From NCBI GenBank assembly GCA_947453415.1, contig CANGGG010000013.1, positions 1 through 47,494 of the forward strand: DNA of 47,494 nucleotides, written 5' to 3'. The stretch comes from Bacteroidota bacterium (GTDB lineage: Bacteria > Bacteroidota > Bacteroidia > UKL13-3). Under the pieces are notes generated by a model, which had not been told where the DNA came from, ran no database searches, and saw nothing but the letters and a program-made list of their open reading frames with translations. The position numbers and the translations under genes were made by a program. Of this stretch, positions 1 through 47,494 are shown one piece after another; the stretch's first letter is position 1; the number at the start of each line of letters is the position of its first letter.

Positions 1-1
1 C

Positions 2-112
2 CTGAAAAATGAAATAATAGAATACATTACTTATTATAATAATGAAAGAATTAAACTAAATTTAAACGGAATGAGCCCGATAAATTATCGAGCTCATTAT
101 TATCAAAATTAA
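2..112 (+). CDS. IS3-family transposase (OrfB-type), C-terminal 36 residues only
   Basis: The open frame enters from the left edge and ends at a TAA at 110-112. The readable protein includes EIIEYITYYNNERIKLNL followed by GMSPINYR. This is the conserved end of the rve/DDE integrase domain of IS3-family transposases, where the YYNxxRIKxxL and GxSPxxYR signatures follow the catalytic glutamate. The catalytic DDE residues lie upstream of the window, so activity cannot be judged. In the family, OrfB is usually made as an OrfAB fusion by programmed frameshifting, which also cannot be seen here. Confidence 0.8.
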   Translation: MKNEIIEYITYYNNERIKLNLNGMSPINYRAHYYQN

Positions 113-120
113 TTATAAAT

Positions 121-146
121 TTGTCTAAACTTTTGGGTGCACTATA
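121..146 (+). repeat. Right terminal inverted repeat of the IS3-family element
   Basis: The stretch TGTCTAAACTTTTGGGTGCA lies 10 bases after the transposase stop. Its reverse complement, TGCACCCAAAAGTTTAGACA, has the look of IS150-group ends (GCACCC, then A-rich, then AGTT, then GACA). The exact outer end is uncertain by a few bases (141-146) because the partner repeat is outside the window. Confidence 0.65.
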
Positions 147-183
147 AAATTTCGAGGCTTTTTTGTTCAACATAAATAAATAT

Positions 184-1899
184 TTATCCTATAAAATGAA
201 CCATTTTGGTTTCACCTACCAATTCCACTTTGGTTAATCCATATGCAGCTAAAGCTTTCATGGCTTTGTCCCATTGCTTGCCACTTAAACCTGCTACCAA
301 TTGTTTTAAATCGGTTAAAGGCATGCTTACTGCTGGTTTTAAAACTGCTAATATTTGTTTTTCTTCCTCAGTAAGTTCTAATTGAATTTTCTCCGGACGC
401 ATTTGAGGAAAAAACAATACATCTTGAATTGAATGTTGATTGGTCATTAACATAGCCAATCGGTCTATCCCAATTCCAATTCCTGCAGTTGGTGGCATTC
501 CATATTCTAAAGCGCGTAAAAAATCATTGTCAATAAACATGGCTTCGTCATCGCCACGTTCCATTAATTTCACTTGCTCTTCAAAACGTTCACGTTGGTC
601 AATTGGATCATTTAATTCTGTATAAGCATTGGCTATTTCTTTGCCATTTACCATTAATTCAAAACGCTCTACTAAGCCTTCTTTGCTTCTGTGTTTTTTA
701 GTTAACGGACTTAACTCAACGGGGTAATCAATAATAAAAGTAGGTTGGTCAAAATTACCTTCGCATTTTGCGCCAAATATTTCATCAATTAATTTACCTT
801 TTCCCATGCTTTTATCAGTTTTGATATCCATTTGCTCACAAGCAGCCACTAAAGCATTTTCGTCCATATTGGTCACATCAAAACCGGTAAAATCTTTAAT
901 GGCATCGTAAATAGGAATACGTTTAAAAGGTGCTTTAAAATTCAACACTTTTTCACCCACTGTTACTTCAGTAGTTCCGTGCATTTCCATTGCAATTTTT
1001 TCTAATAATTGCTCAGTAAAATCCATCATCCAATTGTAATCTTTGTAAGCTACATAAAATTCCAATACGGTAAATTCAGGATTATGCGTTCTGTCCATTC
1101 CTTCGTTACGAAAATTTCTACTGAATTCATACACAAAATCAAAACCACCAACTATTAAACGTTTTAAATATAATTCATTGGCTATTCGTAAGTAAAATTG
1201 AGTATCTAAAGCGTTATGATGAGTAGTAAAAGGCTTTGCAGCTGCACCACCAGGAATGTTTTGCAACACTGGAGTATCTACTTCCAAAGCGCCATTGTTA
1301 TTTAAAAAATCTCGAATGGTTTTTATCATTACACTGCGTTTGATAAAAGTATCTTTTACATGTGGATTTACAATTAAATCGGCATAACGTTGGCGGTAAC
1401 GAAACTCAGGATCAGTAACTGCATCAAAGGTTTCACCATCTTTTTCTTTAACAATTGGAAGCGGCTTAATGGATTTACTTAACATTTGCAAAGTTTTGGC
1501 ATGTAAAGAAACTTCACCTGTTTTGGTAGTAAACATATAACCAGTTATGCCAATAATATCGCCTATATCCACTAATTTTTTAAATACGGTATCATATAAA
1601 GTTTTGTCTTCATCAGGGCAAATATCATCTCTACGCACATATACTTGTAATTTTCCTGCACTGTCTTGCAATAATACAAAACACGCTTTTCCCATATCGC
1701 GAACACTCATTACACGGCCAGCAAATGTAACGTGTTTCATTTCTTCACTTTCCAAATCTGCGCTATACTTTTCTGTTGCCTCAGTTGATAAATGAGAAAT
1801 AGGAAATAAAGCCGGTGGAAATGGATCAATGCCCAAAGCACGTATGTCCGCTAGTTTTTGTCTGCGTAATAATTCTTGTTCGCTGTGTTGAATAATCAT
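184..1899 (-). CDS. lysS: Lysine--tRNA ligase, class II, with C-terminal extension
   Basis: Charges tRNA-Lys with lysine in the cytoplasm. The 571-residue protein has an N-terminal OB fold for anticodon binding (residues about 55-150, including VTFAGRVMSVRDMGKACF). The class II catalytic core follows, with motif 2 at about 258-282 (SRNFRNEGMDRTHNPEF) and motif 3 at about 473-485 (GIGIGIDRLAMLM). A typical bacterial LysS ends near residue 505. This one continues for about 65 residues with a helical tail (LKPAVSMPLTDLKQLVAGL), an extension known from Bacteroidota LysRS. The ATG start at 1899 gives a family-like N-terminus (EQELLRRQKLADIRALGIDP). A minus-strand -7 element at 1988-1995 would give a leader of about 85 nt. 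An IS3-family end lies just downstream. Confidence 0.97.
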   Translation of the reverse strand: MIIQHSEQELLRRQKLADIRALGIDPFPPALFPISHLSTEATEKYSADLESEEMKHVTFAGRVMSVRDMGKACFVLLQDSAGKLQVYVRRDDICPDEDKTLYDTVFKKLVDIGDIIGITGYMFTTKTGEVSLHAKTLQMLSKSIKPLPIVKEKDGETFDAVTDPEFRYRQRYADLIVNPHVKDTFIKRSVMIKTIRDFLNNNGALEVDTPVLQNIPGGAAAKPFTTHHNALDTQFYLRIANELYLKRLIVGGFDFVYEFSRNFRNEGMDRTHNPEFTVLEFYVAYKDYNWMMDFTEQLLEKIAMEMHGTTEVTVGEKVLNFKAPFKRIPIYDAIKDFTGFDVTNMDENALVAACEQMDIKTDKSMGKGKLIDEIFGAKCEGNFDQPTFIIDYPVELSPLTKKHRSKEGLVERFELMVNGKEIANAYTELNDPIDQRERFEEQVKLMERGDDEAMFIDNDFLRALEYGMPPTAGIGIGIDRLAMLMTNQHSIQDVLFFPQMRPEKIQLELTEEEKQILAVLKPAVSMPLTDLKQLVAGLSGKQWDKAMKALAAYGLTKVELVGETKMVHFIG

Positions 1900-1987
1900 A
1901 AATAAATAATTGCTATTTTTAAAAGAGGGGGCGAAAATAACATTTCGAGCACTTAAAAGAAATAATTATTAATTATTTAAAGTTGAA

Positions 1988-1995
1988 CAAAATTA
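1988..1995 (-). promoter_or_regulatory. Candidate -7 promoter element (TAATTTTG) for lysS
   Basis: On the minus strand the sequence reads TAATTTTG, an exact match to the Bacteroidota TAnnTTTG -7 consensus. It lies about 90 bases upstream of the lysS ATG in the 300-base AT-rich gap between lysS and the divergent regulator gene. No convincing -33 TTTG partner was seen. Nothing else in this gap looks like a gene or a stable hairpin. Confidence 0.4.
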
Positions 1996-2199
1996 ATGAT
2001 AGCTTTTAATTATATGCTTTTTAAACAAAAAAGCTTTATACAATAACAATAGAATTTATTATTTGAAATGAAATTAAAAAATTAACAAGTAAAGTTTAAT
2101 ATATAATATTTGTATAAATATAATAAAATAACAATTTAAAATCAATTAAGCATTAATAAAAAAATAGTTAATTTGGAAATAAAAAAAATTGCCAAATTT

Positions 2200-3237
2200 A
2201 TGTACTTACATGCCGTCAATTATTTAGCTTTTTTATTGATTATTTTATCTTTTTTGTTAATCATAGATATAATAATAAACTTTAAAAAACCTACAGATCT
2301 AAAAATAATATTAATATTAATACCTGTTTTTCTTTTAATTAGAGGCTTTGGATATATTTACTTATTCCATTATGAATACAATCGATGGTTAATTGAAATG
2401 CCATTGTCAATAAATGCATCATTATCGCTTATTTTTATTTCATATTTATATTATAATAAATTTCATTGGTTTTATCTTTCTTTCTCAATACTTTTCGTTT
2501 TAGTTGGATTTGGTTTTCAAATACATTATTCATATAAACACATTGAAGCAAACATTCCTTTAATTAATGTTTCTAATGAATTAAAGGTAATTAAAGGTGT
2601 TTTTAGCATATCTGCTTTCTTTCTTTTTCTCCAACTTTTTTACAAAATAATATTATCATTCAAACCAAATAATAAATTCACAATTGATTTTAAAAAATGG
2701 TTAATACTATTATTTGCTGTTTTTATTATAAATTTTTCCGTGCTTTTTACATACCAAATATTAAAGGTTAAAGTAGAAGTAATGATAATAACAATAAATA
2801 TAATTATTGTAATATTATTGTATTATAGACCTCGGTTTTTTAATGTAATTAATTTAAAAATTGTAAATACTATTTCTTTTGAAAAGAAATTAATTTTATC
2901 AGTTTCAGATCAATTATTTAATGCAATTTTTTTTGCAGAACAATATTATTTAAATAATGAAGCAAATGTTGGCCAATTTTGTGATAAATTAAATATTAAT
3001 CCGGAAATTTTAAAGGATTACACAAATACCAATTACCAAATGACATTCATTGATTTAATCAATAAGAACAGGGTTGAGTATTTTGTAGATTTGATTAAAT
3101 CTGGAAAATATAATAATTATACCATTGAGGCGCTATCGCAATTAGCCGGATTTGGCTCAAGAATTCATTTATATAATAATTTCAAAAAATTTCATGGAGG
3201 AAAACCCTCTGACCTTATGAAGGTCATAAAGTCTTAA
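2200..3237 (+). CDS. Seven-helix membrane protein with C-terminal AraC-type HTH domain
   Basis: Likely a membrane-bound transcription regulator. From the ATG at 2200 the protein is 345 residues. About seven hydrophobic helices fill the first 240 residues (for example AFLLIILSFLLIIDIII, ILILIPVFLLI and INIIIVILLYY). The last 100 residues carry an AraC/XylS-type domain with INKNRVEYFVDLI, then YTIEALSQLAGFGSRIHLYN and FKKFHGGKPSDLMK, matching the two-HTH layout and the F-x-G-x-x-P end of that family. This architecture is frequent in Bacteroidota, but the ligand and targets are unknown. A TTG at 2173 would add nine residues (EIKKIAKF); ATG is preferred here without proof. Two small membrane-protein genes follow on the same strand and are plausible targets. 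Confidence 0.8.
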   Translation: MYLHAVNYLAFLLIILSFLLIIDIIINFKKPTDLKIILILIPVFLLIRGFGYIYLFHYEYNRWLIEMPLSINASLSLIFISYLYYNKFHWFYLSFSILFVLVGFGFQIHYSYKHIEANIPLINVSNELKVIKGVFSISAFFLFLQLFYKIILSFKPNNKFTIDFKKWLILLFAVFIINFSVLFTYQILKVKVEVMIITINIIIVILLYYRPRFFNVINLKIVNTISFEKKLILSVSDQLFNAIFFAEQYYLNNEANVGQFCDKLNINPEILKDYTNTNYQMTFIDLINKNRVEYFVDLIKSGKYNNYTIEALSQLAGFGSRIHLYNNFKKFHGGKPSDLMKVIKS

Positions 3238-3406
3238 TTGCCTTTGCTGTATAAAAATATATTATCAAAAAAAAATGTTAAAAAAATAATTAACAAGGTA
3301 ATTGAGCATTAAAACATGCTTTATTTTTAAGTTCATTTTGATTTTTGTTAGTTTGTATTGTAAGATAAGTCACAATGTTGATTTATTTTAAAAAATCAAA
3401 CACCAT

Positions 3407-3715
3407 ATGAAAATTCTATTATCTATTATTTTAGTTTTTACAATTGCTATATTTTTAGTTTCATTTAAATTACCGGAAATTCAGGTTATTAAATTATATT
3501 CAACACCATCAGTTAAAGTAATAGCAGATGATCCCAAAATCAATAAGTCAATAATAAAAGAAATTAAAATAAATGAATATCAAAAAGTAGCAACTACAAA
3601 TTTGGGAGTGGAAGCTTATCAACTTTTATCAAAACTACAATTAGTATTGATAAATATTTTTACATTGGTATTGATTTTTATGGTTTTTTTAGTAAAAGTA
3701 AAATATTTTGATTAA
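3407..3715 (+). CDS. Small two-helix membrane protein, unknown function
   Basis: This 102-residue protein is not recognised. It has an N-terminal hydrophobic helix (residues about 2-22, LLSIILVFTIAIFLVSF) and a second helix near the C-terminus (about 78-97, LVLINIFTLVLIFMVFLV). The roughly 55-residue soluble loop between them is rich in K, I and N and contains no cysteines. If the first helix is not cleaved, the loop would face the periplasm in a hairpin topology. The stop codon lies three bases before the next ATG, so it is almost certainly co-transcribed with the zinc-ribbon protein at 3719. The start at ATG 3407 is the only good one. It follows the membrane AraC regulator by 169 bases. Confidence 0.6.
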   Translation: MKILLSIILVFTIAIFLVSFKLPEIQVIKLYSTPSVKVIADDPKINKSIIKEIKINEYQKVATTNLGVEAYQLLSKLQLVLINIFTLVLIFMVFLVKVKYFD

Positions 3716-3718
3716 GGA

Positions 3719-3955
3719 ATGTTAGATAAAATTTTATTAATCTTAGGTTATACAATTATATTAATAATCTTTTTTTTAGTTATTTTTTTAATAATAAAAA
3801 CGTTTACTAAAAAAGAAGCTTGTCCATATTGTAAAAACACAAACGATTTGGAACGTGTAAAAAAAAATCAAATAGTAAATTTCATCCCATTTACTAATGT
3901 AATTCGTCTCTTATGCTATAAGTGTCATCGCAGTCATTACAGAATAATAAAATAG
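3719..3955 (+). CDS. Small membrane-anchored zinc-ribbon-like protein
   Basis: A 78-residue protein not assigned to a named family. Residues about 4-27 form one hydrophobic helix (ILLILGYTIILIIFFLVIF). The rest is a basic cytoplasmic or periplasmic tail with two cysteine pairs, CPYC near residue 35 and CYKC near residue 67, each preceded or followed by basic residues (KKEACPYCKN, LLCYKCHRSHYR). Two CxxC knuckles separated by about 30 residues are the pattern of a zinc ribbon. The start ATG follows AAGGA and lies three bases after the previous stop, indicating an operon with the gene at 3407. The function is unknown; metal binding is inferred from cysteine spacing only. Confidence 0.65.
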   Translation: MLDKILLILGYTIILIIFFLVIFLIIKTFTKKEACPYCKNTNDLERVKKNQIVNFIPFTNVIRLLCYKCHRSHYRIIK

Positions 3956-4098
3956 CTTAAAAATTAACACCCTCTACCTTTACAGGTATCTTCACTTATA
4001 ATTAATAAATCATGCATAAATTCAGACACCATGTCAGTGTTTTAACTTGGTAACTTATTTGTATATTGCAGCGTATAATTTATAAATAAAAAAACAAA

Positions 4099-4686
4099 AT
4101 GAAAAAAGGAAACATTATTTTATTAAGCATACTTGCTGTATTGGTTTTATTGGTATTTAACGCTTGTGGAAGCTATAATAATATTGTAAAGAGTAAAAAT
4201 GAAGTTGAGAACGCTTGGGCAAATGTTCAATCAAAATATCAAAGAAGAATAGACTTAATTCCAAATTTAGTTGCCTCAGTTAAAGGATCTGCAAATTTTG
4301 AAAAAGAAACATTAACAGAAATTACAGAAATGAGATCAAAAGTAGGTCAAGCAAAAGTAAATTGGGATGATAAAAATGCAACTCAAGAAACTAAGATGAA
4401 GGCTGCAAATGAGATGGAAAGTTCATTAAGTAGGTTATTAGTTATTTCTGAAAACTATCCTCAATTAAAGTCAACTCAAGGTTTTTCTGATTTGATGGGG
4501 CAATTAGAAGGAACAGAGAATAGAATTTCAGTGGAGCGTGATAATTTCAATAAAGCTGTAAAAGATTATAACAATATTATTGAAACATTTCCTGGAAATA
4601 TCTATTCTGGTATTTTTAACTTTACTCGTAAATCAATGTTTGAAGCCGATGCTGCTGCTGCAAAAGCACCTGAAGTAAAGTTTTAA
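4099..4686 (+). CDS. lemA: LemA family lipoprotein
   Basis: A 195-residue LemA-family protein. The N-terminus is a lipoprotein signal: a hydrophobic run followed by the lipobox LVFNAC, with the lipidated cysteine at residue 23. The mature part is the long helical LemA fold, seen in NEVENAWANVQSKYQRR and RIDLIPNLVASVKG (residues about 35-64), which are the most conserved family segments, and in NYPQLKSTQGFSDLM further on. The C-terminal part around FPGNIYSGIFNF also fits. The family's biochemical role is not firmly known. In Bacteroidota it recurs next to TPM-domain genes exactly as here, suggesting a shared envelope function. Confidence 0.93.
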   Translation: MKKGNIILLSILAVLVLLVFNACGSYNNIVKSKNEVENAWANVQSKYQRRIDLIPNLVASVKGSANFEKETLTEITEMRSKVGQAKVNWDDKNATQETKMKAANEMESSLSRLLVISENYPQLKSTQGFSDLMGQLEGTENRISVERDNFNKAVKDYNNIIETFPGNIYSGIFNFTRKSMFEADAAAAKAPEVKF

Positions 4687-4710
4687 ATAGAACTATTTCT
4701 TAACCAGTAC

Positions 4711-4766
4711 CTGTCAGTTCGAGCGAAGTCGAGAACAGTTAAACCGTTCTCAACTTCGCTCGAACT
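4711..4766. repeat. REP-like palindrome (long hairpin) between lemA and the TPM gene
   Basis: Two 20-base arms, 4717-4736 (GTTCGAGCGAAGTCGAGAAC) and 4746-4765, are inverted copies with one mismatch, separated by a 9-base loop. The sequence is much richer in G+C than its surroundings. It resembles the CTGTCAGTTCGAGC-type palindromes that are dispersed through many Bacteroidota genomes. It lies between two co-directional genes of one putative operon, so it could also act as a transcript-stabilising or attenuating hairpin. No T-run follows, so it is not a standard terminator. Confidence 0.8.
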
Positions 4767-4800
4767 TACATTGTATTCAAATTTACCAAAACAAACAAGC

Positions 4801-5247
4801 ATGTCGGAATTATTTTTTAGTAAAGAACAGCAAGATAAAATTGTATCTGCCATTCAAGAAGCTGAGTTAAATACCTCGGGCGAAATCCGGGTGCATTTAG
4901 AACCAAATTGTACCATTGACGCGGTAGAAAGAGCGAAGCAAGTTTTTGAAGAGCTTAAAATGCACGAAACCGAGCTAAAAAATGGAGTGCTTTTTTACCT
5001 AGCATATTCAGATAAAAAGTTTGCCATTATTGGTGATAGCGGTATTCATAATCTAGTAAGTGATTCTTTTTGGAATGAAGAAAAAGAGTTAATGAAAAAT
5101 CATTTTATACAAAAACAATTTACCGAGGGTTTGTGTATTGCTATTGCAAAAGCAGGACAAAAATTAAAAGAACATTTTCCTTATCAAACCAATGATACCA
5201 ATGAATTAAGCAATGAAATTTCGTTTGGAGGTAATAATGAAGTATAA
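4801..5247 (+). CDS. TPM-domain protein without signal peptide
   Basis: A 148-residue protein of the TPM (TLP18.3/Psb32/MOLO-1) family. The domain spans nearly the whole protein: the beta strand and turn SGEIRVHLEP near residue 28, the VLFYLAYSDKKFAIIGDSGI segment at about 65-85, and a helix near GLCIAIAKAGQKLKEHFP. There is no export signal or membrane helix, so it is probably cytoplasmic or peripheral. The ATG at 4801 is chosen; an in-frame TTG at 4771 would start right beside the palindrome and add ten residues unlike the family. The gene overlaps the next TPM gene by 11 bases and follows lemA, the usual trio in this phylum. Confidence 0.85.
   Translation: MSELFFSKEQQDKIVSAIQEAELNTSGEIRVHLEPNCTIDAVERAKQVFEELKMHETELKNGVLFYLAYSDKKFAIIGDSGIHNLVSDSFWNEEKELMKNHFIQKQFTEGLCIAIAKAGQKLKEHFPYQTNDTNELSNEISFGGNNEV
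5227..5231 (+). promoter_or_regulatory. Shine-Dalgarno site GGAGG deciding the start of the second TPM gene
   Basis: GGAGG lies five bases before the ATG at 5237. Such strong sites are rare in this window, where most starts have only A-rich leaders. It lies inside the end of the upstream gene, as expected for translation of an overlapping partner, and it argues against an upstream in-frame ATG at 5213. Confidence 0.6.
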
Positions 5248-5992
5248 ATTATCACTTATTTTTAGTTTATGCTTTTTGGCAATTAATTTATTTGCCAAAG
5301 AAATTCCTCCAGTACCCAATCCACCAATTTTTGTAAACGATTATGCCAATGCAATGCAAGCGCAAGAACGCGCTGCATTGGAACAAAAACTGTATGATTA
5401 TTTTAAACAAACTTCTACTCAAATTGTCATTGTAATTGATCAATCGTTGGAAGGTGATGATGCTTTTGGATACTCGCAAAAACTAGCACAAAGCTGGGGA
5501 ATAGGTGAAAAAGAAAAAAAAAATGGTTTACTTATTTATGTGGCTTTGGCCGAACGGAAAATGAGAATTCAAGTGGGTTATGGACTAGAAGGCGCCATGA
5601 CAGACGCAATTTCTAAACGCATTATTGACGGAATTTTAAAACCAAATTTTAAAGAACAAAATTATTATAATGGTTTCAATGAAGCTACCGATGCAATTAT
5701 TAAAACCCTAGCAGGCGAAGGATTTACGAATGATAGAAAGGCAAAATCAAAAGGATTTCCTTGGGGTTTAATTGTGGTAGTAGTTATAGTATTAATTAGT
5801 GTGTTTTCAAAAGGTGGCAGAGGCGGACGAAGAGGTGGTGGAGGTGGTGGAATAGCCGAAGCTTTACTTTGGGGAACGTTGGCAAGTGGAGGTTTCTCTG
5901 GCAGAGGAAGTTCAGGTGGTGGCGGTGACAGTGGTTTTGGTGGCTTTGGTGGTGGTAGTTTTGGTGGCGGAGGAGCTGGAGGAGATTGGTAA
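5237..5992 (+). CDS. Exported TPM-domain protein with glycine-rich tail (YgcG-like)
   Basis: A 251-residue envelope protein. A Sec signal peptide covers about residues 1-20 (LSLIFSLCFLAINLFA). The TPM domain follows (about 28-155), with VNDYANAMQAQERAALEQ at its start, TQIVIVIDQSLEGDDAFGYS, the LAQSWGIGEKEKKNGLLIYV core, and MRIQVGYGLEGAMTDAIS. A membrane helix (about 174-190, GLIVVVVIVLISVF) is then followed by an almost pure Gly/Ser tail ending FGGGGAGGDW, a hallmark of this subfamily. The start at 5237 follows a strong GGAGG and overlaps the preceding TPM gene by 11 bases, so the two are probably translationally coupled. Confidence 0.9.
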   Translation: MKYKLSLIFSLCFLAINLFAKEIPPVPNPPIFVNDYANAMQAQERAALEQKLYDYFKQTSTQIVIVIDQSLEGDDAFGYSQKLAQSWGIGEKEKKNGLLIYVALAERKMRIQVGYGLEGAMTDAISKRIIDGILKPNFKEQNYYNGFNEATDAIIKTLAGEGFTNDRKAKSKGFPWGLIVVVVIVLISVFSKGGRGGRRGGGGGGIAEALLWGTLASGGFSGRGSSGGGGDSGFGGFGGGSFGGGGAGGDW

Positions 5993-6019
5993 ATATTTCA
6001 TTAACATAAAATTTAATTC

Positions 6020-6469
6020 ATGAATATAACCAAATCCAAATGGTTAAAAAACTTCATTATTAGGTATAATAATATTGAAAAGTAGAGCAGATTTTTTATA
6101 AAAGTAGGTTTTGTTTGGACAGCAGTTGTTTTATTTTTATTTGTTCCAAATACTTTAATTGATGTTTATGTTAGTGAAAATGGTAATTTGGTAAATGCTA
6201 CAATTACAGAAATGCCAAATTGCTGTGACTGTAAATACATGTACGCCAGCTTCGAAATAAATAACAAAGAATTTATAAAAAGGGTGTGGCGTTCATTTTG
6301 CAGCGATTATAAATCAGGAGAAAATATTCCTTTTTACTATCTTGAATACTTTCCCAATAATGCAATTTTCAAAATTCATAAGGGGGATGAATTAAAATCA
6401 CAATTCATTTCATCAATCTTACTTTTATTGTTTGGAGTTTTTATAATTATATATTCTTTTAAAAATTAA
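6020..6469 (+). pseudogene. Small two-helix membrane protein gene interrupted by an in-frame TAG
   Basis: Starting at ATG 6020 the frame encodes 21 residues (MNITKSKWLKNF and onward), then a TAG at 6083-6085. The same frame then stays open to the TAA at 6467-6469. The part after the TAG looks coding at once: a membrane helix (VGFVWTAVVLFLFVPN), then VSENGNLVNATITEMPNCCDC, a beta-rich middle, and a C-terminal helix (ISSILLLLFGVFIIIYSF). Only a TTG at 6188 could restart translation, and that would drop the first helix. The layout of two helices around a VxATI-type domain is reminiscent of DUF3592 proteins, though weakly. The stop overlaps the next ATG by one base (TAATG), so the gene belongs to the same operon. 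Confidence 0.55.
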
Positions 6470-7233
6470 TGATACACTATAATTCAGCTTTATTAGAAAT
6501 ACAAGGAATTTTTAGTAAATTAAGTTTGAGCGAAAAGCCTTCTGGAATTAATAACTTACAGCAATATGTAGGAACTAAATACCATTTTTATGCTTTAAAA
6601 AATCCAACTGTTCAGGCTGTTTTTAAAAAGGGATTTTCATTTAGTCAGGAACCAATGTCTGTTCAAATGGATTTTTATACCCAACTTTGGAATGAAAGTA
6701 ATTGCTATGAAATGATGAATTTAAGCTTAATGTATTTGGCCATTTATTGTAAAAAGCATAAAGATTTTGACGCATTTTTATTAGCAAAAAGTTTTTTATT
6801 TAAAATAGATAATTGGGCGCATAGCGATTTTTTATCAAGCATTATTGGACGGCACATGATTTATGCCGAAGCCAATATTTACAAGGATTTATATGCTTTA
6901 AATAATGCTGAAAATTTATGGGAAAGGCGAGCTGCTTTGGTTCCATTATTATATCATTTGAAAAGTAAAAAATCAACTTTAACAGAAAAACATTTTTTTG
7001 ATTCCATTAATCCTAGAATTTTGGATGAGGGATACTATGTTCAAAAAGCAGTGGGTTGGTTATTGAGAGAATTTGGCGAAAAATTTCCAAATGAATTATT
7101 GTCGTTTTTATATACTAACGCTTATCAAATGAGTAGCATGGCATTTGCAACTGCCACCGAAAAAATTACTTTAACTGATAAAGAACAATTGAAGTTAATT
7201 AGAAAAGAATTTAAAAAACTTAAAAAAGTATAA
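6469..7233 (+). CDS. DNA alkylation repair protein (AlkD-like, HEAT-type repeats)
   Basis: A 254-residue, all-helical protein of the AlkD/DNA_alkylation family, which flips or exposes damaged bases and removes N3- and N7-alkylpurines. Recognisable segments are KIDNWAHSDFLSS (about 112-124), NLWERRAALVPLLYHL (149-164) and YYVQKAVGWLLREFGEKFP (189-207), which match the helical repeats lining the DNA groove of the family. The protein is slightly longer than typical AlkD. The start codon overlaps the stop of the preceding gene (TAATG), suggesting coupled translation. A predicted 3'-5' exonuclease follows 45 bases later, so the two may form a small repair unit. Confidence 0.85.
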   Translation: MIHYNSALLEIQGIFSKLSLSEKPSGINNLQQYVGTKYHFYALKNPTVQAVFKKGFSFSQEPMSVQMDFYTQLWNESNCYEMMNLSLMYLAIYCKKHKDFDAFLLAKSFLFKIDNWAHSDFLSSIIGRHMIYAEANIYKDLYALNNAENLWERRAALVPLLYHLKSKKSTLTEKHFFDSINPRILDEGYYVQKAVGWLLREFGEKFPNELLSFLYTNAYQMSSMAFATATEKITLTDKEQLKLIRKEFKKLKKV

Positions 7234-7278
7234 AAATTCAAATCAGATTTTATATTTTCGTTTAATAAATTTACTTCT

Positions 7279-7998
7279 ATGCTTGAGCAATTAGACATTA
7301 CAAAAATTTTATTTTTAGATATTGAAACTGTTCCTCAGTTTCCTAGTTTTGATCAAGTACCTGAAAGGTGGAAAGCACTTTGGGAGAAGAAATCTAATAG
7401 TATAAAAAGAGATACTGACTCAACAGTTGATGAGCTGTATCCTCGTGCAGGAATTTATGCAGAATTTGGAAAAATAGTATGTATTTCGGTGGGCTATTTT
7501 AGCAGTGCTGGTCGCAGTTATCAGTTCAGGGTAAAGTCGTTTTATAGCCACAATGAAGTGGAACTTTTAACAGACTTCTGTAAAATGGTTGATAAACATT
7601 TTAATGATCCTAATGATTTGCTATGCGCTCATAATGGTAAAGAATTCGACTTTCCTTACATAGCTAGAAGATGCGTAATTAATAAAATTTCATTGCCTGA
7701 AATGCTTAATACTGCAGGTAAAAAACCATGGGAAATAAGGCATTTAGATACCATGGAATTATGGAAGTTTGGCGATTATAAAAGTTTTACTTCTTTAGAT
7801 TTATTAGCCGCATCTTTTAATATACCTACACCAAAAGATGACATAGATGGAAGCCAAGTTTGGAAAGTTTATTGGGAAGAAAACAACTTAGAACGTATTC
7901 AATTGTATTGCCAAAAAGATGTAATTACAGTAGCACAATTGATACTTAGTTTTAGGGGCGAAAATTTGTTGGGTGAAGAAGATATAATTGCTGTATAA
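7279..7998 (+). CDS. Predicted 3'-5' exonuclease of the PolB exonuclease-like family
   Basis: A 239-residue DEDDy-type nuclease, matching the stand-alone family related to the proofreading domain of DNA polymerase B. Exo I is DIET at residues 14-17, Exo II is NGKEFDFPY around 119-127 (D124), and Exo III is YCQKD at 210-214. The four acidic metal ligands and the tyrosine expected of a DEDDy enzyme are therefore all present. No polymerase domain is attached. It probably trims single-stranded or mismatched 3' ends. It is convergent with corA, six bases away, and follows an AlkD-like gene on the same strand. Confidence 0.88.
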   Translation: MLEQLDITKILFLDIETVPQFPSFDQVPERWKALWEKKSNSIKRDTDSTVDELYPRAGIYAEFGKIVCISVGYFSSAGRSYQFRVKSFYSHNEVELLTDFCKMVDKHFNDPNDLLCAHNGKEFDFPYIARRCVINKISLPEMLNTAGKKPWEIRHLDTMELWKFGDYKSFTSLDLLAASFNIPTPKDDIDGSQVWKVYWEENNLERIQLYCQKDVITVAQLILSFRGENLLGEEDIIAV

Positions 7999-8003
7999 AC
8001 CTG

Positions 8004-8906
8004 TTAAATCCAACCTTTTCTGCTGAACCATTGGTAAATAACAATGGTTAACAGAAGCATAAAAATCATAATTCCTGGATAGCCGTATTGTTGACTTAAT
8101 TCTGGCATAAACTGAAAGTTCATTCCATAAATTCCAACGATGAAAGTAAGAGGTAAAAAAAATGCTGAAAACACCGTCAAAACTCTCATTACATCGTTGG
8201 TTTTTTGACTCGATAAGGAAATATAAATATTCAATAAACTGTGACTGCTATCGTATATTTCTTCTGTAATGGTTTCTACCCTTACATAAGTATCTTTTAA
8301 ATCTTCGTAAATAGTATTGTGTTTATGTGAATTTCCTAACTGCTCAAAAACTGCCTTTGTTAGTGTAAACAAGCGTTTTTTTACATAAATTTTTCTTTTG
8401 ATGATGTATAGGTTTTTAAGTAAATCAGGTATTTTATTTTTCAAGAAAATTCGTTCTTCAAATGAATCAATTTCTTTGTCAATAATATTTAATGGATCTT
8501 CAAAAGTTTGCAATGAGTCTTTGATAATTTTACAAATGATGTCAAAAGGCGATTTACAAATACTTCCATTGGAATATTTTTTTGCCACACCATTTATTAC
8601 CAATGACTCATGACGATGAATGGTAATTAAAAAATCTTTTCCGTAAAAAATGGCAATTTTTCGTGTTAATTTTTGAATACTATCGGCATTTATTTCACAT
8701 AAATGATCGTAATTTCTAATGATAATGAAATTCTTATCTTCTAATTGTTCAAATTTAGGCAAATGCTCTGGATCTAAACAATCTTTGATAGAAGTTTCGG
8801 GCAAGTTGTATTTAACTGCCAAATCAAGCAATTCTTGTTCAGTTGGCATGCTTACGTCTATCCAACTAAAGGAATGTTCCGATTGACTTTTTAAATTAAT
8901 TAACAT
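8004..8906 (-). CDS. corA: CorA family magnesium/divalent metal transporter
   Basis: A 300-residue inner-membrane channel for Mg2+ and related ions. The long N-terminal cytoplasmic domain is alpha/beta followed by helices (WIDVSMPTEQELLDLA near the start). The C-terminus has two membrane helices, about 241-260 (VLTVFSAFFLPLTFIVGIY) and 279-295, separated by the selectivity motif YGMN at 260-263 and a short acidic loop (FMPE). The protein ends with a basic tail (WFSRKGWI), as in the family. The ATG at 8906 is chosen. An upstream in-frame start at 8957 would add 17 residues encoded by the dnaA terminator hairpin, which is not credible. Confidence 0.93.
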   Translation of the reverse strand: MLINLKSQSEHSFSWIDVSMPTEQELLDLAVKYNLPETSIKDCLDPEHLPKFEQLEDKNFIIIRNYDHLCEINADSIQKLTRKIAIFYGKDFLITIHRHESLVINGVAKKYSNGSICKSPFDIICKIIKDSLQTFEDPLNIIDKEIDSFEERIFLKNKIPDLLKNLYIIKRKIYVKKRLFTLTKAVFEQLGNSHKHNTIYEDLKDTYVRVETITEEIYDSSHSLLNIYISLSSQKTNDVMRVLTVFSAFFLPLTFIVGIYGMNFQFMPELSQQYGYPGIMIFMLLLTIVIYQWFSRKGWI

Positions 8907-8937
8907 GATGGCAATTACCTTTTTTTCCTTTGAAAAT

Positions 8938-8978
8938 AAAAAAGCTTCTAAACACAATTATTGTTCAGAAGCTTTTTT
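8938..8978 (-). terminator. Intrinsic terminator after dnaA
   Basis: A perfect 12-bp stem (AAAAAAGCTTCT at 8938-8949 with AGAAGCTTTTTT at 8967-8978) encloses a 17-base loop that can itself form a short AACA/TGTT stem. Read on the minus strand the hairpin is followed by a T-run. It lies 18 bases past the dnaA stop and 31 bases before the corA start, so it separates these two leftward genes. Confidence 0.8.
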
Positions 8979-8996
8979 GAATAATATGAATGAATT

Positions 8997-10433
8997 TTAA
9001 ACCAAATTCATTTTGATGCGTTTGCCAATTTCTTCAATATCGGCACGGAATTTTTTATCAGTTTCCATCAAATCATTAACCGTTTGGCAAGCGTGAATAA
9101 CTGTAGAGTGATCTCTTCCACCAAAATGCATTCCAATAGTTTTTAACGATGATTTGGTTAAATCTTTTGCATAATACATGCTTATTTGACGAGCTTGAAC
9201 TATTTCGCGTTTACGAGTTTTTGATTTTACTTGTTCAACTGGAATGGTAAAATAATCGCACACTAATTTTTGGATGAATTCAATTGAAATTTCGCGGGTA
9301 TTATTTTTCACAAAATTTTTCAAAATTTGTTTTGCTAAATCGAGCGTTACTTCTTTTTTATTTAATGACGATTGAGCCAATAAACTTACCAAAGCACCTT
9401 GTAATTCGCGCACATTGGTATTGATGTTATGAGCTACATATTCTACCACATCTCTGTGAAGATTAATGCCATCGTTGTACATCATATGCTCTAAAATAGC
9501 TAAACGAGTTTCAAAATCCGGAGTTTGAATATCAGCTGAAAGTCCCCATTTAAAACGACTTAACAAACGTTCGTCCATTCCTTTTAAATCTTTAGGCGCT
9601 CTATCGCTAGTTAAAATTAACTGCTTTCCTTGTTGGTGTAAATGATTAAATATAGTAAAGAAAATTTCTTGAGTTTTTTGTTTATTTTCTAAAAACTGAA
9701 CATCATCAACTATTAAAACATCAACTTGTTGGTAATAATTTAAAAAATCTTGGTTTGAGTTATTTCTAATTGCTTCTACAAATTGATTGGTAAACTTTTC
9801 AATTGGCACATACAATACAATTTTGTTTTTATTGTTTTGTTTCACCATGTTACCAATGGCATGAACCAAATGGGTTTTGCCCATACCTGTTTCTCCAAAA
9901 AACATTAAAGGATTAAATGCGGTTCCACCTGGTTTTGAAGCTACGGCCATTCCAGCTGCTCTTGCTAAGCGATTATTGTCACCTTCTATATAGTTATCAA
10001 AATTTAAGTTGTGGTTTAAATTTGCGTCTATATTTATTTTTTTCAAACCCGGAATTACAAACGGGTTTTTTATATTGGTATTTAAAGCTGAACCCAAACC
10101 TGCTTCTTGAGAATCCATTTTTGAACTTTGGCTTCCTGGTAAGTTTACTATATATGGATTTGAATTAGAAGTACCATTTTCAACTATAATATTATATTCT
10201 AAGCGGCTACCAGTTCCTAATATTTGCTTTAAAGTTTTTTTCAATAAACTTACATAATGTTCCTCTAACCATTCATAAAAAAACTGACTTGGTACTTGTA
10301 TCGTTAAAATTTTATTGTCTAATTTTATTGATTTAATAGGTTCAAACCAAGTTCTAAAGCTTTGAGGGTTCACATTATCTTGAATTAGCTTCAAGCAATT
10401 ATTCCACACTGTTTCACACGACTGTTCACTCAT
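8997..10433 (-). CDS. dnaA: Chromosomal replication initiator DnaA
   Basis: Binds the replication origin and opens it in its ATP form. The 478-residue protein has the four DnaA domains: N-terminal domain I (ETVWNNCLKLIQDNVNPQSF, residues 7-26), a low-complexity Asn-rich linker (about 85-150), the AAA+ core with Walker A GETGMGKT at 180-187 and Walker B LIVDDVQFL near 240, and the DNA-binding domain IV with the signature GGRDHSTVIHA starting at 438. The start is ATG 10433. The 257-base region upstream shows no cluster of DnaA boxes but does carry two competing hairpins in the leader. A strong terminator follows the gene. Confidence 0.98.
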   Translation of the reverse strand: MSEQSCETVWNNCLKLIQDNVNPQSFRTWFEPIKSIKLDNKILTIQVPSQFFYEWLEEHYVSLLKKTLKQILGTGSRLEYNIIVENGTSNSNPYIVNLPGSQSSKMDSQEAGLGSALNTNIKNPFVIPGLKKINIDANLNHNLNFDNYIEGDNNRLARAAGMAVASKPGGTAFNPLMFFGETGMGKTHLVHAIGNMVKQNNKNKIVLYVPIEKFTNQFVEAIRNNSNQDFLNYYQQVDVLIVDDVQFLENKQKTQEIFFTIFNHLHQQGKQLILTSDRAPKDLKGMDERLLSRFKWGLSADIQTPDFETRLAILEHMMYNDGINLHRDVVEYVAHNINTNVRELQGALVSLLAQSSLNKKEVTLDLAKQILKNFVKNNTREISIEFIQKLVCDYFTIPVEQVKSKTRKREIVQARQISMYYAKDLTKSSLKTIGMHFGGRDHSTVIHACQTVNDLMETDKKFRADIEEIGKRIKMNLV

Positions 10434-10454
10434 AATATTTTACTTTTTTCTGAC

Positions 10455-10495
10455 TGTAAAAGTGTGTGAAAAACTTTACACTGCAAAGTTTTTTT
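10455..10495 (-). promoter_or_regulatory. Two mutually exclusive hairpins in the dnaA leader
   Basis: AAAAACTTT (10469-10477) pairs with AAAGTTTTT (10485-10493) across a 7-base loop. Alternatively TGTAAA (10455-10460) pairs with TTTACA (10475-10480). The two pairings share bases 10475-10477. The region is 22-62 bases upstream of the dnaA ATG, so it would lie in the 5' leader of the mRNA. The rest of the 10434-10690 gap is T/A-rich, with no gene, no exact -7 element and no DnaA-box cluster. Confidence 0.35.
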
Positions 10496-10690
10496 CAACA
10501 TAATGTTACAAAATGTTTAACTTATTTTTTTTTGTACTGATTTATAGGCACAAATATTTTTTTGTTATTTTTTTGTTGCATTTTTGATATCAATTTGTTT
10601 ACAAAATGTGTGCTGCTTTCTAAAGCAATGTTAAACTTATGAATGAAAATCAAACACTTGTAAATCCACGTCTGACAAAGGTTTTCAACA

Positions 10691-11641
10691 TTATATGCTT
10701 ATACCGTCAATATCAACATTTTCAAAAGTGTGAACAAAATCGTTGGTTAAATGTTTATTAAAAGTAAATTCTATTTTTCCTAATACTAAGCCAGCCCATC
10801 CAACTTGATTAATAATTACATTTTTCCCTATTGCATTTTTTATAATTACTGGTTCTTTTAAAAATGTATGCGTATGACCCCCTAAAATTAAATCTACATT
10901 TTTGGTTTGAGGCGCTAAAGTAAGGTCATTTATTTTTTCATTTTTATAACTATATCCCAAATGTGAAAGGCAAATGACTAAATCACATTTTTTCTCTTCT
11001 TTTAAATAAGCAGCAACTTTATTCAATTTTTCAACTGGATCATTGTATTTTATTTTTCCATATAATTTTTCAGGGACTAAACCATTGAGTTCAATGCCAA
11101 TTCCTGTAATGCCAATTTTTAAAGCACCTTTTTTATATATTTTATAGGGTAAAATTTTATTTTCAATTAAAGTATCTGTAAAATCGTAATTACAGTTTAC
11201 AAAGTCAAATGAAGCATGCGGCATTTGATTATATAAACCTTCTATTCCGTTATCAAAATCGTGGTTACCAAGCGTAACACAATCGTAACCCATTTGGCTC
11301 ATTAGTTTATATTCTAACTCACCGCCATAAAAATTAAAATAAGGTGTTCCTTGAAAAATATCTCCAGCATCTAATAATAATACATGCTCATTTTCTTTTC
11401 TATATTTATTTATTAAAGCCGCTCTAAACTCCGCGCCACCCATTCCCGCATTGTTCTTATCTGTTTTATCAAATGGTTCTATTCTGCTATGCCAATCGTT
11501 TGTATGTAAAATGCAAAGTTTGATTTCTTTATTTTGGGCAGCTAAATGGCTGAAAGGAGAAGCAACTAAAGCAGCACCCGCCAATAAAACACCAGAGTTT
11601 TTTATAAAATCGCGTCTATTTGATTTATTTAATTCTTCCAT
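10691..11641 (-). CDS. 5'-nucleotidase/UshA-type metallophosphatase domain protein, Tat-exported
   Basis: A 316-residue protein consisting only of the N-terminal calcineurin-like domain of UshA-type 5'-nucleotidases. Metal-binding motifs appear in family order: HTNDWHS (D49, H51), LLLDAGDIFQG near 92-102, TLGNHDFDNG, and LGGHTHTF. The N-terminus carries a twin-arginine signal (SNRRDFIKN, then a hydrophobic stretch ending near HLAAQ), so export as a folded, metal-loaded protein is likely. The substrate-specificity domain is missing here but is encoded by the gene immediately upstream, which overlaps this one by 17 bases. Together they make one complete enzyme in two chains. Confidence 0.9.
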   Translation of the reverse strand: MEELNKSNRRDFIKNSGVLLAGAALVASPFSHLAAQNKEIKLCILHTNDWHSRIEPFDKTDKNNAGMGGAEFRAALINKYRKENEHVLLLDAGDIFQGTPYFNFYGGELEYKLMSQMGYDCVTLGNHDFDNGIEGLYNQMPHASFDFVNCNYDFTDTLIENKILPYKIYKKGALKIGITGIGIELNGLVPEKLYGKIKYNDPVEKLNKVAAYLKEEKKCDLVICLSHLGYSYKNEKINDLTLAPQTKNVDLILGGHTHTFLKEPVIIKNAIGKNVIINQVGWAGLVLGKIEFTFNKHLTNDFVHTFENVDIDGISI

Positions 11642-12371
11642 CTAAGATTGTATTTATTGGTTGTGAATTATATCCTCTTGTTCTTAAATGCTTTATCAAT
11701 GCTTCTCTAACCATTAAGTTTAAAGAGGTAACTGCAATTGCTTTTTTCATGGGTTCGGTTTTATCACCTCCACTTGCTACATAATCATTGGTTAAAATTT
11801 TATATGTTTTAGTGCTGTCAAAAGGTTCATTATTGATAGATATATTAATTGCTAAATTATTTTCAATAGTCATTCTAAACTCTTTAGAACAAGGTGTTCC
11901 ATTATTTTGAGCAATTAAATCGAATAATCTTTTACAATCATTTCCTCCTAGTTCAACCACAACAATTGCATTATCGAAAGGAGCTAGTTCGTATATTTTG
12001 CCAACTGTTATGTTGCCTTTGGCAATGCTTCCAACGCGCAAACCGCCATTATTATACATACAAAAATCAATGGGTTTTGAATAATTATTTTTAGCAAAAC
12101 TCATCAATTCATCACACACAAAATTTCCTAAGGTGCCTTCAGGTAAATCTTTTTTCAAGTCTTGGTTATTATAACATAACACTTCATTCATTAAACTATC
12201 TAACTTAATTTTATAAGGAACAATGGTGTTAAAAGTTTTCTCATCATGAAGTTGAAGCGAATCTTTATTTATTTTTATGTTTTGAGTTAGAGTATTGGTA
12301 AGCGTTAGTTTAGGTGCACATGCATTAAAACTTAAGGCTAATAATAGCGGTATAAAAAATTTATTTTTCAC
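11625..12371 (-). CDS. 5'-nucleotidase C-terminal (substrate-binding) domain lipoprotein
   Basis: A 248-residue protein that matches only the C-terminal domain of UshA-type 5'-nucleotidases. The evidence is LGNFVCDELMSFAK, YNNGGLRVGSIAKGNITVG, IYELAPFDNAIVVVEL and NDYVASGGDKTEPM, which are the recurrent motifs holding the nucleoside in full-length enzymes. The N-terminus is a lipoprotein signal with lipobox LSFNAC (cysteine near residue 18). The start is a GTG (12369-12371) directly after a TAnnTTTG element, so the mRNA may have almost no leader. It overlaps the metallophosphatase gene by 17 bases, which supports coupled translation of the two halves of the enzyme. Confidence 0.88.
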   Translation of the reverse strand: MKNKFFIPLLLALSFNACAPKLTLTNTLTQNIKINKDSLQLHDEKTFNTIVPYKIKLDSLMNEVLCYNNQDLKKDLPEGTLGNFVCDELMSFAKNNYSKPIDFCMYNNGGLRVGSIAKGNITVGKIYELAPFDNAIVVVELGGNDCKRLFDLIAQNNGTPCSKEFRMTIENNLAINISINNEPFDSTKTYKILTNDYVASGGDKTEPMKKAIAVTSLNLMVREALIKHLRTRGYNSQPINTILDGRIK

Positions 12372-12375
12372 AAGG

Positions 12376-12383
12376 CAAATATA
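12376..12383 (-). promoter_or_regulatory. Candidate -7 promoter element (TATATTTG) for the split 5'-nucleotidase
   Basis: Minus-strand TATATTTG, an exact TAnnTTTG match, ends only five bases before the GTG start at 12371. If used, transcription would begin at or within a few bases of the start codon, giving a leaderless or near-leaderless message. Confidence 0.45.
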
Positions 12384-12412
12384 TTGATAGTATGTAAACT
12401 AGTTGTTATGAA

Positions 12413-13612
12413 TTAATGCAAGTCATTAAAATATTCGGCCAAATAACGACCCATGCTAAAATTAGCTTGTAATAAATATCCACCAGTTGGAGCATCCCAA
12501 TCCAGCATTTCACCCATGCAAAAAGTGTTAGTCATTTTATTTAATTCTAAATTGGTATTTACTTCACTTAACGCAATTCCACCAACAGTTGAAATAGCTT
12601 CATCAATGGGCGCAGTTCCTACAATTTTTATTGGTAATTTCTTGATATTTTCAGCTAATATTTCTGCAGATAAGAAGTCTTCTTTGCTCAAAATTGCTTT
12701 GAGCAAAGCCACTTGCGTAGCATTTACATTTAAGTCAAATTTCAAAATTTCAGAAACTGATTTAGAATGATTACTCAATATTTTTTCAATAGCACCCAAA
12801 TGCAATGTTGGTTTAAAATCGATATAAACAATGGCTTCGTTTTTCTCTTTTAGTTGTGTTCTAATTTTATTGCTTAACGCATAAATAGCGCCACCTTCCA
12901 AACCCAATTTGGTAATGGTTAGCTCACCTTTTTTAGTTAAACTTCCACATGTAATGGCTATATTTTTTAAATATTGTCCTTCACAAGTTTCTATAAATTC
13001 AGCTGGCCAAGCTGTTTCAAAAGCACAATTAGAAGCTTGAAACGGAATAGTTCTAATACCTTTTTGGGTAAATAATGGCAACCAAGTTCCATCAGAACCT
13101 GTAATTTTCCAACTTGCGCCTCCTAATGCAAATATAGAAAAATCGGACTTAACAGCTATTTCAGAATTTTGATGGTCAAACATTAATTCATTGTTTTCAG
13201 ACCAACCTAACCAAGTGTGTTGTGTTGCTATTTTCACTCCATTTTTTTCAACTAAAGCTAAAATAGCGTTTAACACTTCAATGGGTTTGGTATCTTTTAA
13301 TGGAAAAACACGTTTGCTAGAACCTATATAAGTTTCAATTCCCATGTCCCAAAACCAATTATTCAAATCGGTATTATTAAATGCTTGGAAATAAGGTTTT
13401 ATAAAACTTGCGGGCGTATATCGTGCTAAAAAATCGTTGCTATGTTCCGAGTGAGTTAAGTTTAATCCACCATCGCCAGCCACTAAAAACTTGCGACCTA
13501 AAGTAAGGTTTTTTTCATAAATAGTTACATCGTAAAGCTTCGTGTTTATATGCGTTGCCAACATTAATGTCGATGGACCACCACCAATTATTGCAATACT
13601 TTTTTTAGTCAT
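12413..13612 (-). CDS. HI0933/YhiN-type FAD-dependent oxidoreductase
   Basis: A 399-residue flavoprotein of the HI0933-like family. The FAD-binding Rossmann motif is at the N-terminus (IAIIGGGPSTLMLATHI), followed by the family-typical KFLVAGDGGLNLTHSE segment near residues 40-57. The C-terminus carries MGEMLDWDAPTGGYLLQ, which closes the FAD site in this family. The physiological substrate is not known. The start is ATG 13612, nine bases after the stop of the MOSC gene, so the two are likely co-transcribed. There is no signal peptide, so it is cytoplasmic. Confidence 0.88.
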   Translation of the reverse strand: MTKKSIAIIGGGPSTLMLATHINTKLYDVTIYEKNLTLGRKFLVAGDGGLNLTHSEHSNDFLARYTPASFIKPYFQAFNNTDLNNWFWDMGIETYIGSSKRVFPLKDTKPIEVLNAILALVEKNGVKIATQHTWLGWSENNELMFDHQNSEIAVKSDFSIFALGGASWKITGSDGTWLPLFTQKGIRTIPFQASNCAFETAWPAEFIETCEGQYLKNIAITCGSLTKKGELTITKLGLEGGAIYALSNKIRTQLKEKNEAIVYIDFKPTLHLGAIEKILSNHSKSVSEILKFDLNVNATQVALLKAILSKEDFLSAEILAENIKKLPIKIVGTAPIDEAISTVGGIALSEVNTNLELNKMTNTFCMGEMLDWDAPTGGYLLQANFSMGRYLAEYFNDLH

Positions 13613-13621
13613 TCGTTATAT

Positions 13622-14413
13622 TTATTTCAATAATTTCAATTCATCATTTATTTGAACAAAACCATTGGTTTGCAAAGCAATTACATTTTTACCAAACATT
13701 ACATTATTATTTACAGTTCGATAATTGGCTAACGTTTTTAATGGTTCAGCACTAGTTATTCCTGTCGTTTGATTAATGGTAATCATGATACAACGAGAAC
13801 ATAATTTTACACCTTTAAATTGCATATTGTTAATGGAAAAATCTTCAAAATTATCTTCATCAAAAGCATTTCCGCCTCTAAAAACGATGTTTGGACGAAA
13901 CCTGTTTATTTCTATTTTTTCTGCTAATTTATTGTTCAAATCATTCAAAGATTCTTGTCCAATAATTAATATTGGAAAACCATCGCTAAAGCTAGTAATT
14001 TCATTATTTACCGAAAAACGGTCATCTATATTTCGTTTAGTTTCATTGGGCATGTAAAATAATTTACAAGTAAAATTCAACATTTTACTGAACCATTCTG
14101 AAGCTTTTTTGTATTCAATTGCTTTGCATTCATCGTCCCAAATATTTACCATTTCGGTGCTTCCTTTTATTGAAAAAGGAATTTCAAAAGCTAGCCCATT
14201 TTTATATTGCACCGCAAAACCATTAACAGAAAGCTGAAGATAAAATAATGCTAATTCGTTAATTTCTCGTTGTGATATGAACTGATTTTGTTCATTGCAA
14301 AGCACCCACCTTCGGTCGTATTGCAAGCCACGTTCTTCTATCTTGCTTTGGTTCAAAGCAATTCCACCCATTGATTTTATTGGATAAATAAATAGTTGAG
14401 AAACAAAATACAT
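13622..14413 (-). CDS. MOSC-domain protein (YcbX-like molybdenum cofactor sulfurase C-terminal family)
   Basis: A 263-residue protein with an N-terminal MOSC beta-barrel (VSQLFIYPIKSMGGIAL, then LQYDRRWVLCNEQNQFISQRE, residues about 3-50). The MOSC domain is at the C-terminus, with INRFRPNIVFRGGNAFDEDNF and the conserved cysteine segment KLCSRCIMITINQTTG near 215-230. Relatives transfer sulfur to, or use, molybdenum cofactor, as in YcbX and mARC. No reductase partner or ferredoxin domain is present here. ATG 14413 is chosen, because the upstream alternative adds nine residues encoded by the terminator hairpin at 14433-14458. The gene is followed by an HI0933 flavoprotein. Confidence 0.87.
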   Translation of the reverse strand: MYFVSQLFIYPIKSMGGIALNQSKIEERGLQYDRRWVLCNEQNQFISQREINELALFYLQLSVNGFAVQYKNGLAFEIPFSIKGSTEMVNIWDDECKAIEYKKASEWFSKMLNFTCKLFYMPNETKRNIDDRFSVNNEITSFSDGFPILIIGQESLNDLNNKLAEKIEINRFRPNIVFRGGNAFDEDNFEDFSINNMQFKGVKLCSRCIMITINQTTGITSAEPLKTLANYRTVNNNVMFGKNVIALQTNGFVQINDELKLLK

Positions 14414-14432
14414 GTGGCGAAGATAGTAATAA

Positions 14433-14458
14433 AAAAACACGCCCTAAAGCGTGTTTTT
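14433..14458 (-). terminator. Intrinsic terminator after uxs
   Basis: A 10-bp perfect stem, AAAAACACGC (14433-14442) with GCGTGTTTTT (14449-14458), and a 6-base loop. On the minus strand it is followed by a T-run and lies five bases past the uxs stop codon. Confidence 0.8.
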
Positions 14459-14462
14459 AATA

Positions 14463-15440
14463 TTATTGAAATTTATGATATGCCGATTTTGTTAATTCAT
14501 CTGGCGACAGTGATTTGAAATATTCATAGGTAATTTTCAAGCCATCTTCCCTACTCACTTTTGGTTCCCAACCTAATATTTCCTTGGCTTTGGTAATATC
14601 TGGTTTGCGTTGTTTTGGATCGTCAGTAGGTAATGGTTTTGATACCAATTTTTGGCTAGTTCCAGTTAACTTTATAATTTCTTCACCAAATTCTTTGATG
14701 GTAATTTCGTTTGGATTTCCAATATTTACTGGTTGTGCATAATCGCTTAACAGCAATCTGTAAATTCCTTCTACTAAATCATCTACATAACAGAACGCAC
14801 GGGTTTGTGAGCCATCACCAAACATGGTTAAATCTTCACCACGTAATGCTTGGCCTATAAATGCAGGTAAAACTCTACCATCATTTAGGCGCATACGCGG
14901 ACCATAAGTATTAAAAATACGAACAATGCGAGTTTCTAATCCGTGGTAAGTATGATACGCCATAGTAATGGCTTCTTGAAAACGTTTTGCTTCATCGTAA
15001 ACCCCACGCGGCCCTACGGGATTAACATTTCCCCAATACTCTTCAGTTTGAGGATGTACCAATGGATCGCCATATACTTCGGAAGTAGAAGCGATTAAAA
15101 CCCTTGCACCTTTTTGTTTGGCTAAACCAAGACAATTATGAATTCCTAAGGAACCAACTTTTAAAGTTTGAATCGGAATTTTCAAATAATCAATTGGACT
15201 AGCAGGACTAGCAAAATGCAAAATATAATCTAGCTGGCCAGGCACATAAATGAATTTACTTACATCGTGGTGATAGAATTCAAAGTGTTCTAATTTAAAC
15301 AAATGTTCAATATTTTTTAAATCACCGGTAATCAAATTATCCATACCAATTACATGGTAACCTTCTTTAATAAAACGATCGCATAAATGTGAACCTAAAA
15401 AGCCAGCAGCTCCTGTAATTAATACTCTTTTCTTATTCAT
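14463..15440 (-). CDS. uxs: UDP-glucuronate decarboxylase (UDP-xylose synthase)
   Basis: Converts UDP-glucuronate to UDP-xylose and CO2 with bound NAD+. The 325-residue short-chain dehydrogenase has GAAGFLGSH at 10-18 for NAD, the [19 protein letters not shown] segment (76-94) that is diagnostic of [13 protein letters not shown] at 117-126, and the catalytic YDEAK at 148-152. [10 protein letters not shown] and [18 protein letters not shown] follow, also strongly UXS-like. It lies just downstream of ugd, whose product is its substrate, although a strong terminator at 15502-15535 separates the two. It starts at ATG 15440. Confidence 0.94.
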
Positions 15441-15501
15441 TTTTAGTAGTTATTTTTACAAAGTATTTTGTAAAAAATACCTTGTAATTATTATATAAAA
15501 A

Positions 15502-15535
15502 AAACAAACCATTCGATTAAATGAATGGTTTGTTT
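15502..15535. terminator. Intrinsic terminator between ugd and uxs
   Basis: A perfect 13-bp stem, AAACAAACCATTC (15502-15514) with GAATGGTTTGTTT (15523-15535), and an 8-base loop. It lies six bases after the ugd stop on the minus strand, with a run of T after it in that direction. Transcription from ugd into uxs may therefore be only partial. Confidence 0.82.
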
Positions 15536-15540
15536 ATAAA

Positions 15541-16863
15541 TTATTTTGTTTTTACACCAATACAATAATAGTCGAAACCTAATTCTTGCATTTCAGTAAT
15601 ATCATATATGTTTCTGCCATCAAAAATGGCATTTCCACGCATTAATTTTTTTACCACTTGAAAATCTGGTGAACGGAAATCGGGCCATTCAGTAACAATT
15701 AGTAAAGCATCGGCATCTATTAAAGCATTATTTTCATTTTTAGTAAATTCAATTTGTTCTCCTAAAATGTGTTTAGCTTCTTTCATGGCAATTGGATCGT
15801 AAGCTTTTACATTAGCGCCAGCAGCTAATAATTTTTCAATGATTACTAAGGATGGGGCCTCACGCATATCATCAGTTTTTGGTTTAAATGAAAGTCCCCA
15901 CATAGCAAAATTCTTGCCTTTAATATTGCCATCAAAATGTTTCATGATTTTATTAAATAAAACCGATTTCTGTGCATCATTTACAGCTTCTACTGATTCT
16001 AAAATTCTCATGGTATAACCATTGTCTTTAGCAGTTTTTATTAATGCTTTCACATCTTTTGGAAAACAACTTCCACCATATCCAATTCCTGGATAAATGA
16101 ATTTATTTCCAATACGTCCATCGCTACCAATACCCTTACGAACCATATTTACATCGGCACCCATAATTTCACAAAGATTTGCAATGTCGTTCATAAAACT
16201 AATTTTTGTAGCAAGCATACTGTTTGCAGCATATTTTGTCATTTCAGCGCTAGGTACATCCATGAAAATAATTGGATGACCATTTAGTAAAAATGGTTTA
16301 TATAATTTACGCATCATGTCTTCAGCTTGTTTGCTTTCCACACCAATTACAATTCTATCTGGTTTCAAGAAATCGTCAATGGCGGCGCCTTCCTTTAAAA
16401 ATTCAGGATTAGAAGCTACCGCAAAATTAAGTTCTGAATTACGCTTTATTAATTCACCTTGAACAGCATTTTTAACTTTTTCGGCTGTTCCTACAGGCAC
16501 TGTACTTTTGGTAACTACAACACAAAACTCATCAATATTTTGACCTATTTCACGAGCAACTGCCAATACATATTTTAAATCGGCACTACCGTCTTCACCG
16601 GGAGGAGTGCCCACAGCAATAAAAGCTACTTCGCATCCTTTAATACTTTCGGCTAAATTAGTGCTAAATTTAATGCGTTCTTTTTCCATATTGCGCAGCA
16701 CCATTTCCTCTAAACCAGGTTCATATATAGGCATGATGCCTTTCTTTAAGTTGTCAATTTTTTTTTGATCTACATCAATACAAACAACTTCAATTCCTAC
16801 TTCTGCAAAACAAGTTCCTGTAACCAATCCAACATAACCTGTTCCTATCACTGCTATTTTCAT
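15541..16863 (-). CDS. ugd: UDP-glucose 6-dehydrogenase
   Basis: Oxidises UDP-glucose to UDP-glucuronate with two NAD+. The 440-residue protein has the N-terminal Rossmann motif GTGYVGL (7-13), VGTPPGEDGSADL at 84-96, the central dimer helix, and the active-site segment GYGGSCFPKD with catalytic Cys266. The C-terminal NAD/UDP-binding domain contains FAMWGLSFKPKTDDMREAPS. Length and motifs are standard for the bacterial family. Uxs follows directly downstream, so the pair makes UDP-xylose. No exact -7 element was found upstream in the 200-base divergent gap shared with ettA. Confidence 0.95.
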   Translation of the reverse strand: MKIAVIGTGYVGLVTGTCFAEVGIEVVCIDVDQKKIDNLKKGIMPIYEPGLEEMVLRNMEKERIKFSTNLAESIKGCEVAFIAVGTPPGEDGSADLKYVLAVAREIGQNIDEFCVVVTKSTVPVGTAEKVKNAVQGELIKRNSELNFAVASNPEFLKEGAAIDDFLKPDRIVIGVESKQAEDMMRKLYKPFLLNGHPIIFMDVPSAEMTKYAANSMLATKISFMNDIANLCEIMGADVNMVRKGIGSDGRIGNKFIYPGIGYGGSCFPKDVKALIKTAKDNGYTMRILESVEAVNDAQKSVLFNKIMKHFDGNIKGKNFAMWGLSFKPKTDDMREAPSLVIIEKLLAAGANVKAYDPIAMKEAKHILGEQIEFTKNENNALIDADALLIVTEWPDFRSPDFQVVKKLMRGNAIFDGRNIYDITEMQELGFDYYCIGVKTK

Positions 16864-17035
16864 ATACTTAAATAAATTTCGCTAATTTTTTATCAGAAAT
16901 ATAATTCACTTCTAAATCAAAAATCAATTTTAACTGCAAATAAAACAATATTATATTGTTTTTACTACTCTTTGTAAAGAAATTAAAGAGAAATAAAAAC
17001 CATAAAATTCGGCCAAAACCATAAAATAAAACTTA

Positions 17036-17043
17036 TATATTTG
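17036..17043 (+). promoter_or_regulatory. Candidate -7 promoter element (TATATTTG) for ettA
   Basis: TATATTTGCC matches the TAnnTTTG consensus and lies 23 bases upstream of the ettA ATG. The predicted transcript would have a leader of about 20 A/T-rich bases. No clear -33 TTTG was found at the expected distance. Confidence 0.5.
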
Positions 17044-17066
17044 CCACCCTTAAATAATAAATTATT

Positions 17067-18740
17067 ATGGCAGACAATAAAATTATATTTTCAATGGCAG
17101 GGGTAAGTAAAACTTTCCCACCCCAAAAGCAGGTTTTAAAAAACATTTATCTTTCCTTTTACTATGGTGCTAAAATTGGTGTATTAGGTTTAAATGGTTC
17201 GGGCAAATCAAGTTTATTAAAGATTATTGCTGGCATTGATAAAAGTTTTCAAGGTGAAGTTGTATTCGATAAAGATTACAAAATTGGGTTTTTAGAACAA
17301 GAGCCTAATTTAGACGAAACTAAAACTGTAGTAGAATGCGTAAAAGAAGGCGTAAAACACATTACTGATTTATTAGAAGAGTTTGAAAACATCAATAACA
17401 ATTTAGCTGATCCAAATTTGGATGGTGATGCTATGATGAAAATTTTGGACCGACAAGCAGTGGTAATGGAATTGTTAGACCAAAACGATGCTTGGGAATT
17501 GGATAATAAATTAGAACAAGCCATGGATGCTTTGCGTTGCCCTGAGCCAGACCAAATGGTGAAAGTTTTATCGGGTGGTGAACGCAGACGTGTAGCCTTG
17601 TGCCGTTTATTATTAAGTAATCCTGATATTTTATTATTAGATGAGCCTACCAATCACTTAGATGCGGAAAGTGTAGATTGGCTAGAACAATATTTAAAAA
17701 CTTTCCCTGGAACTGTAATAGCTGTTACCCACGATAGGTATTTCTTAGATAACGTTGCCGGTTGGATTTTAGAATTGGATCGTGGCGAAGGAATTCCTTG
17801 GAAAGGAAATTACAGTAGTTGGTTAGAACAAAAAGCCAACAGATTAAAAGCGGAAGAGAAAGCGGAAGGCAAACGTGCTAAAGCTTTAGAACGTGAATTA
17901 GATTGGGTTCGACAAGGCGCAAAAGGCAGACAAACAAAGCAAAAAGCTCGTTTGAATGCTTACGACAGAATGATGGGTGAAGATCAAAAAGAAAAAGAAC
18001 AAACTTTGGAATTATTTATTCCACCGGGCCCACGTTTGGGCGATGTGGTTATTGAAGCGCAAGGGGTAAGCAAATCGTATGGCAATAAACTATTATACGA
18101 AAACTTAAACTTTAGTTTACCAAAAGGTGGAATTGTTGGAATTATAGGGCCAAACGGTGTGGGTAAAACTACCTTATTCAGAATGATGATGGGCTTGGAA
18201 CAACCCGATAGCGGAACTTTTAAAGTGGGTGAAACTGTTAAAACTGCATATGTAGATCAAAGCCATAAAGATTTATTACCTGACAAAACAGTTTATGAAG
18301 TAATTAGTGGAGGAACTGATACCATTATGGTTGGAACCCAACAATTAAATGCAAGGGCTTATGTTTCAAAATTTAATTTTGGAGGAAGCGATCAAGGTAA
18401 AAAAGTAAGTGTACTTTCAGGTGGTGAAAGAAATCGTGTGCATTTGGCCATTACTTTAAAAGAAGGCGGAAACGTACTTTTATTAGATGAACCAACCAAC
18501 GATATTGACGTAAATACTTTGCGTGCTTTGGAAGAAGCTATTGAAAACTTTGCAGGTTGTGCCGTTGTAATTTCCCACGACAGGTGGTTTATTAATCGCA
18601 TTGCAACGCATATATTAGCTTTTGAAGGAAACTCACAAGTATATTTCTTTGAAGGTGATTACAGTGCATATGAAGAAAATAAAAAACAACGTTTAGGCGA
18701 CTCAGCTCCGCATAGAGTAAGGTTTAAAAATATTAATTAG
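17067..18740 (+). CDS. ettA: Energy-dependent translational throttle protein EttA (ABC-F ATPase)
   Basis: A ribosome-associated ABC-F ATPase that binds the E site and gates entry into the elongation cycle according to the ATP/ADP ratio. The 557-residue protein holds two ABC domains. The first has Walker A GLNGSGKS (41-48), signature LSGGE (168-172) and LLLDEPTNHLD. The second has Walker A GPNGVGKT (361-368), signature LSGGERNRVHLA and LLLDEPTNDID. The arm insertion of EttA is seen in the first domain (about 90-140) and the basic linker at 255-300 (EKAEGKRAKALERELDWVR). There are no membrane helices. The ATG start follows a clear -7 element, and a 19-bp terminator hairpin follows the gene. Confidence 0.96.
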   Translation: MADNKIIFSMAGVSKTFPPQKQVLKNIYLSFYYGAKIGVLGLNGSGKSSLLKIIAGIDKSFQGEVVFDKDYKIGFLEQEPNLDETKTVVECVKEGVKHITDLLEEFENINNNLADPNLDGDAMMKILDRQAVVMELLDQNDAWELDNKLEQAMDALRCPEPDQMVKVLSGGERRRVALCRLLLSNPDILLLDEPTNHLDAESVDWLEQYLKTFPGTVIAVTHDRYFLDNVAGWILELDRGEGIPWKGNYSSWLEQKANRLKAEEKAEGKRAKALERELDWVRQGAKGRQTKQKARLNAYDRMMGEDQKEKEQTLELFIPPGPRLGDVVIEAQGVSKSYGNKLLYENLNFSLPKGGIVGIIGPNGVGKTTLFRMMMGLEQPDSGTFKVGETVKTAYVDQSHKDLLPDKTVYEVISGGTDTIMVGTQQLNARAYVSKFNFGGSDQGKKVSVLSGGERNRVHLAITLKEGGNVLLLDEPTNDIDVNTLRALEEAIENFAGCAVVISHDRWFINRIATHILAFEGNSQVYFFEGDYSAYEENKKQRLGDSAPHRVRFKNIN

Positions 18741-18778
18741 TTGTTGGTTGTCAGTTGATAGACGATAGACCATCGTTT
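18741..18778 (+). repeat. Degenerate word repeat directly after the ettA stop codon
   Basis: The bases after the TAG read TTGTTGGTTGTCAG followed by TTGATAGACGATAGACCATCG. The AGTTGATAGACGATAGACCAT part recurs with small changes, in inverse orientation, right after the stop of the gene at 27028. Such stuttering words are common between Bacteroidota genes. Confidence 0.45.
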
Positions 18779-18803
18779 TAAAATATTAAATAATTTTATT
18801 TAA

Positions 18804-18845
18804 AACAAAAAAGCCAAAATCAGTAATGATTTTGGCTTTTTTGTT
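18804..18845. terminator. Bidirectional intrinsic terminator between ettA and the glutathione peroxidase gene
   Basis: A perfect 19-bp stem: 18804-18822 pairs with 18827-18845, loop GTAA, core AAAAAAGCCAAAATCA. T-runs are present on both strands. It serves convergent genes on either side. Confidence 0.92.
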
Positions 18846-18886
18846 GCGCTAAGGAATACAATATTTTAAATTAAATAGCTAACAAT

Positions 18887-19462
18887 TTACTTTAAAAACT
18901 TGGCTATTTCTTCACTTAAAGGCTCGGTTCCACTAGGAAAATATTCAACGAAATTACCATTTTCATCTATTAAAAACTTACCAAAATTCCATTTAACAGT
19001 AACATCTTTTACCCCATTATTTTCTTTATTGGTTAACCATTGATAAACCGGATGTTGTTCTTTTCCTTTTACATCTATTTTTTCTGTTAATGGAAAGGTA
19101 ACGCCATAGTTTTTTTTGCAAAATGTTGCAATTTCATCAGCAGTTCCTGACTCTTGGTATAAAAACTGGTTACAAGGAAATCCTATAATAACCAATTTTT
19201 CTTTATTGGCTTCATAAAGCTTTTCTAATCCTTCGTATTGTGGAGTATAGCCACATTTACTAGCTACATTAACCAATAAAACTTTTTTACCTTTGAATTG
19301 GCTAAAATCAATATTCGATTTTCCATCCAATGATTTAATAGATAAATTATAAAAACCTTTTCCTTTTACGGTGTTTTCAGCTTTGCGGTTTTTAAAACTG
19401 TAAAATACAAATGCACCAATTGACAATGCGGATAAAGTGATGATGATTGTTTTCATTTTCAT
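18887..19462 (-). CDS. Glutathione peroxidase-family thiol peroxidase, membrane-anchored
   Basis: Reduces hydrogen and organic peroxides, probably using thioredoxin, as most cysteine-type bacterial members do. The 191-residue protein has the peroxidatic motif NVASKCGYTPQY with Cys70 where animal enzymes have selenocysteine, then IIGFPCNQFLYQE (Cys97, the likely resolving-region cysteine) and VKWNFGKFLID containing the family tryptophan and asparagine. An N-terminal hydrophobic helix (about 4-23) without an obvious cleavage site suggests a periplasm-facing anchored protein. It starts 12 bases after the stop of ispH on the same strand, so the two are likely co-transcribed. Confidence 0.92.
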   Translation of the reverse strand: MKMKTIIITLSALSIGAFVFYSFKNRKAENTVKGKGFYNLSIKSLDGKSNIDFSQFKGKKVLLVNVASKCGYTPQYEGLEKLYEANKEKLVIIGFPCNQFLYQESGTADEIATFCKKNYGVTFPLTEKIDVKGKEQHPVYQWLTNKENNGVKDVTVKWNFGKFLIDENGNFVEYFPSGTEPLSEEIAKFLK

Positions 19463-19474
19463 TATTTAATATTT

Positions 19475-20317
19475 TTATAAAGCTAAAATAGTTTCTTTTA
19501 TTTCTTCCATTTGCCACTGAGGCGTACTAGTAGCACCACAAATACCTATGTTTTCGTTTTCAATGAACCATTCTTTTTTTAATTCATCTTTATTACTAAC
19601 AAAATAAGTGTTTGGATTGTTTTCCTTACAAACATCAAAGAGCACTTTGCCATTAGAAGATTTTAAGCCAGCAACAAAAATTACTTTATCAAACTTTTTT
19701 ACAAAAGTTGGCAATTGTAAGTCGCGGTTACTTACTTGGCGACAAAGCGTATCATTAAAATCAACTTCAATGCCTTTTTCTTCCAATGTTGATTTTAGTT
19801 TATATAAATTTTTTGTGCGTTTAGTGGTTTGACTAAACAGTTGTAATTTTTTTGGCAATTCGTATTTTTCTAATTCATCAAATGTTTCAATAACAATGGC
19901 ATCACCATTGGTTTGGCCAACCAATCCTTTGACTTCAGCATGGCCATGTTTTCCATATATTAGAATTTGTTCATGGTCGTTATAAGCTTCACGAACTCTA
20001 TTTTGTAATTTTAAAACCACAGGACAACTTGCGTCAACAAGTTCAATATTATTTTCCAATGCCAACTTATACGTTTCTGGCGGTTCACCGTGAGCTCTGA
20101 TTAAAACTTTTTCGTTTTTAATATTTTTCAATTGTTCATGGTCAATTATTTGTAAACCTTTAGCTTTTAACCGACTCACTTCTTCATCGTTATGAACAAT
20201 ATCGCCAAGGCAATATAATTTACCTTCATCTTCTAAAATATCTTCGGCCATAGAAATGGCAAAAACCACCCCAAAGCAAAATCCTGAATTATCGTCTATT
20301 TCTATATTTACATTCAT
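19475..20317 (-). CDS. ispH: 4-hydroxy-3-methylbut-2-enyl diphosphate reductase
   Basis: Last step of the MEP isoprenoid pathway, making IPP and DMAPP from HMBPP with an iron-sulfur cluster. The 280-residue protein retains the three cluster cysteines: Cys14 in SGFCFGV, Cys98 in DASCPVV and Cys192 in DTLCRQVSNR. Substrate-binding histidines sit in VHND (H42) and RAHGEPP (H76), and the LFSQTTKRT and GICGATSTPQW segments are present. HGEPP instead of HGVSP is usual in this phylum. The likely partner glutathione peroxidase gene follows. The polyprenyl synthase at 22994, which uses its products, lies nearby but on the opposite strand. Confidence 0.95.
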   Translation of the reverse strand: MNVNIEIDDNSGFCFGVVFAISMAEDILEDEGKLYCLGDIVHNDEEVSRLKAKGLQIIDHEQLKNIKNEKVLIRAHGEPPETYKLALENNIELVDASCPVVLKLQNRVREAYNDHEQILIYGKHGHAEVKGLVGQTNGDAIVIETFDELEKYELPKKLQLFSQTTKRTKNLYKLKSTLEEKGIEVDFNDTLCRQVSNRDLQLPTFVKKFDKVIFVAGLKSSNGKVLFDVCKENNPNTYFVSNKDELKKEWFIENENIGICGATSTPQWQMEEIKETILAL

Positions 20318-20701
20318 AAAACTTTACAATATTAAACTTTTATAGTACTTTTTAGTTTTAACTAGCAAGAAAATATTTTATTCAAATTATAAGCATCCTA
20401 TTTAATACTTATCAAAATGTTAGAATTTATTGATAAAATATAATGATATCAATAAAAACGAATCATTAAAAAATTGTATTTATTCCTATAAAATGATTTC
20501 TAAAACTATTGAAAAAGGCAATCAAAATTTATTTTTTAAAACTCTTTATTTTAAAAAATAAAAGTACAATTGCTTTAAAGCAGCTACAACTATATTTTTT
20601 ATCAAATTTTTATATAAAAAAAATGTAGTACGTTTGTCTTTAAATATTGATTTATTTTTTTGGTAAATCAACAATAAATAAGCATTTTTAGAAAAAAAAT
20701 A
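20318..20701. other. Intergenic region between ispH and maeB
   Basis: These 384 bases separate two divergent genes and are extremely A/T-rich. The only interpretable signal is the -7 element at 20629-20636 for maeB. I saw no open frame with coding character, no tRNA, no stable GC-containing hairpin and no riboswitch-like structure. No exact minus-strand -7 element for ispH was found. Confidence 0.6.
20629..20636 (+). promoter_or_regulatory. Candidate -7 promoter element (TACGTTTG) for maeB
   Basis: TACGTTTG matches TAnnTTTG exactly, with a T-rich stretch (ATCAAATTTT, ending near 20610) at about the -33 position. It lies 66 bases upstream of the maeB ATG. Confidence 0.5.
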
Positions 20702-22960
20702 ATGAGTCAATTAAAAGAAGACGCTTTAAATTATCACAGTAAAGGACGCCCAGGGAAAATAGCCGTGGTGCCTACAAAACCTACCAATACCAAACGCGAT
20801 TTAAGTTTAGCATACTCACCGGGAGTAGCAGAACCGTGCTTAGCCATTGCCGAAAATCCAGATGATGTTTATAAATATACATCCAAGGGAAACTTGGTAG
20901 CAGTAATTTCGAACGGAACTGCAGTACTTGGTCTTGGCGATATTGGTCCCGAAGCATCAAAACCAGTAATGGAAGGAAAAGCAATTTTGTTTAAAATATT
21001 TGCCGATATTGATGTTTTTGATATTGAAATAAACACAAAAGATACCGAAGAATTTATAAATACAGTTAAAAACATAGCCTGTACATTTGGCGGAATAAAT
21101 TTAGAAGATATAAAAGCACCTGAATGTTTTGAAATAGAAAGACGTTTAAAGGAAGAATTAAACATTCCTATTATGCACGATGATCAGCATGGAACAGCTA
21201 TAATTACAGGTGCTGCATTATTAAACTCATTAGAAATAGTAGGTAAAAAAATCAGTGATATTCAAGTAGTTTATAATGGTGCCGGTGCTGCTGCTATAAG
21301 TTGTGCAAAAATAATGATGGCATTAGGTGTGAAAAAGGAAAACTTAATCATGTGCGATAGCAAAGGAGTGATAAGAACCGACAGCCCAAATTTAGACGAA
21401 ACTAAAAAACAATTTGCCACTTCTCGCAATATAAATTCACTACAAGAAGCTATGTTAAATTCCGATGTATTTGTTGGATTATCGAAAGCCGATGTGGTTA
21501 CACAAGATATGTTGCGCAGCATGGCAAAAGATTGTGTTGTTTTTGCTTTAGCAAATCCAAATCCTGAAATTTCTTATGAACTTGCCATAGCCTCACGCCC
21601 AGATATTATTATAGCTACCGGACGAAGCGATTATCCTAACCAAGTTAATAATGTATTAGGTTTTCCATATATTTTTAGAGGAGCATTAGATGTTAGAGCC
21701 AGCAAAATAACTGAGGAAATGAAAATTGCAGCAGTTTATGCCTTAGCAAAATTAACCAAAGAACCCGTTCCAGAAATTGTAAATTTAGCTTACAATGAAA
21801 AAAATGTAATATTTGGTAAAAACTATATCATTCCAAAACCTATTGATCCTCGTTTAATTACAACGGTTTCCCCAGCAGTGGCAAAAGCTGCTATGGATTG
21901 TGGTGTAGCAAAAAATCCTATTCACGATTGGGATAAATATAATAATCAACTATTAGCAAGATTAGGAAAAGAAAGTAATTTTATAAGGGCAATAACTGAT
22001 AAAGCTAAAAATGAACCTAAAAGGGTTGTTTTTACTGAAGCTGATAATTATAAAATATTACGTGCCGCGCAAATAGTAAAAGATGAAGGAATAGCCATTC
22101 CAATTTTACTTGGAAACAAAAAGAAAATTGCAGTAATTATTGCTGAAAACAATATAAAATTGAATGATGTAATTATTATTGACCCACAAGAAGAAGAGGC
22201 CAAATGCAATGCTTTTGCTGACATATTTTTTAATAAACGCCAAAGAAAAGGAGTTACTTTACACGAAGCCAGAAAACTGATGCAAGATAGAAATTATTAT
22301 GCACCAATGATGGTAGAAATGGGCGAAGCCGATGCTTTAATTAGTGGTTTAACCAAAAATTATCCTACTTCCATTAAGCCCGCATTACAAATTTTAGGAA
22401 AAGAGGAAGGAACTAAAAATGTTGCTGGAATGTATATTATGCTAACTAATAAAGGCACTTTATTTTTTTCTGATACCACAGTTAATCGTTTTCCAAGTGC
22501 CGATGATTTAGTTGACATTACTTACTCGACTTATAAAGCAGTAAAAAAATTCAATATGGAGCCACGAATTGCTTTGTTAAGTTATAGCAATTTTGGATCA
22601 GCTGGTGGCGAAGTGCCTGAAAAAATGAATCAAGTTCGTAAAACTTTAAAAGAACTTTATCCATTTATGGTTGTTGATGGTGATATACAAGCCAACATTG
22701 CTTTAAACCAAAAATTATTAGCAAGTAATTTTCCTTTCAGTGAGTTAAATGGGGATCCAGTAAATACATTCATTTTTCCATCACTTTCATCAGGAAATAT
22801 TACTTATAAAATGTTGCAAGAATTAGGATCTGTAGAAGCCATAGGACCCATACTTTTAGGATTAAAAAAATCTGCTCATGTATTACAATTGGGAAGTAGT
22901 GTACGTGAAATAGTAAATATGGTTACCATTGCCGTAGTTGATGCTCAAAGTAAGTCATAA
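20702..22960 (+). CDS. maeB: NADP-dependent malic enzyme with phosphotransacetylase-like C-terminal domain
   Basis: Decarboxylates malate to pyruvate. The 752-residue protein is the large MaeB form. The malic enzyme part (about 1-420) has [35 protein letters not shown] with metal-binding acids, [11 protein letters not shown], and the nucleotide site [15 protein letters not shown]. The second half (about 430-750) resembles phosphate acetyltransferase ([48 protein letters not shown]). In studied MaeB enzymes this domain is regulatory rather than an active transacetylase. A polyprenyl synthase gene follows 33 bases later on the same strand. Confidence 0.95.
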
Positions 22961-22993
22961 AATTGCAAAGCATAAAAAATAAAAATATTAACA

Positions 22994-23965
22994 TTGAGTC
23001 AAATTAATAATATTAAACAACCAATAGCCAACGAGCTTGATTTGTTTGAAGACAAGTTTAAAATTGCTATGAAAAGCAATGTGGCTTTGCTTGATACTAT
23101 TATGACTTATATAGTAAAACGCAAAGGCAAACAAGTAAGGCCAATGTTTGTGTTTTATTGTGCAAAATTATTTGGTGGGGTAACAGATGCCACCTATCGT
23201 GGGGCTAGTTTGGTAGAGCTTTTACATACTGCAACTTTGGTTCACGATGATGTGGTAGATGACAGCGATGAACGTAGGGGATTTTTTAGTATCAATGCTT
23301 TATGGAAAAATAAAATTGCTGTTTTAGTGGGTGATTATTTGCTTTCAAAAGGATTGCTTTTAGCAATAAGAAATAAAGATTTTCAATTACTAGAAATTGT
23401 TAGTACGGCAGTAGAACAGATGAGTGAAGGCGAGCTATTACAGATAGAAAAAGCCCGAAACTTAAATCTTTCTGAAGAAATTTATTATGATATTATTCGC
23501 AAAAAAACTGCTTCGTTAATAGCCTCTTGCTGCGCAATAGGAGCTGCTAGTGCTGGCGCTAATGAGGAACAAATAGAACAAATGCGTTTGTTTGGTGAAT
23601 GTATAGGAATTGCATTTCAAATAAAAGACGATTTATTGGATTATGGCGAAGAAGATATAGGCAAACCAACGGGAATTGATTTAAAGGAAAAAAAACTCAC
23701 ATTACCCATTATTTATACCATCAATCATGCGGATAAAACCACGCGTAATTTTATTATAAATTCTATAAAAAATCACAATACTGATAAAAAACGTGTAGCA
23801 GAAGTAATAAAGTATGTAAACGAACACGATGGCATCAAATACACACGCAAAGCCATGGTTGAATACAAAGAAAAAGCATTGACCATTTTAGCATTGCAAA
23901 GCAACCGTGAAATAGCTGATAAACTAGCCATGTTGGTGGAATACATTATAGATAGAAAGCACTAA
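22994..23965 (+). CDS. Polyprenyl diphosphate synthase (trans-isoprenyl, IspB-like)
   Basis: Builds a long all-trans isoprenoid chain from IPP and an allylic primer, most likely the side chain of menaquinone. The 323-residue protein carries the first aspartate-rich motif LVHDDVVDDSDERRG (D85-D90), the second motif FQIKDDLLDYG near 215, and the KKTASLIASCC helix. The start is TTG at 22994. The residues it encodes (NNIKQPIANELDLFEDKF) match the conserved N-terminus of relatives, so the first internal ATG, at residue 27, is too late. Chain length cannot be predicted safely by eye. It is in an apparent operon with maeB. Confidence 0.9.
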   Translation: MSQINNIKQPIANELDLFEDKFKIAMKSNVALLDTIMTYIVKRKGKQVRPMFVFYCAKLFGGVTDATYRGASLVELLHTATLVHDDVVDDSDERRGFFSINALWKNKIAVLVGDYLLSKGLLLAIRNKDFQLLEIVSTAVEQMSEGELLQIEKARNLNLSEEIYYDIIRKKTASLIASCCAIGAASAGANEEQIEQMRLFGECIGIAFQIKDDLLDYGEEDIGKPTGIDLKEKKLTLPIIYTINHADKTTRNFIINSIKNHNTDKKRVAEVIKYVNEHDGIKYTRKAMVEYKEKALTILALQSNREIADKLAMLVEYIIDRKH

Positions 23966-23983
23966 TTTAATAATTTAGTGCTT
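23957..23983. terminator. Hairpin at the junction of two convergent genes
   Basis: A 9-bp perfect stem, AAGCACTAA (23957-23965) with TTAGTGCTT (23975-23983). It contains the stop codons of both the polyprenyl synthase gene and the convergent type IX cargo gene. No clear T-run follows on either side, so terminator function is uncertain. Confidence 0.4.
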
Positions 23984-25975
23984 AACTGCAAATGATTGAT
24001 TAATGGTTTTATTTCCAGAAATAAGCTGAATAATATACAATCCATCGGCAAAGTTTAATGTATTAATTTCTTCTATATTTTTACTTTTAATATTTAAAAT
24101 CAAATTGCCAATCTGATTAAAAACTTTTACTTCATTTATAACTAAATCGTTCAAATTAAATTGCAGTTTTTCGTGACAAGGATTTGGATAAATATTTAAA
24201 CTTATTTTATTGTTTTCAAATACTGAATTTGGAACATAATTAAAAGTATCAGTGTAATTATAACAGTTATTGTTATCAATCATTAATGCATGGTATTTGC
24301 CAATTACAGTTGGGGTATAAGTAGCTGAATTTTGTCCACTTAGAAACTGTCCATCTTTAAACCAACTATACGTTTTTCCAACTGCTGGATTTACCGATAA
24401 AATATTTCCATTTTTTAATATGTTCACTTTAGTTAATGCATTTACCAAAACATTTATTTTTTTGGGATTACTTATGCTAGATCCAACTGTTTGAGTAACA
24501 TAAAAGGTGGTGTCACTATATATATTTAAAAGCAAATTATTACCAGCAAAAACTAAATTAGTTAACAACGAATCAGAATACCAACGAATGTTAGTTCCAG
24601 TAGCAGCAATAGTTTTGGGTGATCCATCATTACAAAAAACTATGTTTCCAATTGTAGGCTGAGCAATGGAAAAATTCTTTAATAAATAAATGTCGATATC
24701 ACCTACAGAAGTTACCACGTGCCCATCAATTTCATTAGTTGTTGTTGATTGGAATGTACCTCCCATATACCAATTTCCTTTTTTGTCTATTGTTAAATCT
24801 ACTCCATAAGTCCAATCTTTTTGACCCAAAGATTTAATCCATTCTGTATTTCCATTTTTATCCAAGCTAACAATTGAAGCGTAGCGTTTATTACTTACCC
24901 CGTCACCAACTGAAATACTTCCTAATGAAAACGAAAAATTATAATCTACCACCAAAGCAATTTTTCCATTTGGTGTGAACTCCACTCCATTACCCGAGGA
25001 ATAAATTGTTGTTGATTTTTTTGCCCAAAGTAAATTCCCATTTATATCATATGAAGCAATAAAAAAATTCTCTTTATTATTAGAATTACTTAGCGTGATA
25101 TTTCCAATTTTTATTGGATCGTAAAACAAGCCTGTAATTACAACTTGCTGACTATCGGAAACCGCTATATCCCAAATATGTTCGCTACTTGTAATGCCAA
25201 TAGGATTAACAGCCCTAGCCCATTTATAAATTCCTTTTGTATTAAAACATGCTGTAATAATTTTTGCATTTTTAAAAGTATCAGCTCCAATATAAACATC
25301 ATTATCTGTATTCCCAATTATATAAATTAAAGAGTCTTTCAATGCAATTCGCCCCACGCGTGAACTTAAGCTATTACAACCAATTGGGATAACCATTTTG
25401 GCAATTAAATTAGAATCTAACTTGGCTATATATAAGGAAGTTCCACCGTTATGAGGCATAGCTGGTAAACCATCAAAACTGAAATTGTATTGACTAAAAG
25501 ATCCGCCTATCCAAATATTATTATTGGTATCAATTTCAATATTAGAATAACGAGCATACCAAGCAGTTGGAGATTTTTGAATCAATAATTTGCCATTAAC
25601 ATCATATTTTAATAGCATTCCATTGTATTGAATGGCCATATAAATATTACCACTTTTATCAATTGCTAAGGCGCTTACAGTTTCGTTATAACCTGCATTT
25701 ACAAAACTTGTAATCCATTTAAAAGTTCCATTTTCATTAAACTTTGCAATAAAATAATTATATGTATTTGATCCTTGTTTTAATATTGTTGTATCTCCAA
25801 TATTCATTGATCCACCAAATCTTCCAGCTATATAAACATTATTGGAATCATCGGTTTTAACTATATCAAAATTGTCAGACTTTAATGAACCAAAATTCTT
25901 TAACCAAGTATTTTGAGCAATAACATTTTGACTAAAAAAATAAAAGAAAGTAAGGTAAAAAAATAGTTTGTTCAT
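23975..25975 (-). CDS. Secreted beta-propeller-like protein with type IX sorting domain
   Basis: A 666-residue exported protein. The signal peptide covers about residues 1-20, ending in VIAQ. The first 430 residues consist of irregular repeats of the SBBP/propeller kind: NVYIAGRFGG, YFIAKFNENGTFKWITSF, YIAKLDSNL, NWYMGGTFQS. A region with PKD/Ig-like spacing follows (RWYSDSLLTN, YSWFKDGQFLSG). The last 75 residues are a type A type IX sorting domain: ISLNIYPNPCHEKLQFNL, then IKVFNQIGN-like strands and the GLYIIQL end motif. It is exported to the surface or medium. The ligand is unknown. Confidence 0.85.
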   Translation of the reverse strand: MNKLFFYLTFFYFFSQNVIAQNTWLKNFGSLKSDNFDIVKTDDSNNVYIAGRFGGSMNIGDTTILKQGSNTYNYFIAKFNENGTFKWITSFVNAGYNETVSALAIDKSGNIYMAIQYNGMLLKYDVNGKLLIQKSPTAWYARYSNIEIDTNNNIWIGGSFSQYNFSFDGLPAMPHNGGTSLYIAKLDSNLIAKMVIPIGCNSLSSRVGRIALKDSLIYIIGNTDNDVYIGADTFKNAKIITACFNTKGIYKWARAVNPIGITSSEHIWDIAVSDSQQVVITGLFYDPIKIGNITLSNSNNKENFFIASYDINGNLLWAKKSTTIYSSGNGVEFTPNGKIALVVDYNFSFSLGSISVGDGVSNKRYASIVSLDKNGNTEWIKSLGQKDWTYGVDLTIDKKGNWYMGGTFQSTTTNEIDGHVVTSVGDIDIYLLKNFSIAQPTIGNIVFCNDGSPKTIAATGTNIRWYSDSLLTNLVFAGNNLLLNIYSDTTFYVTQTVGSSISNPKKINVLVNALTKVNILKNGNILSVNPAVGKTYSWFKDGQFLSGQNSATYTPTVIGKYHALMIDNNNCYNYTDTFNYVPNSVFENNKISLNIYPNPCHEKLQFNLNDLVINEVKVFNQIGNLILNIKSKNIEEINTLNFADGLYIIQLISGNKTINQSFAVKH

Positions 25976-26007
25976 TATAAAAATAAATTGGAACTAGTTT
26001 GTAATAA

Positions 26008-26961
26008 CTAAACTGATTGTTTGTAAAGTTTAGTTAAATTTAACATCATATCGTCAGTCATTTTTTGTAAATCAAACTCATTTTTCCAGAACCAATCTTG
26101 GCGAGCTTCCGCATCATCAATACTTTTTGGCCAACTATCGGCTATTGCTTGTCTAAAGTCGGGAGCAAAATCAATGGTGAAATTTGGAATATGTTTTTGA
26201 ATAGATGCGGCTATTTCTAATGGATTAAAACTCATACCTGCAATATTATAACTGCTTCTAATTTTAACGTTTTCTGCGGGTGCTTCCATGATGCTAATTG
26301 TTGCACGAAGTGCATCAGGCATATACATCATTGGAAGCGTAGTTTGCTCATTTAAAAAGCAAGTATATTTTCCATTTTTTATAGCTTCATGGTATATATG
26401 AACCGCGTAATCAGTAGTTCCACCACCTGGTGCCGACTTGTGTCCAATTAAACCTGGGTAACGAATACTGCGTACGTCAACATTATATTTTTGGAAATAA
26501 TATTCACAGAAGCGTTCACCTGCTTGTTTACTAATTCCATAAATAGTATTTGGTTCCATAACAGTATATTGAGGAGTTAAAATACTAGGAGTTGTAGGTC
26601 CAAAAACGGCAATAGAACTTGGCCAATATACTTTTTTAATTAAACCTTCTTTGGCTGCATCTAAAATATTAAACAAGCCTTGCATGTTTAAATCCCACGC
26701 AAATTTTGGATTTTTTTCAGCAGTAGCACTTAGCATTGCTGCCAATAAATACACTTGAGTAATATTATATTTTTTTATAATTGCATAAACACCATTTCTA
26801 TCCAAAATATCAATTATTTCAAACGGACCAGTTTCTATGGCAGGTAATTTTAAATCGCTACAAACAACATTATTTGTACCATAAATTCCTCTTAGCGATT
26901 CGGCTAATTCTGTTCCTATTTGCCCATTTGAGCCAATGATAAGTATTGCTTCTGATTTCAT
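26008..26961 (-). CDS. L-threonine 3-dehydrogenase, short-chain (epimerase-like) type
   Basis: Oxidises L-threonine to 2-amino-3-ketobutyrate with NAD+. The 317-residue protein is the extended short-chain dehydrogenase form of TDH known from Flavobacterium and animals, not the zinc MDR form. It has ILIIGSNGQIGTEL (NAD loop, residues 6-19), LLAAMLSATAEKNPKFAW near 72-89, KVYWPSSIAVFGP and the catalytic YGISKQAGE. The specificity segment RYPGLIGHKSAPGGGTTDYA is highly typical of the family. No kbl (2-amino-3-ketobutyrate ligase) gene is next to it. It lies between two leftward type IX cargo genes with short gaps of 32 and 66 bases. Confidence 0.92.
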   Translation of the reverse strand: MKSEAILIIGSNGQIGTELAESLRGIYGTNNVVCSDLKLPAIETGPFEIIDILDRNGVYAIIKKYNITQVYLLAAMLSATAEKNPKFAWDLNMQGLFNILDAAKEGLIKKVYWPSSIAVFGPTTPSILTPQYTVMEPNTIYGISKQAGERFCEYYFQKYNVDVRSIRYPGLIGHKSAPGGGTTDYAVHIYHEAIKNGKYTCFLNEQTTLPMMYMPDALRATISIMEAPAENVKIRSSYNIAGMSFNPLEIAASIQKHIPNFTIDFAPDFRQAIADSWPKSIDDAEARQDWFWKNEFDLQKMTDDMMLNLTKLYKQSV

Positions 26962-26997
26962 ATTTTTTATTTTTATTGCCCTTTATTTATATCAATT

Positions 26998-27030
26998 TAC
27001 TATTGTCCATTGACTATGGTCTATCATCTA
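26998..27030 (-). repeat. Degenerate word repeat after the stop of the PNGase F-like gene
   Basis: On the minus strand the stop TAG runs into ATGATAGACCATAGTC, then AATGGACAATAG. This is a relative of the GATAGACGATAGACCATCG block after ettA. The two copies are about 8 kb apart and both begin within a few bases of a stop codon. Confidence 0.45.
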
Positions 27031-29229
27031 TTCAACTACGAATTTACTTTTTAACGTTTGGTTATTCAAGTTGATTATTAATAGGTACATTCCTCGTGTA
27101 AATGTTGTAACATCCAAATCTAATATACAATCAGCGGTGTTTTTAGAATAAACTAATTTGCCTTGTAAATCATAAACTTGGTATGTTTTGATAGCATTAC
27201 TTAACGAATTTTCTAACTGAATATTTAATTGGTTTGTAGCAGGATTTGGAAATACTTTTAACATTTCATTGCCTAGTATTTCTTCATTTCCTAGGCCTGC
27301 TATTCCTGTAAAACTAATTTTATAAAAACTACCGAAATCCGGATTTATTTGCTGAACAACTCTATAAGGATTAGTAGCAGTAATTCTAATAGAACCGCTG
27401 CCAGTGCTACTTCTGCTAGCCCAAAAATCTAAACCATCTTTTCCACTGTCATCTAATTGAAAAGTAAAACAACCATAACCAATATTTAAAGTATCTAAAT
27501 GACGCAAACTTGGTTTTGTAAAACTTTTTTGTGCAACAATAGTTCCCATCGCATTTTTTAATGTCCAATTGCTTTCTAGTGGAAATTTATTAGTAGTAGT
27601 TTCAATGATTATTTGTGAAGGAAATGTTTTTGGAATAGCAACATTATATGTTTCTTTTCTATTGTTTGAATTGTTCTCATCTGTTTGACCATTTGGTTTC
27701 TCCACCCAAACTTTAAAAGTTTTATCTGCTAAATCCCAATCAATATAAGGTAAGTTTACATTTTGTGATTTACCAAAAGCTAAACTTCCTTGCCATGTAA
27801 AACTACTGATTGCTTTACTGCCCGATTGATATTTAATCACACAATTTTTTAACTCAATTTGACCATTATTTTTTAAAATAATCTGTGCATTTTCACAAAT
27901 TGGATTTAATCGTTGGTACCTAAAATCGTTACTAGGATAAATAATTTCATCTACTGTTACTTCATGGTTATAATTATAATCACTATAATAAATTAAATTA
28001 CCAACTACATTGTATCCCGCTCCACCATTTGCAGTAAATGTATCAAAATCTATGTCAATAATATTTGCACCTTCAAGCAAATTTAACTCATATTCGTAAG
28101 GCGCTATTTGTTCCCCCGGACACCAATTTGCTCTATCATATATCCAAGTACCTCCTTGATTAATAATGGCGTTTTCACCACAATTTTCTTTCCAAACCAG
28201 TTGCTTTGCAATTTGAGAATTGTTTAATTTTAAGTAGAAATTTTTAGGGCAAAACTCTGAACAACCTTCATTACTTTCACCACCATGACCCGAAACTGTT
28301 AAACGTAATTTTACCGTTTTGGCATTTAAATCTTTAGGAAAAGTTTTTGGCACTAAATAATTTTCAATAGAATTATTGGTATTTCCGTATGGAAAATAAC
28401 CATAATAAAGAGGTTCTATTTTTAACACATCTCTTGCTGGCGTTCCTTCAATAAATTCAAAATTTACAGTACAGGTAAAACCAAATGAATAACCCGAATA
28501 ATCCATTCTAATTTGAACAGAATCTTTTAATTTACTGGCAAAATCAGTAACATCAAAAACGTAAGTGTATTTAAAATCTTTTGGGAAAAACTTGGCATAA
28601 GGCGTAATCATTCGGCCTAGTTCATAATTTACAATCACGTCAAAAACTTGATAATAATTTCTAACTATTTTAACAACAAAATTAGCTGTATTTTTAACTA
28701 AAAAAGAATCAATCACATTTCCAGCTGTATCATAATTATAGCTATAAAATGTAGGCCATACTTTTAAAGTGTCGGTAACTAAAGTAGGTATTTGAGCATT
28801 GTTATTTAACAAAACTACTAATTGCTTATTAGCAATGCTATCTATGGTTTTGGTAATTTTATTATAAGAATATTTGTATGTTGTATCGTTAAAATAAAAA
28901 AGCGAATCCGGAGTTGAGCTTACACCAATAATACTATAACTATTTGCACTTTTTAAGGTCGAATCTTTTTTTCCAGTATTTTCTCTTGCCAATAAAGTAT
29001 TGGTATAATCCCACTCACATTGGCCATTACTAGTACAACCAAGAGTATATTTCATAATTATTTTCTGATATTTTTTAGATCCATCTGGAAATTTTACCCA
29101 GGTGTCAAAATTTCCATATCTATTCATGGAAAAATTATCGAATGATTTTACTTTAGTTGTGTCGCCATTAGCTGCTTTTAAGCTATTTACAAAAAATAAA
29201 ATTGTGATTAAACATAAAAATTTCTTCAT
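27028..29229 (-). CDS. Secreted PNGase F-like protein with type IX sorting domain
   Basis: A 733-residue exported protein. The signal peptide is residues 1-19 (ending in LKA). The region around residues 30-75 (FDNFSMNRYGNFDTWVKFP, then KYTLGCTSNGQCEWDY) and the later VQIRMDYSGYSFGFTCTV and EGTPARDVLKIEPLYYGY resemble the two jelly-roll domains of peptide-N-glycosidase F, in which an aspartate of a WD motif is catalytic. A CARDB-like strand region with NSNNRKETYNVAIP follows, and the end is a type A type IX sorting domain (LKVFPNPATNQLNIQL and RGMYLLIINL). Deglycosylation of glycoproteins is possible but inferred. It is divergent from the orphan gene at 29317. Confidence 0.72.
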   Translation of the reverse strand: MKKFLCLITILFFVNSLKAANGDTTKVKSFDNFSMNRYGNFDTWVKFPDGSKKYQKIIMKYTLGCTSNGQCEWDYTNTLLARENTGKKDSTLKSANSYSIIGVSSTPDSLFYFNDTTYKYSYNKITKTIDSIANKQLVVLLNNNAQIPTLVTDTLKVWPTFYSYNYDTAGNVIDSFLVKNTANFVVKIVRNYYQVFDVIVNYELGRMITPYAKFFPKDFKYTYVFDVTDFASKLKDSVQIRMDYSGYSFGFTCTVNFEFIEGTPARDVLKIEPLYYGYFPYGNTNNSIENYLVPKTFPKDLNAKTVKLRLTVSGHGGESNEGCSEFCPKNFYLKLNNSQIAKQLVWKENCGENAIINQGGTWIYDRANWCPGEQIAPYEYELNLLEGANIIDIDFDTFTANGGAGYNVVGNLIYYSDYNYNHEVTVDEIIYPSNDFRYQRLNPICENAQIILKNNGQIELKNCVIKYQSGSKAISSFTWQGSLAFGKSQNVNLPYIDWDLADKTFKVWVEKPNGQTDENNSNNRKETYNVAIPKTFPSQIIIETTTNKFPLESNWTLKNAMGTIVAQKSFTKPSLRHLDTLNIGYGCFTFQLDDSGKDGLDFWASRSSTGSGSIRITATNPYRVVQQINPDFGSFYKISFTGIAGLGNEEILGNEMLKVFPNPATNQLNIQLENSLSNAIKTYQVYDLQGKLVYSKNTADCILDLDVTTFTRGMYLLIINLNNQTLKSKFVVE

Positions 29230-29316
29230 TTAAAATATAAAATTAGTTAGGCAAAGTAAAAAAATGTTTCAATATTTGAATAGAAAGATTTATTTGCACC
29301 TTTAAAATATATAAAA

Positions 29317-30174
29317 ATGAAAAAAATAATTACCATTTGTTTGTTAGCATTAATCAGTTTTAGTGCTTCAGCGCAGTTCGGATTTTTCAAAAAAAAATCA
29401 GAAATTGAATCCTTTAAAGAGAAAAAAGTTATTGTAGTTTTATTTTATGATAGTGCATACAATGCTGCTGTAGAGCTTGCTATGATTAGAAATTGGAAGT
29501 TTAGTAGCTTTGAAGTGGCTTTTGACAACGAATTATTAAAATACAAAAAAGAAAATGTTGTTTATTTAAGCTTCAGCAAATCGAAAGGAAGTAAAAACAA
29601 AGCAAAATTAGGAAGTTGCGAAGAAGATTTTAATGGATTAGTGATGTTAAGTAAATTCAAACGTAAATCAATGCCTGAAGATATTTTAGCTCAAGCATTT
29701 TGCAGCAATAATATAGATACTAGCGATTGGGAATTTGAATTACAACGTGGAGTTCAAATGATGAATAATTATTTTGAATATGCAAGTAATGCAGCTAAAG
29801 ATGGAGATGTAACTGCATCGAAAATGATGAACAATTATCCTTCCGATAAAAGCCAATTATTGGATAAAAAACTATTGGTAGAAGATAAAATGTTAGAATT
29901 AAAAGGCAAAAAAGATGCTGCAGATATATTTGATGGCGAAGTAGCGGAAGTTGACAGGGAAGTAATTTATAAAGCTGTGGCCGATCAAGATAATGCTGTT
30001 GCTTATTACCTTTGGGTTAAAGATGAAAAATATTGCAATAAATTGGTAATTAGCGCTCAAAATAGTGAAATAATGTATTATGAAACTGCCACTCCTGATA
30101 AGTGTAAGTTAAATAATAAAGATTTAGAAGCGTTAAATAGTATCAAGAAAAATGCTTCAAAAAATAATAGATAA
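29317..30174 (+). CDS. Exported protein of unknown function
   Basis: A 285-residue protein not recognised. A clean signal peptide occupies residues 1-19 (ending SASAQ). The mature part is highly charged, with an alpha/beta look at the start (KKVIVVLFYDSAYNAAVELAM, FSSFEVAFDNELL) and a Lys/Asp-rich second half. Four cysteines are present in the mature part, which could pair in the periplasm. TTTATTTGCACC at 29289-29300 looks like a -7 element with one mismatch, which would give a 20-base leader. The gene is divergent from the PNGase F-like cargo gene and is followed by a good terminator, so it is a single-gene unit. Confidence 0.75.
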   Translation: MKKIITICLLALISFSASAQFGFFKKKSEIESFKEKKVIVVLFYDSAYNAAVELAMIRNWKFSSFEVAFDNELLKYKKENVVYLSFSKSKGSKNKAKLGSCEEDFNGLVMLSKFKRKSMPEDILAQAFCSNNIDTSDWEFELQRGVQMMNNYFEYASNAAKDGDVTASKMMNNYPSDKSQLLDKKLLVEDKMLELKGKKDAADIFDGEVAEVDREVIYKAVADQDNAVAYYLWVKDEKYCNKLVISAQNSEIMYYETATPDKCKLNNKDLEALNSIKKNASKNNR

Positions 30175-30190
30175 TTTCTGTTTTTAAATG

Positions 30191-30230
30191 AAAACCATGA
30201 ATAGATGTCCAATTTATTCATGGTTTTTTT
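30191..30230 (+). terminator. Intrinsic terminator after the orphan exported protein
   Basis: A 13-bp stem, AAAACCATGAATA (30191-30203) with TATTCATGGTTTT (30215-30227), an 11-base loop, and a T-run to 30230. It lies 17 bases after the stop codon at 30174. Confidence 0.85.
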
Positions 30231-30304
30231 ATGCATTTATATTCATAATTAGCCATCATAAAGCTAATATGGATAAATTAGTAAATACATACATTTTATA
30301 ACAT

Positions 30305-30343
30305 AAAAAAACAGCCGTTACAATTTCTTGTAATGGCTGTTTT
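30305..30343 (-). terminator. Intrinsic terminator after the secreted endonuclease gene
   Basis: AAAACAGCC and TTACAA (30308-30323) pair with TTGTAA and GGCTGTTTT (30328-30343), with a single mismatch at 30317/30334 and loop TTTC. On the minus strand a T-run follows. It lies 19 bases past the stop of the gene ending at 30362. With the neighbouring terminator at 30191 it fills the gap between two convergent genes. Confidence 0.85.
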
Positions 30344-30361
30344 AGTTTTAAAGCATTTAAT

Positions 30362-33139
30362 TTATTCTACTACTATTTTTCTAATGATTGATTTGCCATC
30401 AACCATTGCTTTTAGCACATAAATTCCTTTGTTTTGAATAGTAATTGAATTGGTTTTACTTAATTCATCCTTCATCATTAATTTACCAGTTACATCAAAT
30501 ATTTCGTATGAAGCATGATTTAAATTTAAATCTGTGGTAAAGTAAATTGTTCCATTACTTGGATTTGGATAAATATTGAAATTAGCATTTGAAACTTCGT
30601 TTACTCCAACTTCACCAATAATTTTAAATGCAGCACTACTGTCTTTTAAATTTCCACCTATTTCGTTAATAAATACTTTTGCATTAGTAGTATTTGCATA
30701 AGGAACTGTTAATGTAAAACTTCCTTTGCTTGCTAATTCCTTTTTAGACCATAAAACAATAACACCATCTTTTAATTTAAGAGAAACTGAATCTACAAAA
30801 GTACTTTGCCAAGTAATACTTGCTGAAGGCACTGAGCCTCCCCAAATATCAGTAGCAACTGGAGTTAACAATTTTAAGGTAGGAATATTAATGGTAAAGT
30901 TTGCATTGCTTAAATCTGTAGTAGAATTATCAGAAGTTGTAATTCTAATTTTTGCTGTAGCTGTAGCCACTGCAGGAACAGTCCAAGCATAAGTTGCAGG
31001 ACTAGCATTTACTGAATCTATCAAAATAAAATCAGTTCCATTAGTAGTGTATTCCAATTTTACATTACCAGTAATTCCGGAAGCCAACCAAGTAATATTA
31101 GTTGTTTTTCCAGCTACTAAATTTTCCCCACCATTAGGTGTATTAACAGCTAATATTTTACCTGCAATTAAAGTCATTGTTTTAAAATCAATCAAACTAG
31201 CCCAACTAGGATTATCAATAAATGGATTGCGGTTTTTTTGAACTGAAGCAATGTATTCATGGCGAGCAATTTCTTCGTCACTAGGTGGATCTTGTTGGTG
31301 CCATTTCATTAACACTGCTAAACCTTGGTCAGCAGGTAAAGTCCAAATATTTCCATTTACCCCATTATAACTAACCGACATATAAAATAATGCCCTGGCT
31401 AAATCACCTTTTTGAGTATCTTTTGGTTCGTAAACTGTATTGCCATTGGCATCTTTTCCTAATTTACCAAAACCAGAAGGCGAAGTAGAAGTAACTGTTA
31501 CACACTCGCCAAAAGGATTATTTGAACGTGGCGCATTGGCCAAAGTTTGATGAGCTGGAAATAAATTATGTTGGTCATTATATTCAGGTAATTCTTTGGT
31601 GGTAGAACCAGCATTTGGCCAATTTGGATTTTGAGTTGAATTATTACTTGGCATGGTACTTTGTGCGCGTGTATGTTCTCTAGTTAAAATTCCAGTACTT
31701 CCACTTGCATTCCATACAAAAGGTTCAGCATAAATATATGGAATTCCAGTGTAAACACAATTTACTAATTTTTTACCAGCGGCAGTATCTCTAGTCAAAA
31801 AATTATTGATTAAAGTGGTAATATAATTGCTATAAAAAATGGTATCGTGAACATTTATTTTAGCACTTAAATTTGTTAAAAAACTACTTGACATTGGATC
31901 AATGGTGCTGTAATATGTCCCAGGATTACCAGCCAATGATTGAACGGAAGCAGTATTTGGACTACTAGTTAAATAATTTTCGTAAGTAGCAGGACCATTA
32001 AATGAAAACACTGCAAATGAATAATTGTTATTTGCCAAAATATAAGCAGGTTTAAAAGTTCCAACTTTACCAACATAAGCCACTTGTGAGGCCCCAATAT
32101 AATCGCCTCTTTGATAAGTTGACCCATCGGTTGGAACTTCAGTTACTGTTCCATTTTTTTTACGTAAAATTATGTAATTTTCAGTAGTTGAACTTGTATC
32201 GTTTATAGTAACATTCATGCCGTAAGCAGTAACATTTGTAAAGCTAATATTGGTCGATTTAAAACTAGGTTCAGTTGCTAAACTTCCAGCAATTCCATAT
32301 AAATTAACTATAAATTGTGTTTTGTCTATATCATTATTGAAAATATTTATAGCAGCCAATTTACTTCCATTTCCAGTAGTATTTAATGTACAATTGATGA
32401 TGGTTGAATCATTGGCGGCAACCGATATTGGCAAAGTACTAGTAATTGCATAAGCATTTGCATCTTTTCCAGTAAAGCTAATACTACTAATTATTAAGGT
32501 ATCAAGTGTTCCAATATTTTTAACTTTAAATGAAAAATTAGCATTATTTCCAATTACATTTTGAGTATTGTTTGCAATCACTTGATTATTTCTACTTACA
32601 ACTAAAGTTGGAGTAGTAGCCACAGGAGCAGCTTTAATTACCACACTGTCTAAAGCTACATTACTACCCGATTCTTTGGTAGCATAAAAAAAACGAATGT
32701 ATCTTGAAGTTGAAACTGGAGTATTAACAAACCTAGTCATGGTTCCTGTAAGCGGTGCCGAAGTTGTAAAAGTTCTCATATCAGTCCAATTGACTGTATC
32801 AGCCGATTCTTGCACTTTAAAAACTCCTGTAAACGAAGGCGCAGGATTTATTCCCGTTCCTTTTAACCAATAACTAACCGGTCCTGGTTTGTCGGCTAGC
32901 CAAATGGTAATATATTCATTGGTTGCATCTAATCTTGCGGCTAAGTTGTCTCCACCAACCGAATTGGCCGCACCCGAATATGTTAATGAAGCGTTAGTTC
33001 CTAAACCTAATGTCCAACCTGTTGGTGGTGCTGAAATTGATGGCGTTGAAAAATTCCAAAAAGTTGGAAGTAATGCCTGCGCTTGTGTAGCTATAGCTAT
33101 TGCACAAAAGCTAATATTTAGTATGAATTTTTTTATCAT
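30362..33139 (-). CDS. Secreted endonuclease I family nuclease with type IX sorting domain
   Basis: A 925-residue secreted nuclease. Signal peptide: IKKFILNISFCAIAIATQAQA. About 150 residues of a carbohydrate-binding-like beta domain follow, then a choice-of-anchor-type domain (NIGTLDTLIISSISFTGKDANAY). The catalytic part lies near residues 460-660, with EHTRAQS, NDQHNLFPAH, NNPFGECV and KGDLARALFYMSVSY, the His-Me-finger pattern of endonuclease I. Two Ig/lectin-like repeats follow (PNGGENLVAGKTTNITW), and the type A sorting domain closes the protein (FNIYPNPSNGTIYF, IRKIVVE). The ATG at 33139 is chosen because an upstream start adds 28 residues before a perfect signal peptide. Likely role: extracellular DNA or RNA degradation for phosphate and nucleosides. 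Confidence 0.88.
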   Translation of the reverse strand: MIKKFILNISFCAIAIATQAQALLPTFWNFSTPSISAPPTGWTLGLGTNASLTYSGAANSVGGDNLAARLDATNEYITIWLADKPGPVSYWLKGTGINPAPSFTGVFKVQESADTVNWTDMRTFTTSAPLTGTMTRFVNTPVSTSRYIRFFYATKESGSNVALDSVVIKAAPVATTPTLVVSRNNQVIANNTQNVIGNNANFSFKVKNIGTLDTLIISSISFTGKDANAYAITSTLPISVAANDSTIINCTLNTTGNGSKLAAINIFNNDIDKTQFIVNLYGIAGSLATEPSFKSTNISFTNVTAYGMNVTINDTSSTTENYIILRKKNGTVTEVPTDGSTYQRGDYIGASQVAYVGKVGTFKPAYILANNNYSFAVFSFNGPATYENYLTSSPNTASVQSLAGNPGTYYSTIDPMSSSFLTNLSAKINVHDTIFYSNYITTLINNFLTRDTAAGKKLVNCVYTGIPYIYAEPFVWNASGSTGILTREHTRAQSTMPSNNSTQNPNWPNAGSTTKELPEYNDQHNLFPAHQTLANAPRSNNPFGECVTVTSTSPSGFGKLGKDANGNTVYEPKDTQKGDLARALFYMSVSYNGVNGNIWTLPADQGLAVLMKWHQQDPPSDEEIARHEYIASVQKNRNPFIDNPSWASLIDFKTMTLIAGKILAVNTPNGGENLVAGKTTNITWLASGITGNVKLEYTTNGTDFILIDSVNASPATYAWTVPAVATATAKIRITTSDNSTTDLSNANFTINIPTLKLLTPVATDIWGGSVPSASITWQSTFVDSVSLKLKDGVIVLWSKKELASKGSFTLTVPYANTTNAKVFINEIGGNLKDSSAAFKIIGEVGVNEVSNANFNIYPNPSNGTIYFTTDLNLNHASYEIFDVTGKLMMKDELSKTNSITIQNKGIYVLKAMVDGKSIIRKIVVE

Positions 33140-33207
33140 TATTATGCTATTTAAAAAGCCACGCAATATAAAACAATAATTTAAAACTATTATTATCAAT
33201 ATGTAAA

Positions 33208-33215
33208 CAAAATTA
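33208..33215 (-). promoter_or_regulatory. Candidate -7 promoter element (TAATTTTG) for the secreted endonuclease
   Basis: Minus-strand TAATTTTG, identical to the element upstream of lysS, lies 69 bases upstream of the ATG at 33139. It sits in the divergent gap shared with the DUF2851 gene. Confidence 0.45.
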
Positions 33216-33279
33216 CTTGACATTAAAATAAGAGTAAAACTAATTATTAAAAAGATTTATATTGCGTATTATTAATTCC

Positions 33280-34554
33280 ATGAAAGAAGAACTATTACAC
33301 TATATTTGGCAAAGTAAAATATTACTCAAACAGGCTTTATTATTAGTAAATGAAAAGCCTGTAGAGATTTTAAATATTGGAGTTTTAAACCATGATGCTG
33401 GTCCTGATTTTTTTAATGCTAAAATAAAAATTGACGAAGAAATTTTAGTTGGAAATATTGAAATTCATATCAAAGCAAGTGATTGGATAAATCACAAACA
33501 TGCTGGAGATAAAAAATATGATAATGTGATATTACATGTAGTTTTTGAAAATGATAAACCCATTTTTGACAATAATAGCATGCCAATATTAACATTGGAA
33601 CTGAAAAACTATTTAGATCCAAAACTATTACATAAATATAAAATATTAGCTCAACAAAAATCTACAATTCCTTGTGAACCAATATTTAATTTACCAAATG
33701 AATTTAAATTAAATAATTGGTTACACCGATTGGTTTTTGAACGTTTAGAAAAAAAATGTGATCGAATTGAAGCATTGCTGAAGGCAAATAATAATAATTG
33801 GGAACAAACTTTTTATGTACTTACAGCAAAATATTTTGGACAAAAAACAAATGAACAAGCATTTGAATGGTTGGCAAAAAACTTACCCATACACGTTATT
33901 GCAAAGCATAAAGATAAACTGAGCCAAATAGAAGCATTAGTACTTGGAACTGCTGGTTTTTTTGATAAAAAACTAAATGATGATTACTTGAAATTTTTGC
34001 AAAAAGAATATTTTCATCTTCAAAAAAAATACGAATTAGTTAGCATTGATAAGGGAATATGGAAGTTTGGAAAAATGCGCCCAGGAAATTTTCCAACCAT
34101 TAGATTGATGCAATTTGCCGCACTTTTATATCAAAGCAGTCATTTATTTTCAAAAGTTTTAGCCGTTGATACTGTCAAAGATTTACAAACATTGTATCAA
34201 TTAAAACACATTCATTTAATACATTTAAGTGAGTTAAGTAACCATGATTTTGATGCGGTGAAAACTGATTTAGGAAATTCGGCAATCAATACAATCATAA
34301 TAAATACGGTTGTTCCCATTGTTTTTTTATATGGGAAATTACGTTTTGACGAAAGCAAATGTGATAAAGCAGTGGCATGGTTAGAACAATTAAAGCCCGA
34401 AAAAAATAATGTTATTACTTTTTGGGAAACCTTAAATATAAAATCTCAAAATGCAGCACAAACACAAGCATTATTACAATTAAAAAATGAATATTGCGAT
34501 CATAAAAAATGTTTGAATTGTGAAATAGGTTTTCATGTTTTAAACAACAACTAA
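33280..34554 (+). CDS. DUF2851 family protein
   Basis: A 424-residue protein that matches the DUF2851 family of Bacteroidota and Chlorobiota. Recognisable segments include EELLHYIWQSKILLKQALLL at the start, then NIGVLNHDAGPDFFNAKI, VGNIEIHIKASDWINHKHAG and YDNVILHVVFEN. The far end has a cysteine pair separated by a short spacer (YCDHKKCLNCEIGFHVL). No catalytic motif is obvious, and the biochemical function is not established. There is no signal peptide, so it is cytoplasmic. ATG 33280 is used; the TTG at 33262 adds six residues unlike the family. The gene six bases downstream may be in the same operon. Confidence 0.88.
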   Translation: MKEELLHYIWQSKILLKQALLLVNEKPVEILNIGVLNHDAGPDFFNAKIKIDEEILVGNIEIHIKASDWINHKHAGDKKYDNVILHVVFENDKPIFDNNSMPILTLELKNYLDPKLLHKYKILAQQKSTIPCEPIFNLPNEFKLNNWLHRLVFERLEKKCDRIEALLKANNNNWEQTFYVLTAKYFGQKTNEQAFEWLAKNLPIHVIAKHKDKLSQIEALVLGTAGFFDKKLNDDYLKFLQKEYFHLQKKYELVSIDKGIWKFGKMRPGNFPTIRLMQFAALLYQSSHLFSKVLAVDTVKDLQTLYQLKHIHLIHLSELSNHDFDAVKTDLGNSAINTIIINTVVPIVFLYGKLRFDESKCDKAVAWLEQLKPEKNNVITFWETLNIKSQNAAQTQALLQLKNEYCDHKKCLNCEIGFHVLNNN

Positions 34555-34560
34555 TTATTT

Positions 34561-35106
34561 ATGAAAAAAATTCTATTTGGATTACTGTTTATACTTTTTT
34601 TTACTTTGCAAAATTATGCTCAAAAAACTTTATTGTTTTTAAATACTAACACCCATAAAACTATTGAAATATATGAAGGACAAACTCTTTCAATTCAATA
34701 TAGAGGATATAACAATCAAATATATCATTTTAAAAACATGGTGAGCCAAATAAATGATTCAACTATACTATTGGGAAATATGAGTGAGGAACAGCCTGTT
34801 TGGGTTCAAAAATTAATAGGAAAATTTGAACCTAATTATCGCATCATTGCCATTAAAGATATTGTGGCATTTAGGAGAATTACAATAGGAAGAACTTTGG
34901 GAAAAAGTCTTGTATCAAGTACCATTGCTCTAGGAACAATTTATGGTATGTATAATTTGTTTAGCAAACAAACTTTAAGTTACGCTCCAAGTATTTTAGT
35001 TTCTTTTGGAATTGGAATAATTTCTACTACTTTAAATGCAATAATTTTACCTGAAAACCCAAAATACAAAGTAAAAGAAGGTTGGGTTATTAGTGTAAGA
35101 AATTAA
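34561..35106 (+). CDS. Exported or membrane protein of unknown function
   Basis: A 181-residue protein not recognised. The signal peptide is residues 1-20 (ending NYAQ). The mature N-terminal half has short beta strands (HKTIEIYEGQTLSIQYRGY, FKNMVSQINDSTILLGN), and two hydrophobic stretches lie near the C-terminus (LVSSTIALGTIYGMYNLF and ILVSFGIGIISTTLNAIIL), which could be membrane helices. The gene starts six bases after the stop of the DUF2851 gene and ends on the base before the convergent pyrF stop, with no intergenic space. Conservation next to DUF2851 in other genomes would be the best clue to its role. Confidence 0.65.
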   Translation: MKKILFGLLFILFFTLQNYAQKTLLFLNTNTHKTIEIYEGQTLSIQYRGYNNQIYHFKNMVSQINDSTILLGNMSEEQPVWVQKLIGKFEPNYRIIAIKDIVAFRRITIGRTLGKSLVSSTIALGTIYGMYNLFSKQTLSYAPSILVSFGIGIISTTLNAIILPENPKYKVKEGWVISVRN

Positions 35107-35907
35107 CTAAATATATTCGCTCATTTCCAAAGCCATTTTCTTTGCTTCTTTCATTGCTGCTTCGGCAAAGTCAAATCCATTGCTCGCATAAATAATACTT
35201 CGAGAAGCATTAATTAATAAACCAATTTCATCGGTTTTTCCGTACTTAACTACCTCGGCTAAACTTCCTCCTTGTGCACCAACTCCAGGAACCAATAAAA
35301 AATGAGTAGGAGCATGCTTTCTAATAATAGTAAAATCTTGAGGTTTGGTGGCACCTACCACAAACATTAATTGTTCATCGGCAGCTAATTTGCAAGTGTT
35401 TTTTATAACATGTTCAAACAGAAATTCATCATTTAATTTTTGTTGCTCATAATCGGCACTACCAGCATTACTGGTTAATGCCAAAACAATTCCCCATTTG
35501 TTTTTATACTCAAAAAATGGCGCTAAACTATCATTTCCCATGTATGGTGCAAGAGTAATGGCATCAAAATTCATTTTTTCAAAAAATGCTTTAGCATACA
35601 TGTTACTCGTATTTCCTATGTCACCACGTTTTGCATCGGCTATTGTTAAAATATTGCTTGGAATTAAAGCCAATGTTTTAGCCATACTCTGCCATCCGCT
35701 TATACCTTCTGCTTCATAAAATGCAGTATTTATTTTATAGCTTACGCAATAATCTTTTGTAGCTTCAATAATAGCTTTATTAAACTCAAAAATTGGATCT
35801 TCGGTGGCTAATAAATGCTTTGGAATTTTTGTTAAATCAGTATCTAAGCCTACGCATAAAAAGCTTTTCTTTGATTTGATTTCTGATATTAGTTCTTGTT
35901 TTGTCAA
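35107..35907 (-). CDS. pyrF: Orotidine 5'-phosphate decarboxylase, type 2
   Basis: Decarboxylates OMP to UMP, the last step of pyrimidine synthesis. The 266-residue protein is the longer type 2 form. The N-terminal KSFLCVGLDTDLTKIPKHL segment and the catalytic DAKRGDIGNTS motif (Asp91, Lys93, Asp96) are both clear, with FLLVPGVGAQGGS near 215 binding the phosphate. The start is a TTG at 35907. The residues it gives (TKQELISEIKSKKSFLCVG) match the family N-terminus, and no ATG lies close by. Other pyrimidine genes are not in the window. It is divergent in strand from its right-hand neighbours and convergent with the orphan at 34561. Confidence 0.95.
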   Translation of the reverse strand: MTKQELISEIKSKKSFLCVGLDTDLTKIPKHLLATEDPIFEFNKAIIEATKDYCVSYKINTAFYEAEGISGWQSMAKTLALIPSNILTIADAKRGDIGNTSNMYAKAFFEKMNFDAITLAPYMGNDSLAPFFEYKNKWGIVLALTSNAGSADYEQQKLNDEFLFEHVIKNTCKLAADEQLMFVVGATKPQDFTIIRKHAPTHFLLVPGVGAQGGSLAEVVKYGKTDEIGLLINASRSIIYASNGFDFAEAAMKEAKKMALEMSEYI

Positions 35908-35924
35908 TGTAAAAATTGTTTTTT

Positions 35925-36602
35925 TTAAAATAAAAAATTCAGTTCAAATATAAAATTGTTCATGCTTTTACCCGTGTTTGTTGGTTTAATTCCTTGAAGT
36001 ATACCATTGTTTATACTCATAAAACCATACTTAAGCATGGTTTGAAAGCTAACATGACCTAACCTTATATGATAACCAACACAAGCCAACAAATCTAATT
36101 TATTTAAATTAGGAATGCTGTCATACCTATCTAAAAATGGACCTTTGTAAATAGATGAAGTGAGTAAATAGGAAAACTGAGGGCCAAAAAGTATTTTATG
36201 GTTTTCATCTTTTGTTAAATTAATAAAACATAACAAAGGCATGTCTAAATAAAATAATCTAATGGCGCTGTATTCATTGTCTTTTGGGGTAAAATTACTT
36301 CCTCTAAAACTTCCATTTAATTCAATTTGATAACCCCACTTTTCACTTTTAAATTTTCTGCGCATATAAATACCTCCATTTAAACCAAAATTTGAAGTAT
36401 TATTACTGTTTTCCTCGCCCATTAAAGTGCTAAATTGGCAACCTAGTTTTATTCCAAATTTATATTTATCATCGGGTAAAACTTTCACAGGCCTACTTTC
36501 ATCTTCCTCTAAAGTAGAATCAATTGCATCTTCAACTTGTGCTTGAAGCAAATTAGAGCATATTATAAAAGCAAAAATAATTACAAATTTTATCCTATTC
36601 AT
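35925..36602 (-). CDS. Outer-membrane beta-barrel protein (PorT-like family)
   Basis: A 225-residue protein with a signal peptide (about residues 1-22, FAFIICSNLLQAQ) and a mature part made of alternating amphipathic strands ending in aromatic residues: FGIKLGCQFSTL, FGLNGGIYMRRKF, WGYQIELNGSFRG, FYLDMPLLCFINL. It ends with FIFELNFLF, in keeping with an outer-membrane insertion signal. This matches the common 8- to 10-strand outer-membrane barrel family of Bacteroidota. A TTG at 36608 would add only two residues, and ATG 36602 is preferred. It lies upstream of pyrF on the same strand with a 17-base gap. Ligand or partner unknown. Confidence 0.8.
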   Translation of the reverse strand: MNRIKFVIIFAFIICSNLLQAQVEDAIDSTLEEDESRPVKVLPDDKYKFGIKLGCQFSTLMGEENSNNTSNFGLNGGIYMRRKFKSEKWGYQIELNGSFRGSNFTPKDNEYSAIRLFYLDMPLLCFINLTKDENHKILFGPQFSYLLTSSIYKGPFLDRYDSIPNLNKLDLLACVGYHIRLGHVSFQTMLKYGFMSINNGILQGIKPTNTGKSMNNFIFELNFLF

Positions 36603-36927
36603 AAACAAATATTGAAATGCGAAAATACTAGATTTTAAAAAGGTTTTTCATAAAATATTCTTATAAAATTGTTGTGTTTGATATTTTTGTTAAAAGTGAT
36701 TAACATTTAATAAAATAACAAACAAATTATGAAACTTCGTATAGTAAGTAACGCATGTATAGGTAAATATTTTATTACAATTCTGTTATTCAGTTTGTTA
36801 TAGCAGTCATCAGATCCATTGTTAGCAAATACATACTTTTCCACAAGTTATAAACTTTATTGGTCTGATTGTTAGCAATACACGTAATAATGATAAAAAA
36901 ATAAGGTGCTTTTGTAACATAAAAACT
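36603..36927. other. Intergenic region with two copies of ATTGTTAGCAA and a DnaA-box-like site
   Basis: These 325 bases separate divergent genes. ATTGTTAGCAA occurs at 36818-36828 and again at 36868-36878, exactly 50 bases apart, each followed by a TACA-type stretch. TTTTCCACA, one mismatch from a DnaA box, sits between them at 36837-36845. TGCTTTTG at 36907-36914 is a -7 element with one mismatch for the gene at 36928. No open frame or stable hairpin is evident. Confidence 0.45.
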
Positions 36928-37377
36928 ATGAATATGCCTAAATTGCAGCCAGAAAAAAAGAATATTTTGATGAACAAGACAGAAGATAAACCAATCATTT
37001 TAACTAAACGCAAAAACATTCAAACAGTATTAGATTATTGTGTGGAACAAAAATTGAGTTTCAGTGCTAATCCTCGCGCAATCAGCATAGATGAGTGGGA
37101 AATTGAATTAAACATTACAACAATTAAAGGTGCAATTGCATTAGGAATTTTTGTTAAAGAAAATAAATTAGAAATATATGGTATGGGCACAACAAGTCCA
37201 GAAATGGTAAGTAAGCCAAAACCGGCTGCACCAACTGTAAATAATAAAAAAGTAGAACCCAAAGAATCTTTTGTAGCTCCAAGCTTAATTGATGAATTAG
37301 TTTCAACTCCAGTAGCAGAAGAAAAAATAGAAGCTTCAACTACACTTTCGTTTGACTTAAATAACAGTAACAACTAA
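36928..37377 (+). CDS. Small cytosolic protein of unknown function
   Basis: A 149-residue protein not recognised. There is no signal peptide or membrane helix. Residues about 20-90 look like one small alpha/beta domain (KNIQTVLDYCVEQKLSFSANP, DEWEIELNITTIKGAIALGIFV). The tail from about 95 on is low-complexity, rich in Pro, Val, Ser and Asn, and probably disordered (KPKPAAPTVNNKK, ending FDLNNSNN). Three in-frame ATGs exist (residues 1, 3 and 15); the first is used. The gene stands alone between a 325-base upstream gap with paired repeats and a GC-rich terminator, implying individually regulated expression. Confidence 0.7.
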   Translation: MNMPKLQPEKKNILMNKTEDKPIILTKRKNIQTVLDYCVEQKLSFSANPRAISIDEWEIELNITTIKGAIALGIFVKENKLEIYGMGTTSPEMVSKPKPAAPTVNNKKVEPKESFVAPSLIDELVSTPVAEEKIEASTTLSFDLNNSNN

Positions 37378-37458
37378 AAGAAATTAAAGTTGTTGTCATA
37401 AACATTTAGGTGAATCTCTTATTGCAAGTAAGAGAAAATTTAATTGATTACACAGAAT

Positions 37459-37490
37459 GCGGACGCGTGCAAGAGCGTCCGCTTTTGTAT
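37459..37490 (+). terminator. GC-rich intrinsic terminator
   Basis: An 8-bp all-strong stem, GCGGACGC (37459-37466) with GCGTCCGC (37475-37482), and loop GTGCAAGA, followed by TTTTGTATTTT. Its G+C content stands out sharply from the surroundings. It is 81 bases past the stop of the gene at 36928. Confidence 0.8.
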
Positions 37491-37538
37491 TTTATAGGCC
37501 TCCCATTTATTAAATATTAAACACTTATTACACTTATA

Positions 37539-37925
37539 ATGAAAGATTACAAAAATTATTATATTGTTTCAGCTTCACCCGAAGAAGTATATTTAGCACT
37601 TACATTAGAATCTACCATTATGCTTTGGACAGGCGATAAAGCTGAAATGGTTGCTGAACCAGGAACCGAATTTTCCATGTGGGATGGAAGTATCATTGGA
37701 AAAAACATTGAATTTGATCCAAATAAAAAAATTGTTCAAGAATGGTATTTTGGAGAAGAAGAAGCAGAAATTCCATCTATTGTTACCATTAAACTACATG
37801 AACACAAACAAGGTACTTCAGTTGAATTACGACATACAAACATTCCTGATGATGCCTTTGAGGATATTTGTGAGGGTTGGGATTATACTTACTTTGCGGA
37901 GTTGATTGATTTTTACGAAGACTAA
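37539..37925 (+). CDS. SRPBCC (START-like/AHSA1-type) domain protein
   Basis: A 128-residue single-domain protein. It starts with the YIVSASPEEVYLALT strand and helix characteristic of the SRPBCC/AHSA1 ligand-binding fold. FSMWDGSIIGKNIEFDPNK and IVQEWYFGEEEAEIPSIVTI follow as the middle strands, then SVELRHTNIPDD and the closing helix WDYTYFAELIDF. The fold encloses a hydrophobic pocket, and ligands vary, so no specific role is claimed. No signal peptide. A bidirectional terminator follows at 38010-38044. The gene is convergent with rplY. Confidence 0.87.
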   Translation: MKDYKNYYIVSASPEEVYLALTLESTIMLWTGDKAEMVAEPGTEFSMWDGSIIGKNIEFDPNKKIVQEWYFGEEEAEIPSIVTIKLHEHKQGTSVELRHTNIPDDAFEDICEGWDYTYFAELIDFYED

Positions 37926-37932
37926 AAAAAGT

Positions 37933-37974
37933 GAAATTCGAAAAAATAAATTCGAAATTCGAAAAATAAATTTC
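37933..37974 (+). repeat. Tandem duplication of a 21-base A/T-rich unit
   Basis: GAAATTCGAAAAA-type unit at 37933-37953 is repeated at 37954-37974 with two small changes. It begins eight bases after the SRPBCC stop codon. The words TAATCACTTCATCAACCGATCAACC follow directly, resembling the stutter near 41265. Confidence 0.6.
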
Positions 37975-38009
37975 AATACGTCTAATCACTTCATCAACCG
38001 ATCAACCAT

Positions 38010-38044
38010 AAAAAAACCCAAGTTTTTAAAGCTTGGGTTTTTTT
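38010..38044. terminator. Bidirectional intrinsic terminator between the SRPBCC gene and rplY
   Basis: A perfect 13-bp stem, AAAAAAACCCAAG (38010-38022) with CTTGGGTTTTTTT (38032-38044), and a 9-base loop. T-runs occur in both directions, serving the two convergent genes. Confidence 0.9.
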
Positions 38045-38066
38045 ATTTACTATAATTATTAACTAA

Positions 38067-38654
38067 TTATTTTTTCTTTTTACCACCATCTTCAGAAGCT
38101 GCACTAACCGCTGCTCTTGTTGATTTTACAATCACAACTGGATTGTTTGGTGAATCTAATAATACAATATTAGGAGCTGATAATTCTTTTACAACAATTG
38201 ATTTACCAATTTCTAATGCGTCAATTTTAATTTCGATAAATTCAGGTAAATTAGCTGGTAAACCTTTAACACGTAGTTTTTGTTGTTTGATCATTAACTT
38301 ACCACCCTGACGAACACCTACTGAATTACCTACACATTTGATAGGAATTAATATTTCAATTTCTTTGCTATCGTTTAATTCTAAAAAATCAGCATGTCTA
38401 ATTGAATCGTTTACTGGGTGAAATTGCATATCTTTCAAAATAGTTTTGAAAATAGTTCCATCTATATCCAATTGTACTTTGTAAGTATTTGGAGTGTAAA
38501 CTAAAAGTTTGAAATCCGATTCATACATTGTAAAATGTATATGTTCTTTTCCACCATAAAGCACACAAGGTACTTTACCTGCTGCTCTTACAGCTTTAGT
38601 AGCTGCTTTTCCTAAATCGTTGCGTTTGTAACCAAACATTGCTAAAGTTTTCAT
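38067..38654 (-). CDS. rplY: 50S ribosomal protein L25/general stress protein Ctc
   Basis: Binds 5S rRNA on the large ribosomal subunit. The 195-residue protein is the long (CTC) form, with the N-terminal L25 beta barrel (KRNDLGKAATKAVRAAGKVPCVLYGG, here read across residues 10-35) and the C-terminal TL5/CTC domain (VGNSVGVRQGGKLMIKQQK, LPANLPEFIEIKIDALEIGKS). It ends with a basic AASEDGGKKKK tail usual in this phylum. It is downstream of prs on the same strand with an 89-base gap, as in many bacteria. The pth gene that often follows the pair is absent; the neighbour is convergent. Confidence 0.95.
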   Translation of the reverse strand: MKTLAMFGYKRNDLGKAATKAVRAAGKVPCVLYGGKEHIHFTMYESDFKLLVYTPNTYKVQLDIDGTIFKTILKDMQFHPVNDSIRHADFLELNDSKEIEILIPIKCVGNSVGVRQGGKLMIKQQKLRVKGLPANLPEFIEIKIDALEIGKSIVVKELSAPNIVLLDSPNNPVVIVKSTRAAVSAASEDGGKKKK

Positions 38655-38743
38655 TCTTTTTGTTTCTCCTTTTTGTTTTTTTTAAGTGGCAAAACCCATT
38701 TCGTAATTTCCGATACTAATTTTGCTTTTTGGTTTATATTTAA

Positions 38744-39694
38744 TTAATCTTTTTGTAAGTCAAATAATGAACTAATACTACCGTGTTCATTTACGTTTCT
38801 TATTGCTTCAGCAAACAAATTTGCCGAACTCAATACTTTTATTTTAGAACTCTGAACTTTTAATGGAATGGTATCAGTTACCACCAATTCGTCAATTACA
38901 GAATTTTCAATAGTTTCAATGGCCTTACCTGAAAGAACAGGATGCGTACAAAAAGCACGAACACTCAATGCACCTTTTTCTTTCATTAACGAAGCTGCTT
39001 TAGCCAATGTGCTTCCGGTATCAATAATATCATCAACCATTACCACATGTTTTCCGCTTACATCACCAATTAAAGTCATGGAAGCTATTTCATTCGCTCT
39101 ACGTCTTTCTTTGTCGCAAATTACCATATCAATACCTAAAGCTTTTGCATATGTTCTTGCTCTGGTTGTAGAACCCATATCGGGTGATGCAATGATTAGG
39201 TTTCCTACGTTTGCTAATTTTTTAATATATGGTAAAAATATTACCGATGGATCCATGTGATCTACAGGAATTTCAAAAAACCCTTGAATCTGTGGAGCGT
39301 GTAAATCCATAGTCATTACACGGCTGGCACCAACAGCAGTAAGCATGTCAGCTACTACTTTTGAACCAATTGCAACACGAGGCTTGTCTTTTCTATCTTG
39401 ACGAGCCATTCCAAAATAAGGAATTACAGCAGTTATATAATGAGCCGATGCACGTTTTGCAGCATCTATCATTAGTAACAATTCCATTAAATTATCTGCA
39501 TTTGCAAAAGTAGATTGAATTAAAAACACATCGCAACCACGAACACTTTCGTTGAAACTAGGCTGAAATTCGCCATCACTAAATTTTGTTGTGGTGCAAT
39601 CACCAAGTTCTTGTCCGAAAGCTTCAGCAATTTTTTCGGATAAATAACGTGAATTAGTACCTGAAAATAATTTTACTTGGTTATTGTTTGCCAT
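38744..39694 (-). CDS. prs: Ribose-phosphate pyrophosphokinase
   Basis: Makes PRPP from ribose 5-phosphate and ATP, feeding purine, pyrimidine, histidine and tryptophan synthesis. The 316-residue protein has VKLFSGTNSRYLSEKIA near the start, KFSDGEFQPSF (ATP loop), PYFGMARQDRKDKPR near 96-110, and the PRPP-binding loop VVMVDDIIDTGSTL near 216-229. The ATG at 39694 is chosen, because the alternative start at 39727 adds eleven residues not typical of the family. tRNA-Gln lies 89 bases upstream and rplY follows, so the three may share a transcript. Confidence 0.96.
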   Translation of the reverse strand: MANNNQVKLFSGTNSRYLSEKIAEAFGQELGDCTTTKFSDGEFQPSFNESVRGCDVFLIQSTFANADNLMELLLMIDAAKRASAHYITAVIPYFGMARQDRKDKPRVAIGSKVVADMLTAVGASRVMTMDLHAPQIQGFFEIPVDHMDPSVIFLPYIKKLANVGNLIIASPDMGSTTRARTYAKALGIDMVICDKERRRANEIASMTLIGDVSGKHVVMVDDIIDTGSTLAKAASLMKEKGALSVRAFCTHPVLSGKAIETIENSVIDELVVTDTIPLKVQSSKIKVLSSANLFAEAIRNVNEHGSISSLFDLQKD

Positions 39695-39783
39695 TGTTTT
39701 GAATTTAAGTATCGTGTTTCTATGCAATTAGCTTACCCAAACTATGTTAAGTAAGCTAATCATCTATTTTGAAACTAAAATTG

Positions 39784-39856
39784 TTGTCCGACTAGGGCTC
39801 GAACCTAGACTCTACTGAACCAAAATCAGTTGTGTTGCCAGTTACACCATCAGACA
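39784..39856 (-). tRNA. tRNA-Gln (anticodon TTG)
   Basis: The minus strand folds into a full cloverleaf: acceptor TGTCTGA/TCGGACA, a D arm with GGTGTAACTGGCA, an anticodon stem ACTGA/TCAGT around loop TTTTGGT with anticodon TTG, and a T arm with GGTTCGAGCC. The CCA end is not encoded, which is usual for the phylum. One G-U wobble is in the acceptor stem. It sits just upstream of prs on the same strand. Confidence 0.96.
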
Positions 39857-39884
39857 ATTTCCATTACTTTCGTTTTGGGGAGTG

Positions 39885-39892
39885 CAAAAGTA
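39885..39892 (-). promoter_or_regulatory. Candidate -7 promoter element (TACTTTTG) for tRNA-Gln
   Basis: Minus-strand TACTTTTG matches TAnnTTTG and lies 28 bases upstream of the tRNA 5' end. The gap between the tRNA and the divergent gene at 39996 is otherwise A/T-rich with no other feature. Confidence 0.5.
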
Positions 39893-39995
39893 TTTTTTTT
39901 TTACAAAAAATAAAGTATTTTGTTAAAAAAAATTATTGATAAAAAGCAATTAAATATAAATCAGTGACAAACAATAGTCGTTATGTGTAAATATT

Positions 39996-41249
39996 GTGAC
40001 TAAACACTGCAAAAATAATAGAACTTTTGTAGTTGATGATTCAAAACATCAAAAATTGAATAATATTTTAACAATTGCTTTAATTTCACCTTATTCGGGT
40101 AATAGGTTTGCTACCTATTTGAATTATTATGCCGAAAATTTACTCAAAAAAGGAAAAAAAGTAATTGTAATTAGTCCTGAATTTCATGAAATTTCAGAAT
40201 ATATAAAGTTAAAAGCACCTAAATTTTTAGCAAATTTTACTGCTTTACCCTTAGATGAAAAAATATTTACCAATAATAATCCCAATTATTTTGAAGTTTT
40301 AGGAAGATGGAGTGCAGTAAGTAGCAAAATAAAAATTGGTGAGAAAAAAATAAATGCTGAAGTTGATTTTGTGTTTTTCTCTCCTATTGATCCATTTATT
40401 CGTGGTGCGGTGCATTTATTTATTCTGAATAATGTATTTAAATATAAATGGAGTGGAATTTATTTCAATCCAAAACCATACAGATTAAAACAACTAAAGC
40501 TAAATGTAGATCCTAAATTTTTAGAACCAGATTATTTATTTCGCTCCCATAACTGTGTAGGTGTTTGTGTTTTAGACCGTTTTATTACTGAACCTTTAAA
40601 AAGTAGGGTTTATAAAAAGGTTGTTGTTTTTCCTGAAATAAGTAATGTAAGCATTCAAAATAAGGATTCTATTTATAGTAAACAAATTAAAGAAATGTCC
40701 AAAAGTCGTGTAGTTGTTGGTTTATTAGGAGTTGAACAAAATGAAGGAATTACAGCTTTAATTCGTTTAATCAAAAAAGTAGATACCGATAAATACTTTT
40801 TTGTATTTGCTGGCAAACTTGATTTTAGCTCCATGGATGAAAAGCAAAGAAATGAAGTAGAAAATTTTATGAACGACCACGCTCCTAATATTTTATTTAT
40901 ACTTCATCCTTTGAACGATGAAGAAATTAATCAAATTTATAAAGAAATAGACATTAGCTATTTATATTTTTATAATTATGTTTCTTCCAATCATTTGCTT
41001 ACCAAAGCTGCCTATTATCAAAAACCAGTTTTAGCCAATAAAGATTTTTGTGTGGGCGATACCGTTAAAAAATTTAAAATTGGCTTGAGTGTAAATGGTA
41101 AAATGGAGGAAAGTGTAAATGCCTTAGAGTTTTTAAGGCTGGAAAGACTTGATTTTGATGTGTTTGATAAGGAATCATTTACCGATTACTATGCTTTGCA
41201 AAGCGAGTCTTTTTTGGATAATGCATTGGAACAAATCATGTTTTTTTAA
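39996..41249 (+). CDS. Glycosyltransferase-like (GT-B fold) protein
   Basis: A 417-residue protein with two Rossmann-like halves. The N-terminal half starts NILTIALISPYSGNRFATYL and continues KKGKKVIVISPEFHEISEY. The second half begins VVVGLLGVEQNEGITALIRL (about 245-264), then YFFVFAGKLDFSS, ILFILHPLNDEEINQIYKEI and HLLTKAAYYQKPVLAN, which resemble the acceptor and donor halves of GT4-type enzymes. The classic EX7E motif is not convincing. The only workable start is a GTG at 39996, so the true N-terminus is uncertain. No membrane helix. No sugar-pathway genes are adjacent, and the substrate is unknown. Confidence 0.6.
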   Translation: MTKHCKNNRTFVVDDSKHQKLNNILTIALISPYSGNRFATYLNYYAENLLKKGKKVIVISPEFHEISEYIKLKAPKFLANFTALPLDEKIFTNNNPNYFEVLGRWSAVSSKIKIGEKKINAEVDFVFFSPIDPFIRGAVHLFILNNVFKYKWSGIYFNPKPYRLKQLKLNVDPKFLEPDYLFRSHNCVGVCVLDRFITEPLKSRVYKKVVVFPEISNVSIQNKDSIYSKQIKEMSKSRVVVGLLGVEQNEGITALIRLIKKVDTDKYFFVFAGKLDFSSMDEKQRNEVENFMNDHAPNILFILHPLNDEEINQIYKEIDISYLYFYNYVSSNHLLTKAAYYQKPVLANKDFCVGDTVKKFKIGLSVNGKMEESVNALEFLRLERLDFDVFDKESFTDYYALQSESFLDNALEQIMFF

Positions 41250-41264
41250 AATTCAAATTCTCAA

Positions 41265-41291
41265 ATTACTTTAATTACTTTAATCACTTGA
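41265..41291 (+). repeat. Three copies of a 9-base unit
   Basis: ATTACTTTA, ATTACTTTA, ATCACTTGA follow one another at 41265-41291, starting 15 bases after the glycosyltransferase stop codon. It is another example of the stuttering words seen near gene ends in this window. Confidence 0.6.
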
Positions 41292-41340
41292 TTTAATTAA
41301 TAAAAAGTCTTTATTCGTAAAAAATTAATTATTAAAAGCC

Positions 41341-41955
41341 GTGAATAGTTTTTGGGATTTATTTAAACCACAAGAGTTAATAGAATATGGTGGATTTGCA
41401 TTGGTGCTAATCATTATATTTTTTGAAAATGGTGTGTTTTTTGGTTTCTTTCTTCCTGGCGATTCTTTGCTTTTTACAGCAGGTTTATTATGCACCACTG
41501 TTTTAAAAATTTCATTGTATAAACTCATTGTTGGAATTGCAATTGCAGCTATTGCAGGCTACTATTTCGGATATTGGTTTGGTTGGAGAACAGGAAATAA
41601 TATTTACCAACGAAAGGAAAGTATTTTCTTTAAGAAAAAATACATTGAAACAGCCGAAGTTTTTTATAAAAAATATGGGGGAATTGCCTTAATTTTAGGC
41701 AGGTTTTTACCCATTGTTAGAACATTTGCCCCCATTTTAGCAGGAATAGTTAGGGTAAATCAAATAATTTTTTTTATGTATAATGTTATTGGAGCTTTGC
41801 TTTGGCCAATAGTAATTTGCGGTGCGGGTTTTAAAATTGGGCAAATATTTCCACAAGCCATTGATTACTTAAACTACATCATCATTTTATTTATAGTAGT
41901 CACCAGTATTCCAGTAATAAAATCGTTAAGCAAAAAGAAGAAAATCGCTGATTAA
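41341..41955 (+). CDS. DedA family inner-membrane protein
   Basis: A 204-residue DedA/SNARE-associated family protein. The family is thought to flip undecaprenyl phosphate or other lipids and to depend on the membrane potential. Motifs: FFENGVFFGFFLPGDSLLFTAG (residues about 29-50) with the conserved FLPGDS, the FGYWFGWRTGNNIY stretch, and GRFLPIVRTFAPILAGIVRV with the conserved RF-x-P-x-x-R. Several long hydrophobic helices follow. The start is GTG at 41341, just after the family-like leader; no closer ATG exists. It is upstream of rsmI and lnt on the same strand. Confidence 0.93.
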   Translation: MNSFWDLFKPQELIEYGGFALVLIIIFFENGVFFGFFLPGDSLLFTAGLLCTTVLKISLYKLIVGIAIAAIAGYYFGYWFGWRTGNNIYQRKESIFFKKKYIETAEVFYKKYGGIALILGRFLPIVRTFAPILAGIVRVNQIIFFMYNVIGALLWPIVICGAGFKIGQIFPQAIDYLNYIIILFIVVTSIPVIKSLSKKKKIAD

Positions 41956-42008
41956 CAGATTGGGTGAACGCACTTATTTTTGAGATATCTGTTTATCACT
42001 CTTTTTCT

Positions 42009-42016
42009 TACATTTG
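42009..42016 (+). promoter_or_regulatory. Candidate -7 promoter element (TACATTTG) for rsmI
   Basis: TACATTTGCC matches TAnnTTTG and ends seven bases before the rsmI ATG at 42023. Its TTG lies in frame with rsmI and could be mistaken for a start. If it is a promoter, the message is nearly leaderless. Confidence 0.5.
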
Positions 42017-42022
42017 CCAAAT

Positions 42023-42700
42023 ATGCAACAAGGAATTTTATATGTTGTGCCAACACCAATTGGCAATTTAGAAGACATCACACTTCGGGCCATTCGTGTG
42101 TTAAAAGAAGTAGATTTAATAATAGCCGAAGATACTCGGCAAAGTCTTAAATTATTGAACCATTTTGAAATAAAAAAAACAATTCAAAGTTACCATATGC
42201 ATAATGAACATAAGGTTTTACAGCGTTATGTAGATGAAATTTTAGGTGGAAAAAACATTGCTTTGGTGAGTGATGCGGGCACACCCGCAATCAGTGATCC
42301 TGGATTTTTATTGGTACGTGAATGTTTAAAAAATAATATAAAAGTAGATTGTTTGCCAGGGGCAACGGCTTTTGTTCCTGCATTAGTTAAAAGTGGTTTG
42401 CCTGCTGATAGTTTTTGTTTTGAAGGTTTTTTACCAGAAAAAAAAGGAAGACAAACCATGTTAAAAAAATTATGTGAAGAAGAACGTACCATTATTTTAT
42501 ATGAAAGTCCACACAGGTTACTAAAAACCTTGAAACAATTTATTGAATATTTTGGTGCGGAAAGGCTGATAAGTGTAAGCCGCGAGCTGACCAAAACTTT
42601 TGAAGAAACTGTAAATGGAACCATTCAAGAAGTGTTGACTCATTTTGAGAATAATATAGTTAAAGGTGAATTTGTGATTGTAATAGATGGTAAAAAATAA
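42023..42700 (+). CDS. rsmI: 16S rRNA (cytidine(1402)-2'-O)-methyltransferase
   Basis: Methylates the ribose of C1402 in 16S rRNA with SAM. The 225-residue protein has the family opening GILYVVPTPIGNLEDITLRA, then LIIAEDTRQSLKLLNHF, ALVSDAGTPAISDPGF (SAM-binding), LPGATAFVPALVKSGLP and FEGFLPEKKGRQ near 135. ATG 42023 is chosen; a TTG nine bases earlier lies in the -7 promoter element, and the family begins close to MQQGILYVV. The last 14 bases overlap the start of lnt, so the two are translationally linked. The gene lies 67 bases downstream of the DedA gene. Confidence 0.95.
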   Translation: MQQGILYVVPTPIGNLEDITLRAIRVLKEVDLIIAEDTRQSLKLLNHFEIKKTIQSYHMHNEHKVLQRYVDEILGGKNIALVSDAGTPAISDPGFLLVRECLKNNIKVDCLPGATAFVPALVKSGLPADSFCFEGFLPEKKGRQTMLKKLCEEERTIILYESPHRLLKTLKQFIEYFGAERLISVSRELTKTFEETVNGTIQEVLTHFENNIVKGEFVIVIDGKK

Positions 42701-44288
42701 TTATTTAAGATGGTTGCTTTATAGCATTGGTGGTGCTTTAAGCTTTGCCTTGGCATGGATTCCTTTTAACATTACACCATTAATTGTAGTCAGTTTTTTT
42801 CTGTTTTTATTATTGGAACAAGAAGTAAGACAAGCAAAAAAACATTGGTTTCAATATTTTTTATTTATAACAATTGGTAGCTTTACATTCAACTTTTTAA
42901 CTACTTATTGGATTTGGAATGCCAGTCCGGGGGGAGCAGTTTTTGCTTGGCTTTTCGATACTTTCTTAATGATAATTCCTTTCCTAGTTTTTTATTTTGT
43001 AAATAAAAAAACAGGCATTCCAAACTATTTGTTTTTTATTGCCTTATGGATTAGTATGGAATTACTGCATACCAATTGGCAATTTGCTTACCCTTGGTTA
43101 ATAGTTGGAAATGTGTTTTCAGCATGGCCAAAACTAATTCAATGGTATGAATATACTGGTGTTTTTGGTGGTAGTTTTTGGGTTTTAATTACCAGTGTAG
43201 CGAGTTTAAAATTATATAATTATTACATACAATTTAAAATCATTCCTGTCAAAAAAATATTCAACCAATTATTTATTTATTTGCTAGCTCCACTGTTTGT
43301 TTCATTCTATATTTTATCCGACAGACATGCACCAAAAAAAGTTTTAAATCATTACAGTGAAATAACCATTATTCAACCCAATATAGATCCTTATAAAGAT
43401 AAATTTGGCGGATTAACTCCTTTGGCTCAAACAGAAAAAATGTTAGCGATGGCACAAACAAAAATTACTCCTGAAAGCCATCTAATAATATTCCCCGAAA
43501 CAGCCATTCAAGATGACATAGATGAACTAAATATATATAACAGTAACTCCATTAATTTATTAGATACATTTACTCAAAATCATGCTGGTTTAAGTGTGTT
43601 AACTGGTGCAAGTTCTTATAAGTTTTATTTCACCGAAAAAGACGTTACTCCAACTGCACGATTGTATCAAACTAACTTGTATTACGATTATTTCAATACC
43701 GCAATTTTCAAAAATAGCATGGCTCCTAAATGGGAAATTTACCATAAAAGTAAGTTAGTTCCTGGTGTAGAAAATATGCCTTATGTAAATGTTTTTAGTT
43801 TCCTAAAAAACTTTGTCATTGACCTTGGCGGAACCAGTGGTGGCTTAGGTCGAGATAAAGAACCAACTAATTTTTCTGATGTAAATAAAGTTCAATACGC
43901 ACCTGTAATTTGTTATGAAAGTGTTTTTGGAGAATATGTTTCAGAATATGTAAAAAAAGGTGCAAACATTATTTGTGTAATTACCAACGATGGTTGGTGG
44001 GGAAATACTCCTGGCTATAAACAGCATTTTGAATATGCAAAACTACGTGCTATTGAAAACAGACGATACGTGGCTCGTTCAGCAAACACTGGAATTTCAG
44101 GCTTTATTGACGATGAAGGAAACAGCTTGCAACAAACCAAATGGGATGAAGCAATTGTTATCAATGAAAAAGTGAAAATAAATACTGAAATTACTTTTTA
44201 CACCAAACATGGCGATTTTATAGGTTACATGGCAGCATTTTATTTGTTGTTTAATTTACCTATGATTTTTGGTAGGAGAAGGATGTGA
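42687..44288 (+). CDS. lnt: Apolipoprotein N-acyltransferase
   Basis: Adds the third acyl chain to the N-terminal cysteine of lipoproteins in the inner membrane. The 533-residue protein has an N-terminal membrane domain of about six helices (for example LLYSIGGALSFALAWIPF) and a C-terminal nitrilase-like domain with the catalytic triad: Glu271 in FPETAIQ, Lys356 in YHKSKLVPGVE and Cys409 in VICYESVFG. The signature ENRRYVARSANTGISGFID near 455-475 is also present. It starts inside rsmI, overlapping by 14 bases. At least two lipoproteins that would be its clients (LemA, 5'-nucleotidase C-half) are in this window. Confidence 0.95.
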   Translation: MVKNNYLRWLLYSIGGALSFALAWIPFNITPLIVVSFFLFLLLEQEVRQAKKHWFQYFLFITIGSFTFNFLTTYWIWNASPGGAVFAWLFDTFLMIIPFLVFYFVNKKTGIPNYLFFIALWISMELLHTNWQFAYPWLIVGNVFSAWPKLIQWYEYTGVFGGSFWVLITSVASLKLYNYYIQFKIIPVKKIFNQLFIYLLAPLFVSFYILSDRHAPKKVLNHYSEITIIQPNIDPYKDKFGGLTPLAQTEKMLAMAQTKITPESHLIIFPETAIQDDIDELNIYNSNSINLLDTFTQNHAGLSVLTGASSYKFYFTEKDVTPTARLYQTNLYYDYFNTAIFKNSMAPKWEIYHKSKLVPGVENMPYVNVFSFLKNFVIDLGGTSGGLGRDKEPTNFSDVNKVQYAPVICYESVFGEYVSEYVKKGANIICVITNDGWWGNTPGYKQHFEYAKLRAIENRRYVARSANTGISGFIDDEGNSLQQTKWDEAIVINEKVKINTEITFYTKHGDFIGYMAAFYLLFNLPMIFGRRRM

Positions 44289-44305
44289 ATTTAAGTTTTC
44301 AATAA

Positions 44306-44644
44306 CTACCTAATCAATTCTTCCCAATATTCCACAGCTCTGCGGGTATGAGGAATTACAATAGTTCCTCCAACAATATTGGCTACGGCAAAAATTTCAA
44401 ACATTTGCTCGGTTGTAACTCCCGCTTCATGGCATTTACCCAAATGATATTTTACACAATCATCGCAACGTAAAACCATACTAGCCACCAAGCCTAACAT
44501 TTCTTTTACCTGGCTGGTTAATGCACCATCGGCATAAGTGTTACTGTCTAAATTAAATAATCGTTTCAATACTAAGTTTTCAGAACCTAATATTTTATCG
44601 TTCATCTTTTCGCGGTAAGCGTTAAATTCTTCTATTTTATTCAT
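44306..44644 (-). CDS. Carboxymuconolactone decarboxylase/AhpD-like protein
   Basis: A 112-residue all-helical protein of the AhpD-like/CMD family. It carries the CxxC redox motif with its histidine: Cys60, Cys63 and His67 in LRCDDCVKYHLGKC. Flanking helices are LTSQVKEMLGLVASMV and TTEQMFEIFAVANIVGG. Because the CxxC-x3-H layout is intact, thiol-disulfide chemistry related to peroxide defence is more likely than a lactone decarboxylase. No ahpC partner is next to it. It is convergent with lnt (17 bases apart). Confidence 0.9.
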   Translation of the reverse strand: MNKIEEFNAYREKMNDKILGSENLVLKRLFNLDSNTYADGALTSQVKEMLGLVASMVLRCDDCVKYHLGKCHEAGVTTEQMFEIFAVANIVGGTIVIPHTRRAVEYWEELIR

Positions 44645-44681
44645 ATTTTTAATACTTTCAGTTTATAGCCTCTGGCAAAAT

Positions 44682-45155
44682 TTACTTTAAATATTTAGTG
44701 AAATTACTTTCCAAAAATTCGGTTAATTCTTTAGGTTTATTGGTTCCAATCAATATTTTTTTGCCATTTTTTAAAACCAATTGCAAGCCCATATTTCCAG
44801 AAATATTATATGCTTTTCCATTCTTAAAACTATATCGGTAACCCCAACCGCCATATTCCCAAATGGGTGAATATTTTCTAATATTTGCCTCAGCTATTTC
44901 ATCCCAAATAAATATTTTTTCCTTTAAATGAAATGGAAATAATTGATAGTAAATTCCTTTTTCATTGATTTTGGTTTTTAGTTGAAAAAAAACCAATAAT
45001 AAATCAACGAACAAAACTATTAATATTGGAGCAAATTCAACAAATGCTGTTAAATCAAAAGCAAAATGATAAATGGCCAAAGCATTTACCAAAAGCATTA
45101 AAATGACGACCCAAATTTGCCTTATTTTTTGAATTTCAATAAAAGATTTTCCCAT
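44682..45155 (-). CDS. Two-helix membrane protein with PH-like C-terminal domain
   Basis: A 157-residue protein. Two hydrophobic helices occupy about residues 14-32 (IWVVILMLLVNALAIYHF) and 38-58 (FVEFAPILIVLFVDLLLVFF). The rest is a beta-rich soluble domain (INEKGIYYQLFPFHLKEK, WEYGGWGYRYSFKN, GNMGLQLVLKNGKKILIGTN), reminiscent of bacterial PH-like domains with a family-typical GGWGxR stretch. Related hypothetical proteins occur in Bacteroidota, and the function is unknown. It is upstream of the AhpD-like gene on the same strand with a 37-base gap. Confidence 0.7.
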   Translation of the reverse strand: MGKSFIEIQKIRQIWVVILMLLVNALAIYHFAFDLTAFVEFAPILIVLFVDLLLVFFQLKTKINEKGIYYQLFPFHLKEKIFIWDEIAEANIRKYSPIWEYGGWGYRYSFKNGKAYNISGNMGLQLVLKNGKKILIGTNKPKELTEFLESNFTKYLK

Positions 45156-45282
45156 GATATTGTTTTACAATAGTAGCGAATTTTAAAAATAATTATTTCC
45201 CTGATTTATTTTTCAAATTGATACATATAAATTATCATTTTCTATTTGCAAAATTATAAGCTAATTTGCGCCTGTTTTAATT

Positions 45283-47373
45283 ATGACTGAACCCAAACGA
45301 TATTTAGTAACAGCAGCTTTGCCATACGCAAACGGACCTGTTCATATAGGCCATTTAGCTGGCTGTTACCTTCCTGCCGATATTTATGTGCGCTACTTAA
45401 AAGCACAAGGCAAAGAAGTTATTTTTATTTGCGGTAGCGATGAACATGGCGTGCCAATTACCATTAAAGCAAAAAAAGAAGGAATTACACCCCAACAAGT
45501 GGTAGATAAATATGATGGCATTATGAAAAATGCTTTCAAGGATTTTGGCATTGATTTTTCTTTTTATGGCCGAACTTCATCAAAAACTCACCACGATACT
45601 GCGCAAGAATTTTTCAGGAATTTATACGACAAAGGAATTTTTAAAGAAGAAATTACCAATCAATATTTTGATGTTGAGGCCAATCAATTTTTAGCCGATA
45701 GATACATTACAGGAACTTGCCCACGCTGCGGAAACACTAATGCTTATGGCGATCAATGTGAAAAATGTGGAACTACTTTAAGTCCTACAGATTTAATCAA
45801 TCCTAAGTCGGCTTTAAGTGGTGCAACTCCAATTTTAAAGGAAACTAAAAACTGGTTTCTGCCAATGGACACCATTCAACAATCAGTACAATTTCAGGAA
45901 TACATTAAACGTTTTGATGCCTGGAAAAGTAATATAAAAGGTCAGTGTAACAGTTGGCTTACCGAAGGTTTACAACCTAGAGCCATGACACGTGATTTAG
46001 ATTGGGGAGTTCCAGTTCCAGTTGAAGGTGCAGATGGCAAAGTTTTATACGTTTGGTTCGATGCTCCTATTGGTTATATCAGTGCCACTAAAGAGTTTCT
46101 TTTAACTTCGCACTCCGCACTTCGCACTTCGCACTTCGAAGATTGGTGGCAAAATGAAGACACTGCATTGATTCATTTTATAGGAAAAGATAATATCGTT
46201 TTTCATGCTATTATTTTCCCAATGATGTTAATGACACATGGTAAATATATTTTACCTACCAATGTACCGGCAAATGAGTTTTTAAATTTAGAAGGTGATA
46301 AAATTTCAACTAGTAGAAATTGGGCAGTTTGGTTACATGAATATTTAATAGATTTCCCCAACAGGCAGGATGAATTGCGTTATGTATTGACCAGTATTGC
46401 ACCTGAAACCAAAGATAGTGAGTTTACTTGGAAAGATTACCAAACCCGCATTAACAGTGAATTGGTGAGCATTTTCGGTAATTTTATAAATCGGGTTTTG
46501 GTATTAAGCAATAAGTTTTATGAAGGAAAAATTCCTACCATCAATACTCCTTTAACTGATGAAAAATTATTGACTTGTCGCCAAGTTTGTTTTGATGGTG
46601 TAGCACAAAGTTTGCATGCCATGCGTGAAGATTTAGACGCTGTAAAATTACGTGATGCACAAGCAGAATTTATCAATATTGCAAGAGCTGGAAACAAATA
46701 TTTGGCCGATACTGAACCATGGAAACTAATAAAAACAGATGCTGAAAGTGTTAAACAAATTATGTTTGATGCTTTGCAAATTTGTGCCAAGTTAGCCATT
46801 GCAGCAGCACCATTTTTACCTCACACTGCCAATAAATTAAAAATAATGTTGGGAGACGAAAACATGAATTGGAATGCTTTATTTAATGAAACTATATTAT
46901 TAGAAAACCACCAATTAGGCAAACACGAAATTTTGTACAAACAAGTAGAAGACGAAGAGATACAAAAGCAATTAAATAGATTGGAAGAAATAAAAAAAGC
47001 AAATGATGAACAGCCTATAAAAACTCAAACTTTTGCAGAATTAAAGCCTGATATTAACTACGAAGATTTTGAAAAATTAGACTTGCGAGTTGGTAAAGTT
47101 TTAGAAGCAGAAAAAGTTCCAAAAGCCGATAAGTTATTAAAATTAACAGTGGATTTAGGATTTGAAAAACGAACTATTTTAAGTGGCATTGCTGAATATT
47201 ATAAACCAGAAGAATTAGTTGGTAAATTAGTAACAGTTGTGGCCAATTTAGCCCCAAGAAAAATAAGAGGAATAGAAAGTCAAGGAATGCTATTAATGGC
47301 TGGAAATGATTTTGGAAAACTGTATAATGTAAGCACTGAAAAAGACATTGAGTTAGGAAGTGTAGTAAAATAA
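45283..47373 (+). CDS. metG: Methionine--tRNA ligase with C-terminal tRNA-binding domain
   Basis: Charges tRNA-Met in the cytoplasm. The 696-residue protein has PYANGPVHIGHLAG (HIGH at 21-24), the zinc knuckle CPRCGNTNAYGDQCEKCG (Cys146, 149, 159, 162), and KISTS (340-344) in place of KMSKS, a variant usual in this phylum. The anticodon domain and an EMAP-type tRNA-binding domain (LDLRVGKVLEAEKVPKADKLL, about 590-696) follow. The oddity is a stretch around residues 275-284 (TSHSALRTSH) encoded by four copies of a 7-base repeat, absent from relatives, which have a short acidic loop there. No clear -7 element was found upstream. Confidence 0.96.
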   Translation: MTEPKRYLVTAALPYANGPVHIGHLAGCYLPADIYVRYLKAQGKEVIFICGSDEHGVPITIKAKKEGITPQQVVDKYDGIMKNAFKDFGIDFSFYGRTSSKTHHDTAQEFFRNLYDKGIFKEEITNQYFDVEANQFLADRYITGTCPRCGNTNAYGDQCEKCGTTLSPTDLINPKSALSGATPILKETKNWFLPMDTIQQSVQFQEYIKRFDAWKSNIKGQCNSWLTEGLQPRAMTRDLDWGVPVPVEGADGKVLYVWFDAPIGYISATKEFLLTSHSALRTSHFEDWWQNEDTALIHFIGKDNIVFHAIIFPMMLMTHGKYILPTNVPANEFLNLEGDKISTSRNWAVWLHEYLIDFPNRQDELRYVLTSIAPETKDSEFTWKDYQTRINSELVSIFGNFINRVLVLSNKFYEGKIPTINTPLTDEKLLTCRQVCFDGVAQSLHAMREDLDAVKLRDAQAEFINIARAGNKYLADTEPWKLIKTDAESVKQIMFDALQICAKLAIAAAPFLPHTANKLKIMLGDENMNWNALFNETILLENHQLGKHEILYKQVEDEEIQKQLNRLEEIKKANDEQPIKTQTFAELKPDINYEDFEKLDLRVGKVLEAEKVPKADKLLKLTVDLGFEKRTILSGIAEYYKPEELVGKLVTVVANLAPRKIRGIESQGMLLMAGNDFGKLYNVSTEKDIELGSVVK
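46105..46138 (+). repeat. 7-base tandem repeat inside metG
   Basis: After ACTTCG (46105-46110) come CACTCCG, CACTTCG, CACTTCG and CACTTCG (46111-46138), then the frame continues. The unit is not a multiple of three, so it encodes a 7-residue period (TSHSALR, TSH). The copies are nearly identical, which suggests recent expansion. Confidence 0.85.
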
Positions 47374-47397
47374 TATCATTCTAAGTAGTTAAAATTT

Positions 47398-47418
47398 AAA
47401 TTTATAGACTATAAATTT
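47398..47418. repeat. 21-base perfect palindrome downstream of metG
   Basis: AAATTTATAG (47398-47407), one central A, then CTATAAATTT (47409-47418). It lies 25 bases after the metG stop and just upstream of a possible gene start at 47430. It could be an operator or a weak hairpin; there is no T-run, so terminator use is unlikely. Confidence 0.45.
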
Positions 47419-47429
47419 TATAATCAAAA

Positions 47430-47494
47430 ATGTTTCAAAAATTATATTATCAAAAATTATTATTCTTCCGTGTTCTACTAGTTTTAGTAATTTA
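47430..47494 (+). CDS. Possible start of a membrane or exported protein, cut by window edge
   Basis: From ATG 47430 the frame stays open to the edge and reads MFQKLYYQKLLFFRVLLV and further hydrophobic residues, which looks like a basic n-region followed by a signal peptide or first membrane helix. Only 21 residues are visible, so this is a suggestion and not an identification. The palindrome at 47398-47418 lies just upstream. Confidence 0.3.
   Translation, partial: MFQKLYYQKLLFFRVLLVLVI

Follow-up and report, generated by a model that had tools for sequence, protein, structure and literature searches.

Probable in-frame capture of a dispersed CACTTCG heptamer array by metG in a genus of Bacteroidota

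How a tandem repeat with a 7-nt unit came to lie in an essential gene, and what has kept it there, is the question raised by the metG gene in a 47,494-nt stretch of a Bacteroidota genome, referred to here as the window. The gene (positions 45283–47373, forward strand) is an intact open reading frame for a methionine--tRNA ligase (MetRS) of 696 residues; like valS, menD, murC, and murG, which are considered below, it is an essential gene. Its product matched profile NF001100 with 836.6 bits (cut-off 587), contained the Pfam domains PF09334, PF19303, and PF01588, and was the one match in its own genome at E <= 1e-100. The array occupies positions 46105–46138 of the forward strand (34 bp) and consists of a 6-base partial copy (ACTTCG), one variant unit (CACTCCG), and three perfect CACTTCG units, read in frame as TSHSALRTSHF (residues 275–285). 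This bore out the original prediction that near-identical CACTTCG copies lie in frame in metG. Tandem Repeats Finder gave the array a period of 7, 4.9 copies, 92% matches, and a score of 61, the second highest of the 42 rows for the window. The highest score (73) went to a 20-bp repeat at 37933–37972, which has another heptamer array within it (GAAATTC, 4.6 copies, 68% matches). The word CACTTCG occurred six times in the window, three of them within the metG array, against 1.5 expected, and none of 100 shuffles reached six. A search of the whole window with Rfam at gathering thresholds returned a tRNA only.

The array lies in a MetRS loop of variable length (46087–46173, forward strand), between the conserved motifs GYISA and HFIGKDN. 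Six peptide patterns, one of them (HFEDWWQN) touching the end of the array, led to 361 confirmed MetRS relatives on GTDB contigs, of which we aligned the best 80. Nearly all 80 are titled MAG in their records; the genomes used here are drafts, and gene calls are crude. In length variation, the loop ranked among the top three segments of the protein, with 10 to 33 residues in the 80 relatives and 18 in the window. Because the segment that holds the array varies in length, MetRS most likely tolerates it. On the basis of this variation and of an alignment with PDB sequences, we regard the loop as most likely a tolerated site, and we infer no gain of function. An insert of about 10 residues, as had been predicted, was not found: the loop is only 1 residue longer than that of a 96%-identical relative (L036) and about 8 longer than the shortest among the 80. 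The relatives' loop, which had been described as short and acidic, was not uniformly so, as many relatives hold other heptamer arrays there.

Alignment to close relatives, as had been proposed, revealed no lone expansion. The nearest relative (L035, the sister; protein 97% identical) had the identical 34-bp array, with flanks differing at synonymous sites. The next one (L036, protein 96% identical) had GACCATG units in the loop; DNA identity to the window was 96% in the preceding and 97% in the following 100-nt bin, as compared to 67% in the loop bin itself. We also searched 10 genomes of the genus for metG at E <= 1e-100 and found it in 8, the other two being 88% and 65% complete. The loop unit was CACTTCG in the window and the sister (L235), GACCATG in L236, L237, and L239, GAACTTC/GAACTCC with the palindrome TCCCGATGGCTATCGGGA in L238, and CAACTGG followed by GCCAGAA-like units in L240 and L241. 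As shown by identical 2-kb metG stretches, L235–L238, L240, and L241 are the genomes of L035–L038, L040, and L039, so that only L239 was new. In L238, GCAACTA passes into GCAACTT and then into CGAACTC and CGAACTT without any break in the 7-nt register, as would fit switching from array to array. A palindrome, CCGAT(A/G)GCTATCGG, was also noted inside heptamer arrays, both in frame in metG (L238 and L059) and in the menD-menB spacer (L185 and L187).

In a MetRS tree computed without the loop, L239 was the first branch of the genus (support 100/100 for the genus and 94/93 for the other seven), and L037, then L036, split off before the pair formed by the window and L035 (93/89; 100/90 in a larger tree). 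By parsimony, GACCATG is the likely ancestral metG-loop array of the genus, with at least two changes since. With GACCATG in the ancestor's loop, the CACTTCG array would have replaced another heptamer array. A simple expansion inside metG, which the original prediction had assumed, is therefore not supported, the sister having the identical 34 bp and the gene tree indicating that the array took the place of GACCATG heptamers. The copy-number steps of three that had been foreseen were not observed between the genomes compared; what changes is the unit as a whole, and the differences in loop length are other multiples of 3. Interspecies recombination of metG could blur this replacement history, account for the shared GACCATG, or have moved the array within an allele.

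Periodicity in the loop was assessed with a run score of at least 9. Of the 38 near metG loops (the window's included), 13 were periodic at lag 7, none at lags 4–6 or 8–13, and 7 at lag 14, while 200 codon shuffles yielded a mean of 0.01 at lag 7 with a maximum of 1. Among the far relatives, 1 loop out of 44 was periodic at lag 7 (L084, unit ATCACGG). With another threshold, the 36 near relatives gave 8 lag-7 hits in the loop and 1 elsewhere in the gene (total length of metG sequence, 75 kb); other lags gave none in the loop, and the 104 kb of metG flanks from these 36 relatives contained no period-7 array. The 44 far relatives gave, at the same threshold, 1 lag-7 hit in the loop, 2 in the rest of metG, and 4 in the flanks. 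Heptamers were also seen elsewhere in metG, namely AAGTCCG and ACATCGG in the C-terminal half of the gene in L114 (3166–3250) and GACGGAT in a different segment in L060 (2116–2156).

Period 7 was also prominent genome-wide. In 447 kb of the window's own genome (the window and 20 further stretches), we counted 21 period-7 arrays, as compared to 5 for the next period (8) and 0, 0, and 0 in three Markov shuffles. The corresponding numbers of period-7 arrays for 334 kb of a genus mate were 6 and 0, 0, and 1. The units were of many kinds in the sampled own genome. Relative to crude ORFs, which make up 90% of the sample, 18 of 28 arrays lay outside, 9 inside, and 1 partly inside. In one place (L132 on contig C19 of the own genome, 1553–2723), ATAGTCC, TGGGAGA, GAAGTAT, and CTATGGT arrays were packed in about 1.2 kb. 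Indels between close relatives showed no clear excess at 7 bp (3, 6, and 4 indels of 6, 7, and 8 bp, respectively), the pairs compared sharing genomes and the events being partly double-counted.

In-frame heptamer arrays were not confined to metG. The own genome had them in menD and in two loops of valS; in a genus mate they lay in murG and in two loops of murC. These four genes were named by NCBIfam matches above cut-off, and the frames, read from the DNA, were open. A search of 20 genomes for orthologues recovered valS and murC from all 20 (some split or partial) and menD from 19. In the second valS loop the units were GAATTTC, CCAACAT, CATGGAC, or GCCAAAG-like, with no clear array in 3 of the 14 loops shown; in menD they were CACTTCG, GAATTTC, or CAACTGG. 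The murC loop had CAACTAT, GAATTTC, or CCAATTG units with unchanged loop length, and none in more distant genomes. That murC loops with and without arrays are equally long fits replacement or decay rather than insertion. In murC of G000 (the own genome) and G001, decayed forms of arrays present in near genomes could be recognized by eye. Among periods 4–15, the counts were 15 at 7, 2 at 6, 1 at 12, and 5 at 14 for valS (23 loci); 7 at 7 and 1 at 14 for menD (19 loci); and 8 at 7 and 4 at 8 for murC (30 loci). These counts are not all independent, as the loci include overlapping fragments of a single gene (e.g. L213 and L224). The second murC loop also showed in-frame period-8 words (AATCAACC) in L207, L208, and L209, and 21 extra residues with heptamers in two other genomes of the genus (L204 and L205).

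The menD gene allowed gene and spacer copies to be compared. Its in-frame array was identical in G000, G001, and G002, while the heptamer arrays in the spacer behind it showed differences of about 31 bp and of 7 bp between genomes. The warning that 7-base steps would put the frame of an essential gene at risk holds in principle, and the constancy of the menD array next to changing spacer arrays fits with it.

The CACTTCG unit belongs to a family dispersed in the genus. Two consecutive units, with at most 1 mismatch, had 15 matches in the own genome (10 sites after merging), and 11, 9, 1, 6, 3, and 10 matches in the genus members G001–G006, respectively, as compared to 0–1 in each of 13 other genomes and 0–1 per genome and strand for the reversed control. 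Of the 10 sites in the own genome, 9 were examined (all but the one on contig C58): 5 were intergenic, 2 were in frame (metG and menD), and 2 were in an ORF stretch that we read as spacer. The search for further CACTTCG arrays that had been suggested thus disclosed a family of about ten sites with gene and spacer copies, and it lends support to the proposal that a repeat of intergenic type entered a gene.

The dispersed family has a 25-bp core, CGCAYTTTTGTCAYTYCGCAYTTCG. With at most 2 mismatches, it was present in 9–20 copies in each of G000–G006 and absent from nine other genomes. In 64 genomes of the taxonomic family, it was found in 9 of 10 genomes of the genus (6–20 copies), in both genomes of a second genus (5 and 2 copies), and in none of the 52 others; the reversed control gave 0 in all 64. 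The remaining genus genome, G022 (that of L239), is 98% complete and has no copy, having either lost the repeat family or never acquired it. To determine where the core is placed, 88 distinct contexts were grouped into 31 site clusters (L242–L271 and L272–L317), of which the first member was judged against crude ORFs. Where the right-hand neighbor was a gene on the opposite strand (19 cases), its stop codon lay within 30 nt in 13; where the left-hand neighbor was a gene on the same strand (17 cases), this held for none. A start codon lay within 30 nt in 3 of 10 cases on the right and 1 of 12 on the left, and 2 clusters were inside a called ORF. Viewed in the direction of the gene, the core is thus often located behind the stop codon, on a strand that reads CGAAGTG. 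The dispersed core is a polar 3'-end element, and no palindrome was apparent in it by eye. The sense strand of metG and menD reads CACTTCG, as opposed to CGAAGTG for the post-stop cores, and the metG array has no TTTTGTCA part of the core. A search for TTCGCACTTCGCAC (at most 2 mismatches) in the own genome gave 33 forward and 5 reverse matches (reversed control, 2 and 3). Two other genomes of the genus gave 2/9 and 6/3, and we therefore take this strand bias of CACTTCG-type matches to be probably one of contig orientation.

Further evidence for a link between gene and spacer copies came from contig C91, where a spacer array has 20 exact bases in common with the metG array, the variant unit included. 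In controls against the same sequences, 55 other 34-nt segments of metG shared at most 15 bases, and the reversed metG array shared 11. This sharing speaks for the existence of such a relation and not for its rate, because the compared loci were partly chosen for a similar pattern.

We also considered that a loop might simply show the commonest repeat of its genome, and rejected this. GCCAGAAx2 had 19 matches in the own genome, as compared to 15 for CACTTCGx2, so the metG unit is not the commonest. G010 had 18 matches of CATGGACx2 with a different unit in its metG, G017 had 17 GCCAGAA matches with no array in its metG loop (L048), and in G003, likewise, unit numbers in the genome were not reflected in the loop. 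GCCAGAAx2 occurred in 15 of 20 genomes and is no genus marker; CATGGACx2 occurred in 13 of 20, where low counts mean little because the reversed control reached 4 (G011) and 5 (G014). CAACTGGx2 was found in 16 of 20 genomes (0–9 matches; controls up to 2).

Taken together, we think it probable that the metG array was captured in frame from the dispersed CACTTCG/CACTCCG family of the genus and that selection has since kept it. A GACCATG array would have stood in the loop of the genus ancestor, and the lineage leading to the window and the sister would have switched to CACTTCG, perhaps by short template switching or by conversion from another heptamer array. Slippage by 7 nt would set the copy number, and purifying selection would hold frame and array in genes while intergenic copies go on changing. 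Several results weigh against this reading: the metG unit is outnumbered by another in its own genome, 7-bp indels are in no clear excess, the metG array lacks a part of the dispersed core, murC loops with arrays are no longer than those that have none, the metG flanks of the near relatives contained no period-7 array, and metG may have recombined between species. Entry into genes may be simple: as 7 is prime to 3, a stop-free unit yields the same cyclic heptapeptide whichever frame is read (HFALRTS for CACTTCG), so that an array can land in any frame and only its total length must fit.

The strongest alternative is that polymerase slippage, which favors units of 7 nt, multiplied in place a CACTTCG word present in metG by chance, nothing being copied in from other sites. 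Many bacterial genomes have more heptamers than expected, and a 7-nt contact of the polymerase has been proposed as the cause, according to two papers that cite an earlier study (PMC4692102, PMC4679880); period 7 was favored here whatever the unit, and the arrays behind menD differ by 7 and about 31 bp among genomes. Yet about ten sites in a single genome have the same two types of unit, and among the 64 genomes of the family the core was found only in this genus and one other, which makes a convergence of chance seeds hardly plausible. The 20-bp stretch with its variant unit common to metG and a spacer, and a loop that most likely held another heptamer array already, also argue against slippage in place, which we consider unlikely.

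Somewhat less likely still is that the array arrived within a metG segment by homologous recombination from another species, with nothing heptamer-specific having taken place in this lineage. Along metG the window is indeed patchily nearer to L035 or to L036, and the murC loop of G001 with its upstream flank resembles G003, not G000. However, the drop in identity to L036 is limited to the loop bin, and the donor would itself need the array, so that the origin would merely be shifted elsewhere. We give very little weight to the idea that selection on the protein favored a useful heptapeptide, with the DNA period as a by-product: in-frame arrays are unchanged between near genomes, as it would have it, but the period is one of 7 nt in DNA, the peptides differ among relatives, and such words are also intergenic. 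An assembly or metagenome-binning artefact can practically be dismissed, as L035, deposited separately, has the identical array between different synonymous flanks and the ORF is intact, even though the genome is in draft form (107 contigs).

A more general process appears to us possible rather than probable: copying of heptamers may still be going on in the genus, arrays acting as mutual donors that overwrite each other in register and rewrite loops of MetRS, ValRS, MenD, MurC, and MurG, with an orientation-fixed form planted after stop codons. If this were true, tolerant loops of essential enzymes would repeatedly gain new heptapeptides. As close species hold different 7-nt arrays in one loop of an essential gene, gains, switches, and losses can be followed along the tree. 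The system also offers a built-in contrast, gene copies being unchanged in the cases compared (metG, n = 2 genomes; menD, n = 3) and spacer copies changing in one case.

Several known systems resemble this one in part. Heptamer arrays such as that of hmw1A of Haemophilus influenzae also consist of 7-nt tandem units. Arrays of this type switch (phase variation) and act on surface genes; metG, in contrast, is a housekeeping gene, and its array is identical in the one other genome that has it. REPs are located near gene 3' ends. The heptamers described here are likewise small dispersed repeats near gene 3' ends, and the core shares with REP/BIME the polar 3'-end placement, but they are direct heptamers and not palindromes.

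The heptamer repeats of cyanobacteria are named STRR. Heptanucleotide repeats have been reported in cyanobacteria, as GGGAATC in Xanthomonas, and as TAACTGA in Beggiatoaceae, Cyanobacteria, and some Bacteroidetes; in these reports (PMC4692102, PMC4679880), they are, as here, made of exact 7-nt units and mostly intergenic, and their spread is not explained. The arrays in this genus share with them the head-to-tail 7-nt unit beyond chance, the dispersal at many sites, and the mostly intergenic location. They differ in also lying in frame in essential genes, and in that the same loop holds different units in relatives. Related heptamers were rare according to the abstract of the TAACTGA study, whereas many units occur here in one genome. 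In-frame copies in unrelated genes (here metG, valS, menD, murG, and murC, all with open frames) recall the Rickettsia palindromic elements, a small dispersed repeat found in frame in unrelated genes (reviewed in PMC10969869). These are about 150 bp long with a conserved peptide, and palindromic by name, unlike the direct 7-nt arrays of about 17–45 bp described here (34 bp in metG), whose peptides change. No in-frame heptamer array in Bacteroidota genes, and no case of heptamers whose unit changes within one loop of essential genes, was found among the matches listed in open-licence literature (titles and beginnings of abstracts). Heptamer repeats and the in-frame capture of repeats are thus known, while the switching of units within one loop of an essential gene appears to be new. 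The origin and spread of bacterial heptamer repeats are unsettled, and this genus offers a direct comparison of near species.
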